In this document: piece by piece, positions 1-64,000 of the stretch
Position numbering within the stretch: position 1 is the stretch's first letter
Layout of the letters: each line of letters begins with the position of its first letter
Assembly (NCBI RefSeq): GCF_004359215.1
Contig: NC_090613.1
Span: 199,041-263,040 of the forward strand
Direction of reading: 5' to 3'
DNA from: Bremia lactucae
Lineage: Eukaryota > Oomycota > Peronosporomycetes > Peronosporales > Peronosporaceae
DNA length: 64,000 nucleotides
Notes under the pieces: model-generated
What the model was told of the DNA's origin: nothing
What the model saw: the letters and a program-made list of their open reading frames with translations, nothing else
Database searches by the model: none
Program-made: the position numbers and the translations under genes

Positions 1-551
1 TGTTAAGAACAAGGCGGAATCAATGGACATTTCCGTTTGCTTGATCCAAAAAGGAAGATTTTCTCCCTCTTTTTCCTCAAATGTCTTCAATTTACAGCTA
101 GAGCGCGAGCCTTAGGCTCTGAATCAGGTACAGAGATGTACCGAGTTGGGATAGGTGCCGCAAGGAGATCCTGAACCTGGCCGATCAGGGAGGATTCATA
201 TCGATGAATGCTTGAAGCCTTGCATGCAGAATTTCTGGTCCCTGGGATATAATGAGCTCTACATGTTTAAGTCCAAATGCCCAAACAAAGTTTTGAGCGC
301 TAGAAGCTGTGTTTGTTTTTCCTTAACCAATTAAAACTTATTAAAATACCAGCCCTTGAATGGGAACAGATTTTAAATCTATCGTGTTTACCAATTTCAC
401 CAAGTAGGCTAATAGAGTGGATTGATCAATTTAATATTTATTTTTATTTAGGTTCTCGTAGCGCCACTGAAAATTCTGGAAACTCTTCCATTTCAGTAAA
501 GGCTTTGTCTTGTAAAGACGAAGACGTAGGTTGACTACAAGTGCTACCCCG
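1..551 (-). mobile_element. gag: A-family gypsy gag 5' region, remnant cut by window edge
   Basis: Read on the minus strand, this stretch matches the plus-strand gag of the A-family element near 44450-44760. Shared pieces include a frame with ISVPDSEP, followed by PFWIKQ and a serine/alanine-rich stretch typical of the start of a Retrotrans_gag domain. Frameshifts break the frame. The minus-strand complement of 538-550 gives GGGGTAGCACTTG, the primer-binding-site equivalent directly next to the LTR at 552, so this is the 5' internal end of a minus-strand element whose rest lies left of the window. It is a decayed copy, not a functional gene. Confidence 0.7.
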
Positions 552-922
552 TGTAGCGGAGCTACCTCGCTCCTTAAGTCAGAGGAAGACTTATAGACTC
601 AAAGAGTCTCTTAGTTCTATAGAACTAAAGGGTTTAATAGCTCAGGGAGTTGTACAAGCTATTACAGCTTAATGAATCTAAGTTCAAGGGATTCAGGATT
701 TCGTAGAACCAAGTGGCAACTAATGCCTGCAAGTATGTGCCTTAGAAAGGCTTCTATCTATCACAGATCAATGCGCAAGCCTTAATATTGCACTAGACGC
801 TTTGAGATCAAAAGGGGATCTGCACTTAATTTAATTATGCAACTTAAAACCTTATGGTAGCTAATTTAAAAATAGATTTCGGACGCCAGATTAATATCTG
901 GCGGCGACCATATTTGTTATTC
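552..922 (-). repeat. LTR, family A, 5' LTR (truncated)
   Basis: The sequence from 552 (TGTAGCGGAGCTACCTCGCT) aligns along its length with the complete A LTR at 52021-52502 and with 29913-30340, including the hairpin-like pair CCGCCAGAT..ATCTGGCGG near the end. The last ~115 bp of the LTR are missing; B-family gag sequence begins at about 923. The orientation is set by the adjacent primer-binding site on its left. Confidence 0.75.
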
Positions 923-1320
923 ATTAGAGCGAGAAATAAAAATTTCTCGCTCTTCACATACGAGAGGTCCACAGGTTCAGGACCTCCGTTTTCTTGTTTT
1001 TATTTTGGACGATAAGCTCCAGTGTGGACGAATGCCTGTTTCAGGATAAAGTCCGCATGTTCCGCTGTAAAGATTGCTTGGTCGAGCGACTCAAATTCAA
1101 GCCGAAACAGGTGAGTCTTAACAGGACCGTCTGCAATACCTTTATTAAACACACTTACCTGTGTTCGTTTAACAGTTGGATGACACACTACAACTGACCA
1201 GGTATCGTGTACGCTAGGCATAAGCGTGAAGGTCACGTTCCCCCTGCTTCGAATCCAGAAGCTCGGCTCGAGCCCTGAATTTGGCACATGGCAGCTCAAA
1301 TGTTCCCCTCGGCACCCACC
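923..1320 (-). pseudogene. gag: Gypsy gag remnant (B-like family)
   Basis: On the minus strand the sequence aligns in frame pieces with the B-family gag at 9390-9750 (minus-strand residues such as FRARAELL, QGERDLHAYA, then GPVKTHLFRLE and the downstream VAEQ-like segment). Frameshifts and stops separate the pieces. The right boundary near 1320 joins an unrelated open frame (1330-1627), so this is a fragment of a larger element broken by rearrangement. Confidence 0.65.
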
Positions 1321-1329
1321 TTCCGCTTT

Positions 1330-1627
1330 CAAGTCCATATATCCCTAAGATTTGCGATTGTCGCCGCCTCGCGTAAGAAGCGATCTCGAGCGACGGGTCA
1401 CGTGCGGTGTTAATGGCGACATCTACAATTAAAAGGAGTTCACTGCAGGTATCAAGGCCCTGTTCCAGTTTCCGACCAAGCCCGATAGTGGAATAATCAT
1501 CCCGCTGTACGTTAAACGCGGTCCTAATTTTGTCCACCTCTTGCGCAAAATGTTTTGCTTCATATTGAACGACTATCGCAACGATTCTCTTTTTGGGCTG
1601 CGAGAAATCATATGGGCATCGCTTCAT
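1330..1627 (-). CDS. Unrecognised ORF fragment fused to gag remnant
   Basis: An open frame starts with ATG at 1627 on the minus strand and runs about 100 codons before it enters gag-like sequence near 1320; the whole frame ends at 1214. The first 100 residues do not resemble gag. They show alternating hydrophobic strand-like blocks (KKRIVAIVVQY, ELLLIVDVAIN, SQILGIYGL) separated by charged helical stretches, as in a small alpha/beta domain. A TIR-like or nucleotide-binding Rossmann-like fold is a guess from pattern only. It may be a captured host exon or part of another element family. The fusion to gag at 1320 shows rearrangement. No homologous copy was noticed elsewhere in the window. Confidence 0.3.
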
Positions 1628-1648
1628 TGTAATACGGCTGCATCGATA

Positions 1649-2146
1649 TGTCCCGTTAGGTAAATATTATTATCTGTAAGAGGTATAATAAATATAATAT
1701 GAGAGGAAAAAAACAAAGAAGTACGCAATTATTATCTATAAAAATTTGATTAAATAGTTCCAACATTAGCAAAATTGGCAATATTGACGCACTAAGGCAT
1801 TAGTTCTATTGATTGGTTGATTTGTTCTTAAATCAACCCCGCCAATCGTCATAAGACACGATTGTGCAATGCGCAAGTAGGCGCCATACATAGTTTGTTA
1901 TTAATATAATTAAGTCAGTAGTAGATAGAAGATCGTGACGCAGGAAATTAAAATATCAATACATGTTAAGTTCTCCGTACTGTAAAGCCTTAGAGTTTAT
2001 ATTTAGTAGCTAATACTTCATGGCTACACAGAACCTCCCTCTGCACGTCGTGTACGTGAAGCAGTCGAGGCGCCCCACCTCCACTGTAATCATCAATTTA
2101 GGTTGAGAAGTACTGTTATTAGTACAAGCAAAGGGTGCCCCGTTAC
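1649..2146 (+). repeat. LTR-like repeat, family D, plus orientation
   Basis: This segment runs from TGTCCCGTTAGG to GTGCCCCGTTACA and resembles, in inverse orientation, 2446-2838 (shared pieces: GTCAGTAG..TAGATAGAAGATCG, the AAAATAT..GATAC stretch, TTTAGTAGCTAA). The TG...CA ends and the GCCCCGTTACA end match the other LTR families in the window. No primer-binding site was seen after it. Confidence 0.5.
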
Positions 2147-2445
2147 AACGGCTACAAGCCGACGAAGGCGTCTAATTTGCATCTGAATGAAGTTTAAGGG
2201 TCTTGCAATTCGTCCCGTCAAGACTTGCCTGTTCCACCTCAGTATTCGCTCCTGCAAACAGTGTCACACAAAAGCCTGTACCCTCTAACAGTGCGCCATT
2301 AACGTCACTGCCGATTTCAGCTGATTTCTTGGAAGTGAGTATGTCTGGACTTCGTATAAAGCATGCCGCCTACATGTGTACCGGGGCTCTTTCGTTAGGA
2401 CTGATAACAGTTCTAGCCAACCTGCAATGATAACAGTGATGGTGA
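2147..2445. other. Spacer between inverted LTR-like repeats
   Basis: About 300 bp between two inverted D-family LTR-like repeats. It holds a 75-codon open frame (2203-2430, +) with no recognisable features. I see no LTR, gag or pol similarity here. Confidence 0.3.
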
Positions 2446-2838
2446 GGAGCTTCAATACTACACGTAAAGTGACGTTCAGATAAAGGTTTTAAGTAGTTAG
2501 GAAATCTTAGCTACTATATGTCAATACTAAGACTTTAGATTGAGGAAAAGTAAAAACGTATCAATATTTTAAGTACCTATATAACGATCTTCTATCTACT
2601 GACTTTAACATATTAACATCTACCTATGTATAGCGACTCCTTGCGCACTGCCTAATCATGCCTTGTAACGACTGGCCATTTTGATTTCAACTTAATTTAA
2701 TCAATCAACATAGCTGTTGTCTTCTTCCTCAATATTACCAATTTGGTAATATTAAATTACTAAATGATTAAAATTTATGTTTCTTTATTATTTTCCTCTT
2801 ACAGGATATTGTATCTAGTAACGTGACACCCCGTTACA
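2446..2838 (-). repeat. LTR-like repeat, family D, minus orientation (3' LTR)
   Basis: On the minus strand this begins TGTAACGGGGTGTCACGTTA at 2838 and is preceded (to its right) by a polypurine tract, seen on the plus strand as TTACCCCCCCACTTAA at 2839-2854. That is the layout of a 3' LTR of a minus-strand element. It is an inverted, diverged partner of 1649-2146. The left end near 2446 is approximate. Confidence 0.5.
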
Positions 2839-3171
2839 TTACCCCCCCACTTAACCAACAGTCAATATAGCAACTGATGTAGAGTGACAGAAAAATTGTA
2901 TGTCTTCCTCTGTAACATGGCATTTGTTGGTTTTCCAACTTTCGTTTGCGCATGGTAGCAAAGCCCGTGCGCGTAGCCAGTGAAACCGCAAAGCTGGCAC
3001 CAACACGACTAAGTGTAGCTGCTAGTGATGGAAATGTGTGAGTAGATTTTCTGCAGGAAGATGTAAGCCTCTAACTCCGATTGGCGGTGACTGGTACGAG
3101 TCGGCGTCACCGTGCGACTCGGTGACCACTCTTAAGGCCTTCACCTTCTGTGTGCATAAATAACAGGAGGA

Positions 3172-4600
3172 AGGCGGATTGTGCATGCGTTCTCCAATAA
3201 ATTGAGCGCTACAACAGTACCGGATTAAATGCCGATATCACGAATAGACGAAATAAGTGACGGCATGTCGAAGAGTGCCGTCTTTTCGTCAATAGCTCTG
3301 ATGGTCGGATTCTATCAAATATTAATTGATATTAATGCGTGAACAGAATATCCCATTCACAGCTGTAAGTACCCCATGCGGAATGCTATGGGAATGGTTA
3401 GTTATCCCACAGGAACTTAGTAATGCCCTTCCAACATTTAACAGATGTCTAACCAATCTGTTGAGATCGGTGCGAGATCTCGCACCAAAATATTTGATGA
3501 TATCCTCGTTCGTAGGAGAGGCATGAACGGATAGTCGGTCGTTAAAGCATATCGCACAAACGTTTAATACTTATGCGCGTAAGCGTACGTTGTATTCAAA
3601 TTTCAAGAATGAATATTCGCTTCAAGTAAAATAAAACTTCTTGGGTGCATCGTGGTATGTGCACGCCCTAAATCTAAAAAAAGTTCACGGTGACTGGCCT
3701 GAGCCAGTCAATGTAAAGATATATTAAAAGTTTCTCGGTTTAGCAGCGGAAATTCACGCAATTATGCCGAAATAATAGTACATCTTACTTCCTTGTCGAA
3801 GAAATATGTAGAATGGTCATGGAATGCTAGTTGTCAGCGTTCGGTTGCGGACCAAGGCGTGTAATTTGGCGCCAGCGATTTTGCAATAGGCTGAGCTTTA
3901 ACACAATATGAAACAGACGGCGCAGAGCGCGTTGTCTGCTATCAGTTGCGTCAGCTTCAACCAGCTGAGGGCACATTCCAGTGCATTTCATGGAACTCCT
4001 TGCCATGAAATATGATCTGGGTCTATCGCTTACGAGCTTGATCGTTCATTGGTTTTACGGAACATGCGGCTAAACAGTGCAAAATTTAATTTAAAGTTTG
4101 GATTCAAAAGAGCATTACAGATCGCAAGAACTGCTTTTTAAACGCACACAAAAATACTGGTATTATTATAATTGTTAATCTATTCAGCAAGATGTTACTT
4201 TTTGCTGCAGTCCCGGAGTCGATCACCGCCAAAGGCTGATTTCGTGTCTTTGTTGACATGATAGTTTAACTTTATGGGATACCCCGTGAACTGGCTTCGG
4301 ATCAAGACCCCATGTTTACCGCGGAGATTTGGCACTCTGTGTTGAAATCCCTTGAAATACAGTTGAAAACGTCAACAACTATTATTCGGAAACAAATGGT
4401 CAGACTATGTTAGAATCGAATCCTCGAATAAAAATCTTCGCGGGTACATCCACTCGTTGACAAGTTGGAGCGAATTCTTACCGATTACCGAATTTGCCAT
4501 CCACAATTCGGTGCATAAACCTTTTATGTGATGTCTTACGTCATCCACGCATACCCACCTAGTTTGATAGTGGTTTTAATTCAAGGGGGGGGCGAGCATT
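3172..4600 (+). pseudogene. pol: Gypsy pol remnant (RT to integrase)
   Basis: Plus-strand pieces line up with the pol of the B element: an RT block at 3326-3526 containing PFTAVSTPCGMLWEWLV, with the catalytic YFDD box decayed to KYLM; RNase H-like sequence around 3840-4080; integrase-like sequence around 4200-4520, with a run of G at about 4583 like the poly-G at 13549-13560 in element B. Stops and frameshifts are frequent and no intact domain remains. It lies between D-family LTR debris and another remnant in the opposite orientation. 2839-3171 and 4601-5209 hold further unassigned decayed sequence with no gene that I can support. Confidence 0.6.
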
Positions 4601-4684
4601 TAATAATCACGCTCATGCTCACCACGCATTGACTCAATAGCCAATGCGAAGGATACCAATATTGCTTCAATTAACATTGAAGTA

Positions 4685-4784
4685 GCGATAAGACTCTTGC
4701 TGACTTTGATAATAACGACGCTGATATAGCAATGGCGATAAGACTCTTGCTGACTTTGATAATAACGACGCTGATATAGCATCG
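4685..4784. repeat. 50-bp tandem duplication
   Basis: The unit beginning GCGATAAGACTCTTGCTGAC at 4685 is repeated exactly 50 bp later at 4735, giving nearly two full copies with identical sequence. It lies in unassigned decayed repeat DNA. Confidence 0.85.
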
Positions 4785-5209
4785 AAAACAATTAAACTAG
4801 TGAGAACAGTGATGCTCTTACTAAAGAGAAGAGCTATGTCTCCGCAATGCGCTCCGGACGCACAGAATGCAAAAACAAACCGAGTCAGCAAGAGAATGCC
4901 GACTAGCTGGAGTAGCAGTGGTCCATTTTTTTTGTGAGCGTGCATTGACTAAGGTCTGTTCCAACTTGCAAGCGTGCGAAAAATGTAACTCCTTTAAATG
5001 AGGTTTCTTTTTCGAGAGATAATCGCAGCTTACGCGGTCATTCTCCGTTTATTAATGCCAGCATTTGAGCTAAACTCAAGCTCGATTGATCTTTTGATCA
5101 CTTCGTTCTTGGTGATGCATTTTTACATCACCACGGCTGTCACCGTCGATGGAGTCATCACAAGATGACTTCACACCAAAAGGATCTCCATTACCTTTTT
5201 AGTCGTCAC

Positions 5210-7310
5210 GTCAGAACCCTTAGGTCTTACGGAGCGAAATAAGCGATGGGCAAAGAACTTGTCAATCGCTAATAGTTATTCGCGAGGCAGTAGCCACTGC
5301 TTCATAAACCAGTTTCTCAAGCCTGCCATCGAATCGAACAACTTATCCTTAAATTCGATTTATCCTTATAGAAGGGATTTGTTTTCAACGACCAAGGATT
5401 AAGACATAATACATTTAATCCGAGTCTTCTCATCTGGAACAATACCGTCCATTGATGAGCTGCTGAGAATCCGCTCACTTTCAGGAATTATACTATTGTC
5501 GACCGAAAATCGACCACGTAAGTACGCATATCTGCTTTACTTTACCACTACGCAGATCATATTAGAGCCATATCTATTCAAGCATTGGCAATTGATTTAT
5601 CACCGAAATAAACTTCGGAGGCGCTATCAGGTCGAGTGTACAAGCGCCTGAACTTCATCCGTTGTTCACTGAGACATTCAATGTCTCAGTTTTCCTCTTT
5701 GAGATTTATTTTCAAAGGTTCCTGGGAACCTTTAACCACAGGTTTCTAGGCACTTATTGTCGCAGAATCGTGGACCCTGAAGTTTTATTTGAGAAGTATC
5801 CTCGGCAACCGCCTCTGACTGTGGTTCCGCAACCACAGCATGATCCTCCACGATCGACTCTCCAGTCAATCTGGGGCTTTTGCACTGTCTCTAATCGACA
5901 TGCATTGGATATTTTCTTGGATGTTGCATTCGAAGCAAGTATCCGTGTTTCGTACCATTTAACTTATATGAGAGGTCGGTCTTCGATGATGCCTGTGCTT
6001 GTGCACAGCCGTCGGAAGTGTGATGGGTTGTCAAACTGAGGTTTTGTGAGTCGTGCAAACGATCAAATTACAAGTGAGATCATCGCACTCACTTGTAGGA
6101 TATCTACGCGCTTGTGGACGCTTCAAGGCGTTCATCAGATGGTCATCTGATAGACAAGGGGCAGGCATTGTCACGGCTTGATACTGCCAGATTATGCAAG
6201 GATGGCATCAAGTTTGCTTACCCTTTAATGTGTATTGAAAACCAAATAAACGATGTTTTAATTGTTACAGATGCGACTGTGCGACTGTTGTAGGCGCACT
6301 TTCATCCTCGTTAGAGTAATATCGCGCTTAACGAATTTGATCTAGCGATCTTCGAGCGATCGACGTCGAATGAAATTGTTTGACTACCCACAATCGTACA
6401 GGGACTTCAGTGGTAATCTAATTGCCATTATAATGTTCAAGGTGATGAGGTCAACCTCATGATTTGGGGCAGTCATACGCAATGTTTGTGCGTGAGGAGA
6501 AAAATTTGTCGAAAGACCTGCAGATTCTATTGACGTTGCAGGATCAGCAGGGCGCTCCGCCCGCACCTACGAACCCCGACCGTTTATCTTGACGATACGC
6601 CTCGCCGTTGCGATTTCGCAACATCGTCGGATCCACGTCCTCCGCTAATTTAGCGGAAGGTCGACCGTTTTGCTCAGTATTTCTAGGACTGGGTGTGGGG
6701 CACTACACTCATCGGCATAGTGGCGTCTTTTGACAACGATTGCATATTTACAATCCTTTGTGACTTGAAGAGCGAGGTTTCTCGCTTTCCACAAGCGAGA
6801 TGTTCAGAGGTTCTGGACCTCCGTTTCTTATGTTATATTTCGACGATAAGCTCTAGAGCGGGCGAAAGTCTGCTTCAGGATAAAGTACTATCGTTCCGCT
6901 ACAGAGATCGCTTAATCAAGCGTCTCTACTTCGCGCCGGAAATGGGTCTTGACAGCACCATCTGTAAGACATTTGGTGAGATAGTTACTTGTCTTTATTC
7001 ATCAATTGAATGACTCACCATATAACCTACAAGGTATCGTTTGAGTTGGGCATAAGCGTAAAGATCACGCTTGCCCTGCTCCAAATCCAGGAGCTCGGCT
7101 CAGAATTCGGCACGTAGCGGCTCAAATGTTTCCTGAGCCGGGTCTTAATAAACTCATACGACTTAAAACACAATGGGTCGTGAAGCTTCAGCCCTATCAA
7201 GGCCCAAGATTTGGCACGTCCGGCCAAATTGGACATGCAAAATTTCACTTTCGTCGCATCGTCATCGATGTAGCGAGCTTTAAAGGCGTCGAATATTCCG
7301 ACGAACAATT
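5210..7310 (-). pseudogene. pol: Gypsy gag-PR-RT remnant (B-like)
   Basis: The minus strand follows the order gag, protease, spacer and start of RT of the B family, read right to left. 7027-7308 encodes a gag block (MSNLAGRAKSWALIGLKL). 6060-6200 matches the protease-RT spacer of the B2 element at 42180-42270. 5210-5400 matches the RT start, including the equivalent of KQWPLPRE, at 41210-41420. Many stops are present and LTRs are not attached. Open frames on the plus strand here (for example 5662-6039) are shadows. Confidence 0.65.
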
Positions 7311-7512
7311 CTTAAGAGAATCGCGTTCGACTGCCTTAATCTTACAGATTTCGATCTTTAAGCTTTCTGGTCGACGCGGAAGCGTCGGCCTGCTAGCAGT
7401 ATGTATTTGTTGCTATCTCAGCAACTATAACTGTTGAGCACCCTGTTCTCTCCACACCTCTGCGTGTTGAGAGCCTGGGGAAGCAAGGCTACTATTTCTA
7501 GGGCCCCGCGTT

Positions 7513-7612
7513 NNNNNNNNNNNNNNNNNNNNNNNNNNNNNNNNNNNNNNNNNNNNNNNNNNNNNNNNNNNNNNNNNNNNNNNNNNNNNNNNNNNNNNNN
7601 NNNNNNNNNNNN
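7513..7612. other. Assembly gap (100 N)
   Basis: Exactly 100 N, a placeholder length. To its left, 7311-7512 is unassigned sequence; to its right a host gene 3' end starts immediately, so the gap hides the retroelement-host junction. Confidence 0.99.
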
Positions 7613-7864
7613 TTCAGCAAAATTAAATCTGATGCGGACCCATGGTGGACCTCTGATCATCGTGAGACTGACGCTGAGATAAAAATTCGTGCAACAAAGT
7701 TCTTAAATTTTATCTTTTCGAACACGTCATCACAGAGTGTTGGTGTTGTCTCCCACAGCATATTTGCCGCTGCGCTTCTAGGTGTAGTTAATCATCCCGT
7801 GTACAAAATTGCAACAGCTGAGTTCCTACCTCTGCTTATTGAGGCCTTCCCACCAGCAAACTAA
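7613..7864 (+). CDS. Histidine phosphatase (PGAM-like) C-terminus, partial
   Basis: Starting directly after the gap, an open frame of 83 codons ends with TAA at 7862-7864. It has no ATG because its 5' part is in or beyond the gap. Residues include DPWWTSDHRETDAEI, then VGVVSHSIFAAALLGV and a final EFLPLLIEAF. The VVSHS segment fits the second catalytic histidine region of the histidine phosphatase (phosphoglycerate mutase-like) superfamily, in which a Ser/Thr-His motif near the C-terminus follows a strand. The family call rests on this motif and on the conserved-looking C-terminal length. What remains could be a truncated host gene cut by retroelements, or an intact gene broken only by the gap. 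No frameshift is seen in this part. Downstream 7865-8146 is AT-rich and probably its 3' flank. Confidence 0.5.
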   Translation, partial: FSKIKSDADPWWTSDHRETDAEIKIRATKFLNFIFSNTSSQSVGVVSHSIFAAALLGVVNHPVYKIATAEFLPLLIEAFPPAN

Positions 7865-8146
7865 ATGCTAGTTTTGCAATTGGCCGAATTCGTGCGATTT
7901 GTTGAACTCGTTATAAATGATTTCCTTTTTACAAGCTTCGTCCGGATTTGGATGACTGTGGGAAACGTGATGGCGCAGGTTGATGATTGATAACATAAAA
8001 GCTAGAAACGTTTGGGCTCTTTTTAATCAGTGAAAAAACATCGGAGCTTAAAATTATATTAGAATAATACGATAGTTAATAATATCGAACTATAAAATTT
8101 AAGAAACGTATTGTCCAGGTCGAAGATCAATCTATTGTTATATATG

Positions 8147-8285
8147 TGTAACGGGGCACTACGACTTGTACTGTTCCAGTACAAGTCCACTTCACACTGC
8201 TTCAGTTGTGAGTGGTGCCTTTCGTTAGGTGACGTACACTGTACGTGCAGAGGAAGACTTCCCTTAAGACAAGTTAACTTAAGAG
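8147..8285 (-). repeat. LTR fragment, family B, minus orientation
   Basis: The run starting TGTAACGGGGCACTACGACT at 8147 is the reverse complement of the last ~140 bp of B-family LTRs (compare 51370 onward). It sits 26 bp before a plus-orientation B LTR, forming an inverted LTR pair. Confidence 0.7.
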
Positions 8286-8310
8286 GGTAAAATGAAAATT
8301 GTATTAATAT

Positions 8311-8776
8311 TGTAACTGGGTGTATCGTTACATGAAATTAACACTGAAAGGTTGTTAGTTAATATATTATCTAAAAGGTAGATAATGTTTGGAGAATATA
8401 ACTTTACATGGTAATATTCTAAAAGCTTATCCATTGGCAGATATAGACCATTATATCTACTTTCTCCGCTGTCCAGTCAGAGTTGGAAGCGCGCAAAGAG
8501 AGAGACAGATTAGACTTTATTACATGTTTTGTATTAGTTTAAAATTAAGTAGTATTAAATAGATAGAAACAAAAGAACTTAATTATATTAAATACTGTTT
8601 TTAATTAACCCTCTTTAAAGCAAGTGTTTTAAAAGAGAGTCTTCTTCTGCACGTACTACTGTACGAGAAGTGAGGCACCACTCGCAGGTGATCAGTCGAG
8701 ATGTCACGTTCGACGACTGAGGCAGTGCGGAGTGGACTTGCACTGAAGCAGTACAAGTCAGTAGTGCCCCGTTACA
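8311..8776 (+). repeat. 5' LTR of B copy 1
   Basis: It starts TGTAACTGGGTG and ends GTGCCCCGTTACA. It aligns with the 3' LTR at 15810-16219 and the reverse-oriented LTR at 51370-51773. It carries about 55 bp near its 3' end (around 8665-8725) that the 3' LTR lacks. The near-palindromic ends (TGTAACGGGG / CCCCGTTACA in consensus) are longer than usual for LTRs. Confidence 0.85.
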
Positions 8777-8777
8777 C

Positions 8778-8794
8778 CTGGTAGCACTTTGAAG
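8778..8794 (+). promoter_or_regulatory. Primer-binding site of B copy 1
   Basis: The sequence CTGGTAGCACTTTGAAG lies immediately after the 5' LTR. It begins with TGG, the complement of a tRNA CCA end, and shares TGGTAGC with the A and C families. The primer tRNA was not identified. Confidence 0.6.
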
Positions 8795-8826
8795 TTCGTC
8801 CAAGGACCACAGTTTCATCATCTAAC

Positions 8827-10079
8827 ATGGACATGTTAGATGATAATGGAAATACGCATCACGTTTCGCGTGATAGCTACTCCTTTCTAAGTGACATAGA
8901 AAGGAGTGCGGTCGAACGAATGAGTTCGAGCGTAGGGAACGATGCCATCTTGGCCATGCTGTCCGATTTCGGACAGAGATGCCCTCCATTCAGCCATCGC
9001 CAGGCTCATACAACATGAACTTGACGATGCGAAGGAGAAGGTAGCCTTGCTTAATCAGCAAGGCTCTCAACAGGCAGAAGTTGAGGTTATAACAGGTACA
9101 TACCCCTGTACCTGGGATGACGCACACGCGTCGTCCCGAAACCTTAAAGATTGACATCTCTAAGCATCGGGGAGTCGAAGAAGACTCCCTCTTAAGATGG
9201 TTTGTCTAGTTGGACGATGCCATAAGGGCTCGTCACATCGTCGACGAGCAAATGCAAGTCGTATTTGATCAGTCAAATTTAACAGGTCATGCCAAAACTT
9301 GGGCATTGGGTCTTAAGTTGCGCGACCCATATGTCTTTGGGTCGCTAGATGCTTTTAAAGCCCGGCTCAAACAGACGTTTGAACCGCCTAGGGCTGAGTT
9401 CAGAGCTCGATCAGAGCTTCTGAAACTCAAGCAAGGCAAGCGTGATGTTCACGCTTATGCCCGGCACATACGACTCTTAGCGAGTTGTATAGCAAATAAC
9501 CCAGTTCATGAACACACGTTGATTACGGTGTTCATGCAAGGTCTTACGGATGGTCCCGTAAAGACCCACCTGTTCCGCTTGGAACTGGATACGCTTGAAA
9601 AAGTAATATCCGTTGCGGAACAGGAGGACTTTAGTTTATTACAGGCTCAAGCTAGTTCGTCATCATATCGTCCTCCAAGACGACACGAATTAGGAGGTCC
9701 AGAACCTTTAGATCTCTCTTACGTCGAAAGCGAGAGACCTCGCTTTTCGAGCAATAAGCGATTGCAGAAATGCCATCGCTGCCAGAAATTAGGACACTAC
9801 GCTCATGAGTGTAGTGCCTCACGCCCAGCACCGAAAGGTACTGAACGTAATTTTGAACCGTATGCCAAAAAGGGCAACGGTCGCAGGTCCGACGTTGTTG
9901 CGAAATCGCAACAGCGAGGCGGACCGCCAAAAAAACGGTCGGGGTCAGTAGGGGCGCAACGCCCTACCGATCTAGCAACCTCAAGAGAATTTGCAAATTT
10001 CTTGACTAAAGTTGCTCCAGACACACAATCATTATATGTGTCATTGCACCTGGCGATGAGGTATCCCTCATCACCTTGA
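8827..10079 (+). pseudogene. gag: gag of B copy 1 (frameshifted)
   Basis: Gag, the capsid/nucleocapsid polyprotein of a Ty3/gypsy element. It starts at ATG 8827 and runs through three frames: 8827-9018, then 8942-9154, then the long 289-codon frame 9210-10079. The last frame holds a Retrotrans_gag-like core (GHAKTWALGLKL, FRARSELLKLKQGKRDVHAY, GPVKTHLFRLE) and near its residue 190 a CCHC zinc knuckle, CHRCQKLGHYAHEC, that binds RNA. The N-terminal segment is also found on the minus strand at 51116-51320 (MDMSENNGNTHH), supporting this start. The frame overlaps the protease frame by 4 bp at 10076-10079. Two frameshifts near 8990 and 9160-9210 probably inactivate it. Confidence 0.8.
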
Positions 10080-10402
10080 AATTCAAAGTGACAAATGATT
10101 TGTCACTTAGAACCCTAGTGGACTGCGGAGCGTCGAATAACTTTATTCGTCGCCAGTCACTAGAGGGTCGTAGCCTCAAATTTGTTGAGCGCGACATCCC
10201 TCCAACGAGGATGACGGTGCGTCTAGCGACAGGCGCATCGATAACAGTGATGAAACGTCTGGTGAGATTTCACTACACGGTAAGAGATTTGCAGTATGAT
10301 GATGATACCATCGTACTGGGTTTGGATGACAAATTTGATGTCATCCAGGTTTACCTTGGCTCAGAAACGAGCCAAGAATTAGCTGGCAGCATCGATCCGT
10401 AA
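10076..10402 (+). CDS. pol: Retropepsin-like aspartic protease of B copy 1
   Basis: A 108-codon frame with the retroelement protease signature: LVDCGASNNFI (residues 16-26), where DCGAS replaces the usual D-[ST]-G-A, followed by a flap-like VRLATGAS and the distal block VIQVYLGS, which corresponds to VILGLPW in the sister copy at 42279-42461. The catalytic Asp is present; Cys in the position normally Thr/Ser is seen in both reading and context. It would cleave Gag-Pol. The frame overlaps gag by 4 bp and ends well before RT; 10403-11024 is a decayed linker. Confidence 0.7.
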   Translation: MKFKVTNDLSLRTLVDCGASNNFIRRQSLEGRSLKFVERDIPPTRMTVRLATGASITVMKRLVRFHYTVRDLQYDDDTIVLGLDDKFDVIQVYLGSETSQELAGSIDP

Positions 10403-11024
10403 AGATGCCTGCCACTTGTTCATCAGATGGCCATCTGATAAACGTCTTGGAGCGTCCAAAAGCGTGTGGATGTACTACGAGTGAGTGAGATGGCCTCACT
10501 TTTGGTACGGTCGTTAGTACAACTGTACAAAATCACAGTGTGATTACTAATCACATTGTGGAGTCAGCTACCGGTGGCTGTGCGAATGCACAGCAGCACC
10601 GAAGGTCCACCACTCGAATAAGTCGAGTGAATTGAGACATGAATGTACGCCTAGCGAACGACATTCAAGGAAGATACCGGTTATTCAAAATTGACAACAC
10701 GATGATCCTAGGTCGATTCAAAAATTCGACTGTAGAGGATCCGACTGTGATAGCGCAATTACAGTCATAAGACGTTGAGGGGATAAGTCCCCACGTACTT
10801 GAGGAGAAATTTCCTGAAATAGTTGATGCTGAAGCGACAAGACTTCAGCATCCCGAGGGATTGATCCTTCGGCAGCCTGTGGATAGATCTCAGGAAGAAA
10901 CCGAGACATTAAATGTATTGGTTAATGACGGATCAAGAGTAGGCGCTTATACTCTTGATCTGTTTGCGCCTCCCAAGTAAATTCGGAGATAACTCAATTA
11001 TCAACCCTAGAATCTAAGCGATTC

Positions 11025-12130
11025 TTGAGAGATCTGCATAGTGGTAGAGTCAAACAGACCTGCGTTCTTGTCACAGAGGACGAATACGTAACCGATATTC
11101 GGTCAGCGGCAATTTTTGCAGATAACGAACGGGTTCTCAGCAGCTCATCGATGGACGAAAGTGTCCTCGATCTGAAGACTCGGATTGAGATATATATTAC
11201 TCAATCCTGGGAGTTACTTAAAGCAAATCCTTTATACAAGGATTTGATTGAATTCAAGGATGTATTCCCTGAAGCAATTCCATGCGAGTAGCCTAAGGAT
11301 AAAGGCACTCGACATGAGATCGAGCTCAAACCGGGCTCGAAGTACTGTGTCATGAAGCAGTGGCCACTGCCTCGTGAACAAGTACTTGCGATCGATAAAT
11401 TCTTTGTCGATCGATTAAAAGCGGGCCATGTAAGGGATGTAACCTCTCCACATAGCTCTCCGACCTTCTTTGTACGAAATGCCACAGGAGGGTGGCGGAT
11501 AGTGCACGCATTCAATAAATTGAAAGATGCAACGGTACCGGGCTATTTCTATCTTTTCGGCTTTGGATCTGATGGAGGGACTTTATCAAATCCTTTTGCG
11601 TGAATGAAACATCTTATACACAGCAGTCAGCACTTCTAGTGGGATGCTCTGTGAATGGCTAGTATTGCCACAGGGGCCTTTGCAATATTCAACAGATGCG
11701 TTACGAATCTGTTGAGACCGGTGCTAATATTCGCACCGTTATTTCGACGATTTATTCGTCCATAGCCCGGCTATGGACGGAAAGACGGACGCGGACACAA
11801 AAATCACGTTCGTCAGGTTCTTACTTATGCGAAAGCGTAAGCTGTACGCAAATATGAAGAAGTGTATATTCTCTGCAAGCAAAATGCACTTCTTGAGTGC
11901 ATCGTCGGTAAGCACGGCGTGCGCCCTGATCCCGAAAAAATTTAGGCAATAACTGACTGGCTAGTTTCAGTCGCTGTCAAGGGACTAGAAAAGTTCCTTG
12001 GTTTAGCGGCGTACTTGCACAAGTACTCACGCAATAATGCCGAGATGATAGTTCATCTCTCACGTCTCTTAAAAAGACGAGAAATGGTTATGGGACGCTG
12101 ATTGTCGACGTTCCTCTAAGGGCATCAAGC
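11025..12130 (+). pseudogene. pol: Reverse transcriptase of B copy 1 (broken)
   Basis: Pieces of RVT_1 in plus frames: the entry segment GSKYCVMKQWPLPREQ at about 11335-11385, the fingers (SPTFFVRNATGGWRIVHAFN), a palm block with GMLCEWLVLPQG near 11645, and the catalytic YFDD at 11740-11751, here intact and followed by LFVH. A stop at 11289, a short deletion after 11540 and several frameshifts break the frame. The enzyme copies element RNA into cDNA; this copy could not make a complete protein. It is followed directly by RNase H sequence. Confidence 0.75.
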
Positions 12131-12560
12131 AAAGCTTGATGCAATTACCCATCTTGGCGATTGTAGATCAGGACAGACCATTCCATGTGGTCTGTGACGC
12201 CAACGATTTTGCAATCGGCTGTGTGTTAATACAATACGATACAGACGGCGCGGAGCGCTTCGTCTGTTATCAATCTCGTTAGCTGCAACCAGCTAAACGC
12301 AATTACCCAGTGCATGACAAGGAACTCTTTGCCATGAAATACGCATTGGCTAAATTAAGGGTCTATCTCCTCGGAGATAGACCGCTCTTCGTATATTCGG
12401 ACCATGCGTCAGTACGCACGGCCGTAAATAGCCCACACCTCTCGCAAAGAATGGCGAGGTGGCTATCCTTCTTCGCGGAATATATTCTCCGTCGAATATA
12501 AACCAGGACGACTTAATGTCGTCGCTGATGCGTTATCACGCCGACCCGATTTCGAGTCAG
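12130..12560 (+). pseudogene. pol: RNase H of B copy 1
   Basis: The frame at 12310-12501 reads HDKELFAMKYALAKLRVYLL, then VYSDHASVRTAV and RMARWLSFFAEY, the canonical RNase H-like domain following RT in Ty3/gypsy pol (RNase_H_RT family). The preceding segment (about 12180-12300) contains the VVCDAN-like start with a frameshift or stop. A further frameshift after 12490 separates it from the DALSRRPDF-like segment at about 12520-12555. The domain removes the RNA strand during reverse transcription. Confidence 0.7.
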
Positions 12561-12831
12561 CAGTGCACCCCAACAGTAAAAATAATCCCACTGTTGCAAC
12601 ACTCACAACGAGAGTTCCGTCATCAACCTTAGTTGATGAAATAAAGAAAGCCTACAAAGAAGATAAGGACCTTCTATGTTTGATGGATCATTTAATGAAT
12701 CCATCCGATAAATCTTTTAAAGATCTACCGGCTTTATATCGATCGTCATCCGATCAATACACAACACGTAACGGCTAATTGTATTACACAGCCGTTACCG
12801 GCGACACCCCACTTGTCATCGTCCCAATGAT

Positions 12832-14180
12832 TTGCGCTTGCGCATCATGTATGAGTATCACGATGCTCCAACAAGTGGACATCGTGGACGTGAGAAGACT
12901 TACCTCACAGTAAGTCGAGACTTTTACTGGCCCCGCCAGTATCAGTTCGTGCGCAAGTACATTCGTGCTTGCGAGGTATGTCAACGAGTGAAGCCTAGCC
13001 CTTCATCCCGTGCACCTCTTCAACCTCTACCACTTCCGGCAGAGTGCTGGCAGTCCGTATCTATGGACTTCGTCTTCGGATTTCCCGAAGACGATCACAA
13101 AAAATGGAAGCCGTGTTTTTGTAGACAAATTCAGCAAGATGGTATATCTTGTTGCAGTATCAGAGTCAATCACGGCTCCGAGCTGTGTCCGTATCTTCAT
13201 CGACACGGTATTCAGACACCACGGTATACCCCGTGAACTGGTCTCCGATTGAGATCTACGAATCAGGCGGAGTTTTGGCAATCCGTGTACTAGTTTCTTG
13301 AACACGGCTGCATTTGTCAGCTTCTGATCATTCGGAGATAGATGGTCAGACGGAACGCATCAATCGCGTCTTTGAAGAGATACATCGAGGTTCCGTCCAA
13401 TCGTATCCGAATTGGAAGCGAGTTTTTACCAATCGTAGAATTCGCCATCAACAATTCGGTTCATGCGTCTACAATGCATACACCGTACTTCGAATTGCTT
13501 ACGCCATCCACGCATACCCACACAATTAGAGGAATCATCTTGTCTAAGGGGGGGGGGGGGGACTCGCACGAGCAAAACCAGCTCTGGATCATGCTTATCA
13601 CGCGTCGAAATTACCGACGACGCGAATGATGTCGATGTCGAAGCAATCGACATCGAAAGAGAAACACTCAGCAATAGTTTGGACGCTATTGCTCCCAATA
13701 AAAAATTGTACCAGCGAGGAATCTCTAGCTGCAGAATAGAAAGATCTCATGGCAGTGCGCACAAAGAGTACTGATATACAAAATAAATGCGTCAATAGAG
13801 GAACTTCTGCTGGCTCAAGAATCAGTAGTTGTTTCATACAGGAAGGATTCCATTCCTAATGCAGTAGACCGGCAAAAATAGAACACAGACAAACATGGAA
13901 AAGCAAATGTTCTTTCATTTAAAACAATGATATAGTACTACTGTCTACGGTAAGCTTACCTAAGCCTGTAGTCACTATGTGGGAAGTAGTAAACTATTTC
14001 CCAAGTTCATTGGGCCATTCCGTGTACTGCATCGCAGAAGCAATGCGTACACAATAGAATAGCCACGAAGAATGCGACCACATCCTACGCATTACGTTGG
14101 TCGGGTCCGCTCGTACCATCGGTACGCGGTTTTTCCGCGGACGGATCTGACCCCCCCTCTCAAGAGCAAGAATCCCCACA
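12832..14180 (+). pseudogene. pol: Integrase of B copy 1 (broken)
   Basis: The zinc-binding region HRGREKT...CEVCQRVKP (12880-12990) is followed by the rve core: SMDFVFGFPEDD (first Asp) at about 13060-13090, the RELVSD (second Asp) region at about 13235, and DGQTERINR (catalytic Glu) at about 13345. A frameshift near 13110, a stop at 13252 and a poly-G run at 13549-13560 interrupt the frame. About 13980-14140 reads SSKLFPKFIGPFRVLHRRSN, the GPY/F module of chromovirus integrases. The domain inserts cDNA into the host genome. The sister copy is at 38372-39897 (-). Confidence 0.75.
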
Positions 14181-14522
14181 AAATTATTGTTATACGAACT
14201 AGAGTCTCATGTTGAGAATGGCGATTCTCATGCCGAATCCGAATTTCTTCGAAATCGCGATGAGCTGACGGCAGCTCATCACGAAGAGCGCGATACTTCC
14301 GTTCGTACACCAACATTGAGTACGCACTTTTCGAACGGTCTTTCAACCGTGATACGGTGAGTCAGCACCTTCTTTTTCAACGAGTAACGCTTACCGCGCT
14401 CGTGATCAAGACCCTCCTCCAATACATGAAGGTAGTGGTCGAGTTTGTCGATCTTCAAATCTAGATCCGACACATAGGTCGGATCTAATTCTTCCTCTTC
14501 CCCACAACCATTGAAGGATTCC

Positions 14523-14852
14523 CACGGTGGTCAACGTTTTTGTGTGGATCGTATTGAAAACCACTGTGATGTGAAGGGGCAGCGAACGAGTTGTCTTGTT
14601 CGATGGCGCGGTTATCAACCTTCGCATGACAGCTGAGAGCCTTGGCCCCAGCTGGTTGTTGACATTGAGGGCCTCGTCCGTCCGTATGACGAAGCCCATC
14701 CGATGGATAAGAAGGCCCATCGAAAAAATCGCATCGGGCATCTAGATAGAGATGAGAGCCCTTCCCAGGGCGAAGAAAGGGAACAAACAGCCCCTTTCAC
14801 TCGTTTCGTGATGTCGACACAACACGGACAGGGATCACCCCACTCCACGTGA
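14523..14852 (+). pseudogene. pol: Chromodomain and C-terminus of B copy 1 pol
   Basis: In one plus frame the sequence reads RIENHCDVKGQRTSCLVRW and continues with RGYQPSHDS, a stop, then EPWPQLVVDIEGLV. This matches the chromodomain pattern (a basic start, YLVRWRGY, then SWEP) found at the C-terminus of integrase in chromoviruses, where it guides integration to marked chromatin. Tyr before LV is replaced by Cys, and an in-frame TGA sits in place of the Trp of DSWEP. The frame ends at 14850-14852 and overlaps the 3' end of the antisense ORF by about 56 bp. Confidence 0.7.
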
Positions 14853-15717
14853 GGTATAGAAGTCCTGCCTCACAAGACAACCGATGAGGTTTAAACCTTG
14901 CACCGGTTGGAGTTCGTTTTTTAAACGTAACGCGAATCGCGTTATGTTTTTGAAGCCCGGCTTCACGTCCAGTGTCTTGGACATTGCGAATGAACGCGTA
15001 CCAGGCTTGCATCAACGAGCTTTTATCTCGCTAGTAGTGAAATTATACCATCGATGCTTAACAAAAATAGAGATAATAATTGCCTTCAGCGCGAACGCTC
15101 TTCGCGCTGGGATTAAGGCCATATAATTTTGTCGCAAAATATACTAACTAGCTGTTCGGGCAAAGCCACGGCTTCTTCTCAGAGGGCAAGACGAGACATT
15201 TATTGTCTGTTTTTCTGCACTCCCCTGAGTGGTACCCACTGAAGCAGGGGTACCATAAGAACTTTTATCACGATGTCTTACACCATCGTCATCACCACGT
15301 ACAGAAAAAGGTGCGGGTGACGATACCGGAGACGGTGCTGACGATGAGGAATCATTCTCATCGTTGGAACCAAACATGCTATAGCGAATGCTATCAGAAC
15401 TACTATTCGAGTGAACCCCGTCATTCAAAGGCTCATAGCTAGCTGCCTGACGAAGTTCAGGCGACTGTTCCACTCCCCGACTCCGCATTCGCAGCCGACC
15501 GCCAAAGAGGGTCGCATTAACGTGGTGACTCATCACGTGCATTCGTAAGAGTTAGTGCCGCGGGAGAAGATGATACTACGGCAGATAAATTATCTGCCGC
15601 ATGAGACAATAATGCGTCGCCCGCGCTGCATGTACCGCAGCCGAAGGTTCTGCCAAATCGCTGACCACATGGACCCGTTAACCATGCGATAGAATTGAAA
15701 GTAATGGTTCTGACCAA
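14797..15717 (-). pseudogene. Antisense ORF region of B copy 1
   Basis: The minus strand between the chromodomain and 3' LTR carries reading frames that match, piece by piece, the plus strand of B copy 2 (36743-37679). The pieces are an N-terminal part with LSHAADNLSAVV, a Ser-rich part (15144-15542) with ELRQAASYEPLND, and a C-terminal part (14797-15015) with RTPTGARF. In both copies the last frame stops at the same TGA after a STxRNE tail. Frameshifts separate the pieces in this copy. I recognise no known domain. It is not part of gag-pol and is encoded on the opposite strand, convergent with pol. Confidence 0.5.
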
Positions 15718-15794
15718 TCAACATCGTTTTTACTTAAATGGTCTTATAGTGACCGCTCTATTCAATGACAGTCAGCGTGATTGTCCTTTTTCTT

Positions 15795-15809
15795 TTTAGG
15801 GGGGAGTGA
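15795..15809 (+). promoter_or_regulatory. Polypurine tract of B copy 1
   Basis: The stretch TTTTAGGGGGGAGTGA ends at the 3' LTR start (15810). Purine-rich runs in this position prime plus-strand synthesis in LTR retroelements. The equivalent of copy 2, read on the minus strand at 36619-36632, is AGCGGAGAATGA. Confidence 0.7.
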
Positions 15810-16219
15810 TGTAACGGGGTGTATTGTTGCATTAAGTTAACAATTAAATGTTGTTAATAAATATATTACCTTAAAAGGCAGATAATATTATTGGAATACC
15901 ACTATATATTTTAACATTCCAAAAGCTTATTCATTGGTAGATATATGCCTTGCTATCTACTTGCTCCGCGGTCCAGACAGCATTGGCGCGCGCAAAGAGA
16001 GAGATAAAGATAAGACTATATTACATGTTTCGTATTAGTAAATAAATTAAGTTAGTAGAAAATAGATAGAAACAGAGGAACTTAAATATATTAAATACAG
16101 TTTACTTTTAACCCTATTTAAAGCAAATGTTTTAATTAGAGTCTTCCTCTGCACGTACTAGTGTACAGTGCGTAGTGGACTTGTACAGAAGCAGTACCAG
16201 TCGGCAGTGCCCCGCTACA
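15810..16219 (+). repeat. 3' LTR of B copy 1
   Basis: It begins TGTAACGGGGTGTATTGTTG after a polypurine tract and ends CAGTGCCCCGCTACA. It is colinear with the 5' LTR at 8311 but shorter. Only 36 bp separate it from the next element's LTR at 16256. Confidence 0.85.
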
Positions 16220-16255
16220 GGCATGATGCTAGACGCAAAAAGGAGTTGCTCTCGA

Positions 16256-16773
16256 TGTAGGCGGGCACGTCTTAATGCGGTCACGCTCTACTTAGACACA
16301 CACCCTAGCACAGTGAGGTAGCGGTTTAACCAGCTTCTCTTGCGTGCAGTGAGGTAGTTGTGGTGGGCGCGTTAGCGTCCTCACCCAACGCGCTAAGTAC
16401 TATAGTTGAGTGTCGTCACGGGAGCGGTTATCCGGCTCCTCGTGCGCACTTACTAAGTAGAAAGTAGTTTTCAGACCGATCTATATTTAATCGCAATTTA
16501 ATATAAATATCAAAACGTCATCTCTATAGATAACACTTAATATGTATTGCGAGCGTATCTTTCTAGATACCTCGCGAAACGGATGACGCTAGGCGTCATC
16601 CCTCCTAATGTGAATGTACCCATGTGCATCACATACACAAGGGTTGGTCAGAATCGTGAACCACACCCGAGTGCGGGGTCTAATTACTTTATCTAGTAAT
16701 TGACCATCCCCTTAAGTACACCAAATGTACTTAACGGGGACTGTGTAACATTAGGCAACTTTAGCCCGTTACA
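16256..16773 (-). repeat. 3' LTR of C copy 1
   Basis: On the minus strand it begins TGTAACGGGCTAAAGTTGCC at 16773, right after a polypurine tract, and ends CGCCTACA at 16256. It is colinear with 24581-25090 and 33958-34469. Confidence 0.85.
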
Positions 16774-16788
16774 CCATCCCCCCTTAAT
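16774..16788 (-). promoter_or_regulatory. Polypurine tract of C copy 1
   Basis: The plus strand reads CCATCCCCCCTTAAT, so the minus strand has ATTAAGGGGGGATGG directly before the LTR. Confidence 0.65.
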
Positions 16789-16879
16789 GAACGAATTTAC
16801 ATTTTCAATTCGTACAGAGGAGCGAGGAGCTGCGTGCAGCTTTACGCGCCGCTAGTTGACTCAATCACTCTAGCGACCT

Positions 16880-17505
16880 GCGACAGAGGATGTTGATGTT
16901 AATCCGTCGCTCATTGTCGACTACAATAAGTCGACGCCGTTGCCGTCACCTCATAGTATTGATGCGGCACGAGCTCATGAGGAAGGATGATGGCAAATTA
17001 TTGCCCATCCAAACTTCTTTCAAAGCTCACAACATGGAGACAGCAACATTTACAAATGCTGTCTCGTCGTCTGCGCTGGATAGCGCAGCGACCATTAATG
17101 AGAGCGCTGCCCATAAAGGCACAGCTGCTTCTCCGTTGAGTATAACCACAACGACTTATGCTCAAATTATTATTCACAATGATTTTGAAATAGAGAACTC
17201 TGACTTAAACCTCCCCCGACAACACGTGAACGTGCTCAGTCGATGTCTCAAGCCAGTCGTTTTGGACGAGGCTATGCGAGGGGTGGCATATCACTGATGA
17301 CCCCTCCATCTTAATGACATCGTGTAAACGGGCCAATAGCGCCGCTCATATATCGCGCTATCTAGACGCTAATGTTTATTATGGCGTCTTTAACTCATGG
17401 AAGGTTCAGGGGGAATCGCTTGGGCGTATTTTCCTGATCCCGGTCGTGTTGCGTTCGAATGAGACGCCCGACCAAGACGAGGCGGAATTCACGCGCCCCT
17501 ATTAA
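16880..17505 (+). pseudogene. Antisense ORF region of C copy 1
   Basis: Between the chromodomain (minus strand, ending at 17636) and the 3' LTR, the plus strand carries open frames: 16890-17297 and 17314-17505, plus another frame over 16887-16985 reading NPSLIVDYNKSTPLPSPHS. That last stretch recurs, read as protein on the minus strand, at about 52700-52870 with substitutions, so it existed in more than one copy. At least one frameshift near 16986 is needed to connect the pieces. No known domain was recognised. Its position equals that of the antisense frames in A and B elements, but I see no sequence similarity to those. Confidence 0.4.
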
Positions 17506-17635
17506 CTGCATCACGATGCAATGACACAGCGGTCGCAGCGAATTAATTTCACCCGCTTGCGTGTGTAAGAAATCATGGACGGTACTTTGCCCCCTGTTTC
17601 TTCTCACAACACTGCTTCTGCTAGTCCATTTTAGG

Positions 17636-17813
17636 CTAGCGAAGAGGCCTCAGCTGATGCTCCTTTTCATAGGTAGTCACCAAGCCGGGCACGTCAATAC
17701 GTAGGGTATCGATCGGTTCCCAAGAGTCAGAACTCTTCGGGTAACTTTTCCATTGGACGAGAATCTGATACCTTTGCCTCACGGAGCGGTGGCAAGCAAC
17801 CTTTCAACATGGA
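17636..17813 (-). pseudogene. pol: Chromodomain of C copy 1 pol
   Basis: Minus-strand frames give RQRYQILVQWKSYPKSS and then DSWEPIDTLRIDVPGLVTTY, a good chromodomain match with the conserved DSWEP. The frame stops at TAG (17636-17638). One frameshift lies near 17790, before the RQRYQ segment. Between this and the integrase end at 18237 is a Ser/Pro-rich linker; its plus-strand open frame (17946-18227) is a shadow. Confidence 0.65.
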
Positions 17814-18236
17814 AGTGTTGGTTCCCACCCGCATCCATTAGTGCAGGCGGCGCCTGATAGGAGTGGCGATCTTGCCTACCTACTCGCAGCTGCCTTACCT
17901 CCGTCCGTTTAGTCGCAGACGTGAAGCGCTACCGAACGACGTATTGTGGATCTCGAGGGTCAAGTCTTGCGACTGACCTCATATCTTATGGATGTCCGAG
18001 CGAAGGATCGTCAGGGTTATGAGCACCTGAAACTTCAGCTTTACATCCTGGAGAAGTTGATGCTGAGGCACCCGCATTACGCGCGTGGTATCCCTTGCTC
18101 TTCGAGTCCTAATCGTGGTGGGAGGAGTAATTCCGCTGAACGTTTTCCACCTTCACCGTCTCCCTCACCCCATCTACGTCACCATCGGTCCTTAGACAGA
18201 TGGGGGTATGTGACCTCATTTGGGTAGCATACCGCT

Positions 18237-18700
18237 TCATGCGACCACGTAAATTATTTGGTGCGTCTTCATATGCGGGGGAAGGGTGAGCCTATAATGT
18301 AGGTCTCCAACATCTTCTACCACCATAAAGGGCCCAACGAACGAGGCAATAACTTCGTAATACCTCCAGGTAGTACAGAGATTGAATTTGTAGGCAGGGT
18401 AGCAGTACTTAAAGTACTTTCCCCCCACTTTACAGCGTTCATTATTTTTGCGACCATTTTGGTCTGCAAATTGATCTTGCTTGTCCTGTGCACTTGCCAT
18501 CGCGTCACGGACTTATCGTGTGAATGCTAATCGCTCGTCCACAAAGCGTTGAGCCTCGCTCACGCTTTACGCATCAAACTCGCCTATGATACCGCCGAGA
18601 GGTCGGTCATAGGACGTAGTTTTATTGACCACTGCCAAACTGGCAGGGTCACTAGGACAAGTATCAGTCGTTGAGATGATCCCCACCCGGGGTCATCGTC
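18237..18700 (-). pseudogene. pol: Integrase C-terminal (GPY/F) part of C copy 1
   Basis: The minus-strand frame 18237-18500 reads KYFKYCYPAYKFNLC, then IASFVGPFMVVEDVGDLHYR and LPPHMKTHQI. This is the GPY/F module that follows the catalytic core in chromovirus integrases and here precedes the chromodomain. It is separated from the catalytic core frame (which ends at 18699) by a short out-of-frame stretch. Confidence 0.7.
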
Positions 18701-20012
18701 ATATTGACGAAACTATGTCCCTCTTTCGCACCGAGCATAGTGAGTGGCCCTCCCCCATTAAGCTCGGGCTGCGCACAAACGAGACTAGCGTCCGAGGATG
18801 GCGCAGTCCGTTAGTATAAAACGGTGTCTCACCCGGACTGGCGTGGACACTATTATTTATAGCAAACTCCACAAAGAAGCATTGCTTGCTCCACCCTTTG
18901 GGAGTTGCTATAGTGCGTAAGACATCCGCCACGACCCGATTGGCACGTTCTGATTGGCCATCGGTCTGGGGGTGATCTGCGGTCAACATGTGGAGCTTGC
19001 TACCTAGCAGCTCGGACACATGTCGCCACAAATTAAACGTAAAACGTGGATCCCGGTCCGATACTATGGACTCGGACGTCCCGTGTAGTCGGTAAACATG
19101 ATACAGGAACAAGAGAGCTGCCTCCTTGCCTGTGATCGATGTCTTACATGGTGCTAAATGCACCATTTTGCTCAGTCTGTCTACAAAGACGACTAGCCCT
19201 GTCCGACCCTTATGATCGGGCGGCATGCCAAACATGAAGTCCAGACTTACTGACTTCCAACAGTTGGTTGGAATCGGTAGCGGCTTCAGTGGCGCACTGC
19301 TGGACGGTGCAGGCTTAATGCGCTGACACTGTTCGCAAGAGCGAATATAGTTGGCCACCCATCTATATAGGTGTGGCCACCAAAATTCCTCTGACACTCG
19401 TAAGAATGTCTTTTCACGGCCCAGATGCCCACTAGATGGTGCATCATGGAGCTCGTGAAGGATCATCAACTTGAGATCTGTGTCATGAGGCACATAGATT
19501 CTCAAGGGATCACAAGGTGACAGCTGATGCCATAACAGGCCATCGCTGTAGCTAAAGCGATTGAGCTTAGCTTTCAGGTGCGACGGAAGGGAAACCTTTC
19601 GTCCACCGAAGTGATCCAACAGCAGGCGACAGTGGTCGTCCTGACTGTAGCTCTCTTTTATCTCAGAGGCCAATGAGCTCGTCACGTGGTATGCCTTCAT
19701 GGCTGCCAACGTCGACGGCTGAAACTGTGCTTTCGCACTAGACACACTTTCCTGGTGTCTAACCTCGAAGTCTGGTCTGCGCGATAAAGCGTCAGCCAAG
19801 ACATTCGACTTACCCGACTTATATTCAACTTTGAAATTAAATTCAGAGAAGAATGTGAGCCATCTTGCCATTCTAGGCGAGAGGTGCGGTGAGTTTATTG
19901 CGGTCCGCAGTGATGCGTGATCCGTATAAACCACAAATGGTTCGGTGCCCAATAGGTGCACACGAAACTTGACAAGAGCATACTTTATTGAAAGTAGCTC
20001 TTTGTCATGCAC
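18699..20012 (-). CDS. pol: RNase H and integrase core of C copy 1
   Basis: The longest intact retroelement frame in the window, 437 codons. Residues 1-83 are the RNase H-like end (HDKELLSIKYALVKFRVHLL, VVYTDHASLRTAI, DALSRRPDF). The H2C2 zinc-binding module is at roughly residues 190-233 (HELHDAPSSGHLGREK...CEQCQR). The rve core follows with SLDFMFGMPPDH, IVSDRDPRF and TDGQSERANR, so the Asp-Asp-Glu catalytic residues are all present. It ends where a frameshift leads to the GPF segment at 18237-18500. The RT part is displaced by the gap and duplication at 20064-21096. The apparent ATG is an internal Met of pol, not a true start. Confidence 0.85.
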   Translation of the reverse strand: MHDKELLSIKYALVKFRVHLLGTEPFVVYTDHASLRTAINSPHLSPRMARWLTFFSEFNFKVEYKSGKSNVLADALSRRPDFEVRHQESVSSAKAQFQPSTLAAMKAYHVTSSLASEIKESYSQDDHCRLLLDHFGGRKVSLPSHLKAKLNRFSYSDGLLWHQLSPCDPLRIYVPHDTDLKLMILHELHDAPSSGHLGREKTFLRVSEEFWWPHLYRWVANYIRSCEQCQRIKPAPSSSAPLKPLPIPTNCWKSVSLDFMFGMPPDHKGRTGLVVFVDRLSKMVHLAPCKTSITGKEAALLFLYHVYRLHGTSESIVSDRDPRFTFNLWRHVSELLGSKLHMLTADHPQTDGQSERANRVVADVLRTIATPKGWSKQCFFVEFAINNSVHASPGETPFYTNGLRHPRTLVSFVRSPSLMGEGHSLCSVRKRDIVSSI

Positions 20013-20063
20013 AGGGTAATTCAGTTCCGCGGCTTTTAATAGCCGGGACTGATAAGAGATGAC

Positions 20064-20500
20064 NNNNNNNNNNNNNNNNNNNNNNNNNNNNNNNNNNNNN
20101 NNNNNNNNNNNNNNNNNNNNNNNNNNNNNNNNNNNNNNNNNNNNNNNNNNNNNNNNNNNNNNNNNNNNNNNNNNNNNNNNNNNNNNNNNNNNNNNNNNNN
20201 NNNNNNNNNNNNNNNNNNNNNNNNNNNNNNNNNNNNNNNNNNNNNNNNNNNNNNNNNNNNNNNNNNNNNNNNNNNNNNNNNNNNNNNNNNNNNNNNNNNN
20301 NNNNNNNNNNNNNNNNNNNNNNNNNNNNNNNNNNNNNNNNNNNNNNNNNNNNNNNNNNNNNNNNNNNNNNNNNNNNNNNNNNNNNNNNNNNNNNNNNNNN
20401 NNNNNNNNNNNNNNNNNNNNNNNNNNNNNNNNNNNNNNNNNNNNNNNNNNNNNNNNNNNNNNNNNNNNNNNNNNNNNNNNNNNNNNNNNNNNNNNNNNNN
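20064..20500. other. Assembly gap (437 N) inside a duplicated RNase H/IN segment
   Basis: 437 N, not the 100-N placeholder used elsewhere, flanked by two near-identical copies of the same pol segment (19470-20063 and 20501-21096). Confidence 0.99.
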
Positions 20501-21440
20501 CTTGAGATCTGTGTCATGAGGCACATAGATTCTCAAGGGATCACAAGGTGACAGCTGATGCCATAACAGGCCATCGCTGTAGCTAAAGCGATTGAGCTTA
20601 GCTTTCAGGTGCGACGGAAGGGAAACCTTTCGTCCACCGAAGTGATCCAACAGCAGGCGACAGTGGTCGTCCTGACTGTAGCTCTCTTTTATCTCAGAGG
20701 CCAATGAGCTCGTCACGTGGTATGCCTTCATGGCTGCCAACGTCGACGGCTGAAATTGTGCTTTCGCACTAGACACACTTTCCTGGTGTCTAACCTCGAA
20801 GTCTGGTCTGCGCGATAAAGCGTCAGCCAAGACATTCGACTTACCCGACTTATATTCAACTTTGAAATTAAATTCAGAGAAGAATGTGAGCCATCTTGCC
20901 ATTCTAGGCGAGAGGTGCGGTGAGTTTATTGCGGTCCGCAGTGATCCGTGATCCGTATAAACCACAAATTGTTCGGTGCCCAGCAGGTACACACGAAACT
21001 TGACAAGAGCATACTTTAACAAAAGTAGCTCTATGTCATGCACGGGGTAATTTATTTCCACGGCTTTTATAAAGCCGGGACTGATAAGAGATGACGTGGT
21101 CAATGCCGTCGTCATCCTTCTGCATGAGCGCGCTACCGATTGCAAAATTACTTGCATTGCAGACGACGCTAAAGGGCTTATCCGCGTCTCGCAATGCCAA
21201 GACCGGTGCCTCAACAAGAGATTGCTTCACTGATGTGAACGCATCTTCTTTTTCTTTTAACCAAACCCATTCTGTGTCCTTTTTAAGGAGGTCAGATAAT
21301 GGTTTAGTTTGCTCAGCACAATTCTTGCTATATTTATGCAAGTAATAGCGAGCCCTAAGAATTGGCGCAAATCCTTCACATGCCGTGGGATGGGCCATTC
21401 CTTTACGAATGTACCATGTCTGGGTCTGCTCGTACACCAT
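20501..21440 (-). pseudogene. pol: RT thumb to RNase H of C copy 1, with duplicated segment
   Basis: The minus-strand frame 21036-21440 covers the RT connection and RNase H start (KPLSDLLKKDTEWVW, VLALRDADKPFSVVCNASNF, HVISYQSRLYKS). The VVCDAS motif is seen as VVCNAS, so the first acidic RNase H residue is changed to Asn. The frame continues, with shifts, into 20501-21096, which repeats 19470-20063 almost exactly, with a few substitutions (for example near 20945, 20975 and 21017-21060). Confidence 0.75.
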
Positions 21441-21669
21441 GTGTACCTACGATGCAGCCCAGCACAGGTATCTCGGGGACCCCAATGACGCTCTTTCGCA
21501 AGTTGATGTGCAATTGGGCGTCCTTCAAAGTCTGCTTCACAGCGTCTAAATGACGCTAGTGCGACTCGATTGCGCTCAGCCCGTCCTCGGTCCTCCTATC
21601 TCGAATACATCGTCAAAGTAATGGGGCGCGTAGGCACGGTGCTGACGCGTCACGTGAGCCACCACTCGG

Positions 21670-22578
21670 TTGAATGTCGCTACGAAAGGATAGTACTCTT
21701 TGACAAACCATCAATGATTACGTCTTTTCTTGGTCTCGGCGTTAAACGCTAATTCCGCGAAAACCTGTTTTGTTGAACTCCATGGGAAAGTCAACTATAT
21801 TTTTCGCATTAGATTTAAAGGATGGCTACTATCAGGTACTCTGGGAGAGTCCAATGTAGTCAAAACAGCTGTAAGCACCCCAAGCGGTATGCTTTGGGAG
21901 TGGCTTGTGATGCCCCAGGGTTTGAAAGAATGAGCCGGCATGGTCGCCGTGTTCAGCTTATTGTAACCATGAACCACGCGCCATCCACCTGTGGCTTTAC
22001 GAACACATAAGGTCGGGCTGCAGTGAGGAGATTTGCTCTCACGCACATGTCCAGCCTTGGCTCGCTTGTCGAAGAACTCGTCGATATAATCGACTTGTTC
22101 TTTCGGTAACGGCCATTGCCTGGTCACACAATACTTGGTGCCAGGGTTGAGGTCTATTTCGTGCCCGATGCCCCTACCTGCTGGTAGGCGGCTCAACACT
22201 TCTTCTGGAAACACATCGCGATGTTTCCTCAGAACCTCAAGGAACGGACTGTCTCTCCACGCATCCCAGCCTTGAGCAGCAAACCATTTATTTTTTGTCC
22301 GTTTTTAGGACGCTCTTGTCTATTATGGACGACGAGCAACAGTCCACCAAGTTCTCTTCTGGAACTGGTGTGACTATTTCGTGAATCTTTCCTTCCTTTA
22401 GTTCAGCATGGAACAGATCCCACGATATCTCCGGGAGATTAACTATCTCCTCGGCAGGTTTAAAGACTTGCCGGAGCACCTCAACTGAGGATGCCTCCGC
22501 AATTTCGTCTTTGACGGCCTCGAACGCCTCGTTCGAAGGCCCATCCTCTTTATTAAAAACTAATCCAAAGGTCATCAT
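21670..22578 (-). pseudogene. pol: Protease-RT linker and RT of C copy 1 (rearranged)
   Basis: 22288-22578 is the acidic linker between protease and RT. 21795-22214 starts with HEIDLNPGTKYCVTRQWPLP and continues through CVRKATGGWRVVHGYNKLN, the RT fingers. After that the order is disturbed: the block ALDLKDGYYQV to LWEWLVMPQG lies on the plus strand at 21786-21930, then PRPRKDVIIDG and FNRVVAH...YFDDVF follow again on the minus strand at 21560-21745. The YFDD box itself is intact (near 21615). The reading frame is therefore destroyed by a local inversion plus stops. Confidence 0.75.
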
Positions 22579-22627
22579 TTGGACGTGCTGTTGATCGTCC
22601 TAATCTGTCGGGTACTCGTTCTTCGAG

Positions 22628-23356
22628 TCACCACGACCTTTGTCTGGCCGTTGCTCTCCTGGCTAACGCACCCCTTCCAACCGCACCAGGCTCTAGGCAC
22701 TGTGCCGATTCATGCAACGCTTGACTACCTGTCAGCTCGCTGTCTACTGCCACAAGCTCTCGGCTCTGTGCAGGGCTATAAGACACATGACTACTTGTCA
22801 TTGCCCTTTTCACTACCCCAGTCTCCACGAACTGGGTAGGAATTGGTGACGTTTGACATCCCGTCAACGCATCCTCAACTGTGTTCGACATGACATCAGT
22901 TGCATACGCCTCTCGCAGGAGCACATCCTTTCCGGTGTCCTGCGTAGAGTTCGCAACTGTGCGTGTACGCCAGTCTATCCATGGTTGGTACTTTGCCAAC
23001 CATGGCATGCCTAGGATGAGGTCATACGGACTCTCCATACCTAGCACTGTGAACTTCTCTTTACAAGAGAAGTCACTAAAGCTGAAGGCGAGTTCTACCT
23101 GAACTCCCTCAGACTTAACGAGCGCGCCGTTCGCTAAACGAACGGTCGCCTCTTCTCGCTTGCCATCCTGGCAAAGCGACTCAAACATCGCCGGTCTCTT
23201 TCTTAGAGCCGCGAGTTTCACAAAATTTTGTGATGCACCCGAATCTACTAGGAGGGTCATCACCTGATCATAGCCTCTTACATGAGCGCTATAGACCAGC
23301 AGGGTTGAGGTCCGAAATTTCAAGACCCCATTGACTATGCTACCCAATTCTTTCAC
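22628..23356 (-). CDS. pol: Aspartic protease region of C copy 1
   Basis: A 242-codon minus-strand frame. It contains LLVDSGASQNFVKL (residues about 36-49), the catalytic D-S-G-A of retropepsins, then a flap region with VRLANGALV and the second conserved block YDLILGMPWLAKYQPWIDW. Both are standard for Ty3/gypsy protease. The protein continues with a Thr/Ser-rich linker. The catalytic Asp is intact, in contrast to the equivalent site in C copy 2, where it is Asn. It follows gag directly; no overlap can be defined because gag is frameshifted. The ATG is internal to the Gag-Pol continuum. Confidence 0.8.
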   Translation of the reverse strand: MKELGSIVNGVLKFRTSTLLVYSAHVRGYDQVMTLLVDSGASQNFVKLAALRKRPAMFESLCQDGKREEATVRLANGALVKSEGVQVELAFSFSDFSCKEKFTVLGMESPYDLILGMPWLAKYQPWIDWRTRTVANSTQDTGKDVLLREAYATDVMSNTVEDALTGCQTSPIPTQFVETGVVKRAMTSSHVSYSPAQSRELVAVDSELTGSQALHESAQCLEPGAVGRGALARRATARQRSW

Positions 23357-24536
23357 AACTCTGAACTTAGGGGTAGCTTCAGAGTCCGCGTCAATAGGGC
23401 ATCTCGCCCCTACTGCGCTCCTGCATTTCCCGACCCCTCAGTGGTCGATGCAGAACTTATGCGTCTCGCACGCTGGTCCTGCCATCGCCCTTTGGGAAGG
23501 GAGTCCTCTTGCTGTGCATCTTTTCCCCAGCAGGAACCCTAGCATAGCAGCAAGCCATCATTTCGCCGCGCTTGCCGCATTTAAAGCAGACAACATCTGC
23601 ATTGCTCAACTTCATGGGAGTGGCATCTGACCTCTCGGCCGACGGCTTATACCAACTGTCGCCGAATCACTGTTGTAGGATTGCTTCTGAACCAAGGCAA
23701 TTTGAATTGCCTCTTCCATCGTCGACGGCACCTTTCTGAAAAGGCCTGTCGCGATAGGCTATGCCGTAGTCCATTCATAAACGTGGGCACCTTAATGTGC
23801 TCCGGAATCGGACCTACGGTAATGGACACCGACAGCGAGCGTGTCTCCCTCTCTCCCGCACATACTCTTGCAGAGATCGCTTCGTCTGTCGCACTCCAAA
23901 GAAGCGCGATTGAAGCAACACTTCGTGGTTCGGCAGGTGGCTCATGGTGCGAATCGTTGTCTTAAAGATCGCCCATTTAGGGAGCGCCTTAACGTCGGCC
24001 ATAAGTGCCGAGTAAGCCCACTCTGAGGACTTACCGCGCAGGTTCGACATGGCGTACGACACCATCCGGCTGTCATCCTCAAAGTGTTTAGTTGCGCGAC
24101 ATTGCATTGCTCCACGGGTAGCAGCCAGTGGACAGTTGTGTGCGCTGTAGTTCCATCGAACTTGGGCGAGTCCATCCGAATGGGCCTCGGGTGATGCGGC
24201 CGAGCAGAGAGCATCTCAACAGTTCTGTTGCGATCCTCGCTTCGAGCCTGCTCACGCCTCAGCTCTTCCTGAGTCTGAGCGACGGACTCCGCCGCAGCAT
24301 GGCTGTGTGTCTCGGTCGCGGATCTCTACTTTCCGAGCAAGAATGCCTCAAACTTGAGGCATTCTTGCTCGGAACTGCTCCAACTGAGCAACATGCTGCT
24401 CAGGAGGATTTCCCAAGAGCCTGGCAAGGGCTTGTTCGTCAAGTCCCTGCGCCAAGTGCCCTGTCACCTCCCGATGATGTTTGGAGAGGTGGAGGAAACG
24501 ATCCCAATCAATGTTCAGGCTCATTCTCACGTACAC
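23357..24536 (-). pseudogene. gag: gag of C copy 1 (frameshifted)
   Basis: Minus-strand pieces: N-terminus 24348-24536 (SLNIDWDRFLHLSKHHREV), a Gln/Glu-rich coiled segment around 24210-24340, the gag core 23814-24107 (SNLRGKSSEWAYSALMADV) and a CCHC-type knuckle region near 23560-23610. Copies at 32183-33343 (-) and 34514-35560 (+) show the same order and help place the frame. Several frameshifts and a ~20-bp palindromic repeat at 24341-24367 (a TTGAGGCATTCTTGCTCGGA repeat) disrupt this copy. Confidence 0.75.
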
Positions 24537-24580
24537 ACGCAGAGATGCGGGTCATCGGAAGGATTTCGAGAGCTACCAAG

Positions 24581-25090
24581 TGTAGGCAGGCACGTCGTAA
24601 TGCGGCCACGCTCTACTTAGACACACACCCTTGCACAGCGAGGAAGCGGTCAGAACGTCTACTTTCGTGTGCTGTCAGGTAGTTGTGGTGAGCGTCTTAG
24701 CGACCTCACCAAACGCATTAAGTGCTCTAGTAAAGTTTCGTCACGGGAGCGGTAATCCGGCTCCTCGTGCGCACTTACTAAGTAGGAAGTAGTTTCAGAC
24801 TGATTTATATTTAATCGTAATAACTATAATACCTATTTTTACCAAGTAAAAAATGTCGTCTCTGTCGATAACACAAATATGAATTGCGAGCGTATCTTTC
24901 TAGTTACCTCGCTTAACGGATAACGCTAGGCGTCATCCCTTCTAATGTGAAAGCACCTATATGAATCACATACACAAGGGTGGGTCACAATGCGATCCAC
25001 ACCCTGGTCTAATTAATTGACCATCCTCTTAAGGACACATAGTGAACTTAACGAACACTGTGTAACATTAGGGCAACTTTAGTCGCTACA
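24581..25090 (-). repeat. 5' LTR of C copy 1
   Basis: On the minus strand it begins TGTAGCGACTAAAGTTGCCC at 25090 and ends CTGCCTACA at 24581, followed by CTTGGTAGCTCTCGAAATCC, the primer-binding site at 24561-24580. It is colinear with 16256-16773 and 33958-34469. Confidence 0.85.
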
Positions 25091-25305
25091 CTTAACTTAG
25101 TTTGGCCTTAATTTCTTAGATTTTCTTAAATGTTATTAATTCTATGAGGATTGGCTATGTTTGTGTGACGTGGCTCGTGAACGTGGAAAATAATACCCTT
25201 TCGAATCGCGCGCAACTCTATTACACAAGTTGTAATTTGAGAGTCAAAAGAGCACTGAAACCCGTCAAAAACCAAATTGGAAAGTTCTTCTGACTTTCTG
25301 TCACA
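25091..25305 (+). promoter_or_regulatory. Upstream region of the SEL1L-like gene
   Basis: The 215 bp between the C-family LTR end and the start codon must contain the core promoter unless transcription starts in the LTR. Its first ~135 bp occur again, inverted, at 33599-33738 with small differences. A GTGTGACGTGGCTCGTGAAC block near 25165 is shared by both copies. I cannot place a transcription start with confidence. Confidence 0.4.
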
Positions 25306-27418
25306 ATGCGTTACCCTTCTCGTGCCGTCGCGCTTCTTATTGCGCTCTCGTGGCTCCCTGGATCGCATTCTGATGTATCAGAGGCTCTTTCGTCCGGTAA
25401 GAAAATTGCTGCCCTCTGCTTAATTCTTCAGCTGACATTTTGTATGCTCCTTTGAAAAAAAAGACCCAATCTCGCCTCCGTCACCACTTGTTGAGACCCT
25501 AAATCGCGAAAATGCTGCCATACGAGACCTCAGTGATTCTGCTCTTTCCCCGCTTGTACCCCGTGCTGAGCGCCGCGATGCATTAGTGCAACTCGGCGAT
25601 ATTTACTTTTACGGCAACAGCTCGTTGGACACGAGCGTCAATGGCACGCTGGCCATGAGTCTATATGCTGAAGCGGCTGCTCTAGGAGCGCCCAGGGCAC
25701 AATTCCATGTTGGTGTAGCGCTAAGCTATGGGCTGTGGGGCTTCCCGTTGGACGAAGCCGCGGCGATGTCGCATTACTACTTTGCTGCTCTTGGCGGAGA
25801 CATTGGTGCCACAATGGTGCTGGGTCACAATCATATGCTTGGGATCAATGCTCCAATGAAATGCGAGTCCGCTGCTCGCTACTACGAAGTCGCGGCCAAT
25901 GAAGCGGTGGCAAGACGTGAGAGGAACTTCATTCATCCGATTATCTACGATGTCCCGCATCGTCGTCTCATGACTGTTGCAGATTCGCTGCACAAGAAGA
26001 GCTCGCCTGATGATGCCGCCGTCGCGGATTATTACCAGTTTTCCGCTGAAAAGGGAGATCCCGAGTCGACGTTAAACTTGGCGACGCTGTACTTTTACGG
26101 GTCACGCGGAATCGCACAAGACGTGGAGCGAGCAGCAGCGCTGTTTCAAAAAGCCTACGAGTTGGGCGCACCTGAAGGAGCCTACCATCTTGGCCATATT
26201 TACAACTTTGGTATTGGAGTACCCCAAAATAATGCCACAGCCTTTAAATACTTGCAAGAAGCGGTGAAAGAAGGAAGCGCAGCAGCCCATAACGAATTGG
26301 GGCGCATGTACTTGGAGGGGAAAGGCACGAATCGAGATGAAGAAAAGGCAGTGGAGCTATTTAAGGCTGCTATCAAACAAGGCAGCATTGAGGCTTTTCA
26401 CAATCTTGGCATTTTATTTATGCAAGGTCGGGTGTCCAAAGATGTGGCTCACCCGGAGTACGATGTTGCGCGTAGCTATTTTCTAATTGCGGCGTACCAG
26501 GGCCATACGCTGTCGAAGCATAAGCTGGGCCACATGCATTTGCATGGCATTGGCGGCACTCGCTCTTGCAAACAAGCGGTCGAGTCGTTCAAGACAGTGG
26601 CAGAATTCGGGGAATGGGATGATGTGCTGAATCAGGCATATGCCGACTTTAAGAATCAAGACTATGAAGCGTCATTTATGAAATACGCGGTGATGGCACA
26701 GCAAGGCTACGAGGTCGCTCAGCACAACGCGGCTTATCTACTTGACTCTGATTTCTTGACTCCATCCGCATTCTCGACGTCGCATATACTTACGTCTTCC
26801 AAAACAGAGCTTAAGAAGGATGTCATTGCGTCAACCGCTGTGAAACTTTATAGACTCGCAGCTCAGCAGGGTAATGTGGATGCCAACTTAAAGATCGGAG
26901 ACTACTACTACTATGGAAAAGGAGGACACGCTGTGGATTATGTCAAGGCCAGTGCTCACTATTCGATTGCTTGTAAACATTCGAATGCGCAAGCTATGTT
27001 TAACCTTGCGCTGATGTACGAGCATGGAATTGGTGTGGATCAAGACTTCTATTTAGCAAAACGCTTTTTCGACAAAGCGCATTTAGCACATAATGACGCC
27101 AAAGTGCCAGTGATGCTTGCAATGTGGAAGCTGCGTGCCCACAAGGCGCTTCGGGCGTGGATGCGATGGTGGAATGAGCTTGTCGGCTACAATTTTTCGT
27201 CGAATACGACGGATGTTTTACCGAACAAGGCGGAAATAAGTGCTATAGATGCTGTCGATTCGGGCTTGTCACTTGTGTTTGGAGAATTTAAAAAGTGGCG
27301 GGAGTCTCTGGATTTTGAAGATTACGTGGTCGTGCTTTTGGTTGTTGCGCTCGCAATCGTTGTCTATATTCGCTCCGAAAGACAATATTTGCACGTGCCA
27401 CCTCCACAGTATATATAA
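25306..27418 (+). CDS. SEL1L: SEL1L/HRD3-like Sel1-repeat ER membrane protein
   Basis: Model: exon 1 25306-25396, intron 25397-25463 (67 bp, GTAAG...AAAG), exon 2 25464-27418; 681 aa. Exon 1 encodes a signal peptide (RYPSRAVALLIALSWLPGSH). Joining in phase gives DPISPPSPLVETLN, in frame with the long exon; the GTG at 25586 is only an internal codon. From about residue 72 there are many Sel1-like repeats (for example YHLGHIYNFGIGV, NELGRMYLEGKGTN, FNLALMYEHGIGV). One hydrophobic helix near residues 650-668 (VVVLLVVALAIVVYI) is followed by a short Pro-rich tail. Signal peptide, luminal Sel1 repeats and a C-terminal membrane anchor match SEL1L/Hrd3, the partner of the Hrd1 ubiquitin ligase in ER-associated degradation. 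Length is near the family norm. A retroelement LTR sits about 215 bp upstream. Confidence 0.85.
25397..25463 (+). other. Intron 1 of the SEL1L-like gene
   Basis: The donor GTAAGA follows TCCG and the acceptor AAAAAAAAG precedes ACCCAATC. The length (67 bp) fits oomycete introns. Removal restores one continuous frame from the signal peptide into the Sel1 repeats, whereas unspliced sequence has stops. The CAG at 25429-25431 would be an alternative acceptor but does not keep the frame clean. Confidence 0.75.
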
Positions 27419-28876
27419 TTATTGCAATAAAGCTTTAACTTTTGCACATGTTTTCGGTTATGGTTCCGCGACCTTCGCAAGATTAAAGACTTTTTCATCG
27501 ATCTTAATTGCCTTAAGCTCAACATGTAGACGTAATGATTGCATTGTTTGGACCCCCGAAGCGATTGTCTCACTCTAGCAACCACGTGAACGCCATTTCC
27601 GTGTACAATAGTCAAACCTGTACTAAAACTGCAAATTTCTTGCTGTGGCTGTTCTTGCTCCGTTAAACTTTAATAAGCGGGTTCGAAATCAATCACGTTA
27701 AACAAACAGACTTGACCTGATGTGCGATATGTGTTATCTGCCCGTTTCTGAGTCTAAGTGTGTCAGAATGCATGGCTTAGTTCCCAATTTAAACGACAAG
27801 ATCTCCCTTTACAACCTTGATTCCGTCGCAAGTACCTATGTCACCGTATGGAATACCGCCACTCGGAATAATTGAAATTGCCCCGATTCGTTCATTATTC
27901 TGGCTGATGTTGGAAAAACAAAATTATTTTGTTGCTGCAATTTAAATTTAAGTGTTGCAATCGCACATGTCACTATTTATCTGCAACATTATTGTCAAAG
28001 CGTCTACTGATGCATGCTAACTTGGCGGTAATGCCTTGCTATTACGAATGGACATGGTGACACCCTTGTGGCATTCTGGGTCGCTGGACACTTTTTGAAT
28101 GGTGGTGCTTTCCTATTAAAAGCCGGAGGGACTGTTAAATAAAGAACATGTCCTCTAACGAAGGCCCAGCTCAGGTGATGCTTGTCCGTCTTGATCTTCC
28201 ATTAGAAATCACCATAAAATCTTTCGTGGCAGGCACAATTCCGCTTAAGTGTTACAATCCTCGAGCTCACTAAATTCCTCGTAAATTTTACATTGCATCT
28301 TGAATGCTCGAAAGCGCACTAAATTGAGCCAGAGGAATATGATGAGAGTTCCGTGAAAAGACGTAAAATGAAACAAATTACTTGCCAGTCTGAATCATCC
28401 TGACTAAAGCTGCTAAACATGAGTTAGTTCTCAGCCACGGCAGCGTCCGTCTGGCCTCATGCAACACGCAAAGAAATACCTTCAGCAGCAATTTCAATGT
28501 TTACTCCTTAAAAATTATGGCCGCGTGTTTATAGGATCGTTGCTCGCATGAAATTCTACTTGCCTAAAGGTGCTGGCTTTAATCTCAGGTGCATTAATTA
28601 TAGTTTGTTGTGAACCGATTAAAGGCAAAGCATAGCTCATCAGGTGACTTTTGACAAAACGGAAGATTAATATTTGTAGTCTATAATTATGTGGTGATCT
28701 CACATGCAGCCAGCCAACTTAGTAACTGCTTCGATGGGGAATCGTCGAATTAGTAAAAATTCACTCGACATTGTTGGTTGGAGATTGATATCCTGCTTAG
28801 ACCTCAAATGATCAAATGAGCAATTTTTGCCTCTCAACTGGCATGGATTATCAAAGCCAACGCAATAAAAGATGCT
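27419..28876. other. Intergenic region
   Basis: About 1.46 kb between two convergent host genes. No LTR, gag or pol similarity and no convincing open frame; the 62-codon frame at 28515-28703 (-) shows no recognisable pattern. An AATAAAG-like signal lies just after the SEL1L stop (27425-27432), which may serve polyadenylation. Confidence 0.6.
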
Positions 28877-29638
28877 TTACTCGAAGTGCGCGGCGATCTC
28901 ATGATTGTTTTGCTGTGTTACCTGCACACCAAATACGTCAAGCATGAGAAAGTCACGTAGCAAGGGCAGGTTGCATATTTCTCGGTTCTTCTGCAGCAGC
29001 AAAGTCTCCAACGACAGCTCGAGCCGTGCTCGGCGTTCTTCAAGATCCTGGGTCTGGGATACACGAAACCACGTTTTGGCTGGCAGCTCCCATGTATAAG
29101 CATTTGCGACAACAATTGCGGTCTTCTCGTCTGTCCTTTGTGCACAGCTATGCACCACAACTTCCGTCGCAAAATGCTTATTTATCTCTGCTGCGCATGC
29201 GACGAATTCAGAGAAGCGGCGCTCGACTTGAAATGTATGGCCACACGTCATAATTTTCAATGTGTAGGTGATGTAACCTTCGCATGTCTCTTGGAATGTC
29301 GGTATGTGCACTGTAAATACCTTGGAGCCAACTAGGCGCGACTGCATCTCGTGACGAGGCTGGAATACAGAGCAAAAGTCGGGCAGCGTTTGACAACATA
29401 CAATCACGAGGCCAGAGTCAAGTTCGTCTTCGGTATCGCTTTGCGACATGATCTTGTCGTAGCTACTTAAGTCACTGCAAGACTCGACGAGCACCTGCTG
29501 TGGCTGCTGTTTGTCTCCATCAATGTCGGAGTTTGGTGTGATGGATGCACTCACGCGATTGGAATTACGAAATGCAGCGCGTTTCCTGCGGTTGCGGGTG
29601 CGCTTTCCTTGAAGGTTTGGACGCTTGTCGCTTGCCAT
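28877..29638 (-). CDS. PX-domain protein
   Basis: 253 aa from ATG at 29636-29638. The frame is open further upstream to a TTG at 29716, but this ATG is the first Met and has a good context (CACTATGG). Residues 10-22 are strongly basic (GKRTRNRRKRAA), possibly a nuclear or membrane-binding segment; residues 30-100 are polar and acidic. Residues about 106-234 form a phox-homology domain: VFTVHIPTF strand, then HTFQVERRFSEF (the R-R-F-S-E-F signature at 140-145, which contacts phosphoinositides), and C-terminal helices with LLRDFLML. PX domains bind phosphatidylinositol phosphates on endosomal membranes; the substrate here is unknown. No intron is needed. It is convergent with SEL1L. Confidence 0.8.
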   Translation of the reverse strand: MASDKRPNLQGKRTRNRRKRAAFRNSNRVSASITPNSDIDGDKQQPQQVLVESCSDLSSYDKIMSQSDTEDELDSGLVIVCCQTLPDFCSVFQPRHEMQSRLVGSKVFTVHIPTFQETCEGYITYTLKIMTCGHTFQVERRFSEFVACAAEINKHFATEVVVHSCAQRTDEKTAIVVANAYTWELPAKTWFRVSQTQDLEERRARLELSLETLLLQKNREICNLPLLRDFLMLDVFGVQVTQQNNHEIAAHFE

Positions 29639-29656
29639 AGTGGCGGGGAGGAAGAC

Positions 29657-29714
29657 AACAAAAAATGACGACGAACAAAAGGTAAACGCGTAGTTGAAGC
29701 GGCATAATGAACTC
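29657..29714 (-). promoter_or_regulatory. Inr/FPR-like core promoter of the PX gene
   Basis: On the minus strand GAGTTCATTATG (29703-29714) resembles the oomycete initiator (TCATT), and GTCATTTTTTGTT (29657-29669) resembles the flanking promoter region CA(A/T)TTT. Spacing between them (about 35 nt) is larger than in the classic adjacent arrangement, so this is tentative. Confidence 0.35.
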
Positions 29715-29912
29715 AAGTATAGAAACCGACTCCTAATCGCTCTCGTGTTTTAAGCTGCCGCCGGATAAGCGAGGATGCCACTACCCACCGGCATATTATA
29801 TATTAGAATTATGTGGTAACCATACGTTATTCCACAATGTATAGCATCTACTGAACTTAAATTCTGCCCACAAAGCCCCACGCGCCGGAGTCCGATTTTT
29901 CACCTCCAGACG

Positions 29913-30340
29913 TGTGGTATAGCGGAGCTACCTCGCTCCTTAAGTCAGAGGAAGACTTTCAGACTCAGAGAGACACTTATTTCTATTGAACTAATGTGTT
30001 TAAAAACTCAGGAAGTCGTTCAAGCTATTAAAGCTTAAGAAATCCTAGTCTAAGGGATTCAGGGGTTCGTAGAACGAAGTGGCAACTAGTGCCCAAGAGG
30101 ATATAACTTAGAAAGGCTTGTATCTCTTACAGATCAATGCGCAAGCCTTAGAAAGGCACTTGACGCTTTAAGATAAAAAGTGGAACTGCACTTTTAATAA
30201 TCTAAATCTTAAAACCTTACCCTAGCTAAATTAAAATAGATTTTGGCCGCCAGATTTATATCTGGCGGCGCCAACATTTGTTACCCATAAAGTAAATGTA
30301 CCACAGTAACGGTTCTCCAACCGATGTGTGCCCCATTACA
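29913..30340 (-). repeat. 3' LTR, family A
   Basis: On the minus strand it begins TGTAATGGGGCACACATCGG at 30340 and ends near 29913. It aligns with 52021-52502 but lacks about 60 bp found there at 52389-52449. A polypurine tract lies to the right (plus strand CCCTCCCCCATC at 30341-30352). The sequence to the left is host DNA. Confidence 0.8.
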
Positions 30341-30447
30341 CCCTCCCCCATCAGACTGTTGGCACCGAGTGACAACATTCGCTTCATTCCTCTTTGAGGT
30401 TGGAAGCGAAACAGCAAACCGTTCGGTTTTTCTTTCCTTTGTCTCAT

Positions 30448-31410
30448 GACAATCAAGCGTGAGTCACAGACACTTAGCATTTTCCTCGACGATGCGGGAA
30501 TGTGGACTTTGAAAGTCACTCGCCAGCAGAGGAGGAGGAGAAAGAGCGTCGTTTTCTCACGCCTTCTCCTCCGGATGTACGTCGGCGGGCCCCGAATCCG
30601 TTCCCAGAACCTGGTGCATTGAGCAGGACACGGGACCCTGAGTCCAATATCATTACGAATCCGCTCGATGAAGAGCAAGAGCGGATAATCCTCATAGAGG
30701 AAAGATCTCGTCGTCGGGCTGCCAAGATAGCGAAAGCTAAAGCTCATAGTGAATATAGATTCACTCCGCTTAGTGCGGACGAGCGTCTCAAAGAGATAGC
30801 GGGTCACAGCTTGATCAGCTGGATCTCCGGTAACCCGGCGAGGACGCCGGAGGATATCACTGCCCGCGACGCTCTTCATGAGCAATACCTTACGCCATAG
30901 GCAATAACGGGAAGCCAGTATCTGACGCGTTTACGTGATCAAGCCCGTGGAGCTCCGGTGTCCTCCATAAGGATAATTCCGATCGTTTTGTTTCCAAACG
31001 AAATAAGGAGTGAAAACGAAGTCTCATTTAAGAACCTGGTCCACCGGGCCCGCTGACTTCTTAATATTTGGAATATCAGACAGTCTGCGGATTAAGGTTT
31101 CGTTCGTTTGGAATGGAAGCTTCGCTTCGATTTCGCTAGGCTTATGGCCAAAGGCCAATTACGTTCGGCATTTATGCCACAAAACGAAGAAAGACCTAGC
31201 CGATATTTCAGTGCTTCGGTTGAACGTGCAACCATGGATCGACGCCGCACTGAGGCTATAGATCTACCTAATTCCACGTTTAGTGGTGGGAAGCGTCGTT
31301 TGACGCGAGTTGACCCTGAGCTTGGCGCACAAAAACGTCAACGGCTTACGGGCAATCTTGCCGAAGAGGTACCTCGAACTCCAAGAGTTTTCAGAAGAGG
31401 GGTATCTTAG
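30448..31410 (+). pseudogene. Antisense ORF of A-family element, copy 1
   Basis: On the plus strand, opposite to pol, an open region starts MTIKRESQTLS at 30448, shifts frame once near 30500, continues as DFESHSPAEEEEKERRF (30502-30900), passes a stop at 30898-30900 and goes on to 31410 (ending TPRVFRRGVS). The minus strand of the A element at 49780-50690 encodes the same protein in the same order with substitutions (MTIKRESQTLSTFLDDEGM, TPSPPDERRWAPNPFPE, RSSRYFSASVDRATM). Composition is charged, with basic patches (RRRAAKIAKAKA). No known domain was recognised. The last ~150 bp overlap the chromodomain on the other strand. Confidence 0.5.
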
Positions 31411-31470
31411 CCACTTCACCAGATACTGATACTGACCCTTACGACGACGTCGCTTTAAAAGCTTCTCCAC
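31264..31470 (-). pseudogene. pol: Chromodomain, A-family pol
   Basis: The minus-strand frame reads EKLLKRRRRKGQYQYLVKW and then LRYPSSENSW, the chromodomain core (YLVKW..YP....SW). It is the same as the plus-strand copy at 49622-49790 (EKLLKRRCRKGQYQYLVKW). After SW the frame departs from the family (SRYLFGK), so a frameshift follows. It lies at the end of pol, before the antisense ORF region. Confidence 0.75.
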
Positions 31471-32182
31471 ATGAAACTGAAGGTTCCCCCGCGCATCAAG
31501 CAGCGCGGGAGGGGGCCGAAATTCGGCGGAAGCATTTGATGCTCAACGGCACGAGGTGCAACTTCTTCGTGAGGTCCTTGCTCGGGTTGAGAGCTCTTTT
31601 GAGACGGTTCGGGGCTGACTTTCGACGCTGGAGCGTCTGCAGCCTCGTTCAGAGGGCCAGCTGGATATCCTGGTGAGGATGCAGCAATCTGCGGCACGAC
31701 CGTCTGTCTCGGCGCAAGCGTCTTCAAGTCCACGTTAGAAGGGTCCCGATGTGGCTTAAGCAAGCCGACGAAGAACACTGGATGTGTATCCATCTTTTAA
31801 GCGTGCAAGCTAAGCCCTTCTTAGCCACGACCGTAAAATGGTTAAATAACGCGCGGGCGCAATTAGGTCTTGAATACCGCGGAAACCATGTTAGTAGGTA
31901 GATTTTTAGCGTTTAATAAAACTCGGTCTCCGACCGCATAAGAATTAATACAGCTTTTACTTTTGATATCTGCTTGCTATTTTTGTTTGTCTTGGCTATC
32001 AGCCATCGCGTCACATACATGACTTAAGACACTAAAGTTGCGTCGCGAGAAACTCGCTTACTTGTTTCCGAATTGTAACAGGGCTGGTATCAGCAAGCCT
32101 ATCGGCTAATTCTCTCCCACCAAGCCCTGAACCACGCAGTGGTATGGTTAATGGAACGCGTGGGTGGGTAATACCGTTTACA
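31455..32182 (-). pseudogene. pol: Integrase C-terminal linker, A-family pol
   Basis: The minus-strand frame 31455-31793 begins DTHPVFFVGLLKPHRDPS, the segment that follows GPY/F in chromovirus integrases, then a Pro/Ser/Glu-rich linker leading to the chromodomain. Further right, 31800-32180 contains the decayed end of the integrase core; GGAACGCGTGGGTGGGT at 32153-32169 matches the complement of 49000-49016. The junction with C-family gag is near 32182. Confidence 0.6.
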
Positions 32183-33343
32183 TAATGCTACCCATTTGTT
32201 CCACAACTGTAAACTTAGGGGTGAGCTTCAGAGTCCGCGTCAATAGGGCATCCCGCCCCTACCGCGCTCCCGCATTTCCCGACCCCTCAGTGGTCAATGC
32301 AGAACTCATACGTCTCTCACGCTGGTTCTTGCCATCGCCTTTTGGGAAGGGAGTCCTCTTGCTGGGCATCTTTGCCCTAGTCGGGACCCTGGCATAGCAG
32401 CGAGCCATCATATGGCCGCGCTTGCCGCATTTATAACAGACAACGTCTGCATTGCCCAACTCCATAGGAGTGGCATCTGTCCTCTCGGCCGACGGCTGAT
32501 ACCAAGCTGTCGCCGAGGCACTGTTGTAGGATTGCTTCTGAACCAAGGCAATTTAGATTGCCTCTTCCATCGTCGACAGAACCTTTCTGAAAAGGGCCTG
32601 TTGCGATGGGCCATGCCGTAGTCCGTTCATAAACGTGGGCACCTTAATGTGCTCCAAAATCGGACCTACGATAATGGACGCCGACAGCGAGCGTATCTTG
32701 TGGAGATCGTTTCGCCTATCGCGCTCCAAAGAAGCGTGCCTGAAGCAACACTTCCTTGTTCGGCGGCTGGTACATGGCGCGAATCTTTTCCTTAAAGATC
32801 GCCCATTTAGGGAGCGCCTTTACGTCGGCCATAAGTGCTGAGTAAGCCCACTTTGAGGACTTACCGCGCAGATGCGACATGGCGTACGACACCTTCCGGC
32901 TGTCATCCTCGATGGTTTTAGTTGCGCAACATCGCATTGCTCCACGGCTAGCAGCCAGTGGACAATCGTGTGCGTTGTAGTTCCATCGAACTTGGGCGGG
33001 TCCATCCGAATGGGCCTCGGCTGATGCGGCCGGGCAGAGAGCATCTCAATAGTCCTGTTGAGAGCCTCGCTCCGAGCCTGCTCATGCCTCAGCTCATCCT
33101 GAGTCTGAGTAACGGACTCCGCCGCAGCATGGCCTTGTGCCTCGGACGCGGCCCTCCGCTGTCCGAGCACGAATGCCTCAAACTGCTCCAACTGAGCAAC
33201 ATGTTCTTAGGAGGACTACTCAGGAGCCTGGCCAAGGCTTGTTCACCAAGTCTCTGCGCCACAAGCCCTGCCACCTCACGACGATGTTCGGAGAGGTGGG
33301 GAAAATGAGCCCAATCAATATTGAGGCTCACCCGAACGTACAC
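32183..33343 (-). pseudogene. gag: gag, C family (in chimera)
   Basis: Minus-strand pieces: N-terminus 33089-33343 (SLNIDWAHFPHLSEHRREV), a Gln/Glu/Arg-rich middle (32820-33191), the core 32716-32937 (SYAMSHLRGKSSKWAYSALM) and 32259-32546 with a zinc knuckle CYKCGKRGHMMARC. The 73 codons at 32716-32937 are identical in protein sequence to 34921-35142 on the plus strand, so the two copies are recent relatives. A couple of frameshifts split the frame. Confidence 0.75.
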
Positions 33344-33498
33344 ACGCAGAGATGCGGATCGTGGGAAGGATTTTAAGTGCTACCAAGTGTAGGCGGGCAC
33401 GTCGTAATGCGGCCACGCTTTATTTAGACACACACCCTAGCACAGCAAGGAAGCGGTTAAACCTGCTTCTCTTGCGTGCAGTGAGGTTGGAGGGGGAT

Positions 33499-33598
33499 NN
33501 NNNNNNNNNNNNNNNNNNNNNNNNNNNNNNNNNNNNNNNNNNNNNNNNNNNNNNNNNNNNNNNNNNNNNNNNNNNNNNNNNNNNNNNNNNNNNNNNNN
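33499..33598. other. Assembly gap (100 N)
   Basis: Exactly 100 N between the C-family 5' region on the left and a host-derived segment on the right. The left LTR expected for the chimera may lie here. Confidence 0.99.
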
Positions 33599-33738
33599 AT
33601 AAAGTTGCGCGCGATTTGAGAAGGTATTATTTTCCACGTTCGTGAGCCACGTCACACAAACATAGCCAATCCTTATAAAATTAATAACATTTAAAAAGAA
33701 TTAAGAAATTAAGGCCAAGCTAATCAACTTAAGTCGTG
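33599..33738 (-). repeat. Inverted copy of the SEL1L upstream segment
   Basis: The reverse complement of this stretch matches 25091-25225, including CGCGCGCAACT, GGAAAATAATACC, GTGTGACGTGGCTC and GGATTGGCTATGTTTGTGTG, with about ten small differences. It is host-type DNA duplicated and inverted between two C-family elements. Confidence 0.75.
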
Positions 33739-33845
33739 AAACTAAGTTTAGCCGACAGATCTTTTTATTTTCCCTTATTTACGAGACGCTGCTAATCTGA
33801 CGACGCGCAACCACTCGGTCACGTGATAATTGGACTTATTTTTCA

Positions 33846-33962
33846 ATGGTTTCTGTTTTGCTTTTCATCGCTTATTTGTGGAGTCTTAAGAATCGTGAAG
33901 GCAATAGCCTCCATCGCTGTTTTCGCAATGTCAGTATTCAGTTTTTGCCACCTCAAGTGTAA
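33846..33962 (+). pseudogene. Possible host gene start truncated by LTR
   Basis: An open frame of 38 codons starts with ATG at 33846, encodes a hydrophobic start (MVSVLLFIAYLWSLKNREGN) that could be a signal peptide or anchor, and stops (TAA) two bases into the C-family LTR at 33958. It lies on the side of the duplicated SEL1L upstream segment where a divergent neighbour gene would be expected. A chance frame is also possible. Confidence 0.25.
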
Positions 33963-34469
33963 CGACTAAAGTTGCCCTTGTGTTACACAGTGCCCGTTAA
34001 GTAAACTTTGTGTACTTAAGCGGATGGTCAATTAATTAGACCAACCACTGGGGGGTCGATCACATTGTGACCCACCCTTGTGTATGTGATGCACATGGTG
34101 CATTCACATTAGGAGGGATGACGCCTAGCGTTACCCGTTACGCGAGGTAACAGAAAGATACGCTCGCAATACATATGTGTGTTATCAACAGAGATGACAT
34201 TTTTAATTGGTAAAAATGGGTATTTATAGTTAATACGATTAAATATGAATCAGTCTGAAACTACTTCCTAATTAGTAAGTGCGCACGAGAAGCCGGATTA
34301 CCGCTCCCGTGACGAAACTTTACTATAGCACTTAATGCGTTAAGTGAGGTCACTAAGACGCCCACCACAACTACCTCAGCACACGAGAGTAGACGTTCCA
34401 ATTGTTCCTCGCTGTGCTAGGGTGTGTGTCTAAGTAGAGCGTGGCCGCATTACGACGTGCCCGCCTACA
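33958..34469 (+). repeat. 5' LTR of C copy 2
   Basis: It begins TGTAACGACTAAAGTTGCCC and ends GTGCCCGCCTACA. It is colinear with 24581-25090 reversed. The preceding five bases are TCAAG; the other end is not in the window, so a target duplication cannot be tested. Confidence 0.85.
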
Positions 34470-34470
34470 C

Positions 34471-34490
34471 TTGGTAGCACTTGAAATCCT
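34471..34490 (+). promoter_or_regulatory. Primer-binding site of C copy 2
   Basis: TTGGTAGCACTTGAAATCCT follows the LTR by one base. TGG at its start would pair with the CCA end of a tRNA. Copy 1 has TGGTAGCTCTCGAAATCC at the same place. Confidence 0.6.
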
Positions 34491-34513
34491 TCCGATGACC
34501 CGCATATCGGCGT

Positions 34514-35560
34514 GTGTACGTGAGGATGAGCGTGAACATCGATTGGGCTTGTTTCCTCCACCTCTCCGAACATCATCGGGAGGTGGCAGGGCACTTGGAG
34601 CAGGGACTTGGTGAACAAGCCCTGGCTAGGCTCTTGGGAAATTCTCCTGAGCAGCATGTTGCTCAGTTGGGGCAGTTTGAGGCATTCTTGCTCGAAAAAT
34701 GGAGATCCGCGACCGAGACACAGAGCCATGCTGCGGCGGAGTCCGTCACTCAGACTCAGGATGAGCTGAAGCGTGAGCAGGCTCGGAGCGAGGCTCTCAA
34801 CAGGACTATTGAGATGCTCTCTGCCCGGCCGCATCATCCGAGACCCATTCGGATGGACCCGCCCAAGTTCGATGGAACTACAACGCACATGATTGTCCAC
34901 TGGCTGCTAGCCGTGGAGCAATGCGATGTTGCGCAACTAAAACCATCGAGGATGACAGCCGGAAGGTGTCGTACGCCATGTCGCATCTGCGCGGTAAGTC
35001 TTCAAAGTGGGCTTACTCGGCACTTATGGCCGACGTAAAGGCGCTCCCTAAATGGGCGATCTTTAAGGAAAAGATTCGCGCCATGTACCAGCCGCCGAAC
35101 AAGGAAGTGTTGCTTCAGGCACGCTTCTTTGGAGCGCGATAGGCGAAACGATCTCCACAAGATACGCTCGCTGTCGGCGTCCATTATCGTAGGTCCGATT
35201 TTGGAGCACATTAAGGTGCCCACGTTTACGAACGGACTACGGCATGGCCAATCGCGACAGGCCCTTTTCAGAAAGGTGCTGTCGACAATGGAAGAGGCAA
35301 TCTAAATTGCCTTAGTTGAGGAGCAATCCTACAAAAGCGCCTTGGGGACAGCTTGGTATAAGCCGTCGACCGAGAGGACAGATGCCACTCCCATGGAGTT
35401 GGGCAATGCAGACGTTGTCTGTTATAAATGCGGCCATATGATGGCTCGCTGCTATGCCAGGGTCCCTGCTGGGGCGAAGACGCCCAGCAAGAGGACTCCC
35501 TTCCCAAAAGGCGAAGGCAAGAACAAGCTTTGGAGACGCATGAGTTCTGTTTCGACCACT
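34514..35560 (+). pseudogene. gag: gag of C copy 2 (frameshifted)
   Basis: Starts at ATG 34514 (MYVRMSVNIDWACFLHL), with 174 codons to 35038 including a charged coiled-coil-like stretch (QTQDELKREQARSEALNRT) and RPIRMDPPKFDGTT. A shift near 34930 leads to 34921-35142 (SYAMSHLRGKSSKWAYSALM), another to 35342-35758 with the knuckle region CYKCGHMMARC, where four residues (KRGH to H) are missing compared with CYKCGKRGHMMARC, so the zinc-binding spacing is broken. Gag forms the particle and binds RNA; this copy is defective. Confidence 0.8.
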
Positions 35561-35641
35561 GACAGGAGCGCGGTAGGGGCGGGATGCCCTGCTGACGCGG
35601 ACTCTGAAGCTACCCCTAAGTTCAGAGTTGTGGAACAAATG

Positions 35642-36205
35642 GGTAGCATAGTCCCTGAGGTCTCGAAATTTCGGACCTCAACATTACTGGTCTATAGCGC
35701 TCATGTAAGAGGCTATGACCAGGTGATGATTCTCCTAGTGAATTCGGGTGCATCATAAAATTTTGTGAAACTAGCGGCTCTAGAAAAGAGACCGGCGATG
35801 TTTGAGTCGCTTTACCAGGATGGCAAGCGAGAAGAGGCGACCGTTCGTTTAGCGAACAGCGCGCTCGTTAAGTCTGAGGGAGTTCAGGTAGAACTCGCCT
35901 TCAGCTTTAGTGACTTCTCTTGTAAGAAAAATCTCACAGTGCTAGGAACGGAGAGTCCGTATGACCTCATCCTAGGCATGCCATGGTTGGCAAAGTACCA
36001 ACCATGGATAGAATGGCGTACACGCACAGTTGCGAACTCTACGCAGGACACCGGAGAGGATGTGCTCGTGCGAGAGGCGTATGCAACTGATGTCGTGTCA
36101 AACACAGTTGAGGGTTGGTTGACGGGATGTCAAACGTCACCAATTCCTACCCAGCTCGTGAAGACTGAGGTAAACAAAAGGACGAGGACAAGTAGTCATG
36201 CGTCC
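35642..36205 (+). pseudogene. pol: Protease of C copy 2 (active-site lost)
   Basis: The frame is homologous to 22628-23356. The catalytic motif VDSGASQNF appears here as VNSGAS, then a TAA stop at 35756-35758, then NF: the catalytic Asp is replaced by Asn and the next codon but a few is a stop. The rest (35765-36205) is open and contains VRLANSALV and DLILGMPWLAKYQPW. It is cut by the gap. Confidence 0.8.
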
Positions 36206-36305
36206 NNNNNNNNNNNNNNNNNNNNNNNNNNNNNNNNNNNNNNNNNNNNNNNNNNNNNNNNNNNNNNNNNNNNNNNNNNNNNNNNNNNNNNNNNNNNNNN
36301 NNNNN
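36206..36305. other. Assembly gap (100 N)
   Basis: Exactly 100 N. The left side is C-family protease, the right side a B-family antisense ORF fragment, so the gap hides a junction between families. Confidence 0.99.
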
Positions 36306-36433
36306 GGACTTCCATGCCTCACGTCGGGGGATCCCTGTCCGTGTTGTGTGGACAACACGAAGCAATTAAAAGGGGATGTATATTCCATTTCTTCGCCCTG
36401 GGGGAGGGCTCGCATCTCTATCAAGATGCGGGT
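36306..36433 (+). pseudogene. Fragment of B-family antisense ORF end
   Basis: It matches 37617-37740 (GGACTTCCATGCCTCACGT, then CCGTGTTGTGT.GACAACACGA). It ends abruptly where B-family LTR sequence begins at about 36434. It is a third copy of the 3' end of the B antisense region. Confidence 0.6.
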
Positions 36434-36618
36434 TGCGTGCGTCCAATGCTGACTGGACCGCGGCGCAAGTAGATATCAAGGCCTATATCTACCAGTGAAT
36501 AAGCTTCTCGAATGTTATAATATAAAGTGGTATTCCCAAAATATTATTTACCTTTTAAGTAATATATTTATTAACAACATTTAATTATTAACTTAATGCA
36601 ACAATACACCCCGTTACA
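36434..36618 (-). repeat. 3' LTR fragment of B copy 2
   Basis: On the minus strand it begins TGTAACGGGGTGTATTGTTG at 36618. About 185 bp remain before unrelated sequence at 36433. A polypurine-like tract follows to the right (36619-36632). Confidence 0.8.
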
Positions 36619-36742
36619 TCATTCTCCGCTAAAATGTTAAACAACAATCACTCTGACTGTCCTCAAATAGAGCGGTCACTATAAGAGCATTCAAGTAAAA
36701 ACGATGTTGATTAGTCAGAACCATTACTTTTAATTCTATCGC

Positions 36743-37679
36743 ATGGTTAACGGGTCCATGCGGTCAGCGATTTGTGCAGAACCTTCGGCTGTGGTACAGG
36801 CAGCCGCGAACGACGCATTATTGTCTCTTGCGGCAGATAATTTATCTGCCGCAGTGTCATCTCCTTCCGCAACACCAACTATTACGAATGCGAATGATGA
36901 GTCACCGCGTTAATGCGACCCCTCTTTAACGGTCGGCTACGAATGCTAGTCGGACAAGATGGCCGAATCGGAGAGTGGAACAGTCGCCTGAACTTCGTCA
37001 GGCAGCTAGTTATGAGCCTTTGAATAGGGGGCTAAGTCGAATAGTCGTGCTAAAAGCATTCGCTATAGCATGTTTGGTTCCAGCGATGAGGATGATTCCT
37101 CATCGCCAGCACCGTCTCCGGTACCGTCACCCGCACTTATTTCTGTGCGTGGTGATGACGATGGGGTAAGACATCGTGATAAAAGTTTTTGTGGTACCCC
37201 TGCTTCAGCGGGTATCACTCAGGGAGTGCAGACAATAAAATGACTCGTCTTGCCTCTGAGAAAAAGCCGTGGCTTTTGCCCTAACGGCTAGTCAGTAGCT
37301 TATCTGGAATGACGACTCTCACAATAAAAATCATTTTTATGTTGCGGCAAAGCTACATGACCTTGATCCCAGCGCGAAGAACTTTCGCGCTGAGGAAGAG
37401 TTTTATCTCGATGCTTTTCTTAAGCTTCGATGGTATAGTTGCAACAACAAGCAAGATAAAATCTCGTTGACGCAAGCCTGGAGCGCCTTTGTTCGCAATG
37501 TCAAAGACATTAGACGCGAAGCCTGGCTTCAAACACCTTACGCGATTCGCGTTAAGTCTGAGAGACGAACTCCAACCGGTGCAAGGTTTGAATTGCATCG
37601 GTTGTCTCGTGAGGCAGGACTTCCATGCCTCACGTAGGTGATTCCTGTCCGTGTTGTGTCGACAACACGAAACGAGTGA
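36743..37679 (+). pseudogene. Antisense ORF region of B copy 2
   Basis: On the plus strand, opposite to pol. Three open pieces: 36743-36913 (56 codons: MVNGSMRSAICAEPSAVV ... NANDESPR, stop), a Ser-rich piece at about 36970-37240 (RYSMFGS, then SPAPSPVPSPALISVRGDDD) and 37313-37640, an open frame without ATG reading AAKLHDLDPSAKNFRAEEE, then SLTQAWSAFVRNVKDIRREA and RTPTGARFELHRLSREAG. The corresponding pieces on the minus strand of B copy 1 (14797-15717) keep the same order, stops after DESPR and after STTRNE, and mostly the same residues. Frameshifts or unrecognised introns separate the pieces. No known domain. It converges with pol, whose frame ends near 37728. Confidence 0.5.
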
Positions 37680-37727
37680 TAGGAGATTTTTACTCTATTT
37701 CTTCGCCCTGGGAAAGGGCTCGCGTCT

Positions 37728-38569
37728 CTATTGAGATGCGGGATGCGATTGACGCTTTGCAATCGATTTACAAGCGCCAGGAACGCGTGATTTCCGATGG
37801 ACCTTCTGATCCATCGGATGGGTCCCATCATACTGACTGGCGAGGCCCTCAACGTCAACAACCAGCTGGGAACGAGGCTCCCAGCTGTCATGCAAAGGTG
37901 GATAACCGCGACAGCGAACCAGATAATTCGTTCGCTGCCCCTTCACATCACGGTGGTTTAGAATACGACACGGAAGAAAACGTTGACCACCGTGGGATCC
38001 CACCAATGGTTGTGGTGGAGGAGGAAAAATTAGATCTGTACCTTGTGGTGGAGGAGGAAAAATTAGATCTGTACCTTGTGCCGGATCTAGAGTCGAAGAT
38101 CGACAAAATCGATCGTTTCCTCCATGATTTGGAGGAGGGACTTGGTCACGAGCGCGGTAAGCGTCGCTCGTTCGAGCAGACGGTGCAGACTCACTATATC
38201 GAATGGTTGGAAGACCGTTCGAAGAGTGCGATCTCAATGTTGGAGTATGAACGGAAATATCACGCTCTTCGTGATGAGCTGTCGTCAGCTCATCGCGGCT
38301 TCGAGGATCTTCGGACCCGGCTTGAGAACCTCCAGATTCAGCATGAGAATCTGGTTCGTGACCACAAGAATCTATAAGGGATTCTTGAAAAGGGTGGTCA
38401 GATCCGTCCTTGGGAGAAACCGCGTACTGAGGGTACGGGCGGAGCCGACCAACGTAAAACGCAGGATGCGTTCGCATCCTACGTGCAATTCTATCGTGTA
38501 CGCATTTCCTCTGCGATGCAGCTCGCGGAATGGCCCAATGTACTTGGAAAATAGTTTACTACTACCCAC
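37728..38569 (-). CDS. pol: Integrase C-terminus and chromodomain of B copy 2 pol
   Basis: Two minus-strand frames: 38372-38569 with KLFSKYIGPFRELHRRGNAY (the GPY/F module), then, after a shift, 37728-38477 (249 codons) starting RTHPAFYVGRLRPYPQY, a polar linker and the chromodomain HGGQRFLPCRIL...NYLVRCRGYPPLHDSWEP ...LVVDVEGL. The linker includes an exact 33-bp tandem duplication (38012-38077), seen as QGTDLIFPPPP repeated. The plus-strand frame over 37680-38377, 233 codons and rich in charged heptad-like residues, is open through the same bases; I regard the pol reading as the real one because it matches known modules. Confidence 0.75.
38012..38077. repeat. 33-bp in-frame tandem duplication
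   Basis: GTGGTGGAGGAGGAAAAATT at 38012 is repeated at 38045; both 33-bp units are identical. It keeps both the pol frame and the antisense frame open. Confidence 0.9.
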
Positions 38570-38953
38570 ATAGTGACTACAGGCTTAAGGTAAGCTAACC
38601 GTAGACAGTAGTACTACATCATTAATTTCAAATGAAAGAATATTTGCGCTTCCATGTTTGTCTGCGTTCCAATTTTGCCGGTCTGCATTAGGAATGGAAT
38701 CCTTCCTGTATGAAATAACTACTGATTCTTAAGCCAGCAGAAGTTCTTCTACCGACTCATTTATTTTGTCTTTATCAGTACGCTTTGTGCGCACTGCCAT
38801 GAAATCTTTCGGTTCTGCAGCTAGAGATTCCTCGCTGGTACAACTTTTTATTGCGAGCAATAGCGTCCACAATATTGCTGAGTTTTTCTCTATGTTGAAT
38901 ATAATAATAGAAATAAAGTGTCTGTTTTTTCCAGATTTTTAATTAGCACATTA

Positions 38954-39897
38954 TTATACGCATATTTGAATATTTTTTCTTCTTACTCTTCCGATGTCAA
39001 TTGCTTCGACATCGACATCATTCACGTCGTCGGTAATTTCGACGCGTGATGAGCATGATCCAGAGCTGGTTTGCTCGTGCGAGTCCCCCCCCCGTTTGAA
39101 CAAAAGGATTCCTCTAATTGTGTGAGTATGCGTGGATGGCGTAAGCCACTCGAAATACGGTGTATGCATTGTAGACGCATGAACCGAATTGTTGATGGCG
39201 AATTCGACCATCGGTAAAAACTCGCTCCGATTCGGATACGATTGAGCGTAACCTCGAAGTATATCTTCGAGGACGCGATTTAAGCGTTCCGTCCGACCAT
39301 CCGTCTCTGGATGATCAGAAGTTGACATAGTCGGCCGTGTTCCGAGAAATCAGAACACGGATTGCTAAAATTCCGCCTAAACCGTGGATCTCTATCGGAG
39401 ACCAGTTCACGGGGTATATCGTGGTGTCTGAATACCATGTCGGTAAAGACACGAGCACAGCTCGGAGCCGTGATCGACTCTGGTTTTGCAGCAAGATATA
39501 CCATCTTGCTGAATTTGTCCACAAAAACACGGATTCCATTGTTTTTGTGATCGTCTTCGGGATATCCGAAGACAGAGTCCACAGATAAGGACTGCCAGCA
39601 TTCTACTGGAAGTGGTAGAGGCGCACGGAATGAAGAAATAGGCTTCACCGCTAACACACCTCGCAAGCACGAATGTACTTGCGCACGAACTGATAGTGGC
39701 GGGGCGCGACTTACTGTGAAATAAGTTTTCTCACGTCCACGATGCCCACTTGTTGGTGCATCGTGACACTCATACATGATGCTCAAGCGCAAATTATTGT
39801 GAGTTGGGACGACGACACGTGGAGTATCGCAGGTACCGGCTGTGTAATACAATAAGCCGATGGGCTGACGATTGATATAAAACCGGTAAATCTTCAA
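38954..39897 (-). pseudogene. pol: Integrase core of B copy 2
   Basis: 39280-39897 contains CHDAPTSGHRGREKTYFT, then after a local shift the Cys pair region, SVDSVFGYPEDDHKN (first Asp) and RELVSDRDPRF (second Asp). 38954-39328 in another frame contains DHPETDGRTERLNRV with the catalytic Glu and FLPMVEFAINNSVHAST. The frameshift between the two near 39300 breaks the protein. Sister sequence: 12832-13629. Confidence 0.75.
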
Positions 39898-40059
39898 AAG
39901 ATTTATCGGATGGATTCATTCGATGACCCATTAAACGCAGAAGGTCCTTATCTTCTTTGTAGGCTTTCTTTATGTCATCAAACACGGTTGATGACGGAAC
40001 ACTTGAAATGAATATTGCAACAGTGGGATGTATTCCACTGTTGGAATGCGCAGCCGGAT

Positions 40060-41430
40060 CGAAATTGGGTCGGCGTGATAACGCAACAGCGACGACAATA
40101 ATTCGTCCCGGTTAAAATTCCTCCGAGAAATTATACTCCGCGAAGAAGGATAGCCACTTTACCATTCTTTGTGAGAAGTGTGGGCTGTTTACGGCCGTGT
40201 GCAAATACGCATAATGAACGGTCTATCTCCGAGGAGATAGGCCCTATATTTAGCCAGTGCATATTTCATGGCAAGGACTTCCTTGTCATGCACTGGGTAA
40301 TTGCGTTCAGCTGGTTGCAGCTGACGAGATTGATAACAGACGAAGCGCTCATCGCCGTCTGTATCGTATTGTAGTAAACGCAAAGCCGGTTGCAAAATCG
40401 TTGGCGTCACAGACCACATGGAATGGTCTGTCCTGATCTACAATCACTGAGATGGGTAATTGCATCTAGCTTTGCTGGATGCCCTTAGAGGAACGCCAAC
40501 AATCAGCGTCCCATAGCCATTTCTTGTCCTTTTTTATGGACGTGAGAGAAGAACTGTCATCTCGGCATTCTTGCGTGAGTACTGTGCAAGTACGCCGCTA
40601 GCCCAAAGAACTTCCTTAGTCCCTTGACATCGCCTGAAACAAGCCAGTCGGTAATTGCCTTCATTTTTTCGGGATCAGGGCGCACGCCGTGCTTACCAAC
40701 GATGCACCCAAGAAGTGGCATTTCGCTTGCAAAGAATATACACTTCTTCAGATTTGCGTACATCTTACGCTTTCGCATAAGTGTAAGAACGTGACGAAAG
40801 TGATTTTTGTGTCCGCGTCCGTCTTTCCGTCCATAGCTCGGATATGGACGAATAAATCGTCGAAAAAACGGTGCGAATATTAGCACCGGTCTCAACAGAT
40901 TCGTAAAGCATCTGTTGAATGTTGCAAGGGCCGCTGTGGCATTACTAGCAATTCACAGAGCATCCCACTGGGAGTGCTCACTGCTATGTACAAATGTTCC
41001 GTTGACGCATAAGGATCTGATAAAAGCTATCCATCAGATTCATAGACGATATGATGGTACTTTAAGACATACCATCTATGATTACGTCTCTTCTAGGTAT
41101 CGGCGTTTAAGCCGGTACCGTTGCAGCATTCAGTTTTTTGAATGCGTGCCTATCTGCCACCCTCTTGTGGCCTTTCGCACACAAAAGTTCGGAGAGCTAT
41201 GTAGGGAGGTTAGCTCACTTACATCACCCGCTTTTAATCGATCGATAAAGAATTTATCGATCGCAAGTACTTTTTCACGGGGCAGTGGCCACTGCTTCAT
41301 GACACAGTACTTCGAGCCCGGTTTGACCTCGATTTCATGTCGAGTGCCTTTATCCTTAGGCAACTCGAATGACACTGTTTCAGGAAGAACATCCCTGAAT
41401 TCAATCAATCCTTGTATAAGGGATTTGTCT
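40060..41430 (-). pseudogene. pol: RT and RNase H of B copy 2
   Basis: RNase H pieces: 40189-40419 (HDKEVLAMKYALAKYRAYLL and FVCYQSRQLQPAERNYPV). RT pieces: 40557-40895 (MYANLKKCIFFASEMPLLGC, VRPDPEKMKAITDWLV, LRKFFGLAAYLH) and 41130-41408 (HEIEVKPGSKYCVMKQWPLP). The catalytic box near 40862 reads FFDD instead of YFDD. A deletion has removed most of the palm between 40920 and 41130. Not functional. Confidence 0.75.
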
Positions 41431-42278
41431 TAAGTGACTCCCACAATTGAGTAGTACGTCTCTCAATGTGAGTTTTCACATCGAGGACACTTTCGTCCAT
41501 CGATGAGCTGCTAAGAACACGTTTGTTCTCTACAAAAACTGCCGCTGACCGAATATCGGTTACGTATTCGTCCTCTGTGACAAGTACGCAGATCTGCTTG
41601 ACTCTACCACTATGCAAATCTCTCAAGAACGGCTTAGGTTTTAGAATTATAATTGAGTTGTCTCGGTATTTTACTTGGGAGGCGCATACAGATCAAGAGT
41701 ATAAGCGCCTACTCTTGATCCGCCAGTAGCCAAGACATTCAATGTCTCGGTTTATTCCTGATAATTATTCACAGGCTGCCGAGGGATCAATCCCCTGGGA
41801 TGCTGAAGTCTAGTCGCTTCAGCCCCACCTATATGAGGAGATTTCTCCTCACGTACGTGGGGCCTTATTTCCTCAACGTCTTCCGACCGTGATTGCGCTA
41901 TCACAGTCGGGTCCTTTACGGTCGACTCTCTTCTCGACCTAGGATCATCGTGCTGTCCCTTTTGGGCAACCGGCATCTTCCTTGGATGTCAACCGGTAGG
42001 CGTACATTCATATCCCTATCCACTCGAGTTATTCGAGTGGTGGACCTTCGGCGTTGCTGTGCATTCGCACAACCAACGCCAGCTGACTCCACAGGGTGAT
42101 TAGTAATCACACTGTGATCCTGTGCAGTCGATTCATGAACATACAACAAGTGAGGCCATTAAATCTACTCGTAGTACATCCACACGCTTGTGGACGCTCC
42201 AAGACGTTTATCAGATGGCCATCCGATGAACAAGTGGCAGAGATCTTTACGGCTCGATGCTGCCAGCTAATTCTTGGC

Positions 42279-42560
42279 TCACTTCTGAGCCCAAGGTAAA
42301 CCTAGGATGACATCAAATGTGTCATTCAATCTTAGTACGATGAAATCATCTTGATACTGCAAATCTTTCACCGTGTAGTGAAATGTCACCAGGCGTTTCA
42401 TCACTGTTATCGATGCGCCTGTTGCTAGACGCACCGATATTCTTGTTGGAGGATGGTGCACTCAACATATTTAAGCCAACGCTCCTCTACCGACTGGCGT
42501 CGAATAAAGTTATTCAAAGGCCCCACAGTCCACTAGGGCTCAAATCATTTATCACTTTTA
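42279..42560 (-). pseudogene. pol: Protease of B copy 2
   Basis: The minus-strand frame 42279-42461 reads ISVRLATGASITVMKRLV and DVILGLPWAQK, the flap and distal parts of the retropepsin domain. The segment with the catalytic aspartate (about 42470-42540) is out of frame. It matches 10076-10402. 41431-42278 is the decayed protease-RT linker. Confidence 0.65.
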
Positions 42561-42599
42561 TCTTTAAGGTGACAAAAAACCTCATCGTCAGGTGCAGAG

Positions 42600-43460
42600 A
42601 CACATAATAACTGTGTGTCTGGAGCAACTTTCGTCAAAAATTGCAAATTCTCCTGAGGTTGCTAAATTGGTAGGGTGTTGCGCCCTCACTGACCCCGACC
42701 GTGTTTTGGCGGTCCGCCTTGCTGTTGCGACTTCGCAACAACGTCGGACCCGCGACCGTTGCCCTCTTTGGCATTCTAACCATAAGTACGTTCAGTACCC
42801 TCGGTATTGGGCGTGGGAAACTACACTCATGTGCGTAGTGACCTAACTTTTGACAGCGATTGCATCTCTGCAATCGCTTATTGTTCGCTTTCGACGTAAG
42901 AGAGATCTATAGGCTCTGGACCTCCAAAATCCTGTCGTCTCGGAGGACGATACGATGACGAACTAGCTTGAGCCTGTAATAAAGTAAAGTCATCCTGTTC
43001 CGCAACGGATATTGCTTTTTCAAGCGTATTTAGTTCCAAGCGGAACAGATGGGTCTTCACGGGACCATCCGTAAGATCTTGCATGAACACCGTTATCAAC
43101 GTGTGTTCATGAACTGGATTGTTCGTGATACAGCTCGCTAAGGGTCGTATATGCTGGGCATAAGCGTGAAGATCACGCTTGCATTGCTTGAGATTCAGAA
43201 ACTCTGATCTTGCTTTGAACTCAGACTAGGCGGTTCGAACGTCTGTTTGAGCCGAACTTTAAAAGCCTCTAGCAAGCCAAAGACATATGGGTTGCGCAAC
43301 TTGAGGCCTAGTGCCCAATTTTTAACACAACCTGCCATAGTTGATTAAGCATATGCGACTTGCATTTGCTTGTCGACGATGTGACGAGCCTTTATGGCAT
43401 CGTCCAATTCGACGAACCACCTAAAAGGGGAGTTCTCTTCGACTTCTCTATACTAAGAGA
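42600..43460 (-). pseudogene. gag: gag of B copy 2, main part
   Basis: 42878-43099 (TDGPVKTHLFRLELNTLEKA, SVAEQDDFTLLQAQASSS) and 42634-42873 with the knuckle CNRCQKLGHYAHEC are clear counterparts of 9500-9940. The N-terminal part of this gag lies beyond the inserted A element at 50993-51369. Stops and frameshifts between 43100 and 43400. Confidence 0.75.
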
Positions 43461-43754
43461 AAATAATTGAATAAAATACAGTTTCCCTTTTGATCTTAAA
43501 GCGTCTAGTGCCTTCGTAAGGCTTGCGCATTGATCTGTGATAGATAGAAACCTTTCTAAGGTACATACGCTGGGGCACTTGTTGCTACGTGGTTCTACGA
43601 ACCTCTGAATCCCTTGAACTAGGATTCATTAAGCTTTAATAGCTTGTACGACTCCCTGAGTTGTAACACCCTTCAGTACTATAAGACTAAGAGACTCTTT
43701 GAGTCTATAAGGCTTCCTCTGACTTAAAAAGCGAGGTAGCTCCGTTACACACGA
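43461..43754 (+). repeat. Family A LTR, second part, at 5' end of the A element
   Basis: AAATAATTGAATAAAATACA to GCTCCGTTACA matches the reverse complement of 52021-52313. The first ~190 bp of the LTR are absent here. Confidence 0.8.
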
Positions 43755-44440
43755 CAAGCCACGAATTGGGAAGCTCGATCCCGCTTTCGAGAAACGCGGA
43801 GTTTGTACCGAATTGTGGGCGGTGTTGCAGGCAACGCAAAAATTGAAACAAACATTATCGCTTGATACGACGTTAAAGCTTGAGCTGGCAAGTCAGAGAT
43901 TCTAGGATCCTATGTTCATTCTATCGGAATTAAGGCAATACACATTACAAATGAGAAGAACCACATGTCCGCTTCTGTAAAGCCTCTAATGTCAGTAACT
44001 TGTTGTTTTGAAGATAGTAGCCCAATGGCGCGTACGTAATTCCTCATCACTCTAACACCAATCGCACAAAAGCCCATATCTAACAATGAACATCAACCTT
44101 GCCCAATTCTGGTCGTTATGGAACCAGTATAAGCACACGAGCTTTTCCTTGCTTAGGCTCTGGCGATCGAGAAATCATGAAAATAACATTTTCATGCTCT
44201 AAGCTTTGTCTAATGTATTACAGTGGAGAAGCCCGACTGTTCTTCACTGTGGGTTGATGCAAGGTCTACGCGAAACTCACATTTATTCGCAAATTCGTAA
44301 CATTAGTCGGTGAAGCAAGAAGTGGCAAAAATGGCGCAAGCCTACAAGAAATAGCCTTGATTTACTTGTACGTGCTACTGTCATAATCAATTCTTCATAG
44401 TTGCTTGTTAGACTGAGCACGATATGGCTTCGATAAGGAC
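43755..44440 (+). other. Unassigned leader of the A element
   Basis: About 690 bp between LTR end and gag. The usual TGGTAGC primer-binding site is not present after the LTR (CACGACAAGCCACG instead). A 51-codon frame without ATG starts at 43755 (FEKRGVCTELWAVLQATQKL) and stops near 43910; I do not recognise it. The rest shows no clear coding signal. Confidence 0.35.
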
Positions 44441-45320
44441 CTGTGTGCTCGAAAGTCACGAGATTGAGCTCGTGGAATTTGTTATCTCCCGGGACCAGAG
44501 GTCCTACATGCAAGGCTTGAAGCCTTCATGCGGTACGAAGTCTCCCTGATCGGTCAGGTACAGGACAACTTAGCGGCATCTATTCCAACCCCGTACATCT
44601 CTGTACCTGACTCAGAGCCGAGGGCTCGCCCTCTAACTGTAATTGTAAAGACATTTGAGAGAAAGAGGGGATAAATCTCCCTTTTGGATTAAGCAGATGA
44701 AAATGTCCTTTGATTCCGCCTTGTTTTAACAGAACGGCAAAAGGTGGCTATGGCCATTTACAAACTTGGAGGTAGAGCCAGGGAGGGGGCACTATCGTGC
44801 AGCACGTCCATAAACGACGCTATTCCTTAATGGGATTCGCTGAAACAGCAAATGACCAGCATGTTTGCACCGCATGATCAGGCTTTTCCCATGCGAGCGC
44901 GGCTCCTAGCGACTCAACAGGGTAAAAGACTCCTGGGGGACTTTGTCCAAGAGTTGTGAACTCTCATTTTGCATCTATGCATTAAGACCCGGTGCAAGAA
45001 GCAATTGTAGAAATCATCTTTATGCGGGGTCTCAATGAGGGCGTTGCCCGGACGGAATTGTTCCGATCTCATCCTGCTACTTTCGAAGAGGCAGTTGCCA
45101 TAGCGCTACGCGCCGAGTTCGACTTTAAGTCTGCTCGCGTTATCACACCTCTTTATCGAACAAGCTCTTCGAGCATATGGGTTCCGTCTACTAAAGCGGA
45201 CCCATGGATTTAAGCCTCGTTGAGGAAGGAGAAGAGGCTCTTTAAGCTGTGGAACATTATAAGACCATCCATAGATGTTATATGTGGGGAAGCACGAAAC
45301 ATTTACGTCCGGCCTGCCCT
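44441..45320 (+). pseudogene. gag: gag of the A element (broken)
   Basis: Plus-strand pieces in shifting frames: SLIGQVQDNLAASIPTPYIS (about 44540-44600), RQKVAMAIYKLGGRAREGAL (44735-44795), LKQQMTSMFAPHDQAFPMRA, LLATQQGKRLLGDFVQEL and 44992-45213 (FMRGLNEGVARTELFRSHP). A knuckle-like CYMWGSTKHLRPAC at about 45277-45318 has lost its second Cys (W in its place). The core matches the Retrotrans_gag type in which WI/F-K is followed by a helix with the ATQQGK motif. Several stops. Confidence 0.7.
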
Positions 45321-45499
45321 CTTCGAAATCCGTGTAAAGCTCGAAAGAGCTCCAACTCCGATCTATGCCAGAGATCTAGTACGGTGCGGGAAACGTCAAT
45401 ACCCAGTAGGTGCGGGGCGCCCTACTGGGGAAGACCTAGGTTTTGTTAAGCCTCTAGGAGGTGAGAATAATCAGAACCTAGCCCCAATTAGCTCGGTGC

Positions 45500-45890
45500 G
45501 TGATGGCACGGGGCGAGAGTACAAGCCTGGCTCGCTAGTCGTTCAAGCGACTGTGAAGGGCTTTGATAAGCCGTGGTCATTTTAGTTGACTCAGGAGCGT
45601 CTTGCAATTATGCTGGACGCTTTTCCCTAAGGAAGTCAACAATATATTGAGGCGCTAAAAGCGCATGAAAGTGATACAATCACTGTTCGCTTAGCGACTG
45701 GGTCTCGTGCCACTGTTCCTAAAGTTCCAATGAACTTAGGTATAAAGTTTCTGGACTTTGACAGTATGGAACGCTGTCTCGTCCTTGATTTGGATTCGAG
45801 ATATGATCTCATCCTTGGTATGGCCTGGCTTGAACGCCATGAGCCATGGATCGATTGGAGGTCTAAGACCTTAGGCGCCACGGATCATTG
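45500..45890 (+). pseudogene. pol: Protease of the A element (broken)
   Basis: Frame pieces: LVVQATVKGFDKPWS, a stop region where the catalytic D-S-G-A should be (about 45580-45605, seen as VDSGAS one frame away), then ESDTITVRLATGSRATVPKV and SRYDLILGMAWLERHEPWID. The order and the DLILGM block identify a gypsy protease. 45900-46740 is an acidic, Ser-rich linker to RT with open pieces at 46085-46279 and 46501-46707. Confidence 0.65.
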
Positions 45891-46740
45891 ACTGAATTTG
45901 TCAGTGGTTTAGACATTGGAATGTCTGAGCTAATAACTTTCAATGCTGAAAACATTGATTCTGAGCCCGACTCAGAAGAAGGAAGTGGAACGGCACGTAC
46001 TCCGTCAAGTGACACTCGTTGTGAGAACGCATTGCTGGCCTAAGGCCAAGTCATCAAGGGTGTAGTAACCCTGAGATACGTGGAATGGCATGTCTATGTC
46101 CACCGAGTGTAATCGGCGGAGGTGGCAGCCTAATAAATGTCAATAATGACACTAATGGCGGTTCGCCAGGGCATTCTGGGTCGAACCCTTCTAATACACG
46201 TGAAGCGACACGTAAACGTTCGCTGGATAAGGAAGTTGAGTTACCTAACTCGTCGTCGGATGTCGAGCTCGACATGTAGAACCAATACAGGCTGAAAAAA
46301 TTCGGGGATGTGAATGTCCCGGCCTCTAAAAGGCGTATTGTCTCTATTTCCGACAGGATGAACACGAAGCGTGTATACCCTCACGAATTGATACGAGTGA
46401 GCAATTACACACGCTTTTAAATGGTGTAACCGGTAATATTGAGGGAGAAGTTAGCCTTGCGGCAATCCCTTCGTTACAAGCTCTTTTAAAACTAGACGAA
46501 ATGTCTAGTGATGAGTGCGGTCGAGCCTTTAAAGCTGGTGCCTTATCTGAAATGACGGTCATTCGACCAAACATTGAGTTTAACTCATCGTCACTTCTAG
46601 ACGAAGCTGTACTGGATGGCACAAAAGCTGCACTTAGTGCGCGGAGTGAGTCATCGATCCTTAAAAATCCTACGGATCCATTTAATTCCTTGATCAAAGA
46701 ATTTTAAGATGTGGTATGCACCAATTTACAATCTGTTGTA

Positions 46741-47610
46741 ATCCCGGGAAGAGGTGTTCGTCATGAAATTGACTTGGTTCCTGAAAACAAATACTATGTC
46801 ACACGACGGTGGTCTTTACCAAAGGAAAAAAAGCAGTGTGACGCCATTGACAATTTCTTCCATACTAAGCACGAGACTGGGATGGTATGAGAGAGCAAAT
46901 CTCCCCATTCGACACCGACGTTTTGGATTAAAAAGTCAAATGGTAAGTAGCGCATTGTACATGCTTATAATAAGCTTAATACTGCCACTATACCAGTACA
47001 AACCCCCATTCCTAGGAAGGATGGTCTCAATAACAATATGGCGGGAAGTACGATGTACAGTGGGTGCATTTGACTTAGTCGATAATTATTGCCAACTGCT
47101 CATGTGAGCTAGCGATATCCCGCTTACAGCGGTTAGCACCACAGGCGGTATGCCATGGGAGTGGTTAGTTATGCCACAAGGGCTTCGCTCCGGCAACATT
47201 TAATCGTCTAGCGACGCAGCTGTTCCGCCCTCACCGAGATTATGCACAAACTTACTTTAATTACATTCTTGTCCGAACTCGTGCGGAGCAGGGTCGGTCG
47301 AATGTGGAAAACTATCGAGAACATTTGCGAGCAGTGTTCGAGTGTATGCGCACAAATAGATTGTATGCCAATGCATCTAAATGCATTTTTGGCGCAGGAG
47401 AAAATCCTTTTTTAGGATTATTCATTGGAAAGCGAGACCTTAGAGCGGATTCCGCTAAGGTTAAACCATGGTAGATTGGCCGATTCCTAAAAAAAGGTTC
47501 TTAAAACCCATAAGGATTTGCGTTAGTGGTTCGGTCTCGCCAATATTATACACAAATATAGCGAAAATTACGCTGATATGGCTAGGCATCATCTAATCTC
47601 CATAAAAAAT
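46741..47610 (+). pseudogene. pol: RT of the A element, catalytic box lost
   Basis: RT pieces: RHEIDLVPENKYYVTRRWSL (from 46763), then a fingers segment with KSPHSTPTFWIKKSNGKWRI and AYNKLNTATIPVQTPIPRKD (frames shift), a palm segment PAGGMPWEWLVMPQG-like at 47140-47180, and at 47241-47275 AQTYFNYILVRT. YFNY stands where YFDD is required (47253-47264), so both catalytic Asp are gone. YANASKCIFGAGENPFLG-like sequence follows at 47370-47420. Not active. Confidence 0.75.
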
Positions 47611-48110
47611 ATACAGATTGGTGCTGACTAGCTCAGAGCATAATGCTTTTCAAGCAGTTAAGGATAGTCTTATCTATGCCTCGATTCTGGCATTGCCAAA
47701 TCCAAATTTGCCTATCAGTGTCGTCTGTGACGCATCGAATTTTGCCATTGGCAGTGCTCTGTCACAAACAGATGCTGATGGGCGCAAACGTGTAATTGCG
47801 TTCGAGTCTAAACAGCTTAAAGCTGTGGAAAGGAACTAACTAGTTCATGACAAAGAGTTACTTGCTATGAAGTATGCTCTCGTCAAATTTAGAATTCATC
47901 TGCTAGACTCTTAGCCGTTTGTGATAGATACAGATCACGCGTCCTTACGCACTGCGACAAAGTCGCCCCATCTCTCAAAGAGAATGACCCGATGGCTATC
48001 CTTTTTTGACGAATACAACTTCGAGGTGAAGTATAAGCCTGGCAAGCAGAATGCTCTGGCTGATACGTAATCACGCAGGCCGGAATTATGAGCTCTCTCA
48101 TTTAACGACT
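47611..48110 (+). pseudogene. pol: RNase H of the A element
   Basis: 47618-47839 encodes AFQAVKDSLIYASILALPNP and PISVVCDASNFAIGSALSQT with VVCDAS intact, then a TAA at 47837-47839, then HDKELLAMKYALVKFRIHLL, DTDHASLRTATKSPHLS and FEVKYKPGKQNALAD with further stops. Typical RNase_H_RT order. Confidence 0.75.
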
Positions 48111-48339
48111 ATTATGTCGCCTATTACTGACTTAATCCGTTCAACTTACGACAAGGATGAACAGCGTGTAGCTCAACTACGAGCCTTAAAGAAATCAGAT
48201 TCAGGTATTAATTTGCCGGCACGTTTGCGTACAAGATTACATCGGTTCCTATCGATAATAACCTGTAGCTTTATTGCACGGACGCTGCGGATCCTTCGCG
48301 CGCCGTTGTCCTTCATGATGAGGATTTGAAGTACCGAAT

Positions 48340-49300
48340 TCTCTACGGGGCACACGATACTGTCCTTGGTGGTCATCTCAGTAGAGAAAAGACCTACGGC
48401 TTTGTAAGCCAGATTTATGGAGCCCAAACTTTATAAACGGGTCAGCATATACGTTCGCATTTGCAAAACTTGCCAACGGATTAACCCTCGGCGCAGGCTG
48501 CTACACCACTGGCATGTGTGCCCGTACCCATAGGGTATTGGGAGTCAATTAGTATGGGTTTTGTTTTTGGTCTACCGAAAGATTCGGCCGATAGCACAGG
48601 CATCGTGGCCTTTGCTGACTGGTTAAGCAAAATGGCTCATTTAGCGGCTGTGCCGGAAATCATTGATGGTGAAGGTACAGCAAGGCTGTTCATTGATCGT
48701 GTGTTTCTCAAACACGGTTTGCTCGTTGCAATTGTCTCTGATGGATACCCCGTTTCAGGGGTAAATTCTAGAAATCGATTTTCTGAGTGCTTGGCACCAG
48801 ATTGGACATGTCCACCGCGGACCATCCGCAGGCCTATGGTCAAACTGAACGTGTCAATCGCGTCATTAGAGACGTTTACGCAGTGTGTGTGCTCAAACAC
48901 CAAAGCGCTGAAGCTCAATGCTCCCAGCTGTGGAATTTGCGTTAAATAACGCTGTCCATGCCTGTACAGGCTACACTCCGTTCTATGTCAACGTTCTCAC
49001 CCACCCACGCGTTCCGTTAGCGATACCACTCCGTGACTCAAGGCTTGGTGGAGGAGAATTAATGTGCCTCGCAGAGGATTCAATACTTTTAATCCTAATG
49101 TGTGTAGCACGATGGCTGATGGCAAAGATACACAAAAAGAACAAGCAGATGCCAAAGGCAGAAGCTGAATTTATTCTTATGTGGTCGGAGACTGCATTTT
49201 ATGCAACGCTAAAATTCTACCTTCTAACTTGGTTTCCGCGGTCTTCAAGACCAAATTGCGCCTGCGCTTTAATAGACCATGTACGGTCGTGGCCAAGAAG
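48340..49300 (+). pseudogene. pol: Integrase of the A element
   Basis: Zinc-binding part decayed (GGHLSREKTYGFVSQIYG at 48369-48420). The core at 48518-48949 reads ESISMGFVFGLPKDSADSTG, in which the first catalytic Asp (SMDF) is Gly, then ADWLSKMAHLAAVPEI and LLVAIVSDGYPVS (second Asp kept). 48918-49307 has PAVEFALNNAVHACTGYTPF. The D-to-G change alone would abolish integration. Confidence 0.75.
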
Positions 49301-49621
49301 GGCCTAGCTTACACGCTAAACCTTCCTAGCAAGCTTCGTACACACCCAGTGTCCTAAACATGTGAGCTTAAAGGCGCTTGCGTTGAGACAGGCGGTCGTG
49401 CCGCAGATTGCTGCATCCTCACCGGGATGTTCAGCTGGCCCTTTAAACGAGATTTCTGACGCTGAAGCATCGAAAGACGGTTCTGAACCGCCTCAAAAAA
49501 GCCCCTAATCCGTACAAAGCCCTCGCGAAGAAGTTGCACCTCGTGCTTTAACCATCACATGCTTCCGTCGAGTTTGTTTCCCATCCTAGCTGCTTGATGC
49601 TCGAGACACCTTCAGGTTCAC

Positions 49622-49790
49622 GTGGAGAAACTTCTAAAGCGACGTTGTCGTAAGGGTCAATACCAGTATCTGGTGAAGTGGCTGGGGTACCCCTCTTCTG
49701 AATACTCTTGGGAGTCTGAGGTACCTCTTTGGCAAGATTGCCCGTACGTCGTTGACGTTTTCAAGCGCCAAGCTCTGGGTCATCTCGCGT
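49622..49790 (+). pseudogene. pol: Chromodomain of the A element
   Basis: Frame: VEKLLKRRCRKGQYQYLVKW, LGYPSSEYSWESEVPLWQDC, VVDVFKRQ. A well-preserved chromodomain (YLVKW.GYP....SWE), better than the copy at 31264-31470. It ends pol; the antisense ORF overlaps or abuts it on the other strand. Confidence 0.8.
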
Positions 49791-50690
49791 CGAACGACGT
49801 TTTTCCACCACTTAACGTGGGAATAGGTGGATCTATAGTCTTAGTGCGGCAAAGGTCTAGCCGATATTTCAGTGCTTCGGTTGACCGTGCAACCATGCTT
49901 CGAAACATGGTTGCACGGTCAACCGAAGCACTGAAATATCGGCTAGACCTTTCTACGTTTTGTGGCATAAATGCCGAACGTTACTGGCATTTGGCCTTAA
50001 GCAAAATCGATGCAAAGCTTCGATTTCAAACGAACATCAACCGCATCCGCAGACTCTCTAATATTCCAAATATTACGGAGGCGGTAGGCCCGACAGACCC
50101 AGTTCTAGGAAACTTCGTTTTCACTTTCTTTTTCGTTTGGAAACGAAACGATCGGAAATTCCCTCATTGAGGTCACCGCAGTCCCACGAACTTGATCATG
50201 TAAGCGCGTCAGTACCTTTAGCGAAGGTGTCACGCATGAAGAACGTCGCGAGTAGCGTTCTCCTCCGGCGTTGTCGCCGTGGGACCGTAGATCCAGATTG
50301 CCAAGCTGTGACTCGCAATATCTTTGAGACGCTCTTCCGCACTAAGTGGAGAAAATATGTATTCACATTACGCTTTAGCTTTCGCTATCTCGGCAGCTCG
50401 ACGACGAGCTTGTTCCTTTATGAGGATCTCCCGCTCTTGCTCTTCATCGAGCGGATTCCTAAAAATGTTGGACTATGGGTCCTGTTTCCTGCTCAATGCA
50501 GTTAAGACATCAGCCGAACCACGTTCTGGGAACGGATTCGGGGCCCAGCGACGTTCATCCGGAGGAGAAGGCGTGTAAAAGCGACGCTCTTGATCTTCAT
50601 CCTATGATGGAATGTGACTTTCGAAGTCTACCATTCCCTCATCGTCTAGGAAGGTGCTAAGTGTCTGTGACTCACGCTTAATTGTCATGG
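49780..50690 (-). pseudogene. Antisense ORF of A-family element, copy 2
   Basis: On the minus strand, from ATG near 50690 (MTIKRESQTLSTFLDDEGM, then VDFESHIPS and a stop), continuing in pieces RRFYTPSPPDERRWAPNPFP, NPLDEEQEREILIKEQARRR, ERLKDIASHSLAIWI, and 49780-49968 (MPQNVERSSRYFSASVDRAT). It matches copy 1 (30448-31410, +) in order and residues. An exact 47-bp inverted repeat (49851-49952) interrupts it near its 3' end. No known domain. Confidence 0.5.
49851..49952. repeat. Perfect 47-bp inverted repeat with 8-bp spacer
   Basis: The left arm 49851-49897 starts AAAGGTCTAGCCGATATTTC; the right arm 49906-49952 is its exact reverse complement, ending GATATCGG-like sequence then CTAGACCTTT. 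Spacer CTTCGAAA. The sister copy at 31190-31240 has one arm only. Confidence 0.95.
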
Positions 50691-50797
50691 GACAAAGGGA
50701 TGCAAACACAACCGAAATATTAGCTGTTTTATGTTCCGACCCCAATGAGAAAATGAAGCGAATGTTGCACTCGGTGTCAACACGTCTGATGGGATGG

Positions 50798-50992
50798 TGT
50801 AATGGGGCGTACATTGGTTGGAGAACCGTTGTTGTCGTACATTTTCTCTTTGGGTAAATTCCCTTTTATCCATATCTTAAATAGTTATTTATTAAAATCT
50901 CATTTGTTATGGGTAACAAATGTGGTCGCCGCTAGATATAAATCCGGCGGCCGAAATCTATCTTCAAATTAGCTACGATTAGGTTTTAGACT
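50798..50992 (+). repeat. Family A LTR, first part, at 3' end of the A element
   Basis: It begins TGTAATGGGGCGTACATTGG after the purine-rich GATGGGATGG and matches the first ~195 bp of the A LTR. It then changes directly to B-family gag sequence at 50993. Confidence 0.8.
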
Positions 50993-51369
50993 TGTCTATC
51001 TTTAACGTTTCTGGGACGAATCGTGTGCGTTATCCCAGGTTAAGGGTCTGTACCTGCTGCATCTTAACAGTTCTGCCTTCTGAGAGCCTTCCTGATTAAG
51101 CAAGGCTACTTTCCTTCACATCAAAGAGTTCATTTTGCATGAACTTGGCGATGGCTGAATGGGGGCATCTCTGTCCAAACTGAACAGCATGGCCAGGATG
51201 GCGTCATTCCCTACGGTCGAACTCATTCGTTCGGCCGCACTCACTTCTATGTCACTCGGAAAGGAGTAGCTATCACGCGAACCGTGATGTGTATTTCCAT
51301 TATTCTCTGACATGTCCATGTTAGATGATAGAACTGTGGTCCTTGAACGGACTACAAAATTAAACCAGG
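50993..51369 (-). pseudogene. gag: gag N-terminus of B copy 2
   Basis: On the minus strand, from about 51320: MDMSENNGNTHHGSRDSYSF, SDIEVSAAERMSSTVGNDAI, then the region equivalent to 9000-9150. It is adjacent to a B LTR on its right, as expected for the 5' end. The primer-binding site equivalent between 51353 and 51369 reads CTGGTTTAATTTTGTAG, decayed. Confidence 0.75.
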
Positions 51370-51773
51370 TGTAACGGGGCACTGCCAACTTGTCATGCTT
51401 CAGCACAAGTCCACATCGCACTGCTTGAGTGCAAGTGCTGCCACAAGACACTTCACGTACACTACTAGTACGTGCAGAGGAAGACTCTCTTAAAAACGCT
51501 TGCGTTAAAGCGGGTTCTAAGTAAGCTGTATTTAATATAATTTAATTCTTCTGTTTCTATCTTTTTTCTACTAACTTAATTATGTTCTAATACTTAAAAT
51601 TTAAGAAAGTCTTAGCTGTCTCTCTCTTTGCGCGCGTCCAGTGCTGACTGGACCGCGGAACAAGAAGATATAAAGGCCTATATCTACTAATCCAAATATT
51701 ATCTATCTTTTAGATAATATATTTATTAATAACCTTTAAGTGCTAATTTAATGTAACGATGCACCCCGTCTCA
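51370..51773 (-). repeat. 5' LTR of B copy 2
   Basis: On the plus strand it starts TGTAACGGGGCACTGCC and ends CACCCCGTCTCA; it matches 8311-8776 in reverse with the same 55-bp length difference as the 15810-16219 LTR. Its outer end has TGAGACGG instead of TGTAACGG. Confidence 0.8.
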
Positions 51774-52020
51774 ATACTGCTTTTAAAATGGGTTGACCTT
51801 ACTTATGTAAGATGTCTTGCTGGAATGTGCGCATTTTGCAATTAATCATACGACGACCGACTAAATATTATTTCATGGAGATTGCTCATGCCCAAAAAAA
51901 GTTTTGAGCTTGTCATTAGCGGTGCGTTGCGCTTCTGACAATTTATGAACTTTTTTTCATTTTCGTGAGGGTCCAGTCTTGTAACGACTCAGGCGTAGAT
52001 TGACTTTGAGTGCTACCAGG
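51774..52020 (-). mobile_element. A-family 5' leader remnant
   Basis: The last ~60 bp (GTAACGACTCAGGCGTAGATT to GTGCTACCAGG) match the leader at 490-551. The minus strand reads CCTGGTAGCACTCAAAGTC from 52020, the primer-binding site. The left part (51774-51950) has no match that I recognise. Confidence 0.55.
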
Positions 52021-52502
52021 TGTTACGGAGCTACCTCGCTCCTAAAGTCAGAGGAAGACTTTCAGATTCAGAGAGTCACTTATTTCTATTGAACTAACGG
52101 GTTTAAAAACTCAGGGAGCCGTACAAGCTATTAAAGCTTAAGGAATCCTAGTTCAAGAGATTCATGGGTTCGTAGAACCAAATGGCAACTAGTGCCCAAG
52201 AGGATTAACCTTAGAAAGGCTTCTATCTCTTACAGATCAATGCGCAAGCCTTAGAAAGGCACTTAACGCTTCAAGATCAAAAGAGGAACTGCACTTTATT
52301 TAATTTTTTAAACCTAGAAACCTTACCCTAGCTAAAAAAAATAGATTTTAGCCGCCAGATTTATATCTGGCGGCAACCACATTTGTTGCCATAATAAATG
52401 GGTTGTAAGTAACTAACTCTTTTGAAGTTAGATAAAGGGCATTTTACCCATAAAGTAAATGTTGCACAACACGGTTCGCCGACCAATGTGTGCCCCATTA
52501 CA
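52021..52502 (-). repeat. Complete A-family LTR
   Basis: 482 bp, TGTTACGGAGCTACC to GTGCCCCATTACA on the plus strand; true orientation is minus because a primer-binding site lies on its left. This is the reference copy for the family. Flanks (CCAGG left is element-internal; ACTAT right) give no target duplication. Confidence 0.85.
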
Positions 52503-52593
52503 ACTATTCTCCAAATAATCTCTTCCTTTAAGATAATATAGTAATTAAAAACCTTGAAGTGTTAATTTCATGTAACGATACACCCCGTAACAC
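52503..52593 (-). repeat. B-family LTR fragment
   Basis: ATTCTCCAAATAATCTCTTC to ACACCCCGTAACA matches the reverse complement of the first ~90 bp of B LTRs. It directly abuts the A LTR. Confidence 0.65.
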
Positions 52594-52699
52594 AACTCGT
52601 TTCTCTGAAAATCAGTATAAAATGTAGGGAAAAATAAGCGAAGTATAACCCAAGATGGTAGGTGTTTGCGATAAATATTTTGAGGCAAATTCATTAAAA

Positions 52700-52870
52700 A
52701 CGGGCTAAAATTGATTCGTAAAGATCAGTTAATCTCTGTGCGTTTGGATGGGCAAAATGCGCCATCATTCTTCCTCGTGAGCTTGTTGTCCGCATCACTG
52801 CTATGAGGTGACGGCAACGGTGTCGACTAATTGTAGTCGACAATGAGCGACGGATCAACATCCTCCCTGT
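52700..52870 (-). pseudogene. Fragment of C-family antisense ORF
   Basis: The reverse complement matches 16888-17010: GATGTTGATCCGTCGCTCAT, GTCGACTACAAT, CCGTTGCCGTCACCTCATAG. As protein it reads PSLIVDYN, stop, STPLPSPHS. It indicates that this module once sat in another C-family copy here. Confidence 0.5.
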
Positions 52871-53058
52871 TTAAGTGGGATGGATCCTTAAGCCCAGTTA
52901 ATGCGACAGCAGCCGTAGTTGACCGTCTTTCGACAAGCAGTGAGGAGGCCAGCGATCAAGCGACCGCGCCCAAAGAACAAGGATCAGAGGACAAGACCCA
53001 CCAACGTGACCCCTTCCAGAAAGAAGCTTTGCCGACGTGTATGGAAACAGTGAAATAG
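52843..53058 (+). CDS. Short unrecognised ORF
   Basis: 71 codons from ATG 52843 (SDGSTSSLFKWDGSLSPVNA), Ser/Thr/Glu-rich, no known domain. Its first 28 bp overlap the antisense-ORF fragment on the other strand, and it lies at the edge of the repeat block. It may be a chance frame in repeat DNA. Confidence 0.25.
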   Translation: MSDGSTSSLFKWDGSLSPVNATAAVVDRLSTSSEEASDQATAPKEQGSEDKTHQRDPFQKEALPTCMETVK

Positions 53059-53690
53059 AAAAACTATGTGACCAATGAATAAAGCACCTCGCAGATCTCC
53101 ACCTCTACATTAAATGTAAATTCTTCTGAAAACCGCGGATGTATAACGCGCTAAAGCTGCCTGACAAAATGAAAACTATGTGAATATAAACAAGGCTGGG
53201 TCACTTTGTAAACCAAACCCAAGTACAATCTAATACTTAACATAAAGAAGTGACATCCCGTTAAGTATACAAATTATACGTGATGAGTCTGGGATACATA
53301 AAGCAACTAAACCCTATTAGAACAACAATATTGAAAATATTATAAAGTAATATCCCGCAAATATTTTATACCTTTCACACTATACTATAATGTATTCAAC
53401 GTTATGAGTTATTGGATTATATGCAGTAGTTTGACATACATATGCTGCCGGTCAAATCCTTTAAGTTAACGGCGGCTATAACATTCCGGCGGATAAGTTA
53501 TAAGAGGGAGGACTGTAACTATAAAAAATTACAACATTTATTAAATAAATGACGTTCAAATGCAACTTCGAAAAAATACACTTTCAAGCTTGACGATTAT
53601 TTCGGCTTTACGTTGCAATTTTATCGAAACGGGCACATTACATTTAACAGTGTGAACCCTCGTGTACGTAACATCATTGTGTAGCCTCCT
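53059..53690. other. Intergenic region, AT-rich
   Basis: No LTR or coding similarity recognised. It separates the retroelement block from the host genes on the right. Confidence 0.6.
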
Positions 53691-53700
53691 TTCATTGGAT
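53688..53700 (+). promoter_or_regulatory. Inr-like start region of the RBM26-like gene
   Basis: CCTTTCATTGGAT resembles the oomycete initiator TCATT. An ATG at 53699 opens a 31-codon frame that ends at 53793, overlapping the main start out of frame. If transcription starts at the CATT, this ATG is too close to the cap to be used efficiently. Confidence 0.35.
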
Positions 53701-53783
53701 GGCTGGACTTCTCGCCTTAGCAGTTATTCTCCGCAGTAGAGCGAGGCCGTACGTCTCCCTCCACACCAGTGACTCCAGAAGAT

Positions 53784-55925
53784 ATGGAAGGTGACGACAG
53801 GGAACTCTTGCGCGAGTGGCTAATTCGTAATCTCGAGCCAGTGTGCGTATCTCCGAGCTGATTCTAAAGGGGGTCTCTGTATCTAATTGTTTTATTGAGC
53901 TGTGCAGATGCGACGCCGATCCAGAGGTGCTGAGTAAGTACGTGCTGGCACTCGTGCAAAATGACCCTTTGAAGCCAGGACTACAAGACACTTGTATATC
54001 TAAATTGGAGGAATTTCTTGGTGATGGTGCGTCTCGCTGCAAACGATAACAAGATGGCGTTGCGTGGCTAAGTATTTTTTTTTCTGTCGTATATAGAAAC
54101 GTCAGGTTTTGTAAGTAAACTCTTTCAGGCATTAATGGACGGATCTTATAAATCCAACAATACGATACACAATGGAGAAGATCAGTCACGTGACGTGAAT
54201 CATTTTGACGACGACTTTACTCCCTGGCGCGAACGCCACCGCTTGGATGAGGAGGACGAGCAATTACGATATAACAAGCGCCGTCGTGACGAGGATTTTA
54301 CGAGAGATGACCACATTAAGCGGCATCAGGGCAGTCCTAGGAGAGATATGGGCGGTCAGCGCCATCCGTATCCTCTGCGTGAAGCAGGGATGCGAGGAGG
54401 ATCAATAGGTGGACGAGGAAGACCCTACGGTATGGGTCGTCGGGACTTTCCTCCAGAGTGGTCAATGCCTCCACAGGTCATGTGGCCGCCGCATTTCCCG
54501 CTCTCTCGTGGCGCCAATTATCCACCCGAGTTTGATCCAAATATATATGTGCCAGAAAATGGGGCAATGATGCCGCCTCCCCAACTGATGATGCCGCATC
54601 CAATGGGTGGTCGTGGTCAGTTTTATTCCGTTGGTGGTCGTGGCGGCCGAGGAGGACGTGGCAATTATTATTCAGGGCGCCACGAGAATGAAAATACCGA
54701 AGCGCTGAGCGCCAAAACGACGCTTTATGTTCGACACGTGGACCCAAAGTACGTCAATATGACCATGCTTAGTCTACATTTTTCAAAATTTGGCAATGTG
54801 GTCAATGTGCAAATGCGACCAAGTGCCAAATGTGCTTTTGTGCAATATGCGACCGAAGAGGACGCTAAAAAAGCATTTCATTCGCCTCTTCCAGTATGCA
54901 ATAATCGGTTTATTTCAGTAAAATGGGCCAAACACGACGCCCAAAGTTTAGAGGAACCTGCTGGAGAGGCGTCTAGTAGCGCTACGACGGGACCAGAAGT
55001 CACGCATGTTGCCGGCGGCGGTAAAGAGAAGGAAGAAGGCGACGGCGAGATGGTCAACGCCCTGCCGGAAATGAATATGACGGCCGAAGAATTGCAAGCT
55101 GCAGCATTAGAAAAAGGTCGTAAAGTATTGGAGGAGAAGCGCGAGTTGCTGGAGAAACAGCGAGCGCTGAAGAAACAGAAGGAGGCACTTATGAGACGCC
55201 AACTGGCGCAACACAAGGAACTTTTGGAGCGAATGAGCTCGAATAGCTCTCAATTTTCGATCGCAGACAAGCGTGATCTCTTGGACAAGATCACGGCCTT
55301 GTCAGCAGATCTAAAGGTTGTCACGCCGCGTCAGTCTACGGTTTCGCCACGGACGGCGACGCTTTCAGGAGAAGCTGACGATTTAAATGGTCTGAAAGCC
55401 GAGCTGAGTGCATTAGAGGCTGAGGCCGGTGATCGCGGAGGCCGTGGTGGCCGATTTTCTGCAGTACGTGGATATCGGGGAGGTCGTGGAGGCCGTGGCC
55501 GTAGAGGGTACGGTCGCGGCTCGCACACTCTTGACAATCGCACGACAATAGTCAAGGTGGCAAATTTGCCAGAGGAGGCATGCGACCCCGTTGTTTTGAC
55601 GCAACACTTTGGCAATTTTGGTGCAGTGGAGCGGGTTGTGATGGATGAGGCAGCGCCCGGCCAAGGGTTTATTAAGTTCCAGGATCGGTATGCTGGACAG
55701 GCCGCACTGACCCACGGAAACGTGTTTGGGGACAAGCAACTCCAGATGGGATGGGTTGAGACACAGGAAGCGCCAGCGGAGCTTAATTCGCCAACAGCAG
55801 CATCTGCGGTCGAGACCGCTGTCACAACTGACTCGAGTAACCAGGTTAGATCTTGTAGAATTTTGATGCTGATGAATTTACTAAACTTCAACGTATTGCT
55901 GGAACAGGTTAGTACGAGCGCATAG
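53784..55925 (+). CDS. RBM26: RBM26/27-like RNA-binding protein
   Basis: Model: exons 53784-53842, 53908-54026, 54097-55844, 55908-55925; about 647 aa. The two 5' introns (65 and 70 bp) were placed by homology to the N-terminal PWI-like region of RBM26/RBM27: the joined exons read CDADPEVLSKYVLALVQND, CISKLEEFLGDE and TSGFVSKLFQALMDGSYK, matching the family pattern. Then come a charged Arg/Asp stretch, RGG-rich segments (about residues 235-250 and 510-535), RRM1 at about 267-340 (TTLYVRHVDPKYVN, NRFISVKWAKHD), a long charged coiled coil (residues 390-470) and RRM2 at about 541-612 (TTIVKVANLPEEACDP, GQGFIKFQD). The CCCH finger of animal RBM26 is not seen. The animal proteins act in nuclear polyadenylated RNA surveillance. 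The last intron (55845-55907, 63 bp) is a multiple of three without stop, so its retention would add 21 residues. Confidence 0.85.
53843..53907 (+). other. Intron 1 of the RBM26-like gene
   Basis: Donor GTGCGT, acceptor TGTGCAG, 65 bp. Splicing joins CTCGAGCCAGT to ATGCGACGCC and yields NLEPVCDADPE, as in RBM26-family proteins. Confidence 0.75.
54027..54096 (+). other. Intron 2 of the RBM26-like gene
   Basis: Donor GTGCGT, acceptor TATATAG, 70 bp. The alternative acceptor TTTCAG at 54128 puts the frame into an early stop, while 54096 restores ETSGFVSKLFQALMDG in frame. Confidence 0.7.
55845..55907 (+). other. Intron 3 of the RBM26-like gene (possibly retained)
   Basis: Donor CAG/GTTAGA, a CTAAAC branch-like site and acceptor AACAG, 63 bp. 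Both spliced and unspliced forms reach the TAG at 55923-55925. A second good donor at 55908 (GTTAGT) and the out-of-frame string FDADEFTKLQRIAGT at 55862-55906 suggest that other 3' exon arrangements are possible. Confidence 0.5.
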
Positions 55926-56905
55926 GACTCGGCTGTTTGATCCATTGCCATCGTCAAGAGCACAGCAGATCGGAGTGTTGAGATGACACAACAGCTATGA
56001 TATTTGGATGCCTTCAAATGGGATATCTTTCCAAAATTTAAGTCGAACTTTAAGGTTTCATTACGATTTTTCAAATTTTATCAAATTACTAATTGTAAAA
56101 GGAATCATGCGACGCCGTGAAATCTAATCAATTGCTACCTACCCCTTCTCATTTGTTGATGGCAACGCAAAAAAGAGACGCGTATCCAAGGCTGATGCAA
56201 AGCCTCCAGCTAAAACTGAGCCTAATACTGTAACGAAGCCAGGCAGAATAAGTACTGGGGTAGAACGAAGCATCGGGATGTAGCGATACCACCTTGAGAC
56301 TTGGACATTGCAGTATAGCAATTTGACCAAGTCTCGGCTCAAGGAGCCAGAATCAGATATAATTTTTAGCAATGAAGTCGTTAAACTGTCGTGCTCAATT
56401 TATTGATCATGGCAGGTTCACGGAAGCAGTGGAATCGAGCATGTTTTTGTTCGTTTACGCCTTGCACATTAACATTCATTACGCAAATAAGCATAATCCA
56501 CATTTTAAAGGTTTACGATTGTAACAGCTGCTCGGTAGAGGAGCGAACTATAGCGCGTAAGTACTTGCTTGTAAGAGCCACCATGCGTGGGACTTGATTG
56601 ATGACGAGTGGACAAACTGCTCAGGCAGGATATGATGGGGCAACATAAAATCCTGCCACATTACTGACGGAGAACTGAAAAAGCCCTCGGTGCCTTTTAT
56701 TTTGCTTTACACGAAAAATAGTGTCACGACGCACGTCTTATCTCTGCACCATGTATTTATAGGTGGGCAGAACTTGTGTTTTACCTCATGCCCCACCCCT
56801 CACTGACAAAAGGGTAATAATGCCCGGCTCGTTACGCCACTCTTGATTGCACCCATCCTATAAACACCGCAATCAGTCGCTAAATTCCCACGACACGCGC
56901 GAGCC
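55926..56905. other. Intergenic region with one odd open stretch
   Basis: Separates the RBM26-like gene from the flippase gene. 56128-56283 (+) is a stop-free 51-codon frame ending at TAG; it reads DGNAKKRRVSKADAKPPAKT and looks protein-like, so it could be an unplaced last exon of the upstream gene. The rest shows no coding signal that I can support. Confidence 0.45.
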
Positions 56906-59900
56906 ATGGACGGCCAAGCGAGTGATGCGGAGCCGCCACCGTCGCTCCAGGCACAGTACCATCGCTTGCAGCCATCGCCTAATTCTGCGGATACTTCGAG
57001 TGAGCGCACGGCTTTTAATCCGTCCAAGTACTTCCATCGAAATCAGACTGTGGAGGTGCTATCGCGTCATCCCGCAGGGGCTTCGGGCTTACTCATCGAT
57101 CGACTGAATTCGGACCTATTCCGCACGCTCACTTCGAGTCAGCTGCTTAATGTTCGTCAGCGTCTCTTAAATGACGGTGCAAGCTCGCGAACCGAGCTAC
57201 TAACGCGCCTTGGTACTGCTAGCACCCCCACGACCGCCTCGAACGCGGGCTATTTCCGCAGATTTCATCGCAATTTGCCACGACCGCTTCGATTTCGACA
57301 GAATACACGCTCGACTACGCGCTACATTGATCCTGCAAATGCCGCGTCCCTGCGGTCGCGTGTACGCGCGAGACAAGAGCAAGAACAGGCTCGAAACGAG
57401 GGCTTTGACGACGAGCCCTCGCCTCATTCTGGTGCGCGCGATATGACGGATTTTGAAAAGGAAATGACAAGTATTCAGAATGGCACGAACGCTGGAATGA
57501 ATGCAAGCCCGAAAGCAAGCCACAAAGTGCTGGATCGAATGAGCAGTTTAATGTCTACGGACTCCCAGGGCATTTCAGGTGGTGCTCGTACTCAGTATAA
57601 GATTGTCAAGATAAATGACGGACACAATGCTCCGAAGCGCGAGCCACTCGATGGAGACGGAGACGAGAGCGACGAGTATTTTTTTGTATCGAATGAGGTT
57701 ACGACGTCTCAGTATACATGGTGGAGTTTCGTACCAGTGTTTCTCTATCTAACGTTTCAAAAGACGGCAAATTTGTATTTCTTGCTGATTGGTATATTTC
57801 AAATGATCCCATCCGTATCCCCAACGAATGGAGTGCCGCTCCAATTTATGCCACTGGCATTTGTGATTATTATCGATGGCCTCTTTGCGGGATACGAAGA
57901 TCACAAGCGACACCAGGCGGACGATTTTGCCAACTCGGCCATCACGCGGGTATTTAATCGTCAATTGCGTGAGTTTGAAGAAGTTGAGTGGCGAGAGCTG
58001 AAAGTTGGCGATTTCGTCAAGGTAGCGAATCATGAGATTTTGCCAGCAGATGTTATGATTCTCGCTGTCATTCCTGCGGAAGGGGCGCGTTCGGGTGGCA
58101 ATATGGGCCTTTGTTATGTCGAGACGAAAAATCTTGATGGCGAGACGAATCTCAAGTTGCGCGAAGCACCGTCACTGACACGAAATATGTTTATGAACGA
58201 AGACGAAGCGGGGTACATCGTTCAAGGGTACGTGGAAAGCGAGCTTCCGAATGGAGATATCAACACGTACTCGGGTACGCTTTACCTCGAAGAAAACCCG
58301 CTTGGCGGAGCTGCCGAAGGCGTTCCTTTATCTTTAAAAAACATGCTGATGCGTGGAAGTAAACTGCGGAATACCAGTTTTGCGTACGGGTTGGTGGTAA
58401 ACACCGGTGTCGATACCAAAATAATGATGAGCTCCGGCGACGAATTTCCTGTAAAAGCCTCATCAATTGCTGAAATGACGAACCGACAGATAATTATTGT
58501 GGTCGTGATTCTCATGATCATGTCGCTAATTGGTGCAATTGGCGATCGCATATGGATGGGCGGCTTAGTGATTCCGCAGTATTTGGAACTCGAAGACTAT
58601 GACGATTCGGTGATTGAAGTGTTTATTTATTTTATCACGACGCTGGCGTCGATGGTGCCCATTACACTTTATGTCGCGATTACGCTTGTCAAGGCTTTGC
58701 AAGGGTATTTTATGGAGAGTGATCTCGACATGTACGACGAAGAGAGTAGTACGCCTATGAAAGTCCGAAACATGCAATTAAATGAGCAATTAGGCGAAAT
58801 CTCGCACATTTTTTCGGATAAAACAGGCACGTTAACTTGCAACAAGATGGAGTTTCGAAAGTGCAGTATTGGCGGTCGAAGTTACGGTAAAGGAACGACA
58901 GCCATCGGCCTAGCGGCTCGCATGCGGAATGATTTTAAAGGATATATGGCTCTTGAGGACGATTTAGGCGACGAAACCGCGGACATTCCGTTGATGGGTG
59001 AAGTGTCGGTGCCAAACGTGAATTTTAAAGATCCGAGCATGTGGTGTGATTTGAAAAACCAAAGTCATCCGCAAAGTGGCAAGATTGAGGAGTTTATGAC
59101 ATTGCTTGCATTGTGTCACGGCGTTTTGATTGAACGTCACGATCCAACGGAAGAGGACGCAAGTCCTGCTATTGAGTACTCGGCGTCGTCTCCGGATGAG
59201 CTGGCCCTTGTGTGTGGTGCCAAGTTTTTTGGCTACGAGTTTATTGAACGAGAACCCGGTAGTGTCTCCATTCGTAAGCCCGATGGCGTCGTAGATCAGT
59301 ACGACATCCTCGAAGTGTTTGAATTCGACTCGAATCGTAAGCGCATGTCTGTAATTGTTCAACGACGGAAACGCGATGATGAACTTCGTCAGATGTCGGA
59401 ATCGGACGAAGATGACGTCTTACTTCTCACGAAAGGAGCTGATAGTATGCTGTTTCCTCGCCTTGCGCCTATGTCGGAGAATAATCAACGCATTCGCGAA
59501 GTCACTGAGAAACATCTTGAAGCATTTGCGCAAGACGGTCTTCGAACACTCGTCGTTTGTGCGAAGAAGATTCGTCCTGAAGATTGGGAGCAGTTTCACG
59601 CCCAGTATCGTCTCGTGTCGTCGGACTTGAGTGTCGTTGAAGCCAAGTCCCGTGGTGAACCGAACGCGATCAATAAGATAGAAGATCAAGTGGAGTCGAA
59701 TTTGGAAATCCTTGGAGCGACAGCCATTGAAGATCGTTTACAGGATGGTGTGCCGGAGTCGATGGAGGCGTTGGCTAAAGCTGGCATTTGTATTTGGGTG
59801 CTGACTGGAGACATGGAAGAGACGGCGATAAACATTGGCTACGCTTGTCGGTTGCTGAACAACGACATGCAGCGTCACGTGATCAACGAGGCCAAGTACC

Positions 59901-61894
59901 GCACGAAAGGCTCGATTTTGCGGAAGCTTGACAAGATTTTTCATTCGATATATGACGCAAAAGAGAATTCGGTAGAGTCGTCTCTTGCAGCGACTCCGTC
60001 AGATTCATCGCTTTTGTTGGGTCAAGCAGAACACGCGTTAGTGATCGATGGAGCATCTCTTACTAAAATTCTTGAAGATCCGCTGTTTAATTTGCATCTC
60101 TTGCGCGTGGCGCTGCTGTGCAAAGTCGTCGTCGCATGTCGTGTTTCTCCGCAACAAAAGGCGCAGCTGGTGGAGCTCGTGAAGCTCAATGTTCCTGAGT
60201 CTCACACCCTTTCGATCGGGGATGGCGCGAATGATGTGCCGATGATCCAGAGCGCTCATATTGGCGTCGGAATTAGTGGTCAGGAAGGACTGCAAGCGGT
60301 GAATAGCTCGGACTACGCCTTGGCCCAATTTCGATTCCTCAGTAATTTAATTTTGGTCCACGGTCGATGGAACTACAATCGGGTTACAGCTCTTGTGGTC
60401 TACACTTTCTATACAAACATTGCGTACAATACATCCATGTTTTGGTACACGTTGTGGCCGACGGCGTACTCTGGGACGATGATATATTCGGCATTGATCC
60501 AGCAAGGCTTTAATGTCATCTTTACGGCACTTCCGATCCTCATCTATTCAGCGTATGACAAGGACATCCCGAAGAATACGGTGCTTGAATATCCAGCATT
60601 GTACCATGCAGAGTTACGAAAATCGAGCTTTTTTTCTCATTTGATGTTTTGGAAGTGGGTGTTTCTTGGGATCATCGACTCAGTGGGGGTGTATTTTGCG
60701 ACTTTGGCAGCTGGTTGGAATATCGAACGAGGTGGCAACACGGTTGAGTATCTTTCGTTAGGAACTTTGGGCTGGACGATTCTCTGTATCCTTATGAATG
60801 CTCGTTTTTGCTTGCTCGCCAATTCCTGGGATGTTCTAACATGCTCGAGTATGGTCGTGACAGTCGTGTCGATCTACCTCGCCCAGTATGTGGTTGATCA
60901 GATCAATTGGTCTTTTGATACAGACTCTTTGCCGTGGCAATACGGACGGGCCCAATTCTGGTTTGGTCAATTAATTGCTGTCGCTGGCATTTTATTGAAA
61001 GACATTTTATACGAAGGATATCGCCGTCGTTTTAACCCCGACTATATAGATCTCGTGACGGAATCACTAACTGATAAGGCGTCCATGTCTCGCGAAGAGC
61101 TGAAGAACTTTCAACCTCCACAGGCCAATTATTTAAATCCGGAATTGGCTGGCATGATGGATTTCCAAGACCGTCGGGTCCACGAGAGTACTCCCGTGCG
61201 ATACGCGGCTCCTGGACGCTCAAAACTATACACTGGGTTTGCGTTTGATCAGCCTGCGAATATCATCAATTGGATTCTCACGGGGACGAACAATAGTGGC
61301 GGTCAAAATAGTCGCAAGAGCATCAATGCTAACATGCGTCATGCCATTTTGAATTCGGATGACCCCGTGTTTTTTGAAAACCAGCGTTATCAACCCTTTT
61401 GCGGCTATGGCAGCTCGTTTCCAGGATATTTGCTCCCCACAGATCGCAAGCGCTGGAGCGATCGGTCTGGTAAAGTCAGCGCACAGGCGATACCTCTTGC
61501 AGGCTTGGAATTGGATCTCGAAGTGCCCGGGTGTGACGCCGAAGGGTGGGTGTATGAAAAGGATTTTGCCTTCTTTCCATCGACGATCGAGAACGAGGAG
61601 GATGAAATTGAAGACGAAGACGATTTTCAAATTAGTGATTCTCGACGAAGCAGCATTGGAGCGTTCCGAATGTCTCGAAAAAAGAGCAAGAAGAAAAAAG
61701 GCAAGAAAATGCGTCCCCATCACGGGCTGGTGCGACGTCGGGAGTGGAAACTCTCGAGTGAATATAAGGCGCAGACCTCAGAAGACGCACGTCGCTGCCG
61801 TGAGTCAAATGAAAGCAGAAGTTCCGTCGTGGACGACCCGGACGAACATCGTCGACAGTCGACGACGCAGTCGCCTATGCAATCTTCAGGATAA
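56906..61894 (+). CDS. P4-type ATPase (phospholipid flippase)
   Basis: 1662 aa, a single open frame, ATG in a good context (GAGCCATGGA). An N-terminal polar extension of about 250 residues precedes the P4-type core. Motifs: DGETNLKLREAP at 411-422 (the P4 actuator motif), the phosphorylation site DKTGTLTCNKMEF with Asp638, the nucleotide-binding part with SPDELALVCGAKFFGYEF, TGDMEETAINIGYACRL at 967-983 (P-domain; Met where Lys is common in P4 members) and GDGANDVPMIQ with Asp1106. Hydrophobic segments lie at about 270-330, 530-600 and 1150-1370. A cytosolic tail of about 290 residues ends in acidic (NEEDEIEDEDD) and Lys-rich (KKSKKKKGKK) stretches. P4-ATPases move phospholipids from the outer to the cytosolic leaflet. 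The class is certain; substrate and membrane are not. It is longer than most family members (about 1100-1300 aa) because of both extensions. Confidence 0.93.
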   Translation: MDGQASDAEPPPSLQAQYHRLQPSPNSADTSSERTAFNPSKYFHRNQTVEVLSRHPAGASGLLIDRLNSDLFRTLTSSQLLNVRQRLLNDGASSRTELLTRLGTASTPTTASNAGYFRRFHRNLPRPLRFRQNTRSTTRYIDPANAASLRSRVRARQEQEQARNEGFDDEPSPHSGARDMTDFEKEMTSIQNGTNAGMNASPKASHKVLDRMSSLMSTDSQGISGGARTQYKIVKINDGHNAPKREPLDGDGDESDEYFFVSNEVTTSQYTWWSFVPVFLYLTFQKTANLYFLLIGIFQMIPSVSPTNGVPLQFMPLAFVIIIDGLFAGYEDHKRHQADDFANSAITRVFNRQLREFEEVEWRELKVGDFVKVANHEILPADVMILAVIPAEGARSGGNMGLCYVETKNLDGETNLKLREAPSLTRNMFMNEDEAGYIVQGYVESELPNGDINTYSGTLYLEENPLGGAAEGVPLSLKNMLMRGSKLRNTSFAYGLVVNTGVDTKIMMSSGDEFPVKASSIAEMTNRQIIIVVVILMIMSLIGAIGDRIWMGGLVIPQYLELEDYDDSVIEVFIYFITTLASMVPITLYVAITLVKALQGYFMESDLDMYDEESSTPMKVRNMQLNEQLGEISHIFSDKTGTLTCNKMEFRKCSIGGRSYGKGTTAIGLAARMRNDFKGYMALEDDLGDETADIPLMGEVSVPNVNFKDPSMWCDLKNQSHPQSGKIEEFMTLLALCHGVLIERHDPTEEDASPAIEYSASSPDELALVCGAKFFGYEFIEREPGSVSIRKPDGVVDQYDILEVFEFDSNRKRMSVIVQRRKRDDELRQMSESDEDDVLLLTKGADSMLFPRLAPMSENNQRIREVTEKHLEAFAQDGLRTLVVCAKKIRPEDWEQFHAQYRLVSSDLSVVEAKSRGEPNAINKIEDQVESNLEILGATAIEDRLQDGVPESMEALAKAGICIWVLTGDMEETAINIGYACRLLNNDMQRHVINEAKYRTKGSILRKLDKIFHSIYDAKENSVESSLAATPSDSSLLLGQAEHALVIDGASLTKILEDPLFNLHLLRVALLCKVVVACRVSPQQKAQLVELVKLNVPESHTLSIGDGANDVPMIQSAHIGVGISGQEGLQAVNSSDYALAQFRFLSNLILVHGRWNYNRVTALVVYTFYTNIAYNTSMFWYTLWPTAYSGTMIYSALIQQGFNVIFTALPILIYSAYDKDIPKNTVLEYPALYHAELRKSSFFSHLMFWKWVFLGIIDSVGVYFATLAAGWNIERGGNTVEYLSLGTLGWTILCILMNARFCLLANSWDVLTCSSMVVTVVSIYLAQYVVDQINWSFDTDSLPWQYGRAQFWFGQLIAVAGILLKDILYEGYRRRFNPDYIDLVTESLTDKASMSREELKNFQPPQANYLNPELAGMMDFQDRRVHESTPVRYAAPGRSKLYTGFAFDQPANIINWILTGTNNSGGQNSRKSINANMRHAILNSDDPVFFENQRYQPFCGYGSSFPGYLLPTDRKRWSDRSGKVSAQAIPLAGLELDLEVPGCDAEGWVYEKDFAFFPSTIENEEDEIEDEDDFQISDSRRSSIGAFRMSRKKSKKKKGKKMRPHHGLVRRREWKLSSEYKAQTSEDARRCRESNESRSSVVDDPDEHRRQSTTQSPMQSSG

Positions 61895-62180
61895 TTTTAT
61901 TGAAATATTAAACTCGGGGGTAGTTTGTAGAAATTTAGCACTCTTTGTGCATGTATTAAGAAAACACGCGTTTTTAATCGCAGCGTGTCCGTGGCAATCA
62001 TTAAATTGACATGAAGGTATGAGCTCTTTAGTAAAGTATAATGATGATTTTGAATACTTTCGTGAAATACAGAGAAGTAAAATTACGCATTTTCGTGTCG
62101 AAAATAGAGAAACATCTAAAGCAGTGGCAGAAAATGAAATCTAGAAATGCGCCTTACACAGCATCAAACTTCACAGGTGA
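61895..62180. other. Short convergent intergenic region
   Basis: 286 bp between stop codons of the flippase gene (+) and the small PX gene (-). Shared 3' flank; no gene seen. Confidence 0.7.
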
Positions 62181-62669
62181 TCAGCACTGAACAAATTTTT
62201 GAAAGGCCTCTTTGTTGGCTAACTCAGCGTCGTTGGCGATGGCATTTAGTACGATAATCAGCTGCATCTCGCGCTCTTGAATCAAGTCTGGGTTGTGTTT
62301 ACCTCGCAATTTCGAGCCCAAGCCTGAGAAGGGCAAAGCTGGTAAGGTTTTAGGATTATTCAGAGCCTTGACAAGCGCTTTAAAGTCGCTAAATCGCTTC
62401 TTAGAACTGGACTTGCCCTCGACAATGTAAAAAACAACACCCGCCTCATCAATCTCGTGGCCCTTGATTTTAAATTGTTCCGTCGTGGGTTCCTCAGCCG
62501 TCTCAGCCTCAGGCTCTGTCGGTAAATCGATCTTCTCCGTTGTGGGTTGCTCGACTTCCGCAACGGAATCCTCAGCAACGACAGGTTTCGTCTCAGCGGG
62601 TACGACCTCAATCTCCGGTGAGCTCGCGTCAATTACATTGTCTTCCGTCTTGGATTGAGCGCAGCCCAT
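62181..62669 (-). CDS. Small PX-domain protein, predicted N-myristoylated
   Basis: 162 aa from ATG at 62667-62669. The N-terminus MGCAQSK fits N-myristoylation (Gly2, Ser6) with Cys3 available for palmitoylation, as in Src-type membrane proteins; removal of Met and lipidation is inferred. Residues 10-65 are acidic and low-complexity (TEPEAETAEEPTTEQ). Residues about 66-161 are a compact PX domain: FKIKGHEIDEAGVVFYIVEG, KKRFSDFKALVKAL (the RFSDF signature at 92-96), a Pro-rich turn (LPALPFSG) and the C-terminal helices (DLIQEREMQLIIVLNAI). Lipid anchor plus PX suggests membrane attachment and phosphoinositide sensing. No intron needed. It shares only the PX fold with the protein at 28877-29638. 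Confidence 0.85.
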   Translation of the reverse strand: MGCAQSKTEDNVIDASSPEIEVVPAETKPVVAEDSVAEVEQPTTEKIDLPTEPEAETAEEPTTEQFKIKGHEIDEAGVVFYIVEGKSSSKKRFSDFKALVKALNNPKTLPALPFSGLGSKLRGKHNPDLIQEREMQLIIVLNAIANDAELANKEAFQKFVQC

Positions 62670-62727
62670 CGTAAACTTGTGACTGGGATTGAAAGAAGTC
62701 GATGCGAAGACTTGAACAGCTTAAAGC

Positions 62728-62750
62728 GAGTTTAATAGTGAGCAATCAAC
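62728..62750 (-). promoter_or_regulatory. Inr-like element of the small PX gene
   Basis: On the minus strand GATTGCTCACTATTAAACTC lies about 65 bp before the start codon; GCTCACTATT is close to the oomycete initiator GCTCATT(Y). Confidence 0.4.
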
Positions 62751-63883
62751 GCAAGTGATTCAATCTACAATTAAAAACCTTCTGCTGGAAAGAGAGGAGC
62801 GTCGGATCTTAGTTCGCCAGCTGCTACGTAAGTAACAGCACCGACACGTGCGTAAGTTTTTTTTGGACTATGGAGCTCAGAAGTTTTGAAATAATGTACG
62901 GTTTAACGTTTGACAATTCACTAATAGATTAGGAGTGCAAGCTGGTTCCCGGTGCGAAGAGAACGTAGTTGCATCAGTACAAGACACTAACAATGCCATG
63001 GGAAGGTTAAGAAATGCAGATTTTATTTCTAATTTTAATTTCATCTAGACAAAAAACGTAAATCTTTATCTCGTCGAAGCTGTCGTCACTCAGTTGCACA
63101 ATCGTACCAATGCATCGTTTGAATCAGGGTTGAAGGACGGTGCGCGCGATAGGCAGAAATAACTGACCGGTTTTAGCGACTTAAATTGACAGTAGCCGTG
63201 TAGAAATGCGTTTTGAGCCTGCATAGACAGCCTTTTGTAAAAGCGTTACGAGAGAAGTGGTTGTTTATTTAATATTTTGCTACGTCGAAGCTCATCAAGG
63301 GACACCTACTTCCATTAGCCGCTCTGAAAATGACAACCACGCACCGTCTAACATTCAAGATAGCGATTCCAATTGTCTCGCCTCTACTTTGATTGAATGA
63401 GACGGCGCGACCGTATCTTTCGAGACATTTAAAACATGCTCGCATGATTGCACAATCAACACTTAATTTATAATTGTATAATTGCTTGTCAGCTTTTATT
63501 CCCACATCGGAAAAACATCATCGCTGTACTAATCTCATTCTACTACAGAGCAAAGGATAAGAAAAAGAAAAGAAAAACATGCATGTGAAACTCTTCTTAT
63601 GTGACTCGAATGCTTCTTGTGGATGGTATAGATCGTCGAGTTGACTTGCATCGGGCTTTGCACGCTCACGAGCAGGAAGCTTGGCCGCAAGCATATCGTT
63701 TAAAAATTAAAGTTGCCTTTCAAAAAGCTATGTCGATATAACCAAAATTCCTGTTAAGGAGTTTTAACGAACGCTTTTACATATTTACTTACTGTATCAC
63801 ACGAATCCCGATATCCATGGCCCTATCGACTTCACAAAATTGCTTCGTGAGGCTTATTATTCATAGTGGGAGGTACACAGCAA
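62751..63883. other. Intergenic region
   Basis: About 1.1 kb with no retroelement similarity. The 78-codon frame at 63269-63505 (-) and a 43-codon frame at 63610-63741 (+, LLVDGIDRRVDLHRALHAHE) are the only open stretches; neither is recognised. Confidence 0.5.
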
Positions 63884-64000
63884 CTACAGCTCAAACGCCG
63901 AATGTAACTTGAGAAGCGTACGCAACTCATAATGCGCGACACTCGCGCTCGGGCGATCGCTCGCGTGAAAACTCAAGCAGCGCTCGGCTAATTCACGAAT
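63884..64000 (-). CDS. Protein kinase C-terminus, partial at window edge
   Basis: The minus strand from the right edge is open for 38 codons and ends at TAG (63884-63886): IRELAERCLSFHASDRPSAS, then VAHYELRTLLKLHSAFEL. RCLSFHASDRPSA matches kinase subdomain XI (C-x-x-x-x-x-x-x-R-P-[ST]), where the Arg is invariant. Such endings are common in oomycete tyrosine-kinase-like kinases; the subfamily is inferred. The rest of the gene lies to the right of the window. Confidence 0.65.
   Translation of the reverse strand: MRELAERCLSFHASDRPSASVAHYELRTLLKLHSAFEL

What the first reader, a model, noticed from the sequence alone, without database searches (positions are those of the whole stretch)
14797..15717. 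Antisense reading frame between chromodomain and 3' LTR, conserved between two B-family copies
The minus strand of B copy 1 (14797-15717) and the plus strand of B copy 2 (36743-37679) encode the same ordered peptide pieces opposite to pol, including RTPTGARF, ELRQAASYEPLN and a shared terminal stop. The region lies outside gag-pol. Plant Tat-lineage Ty3/gypsy elements are known to carry extra antisense ORFs; I know of none described in this layout for oomycete chromoviruses, but I could not search. It could encode an accessory factor or an antisense regulator.
Basis: partly seen in the sequence, partly recalled or inferred. Interest (0 to 1): 0.75.

Follow-up and report, generated by a model that had tools for sequence, protein, structure and literature searches.

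The report
Hidden antisense gene overlapping pol
A family of jumping elements carries an extra, conserved protein-coding gene written on the strand opposite to its main genes and overlapping the end of one of them; its product is predicted to be a coiled-coil protein that would likely work in the nucleus to regulate the element, which would be a new case of a layout known so far mainly from plants and retroviruses.

Summary
Over 38 distinct copies the antisense frame has no shared stop for 568 codons (window 15695 to 14085). In copy 1 it runs from an ATG at 15685 to a stop at 14085, in copy 2 from 36743 to about 38461; both copies are broken. It does not end at 14797 and is not outside pol: its last third, about 660 bp, lies opposite pol's linker and chromodomain. 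Younger relatives keep 426-427 codons open. The antisense frame is under purifying selection (dN/dS 0.46 central domain, 0.45 coiled coil) where pol is neutral (1.1); at the chromodomain core the roles swap (pol 0.55, antisense 0.88). Full-length homologues of 529-593 aa occur in Peronospora species, a shorter one in Hyaloperonospora. Back-translated, they fit separately found pol tails in unbroken runs of up to 125 residues (shuffled maximum 13), so the overlap is shared by several genera. Model: disordered acidic N-terminus, helical domain with conserved His/Cys, disorder opposite the chromodomain, long coiled coil, basic tail. Function is inferred: an HBZ-like nuclear regulator. There are no expression data.

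The parts
14085..15685 (-). Antisense gene of copy 1, broken: ATG at 15685-15683, stop at 14087-14085
14085..14749 (.). Overlap of the antisense gene with the pol tail in copy 1 (end given by the shared pol stop at about 14747)
14502..14735 (+). Chromodomain remnant at the end of pol, copy 1
   Evidence: tblastn of the copy 2 chromodomain; Pfam PF00385 in copy 2
15810..16773 (+). 3' LTR of copy 1 (TGTAACGGG...CCCGTTACA)
8311..8664 (+). 5' LTR remnant of copy 1, 81% identical to the start of the 3' LTR
36743..38461 (+). Antisense gene of copy 2, broken (ATG at 36743; matches reach the last residue of homologue P0004 at 38461)
37625..38377 (+). Open 250 aa piece of the antisense gene in copy 2 (P0001)
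37728..38477 (-). Open pol tail of copy 2 on the other strand, with chromodomain (P0002)

Best explanation
The frame is a conserved protein-coding gene of a Ty3/gypsy retrotransposon family, written opposite to pol from beside the 3' LTR and overlapping pol's linker and chromodomain, and its product is predicted to be a coiled-coil, likely nuclear, regulator of the element. Shown by calls: the shared open frame, amino-acid selection in that frame, homologues in other genera, and proteins of those genera that fit the same overlap. Predicted by model or motif: a disordered acidic N-terminus, a helical domain followed by a conserved H282/C292/C299/C302 set that would suit a zinc site, disorder opposite the chromodomain, a 108-residue helix with heptad repeats, and a basic KKxR tail that would suit nuclear import. 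Inferred: an antisense transcript starts between the 3' LTR and the ATG; the protein pairs through the coil, enters the nucleus and acts on the element's own transcription or chromatin, much as HBZ does in HTLV. The two genes likely share the DNA by taking turns: where one product is folded, the other is predicted disordered and shows little or no selection.
For: 568 codons without a shared stop over 38 copies. dN/dS of the antisense frame, young against old copies, pooled with 2.5-97.5% limits from 60 resamplings: N-terminus 0.58 (0.55-0.61), central 0.46 (0.42-0.49), opposite linker 0.45 (0.41-0.49); pol frame over the same DNA 0.81, 1.10, 1.12; at the chromodomain core pol 0.55 (0.49-0.62) and antisense 0.88 (0.79-1.01); median dN/dS in the two shifted antisense frames 0.73-1.45. 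193 homologues at E <= 1e-3, among them Peronospora matthiolae, P. effusa and Hyaloperonospora arabidopsidis (120 rows shown). A chromodomain fits the opposite strand with 12 of 12 key residues in 87 of 121 homologues, every time at the same alignment column. 85 of 120 pol-tail homologues have a run of 20 or more residues compatible with one of 89 antisense homologues, shuffled 0 of 120. Model. His/Cys set: H282 and C292 in 42 of 42, C299 and C302 in 40 of 42. Heptad pattern above shuffles (p 0.0005-0.008) in 4 of 5 coils tested.
Against: No RNA or protein evidence was available. No named domain or fold match, so the regulator role rests on architecture and analogy. One of 5 coils (P0017) showed no clear heptad pattern (p 0.097). 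Simple codon-phase tests were weak: the expected third position varied most in 10 of 13 overlapping stretches of 14731-15725, but only 1 of 13 reached p < 0.05; among alleles shared by 4 or more copies only 14095-14471 was significant (p 0.0001), 14740-15140 and 15140-15690 were not (p 0.24, 0.46). Pairing codons by tblastn favours conserved pieces, which may lower dN/dS. An initiator-like word before the ATG is missing in both window copies and in the divergent copy L055.
Confidence: 0.5

Rival explanations
1. A structural or assembly protein: the coiled-coil product is a partner of Gag in the particle, or a packaging or transport factor, in reverse orientation.
For: A long coil and a helical domain are equally usual in assembly proteins (model).
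Against: Basic tail and acidic disordered N-terminus fit a nuclear protein better; no capsid-like match for the antisense protein in Pfam. Weak evidence either way.
Confidence: 0.2
2. A counter-defence protein: antisense and sense transcripts overlap and would form double-stranded RNA, and the product blocks the resulting silencing.
For: About 660 bp of the gene lie opposite pol, so convergent transcripts would pair.
Against: No match to a known silencing suppressor or RNA-binding domain; nothing specific was tested.
Confidence: 0.12
3. Only the antisense RNA matters; the open frame is a by-product of codon bias on the pol strand.
For: Antisense transcripts without coding function are known in other elements (PMC7264820, passages).
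Against: Amino-acid selection in the part beyond pol, where no sense gene can impose it (central domain 0.46 against 1.10 for the pol frame), and protein conservation across genera.
Confidence: 0.03
4. A captured host gene riding in the element with a host-type function.
For: Gene capture is one proposed origin of antisense ORFs (PMC7264820, passages).
Against: No named host gene among the rows shown (120 of 193 and 120 of 156), and the fit to the pol tail is kept across genera.
Confidence: 0.08

Closest known systems
Plant antisense additional ORFs (aORF-3R) of Grande, RIRE2 and Retand (PMC7264820 and PMC11963269, passages only)
   Same: Conserved antisense gene on the pol side of the 3' LTR of a Ty3/gypsy element; function unknown, nuclear role suspected; some plant ones carry Smc-like (coiled-coil) matches.
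   Different: Plant ones are described between pol and the 3' LTR, and in Retand carry the TRP28 domain, which was not found over its cut-off here; ours overlaps pol by about 660 bp and is a different protein.
HBZ and APH antisense proteins of HTLV (search listing with abstract openings)
   Same: Antisense gene of a retroelement, read from the 3' LTR side, coiled-coil type product.
   Different: No bZIP match; different host and element; no transcript shown here.
Chronos elements of oomycetes (PMC5348765, abstract and first part of Results)
   Same: Oomycete Ty3/gypsy element with a chromodomain at the end of pol.
   Different: No additional RNase H found in our broken copies; the part of the paper that I read describes no antisense gene.

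Membership tests
Plant-type antisense aORF (aORF-3R) | Conserved ORF antisense to gag-pol between pol and the 3' LTR | tested here: met
   the first two thirds lie between the pol stop and the 3' LTR; the last third overlaps pol, which the class description does not include
Retand TRP28 antisense proteins | TRP28 domain (PF04195) | tested here: not met
   one match in the genome at E 0.91, under the cut-off; no PF04195 match in 7 homologues
HTLV HBZ type | bZIP domain | tested here: not met
   no bZIP family among Pfam matches of 7 homologues (E up to 1)
HTLV HBZ type | Antisense transcript from the 3' LTR | not testable with these tools
   No RNA data; an initiator-like word before the ATG in 19 of 30 anchored stretches is a lead only
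Chronos elements | Chromodomain at the end of pol | tested here: met
   PF00385 in P0002 at E 3e-08
Chronos elements | Additional RNase H after the gypsy RNase H | tested here: inconclusive
   no such match in the 20 pieces scanned; about 113 codons lie between RT_RNaseH and Integrase_H2C2 in copy 1, but the copies are decayed
Chromoviruses | RT in the chromovirus clade | not tested
   No RT tree was made
Tyrosine recombinase core-binding domain (a source's name for homologue P0009) | Sequence or fold match to the core-binding domain | tested here: inconclusive
   No Pfam match for P0009; the domain model has no Foldseek match at E <= 0.001

The most novel reading that the evidence does not exclude
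This is a new antisense accessory protein family of oomycete retrotransposons: an HBZ-like regulator that arose independently of the plant and retroviral ones and is locked into a mutual overlap with the pol chromodomain, each protein folded just where the other is disordered, so that one stretch of DNA carries both the chromatin reader that places new copies and the regulator that controls the element.
Probability: 0.4. Interest if true: 0.82.

Novelty: new variant of a known kind. Interest (0 to 1): 0.7.

Why it matters
Antisense genes of LTR elements are known from plants and retroviruses, and the function of the plant ones is open. A further, unrelated case with a long antisense overlap that several genera share, and with selection alternating between the two strands, suggests that such genes evolve repeatedly and gives a natural test of how two proteins share one stretch of DNA. 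In a genome of the kind seen here gypsy elements are the bulk (58.6% of contig sequence in Bremia lactucae, PMC6570648, passages), so a protein that controls them would matter for genome growth; annotation files carry it as 'uncharacterized protein', in clusters of up to 1335 member sequences.

Full report
What was checked. The finding describes antisense peptides shared by two decayed element copies. I read both, found relatives of the stretch in the window's own genome (45 matches, 40 of 2450 first-look candidates scored), fetched 40 stretches and aligned 41 copies, 38 after dropping 3 near-identical ones.

The frame. A map of stops over the 38 copies shows the sense pol frame free of shared stops up to window 14747, and one antisense frame free of them from 15695 to 14085, 568 codons; the next longest stretch in any frame is 183 codons. 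In copy 1 the antisense ATG is at 15685, 124 bp from the 3' LTR (15810-16773), and the stop at 14085. About 660 bp of the gene therefore lie opposite the pol tail, which carries a chromodomain (Pfam PF00385 in copy 2).

Natural open copies. A 250 aa open piece of copy 2 has 153 matches in the same genome (150 of 5261 candidates scored). Younger relatives keep 426 (L052) and 427 (L053) antisense codons open; in L053 the pol tail is at the same time open over 288 codons on the other strand. Simulated sequences with the same dinucleotide make-up reach at most 236 and 215 codons (300 each).

Selection. Codons were paired by tblastn of homologue P0004 against 44 copies, all of which matched. For L049-L054 (young) against the 38 others, pooled dN/dS with limits from 60 resamplings of the others: antisense N-terminus (P0004 residues 1-165) 0.58 (0.55-0.61), central part (166-330) 0.46 (0.42-0.49), opposite the chromodomain core (361-430) 0.88 (0.79-1.01), opposite the linker (431-545) 0.45 (0.41-0.49). 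The pol frame over the same DNA gives 0.81, 1.10, 0.55 (0.49-0.62) and 1.12. Codons with stops were dropped; in the median tables, pairs with under 60 codons or under 70% of a stretch were left out. Simpler codon-phase tests were weaker: only 1 of 13 overlapping stretches and only the part opposite the linker were significant.

Homologues. The natural 427 aa piece finds 193 proteins at E <= 1e-3; the 120 shown include Peronospora matthiolae (clusters of 1335 and 524 member sequences), P. effusa, Hyaloperonospora arabidopsidis and unnamed records, the closest 93% identical. The full-length ones that I read have 529-593 aa, that of Hyaloperonospora 463. A profile search gave 156, the rows shown naming no further genus. 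W243, R272, G276, H282, E287, G289 and C292 are invariant in 42 aligned proteins.

The overlap in other genera. No DNA of those species is held, so I asked whether the antisense proteins can be back-translated so that the opposite strand reads as a chromodomain. All 12 key residues fit in 87 of 121 proteins, each at the same alignment column and in the expected phase only; the others lack the stretch or differ in it. Pol-tail homologues found separately (163 at E <= 1e-3, 120 shown) were then compared residue by residue: 85 of 120 have an unbroken compatible run of 20 or more with one of 89 of the 178 antisense homologues, 38 have 30 or more, 3 have 100 or more; after shuffling (against 45 of the 89) the longest run was 13. 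In a closer look at 19 of the 120 the longest run was 125 residues, between two P. matthiolae proteins, and 38 between two P. effusa proteins; wrong phases reached 53 at most. The overlap is thus shared by several genera and, if inherited vertically, older than their split; horizontal transfer was not tested.

Anatomy. The AlphaFold2 model on 42 sequences (mean pLDDT 61) gives low confidence for residues 1-167, a helical domain at 168-300, a helix 319-342, low confidence 349-426, and one helix 429-536 at pLDDT about 96. The disordered stretch lies opposite the chromodomain, the coil opposite pol's low-complexity linker. The domain alone models at pTM 0.64. No known fold was matched. H282, C292, C299, C302 (42, 42, 40 and 40 of 42) would suit a metal site and the KKxR tail nuclear import; both are readings of motifs.

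The element. Pieces of the two copies match gag, CCHC, protease, RNase H and integrase families of Ty3/gypsy type; no RT match was obtained from the broken pieces and no additional RNase H. The genome is probably Bremia lactucae: size and gaps agree with PMC6570648, an inference. Two other chromodomain remnants in the window have no antisense homologue near them, so the gene looks like a trait of this family. A divergent relative in the same genome (L055, 47% identical to homologue P0012) keeps the same start and tail.

Mechanism. Shown: a conserved, selected protein gene opposite pol. Inferred: antisense transcription from beside the 3' LTR, pairing by the coil, nuclear action on the element's expression or chromatin. 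HBZ and the plant antisense ORFs are models of how it might work, not its family: no bZIP, no TRP28.

Verdict. A confirmed, extended and interesting finding: a new variant of a known kind, with a well supported gene and an open function.

Noticed in passing
36306-36437: A second, displaced fragment of the antisense gene (P0004 residues 289-332, 84% identical) lies in the 3' LTR side of copy 2, also seen as direct repeat D11 with 37637-37747.
   Followed up: partly
17651-17830 and 31372-31521, minus strand: Two remnants of other chromodomain elements (about 40% identical) with no antisense homologue detected near them.
   Followed up: partly
L051, antisense strand upstream of the gene: A piece resembling the gene's own EMRDAIDVLQSIYKRQGRVFSDGP stretch precedes it in the same orientation, perhaps a duplication or nested fragment.
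   Followed up: no
32424-33203 and 34655-35434: Large inverted repeat, 780 nt at 96%, 1451 nt apart.
   Followed up: no
about 15 bp upstream of the antisense ATG in relatives: An oomycete initiator-like word at a fixed place in 19 of 30 anchored stretches, missing in both window copies and in L055.
   Followed up: partly
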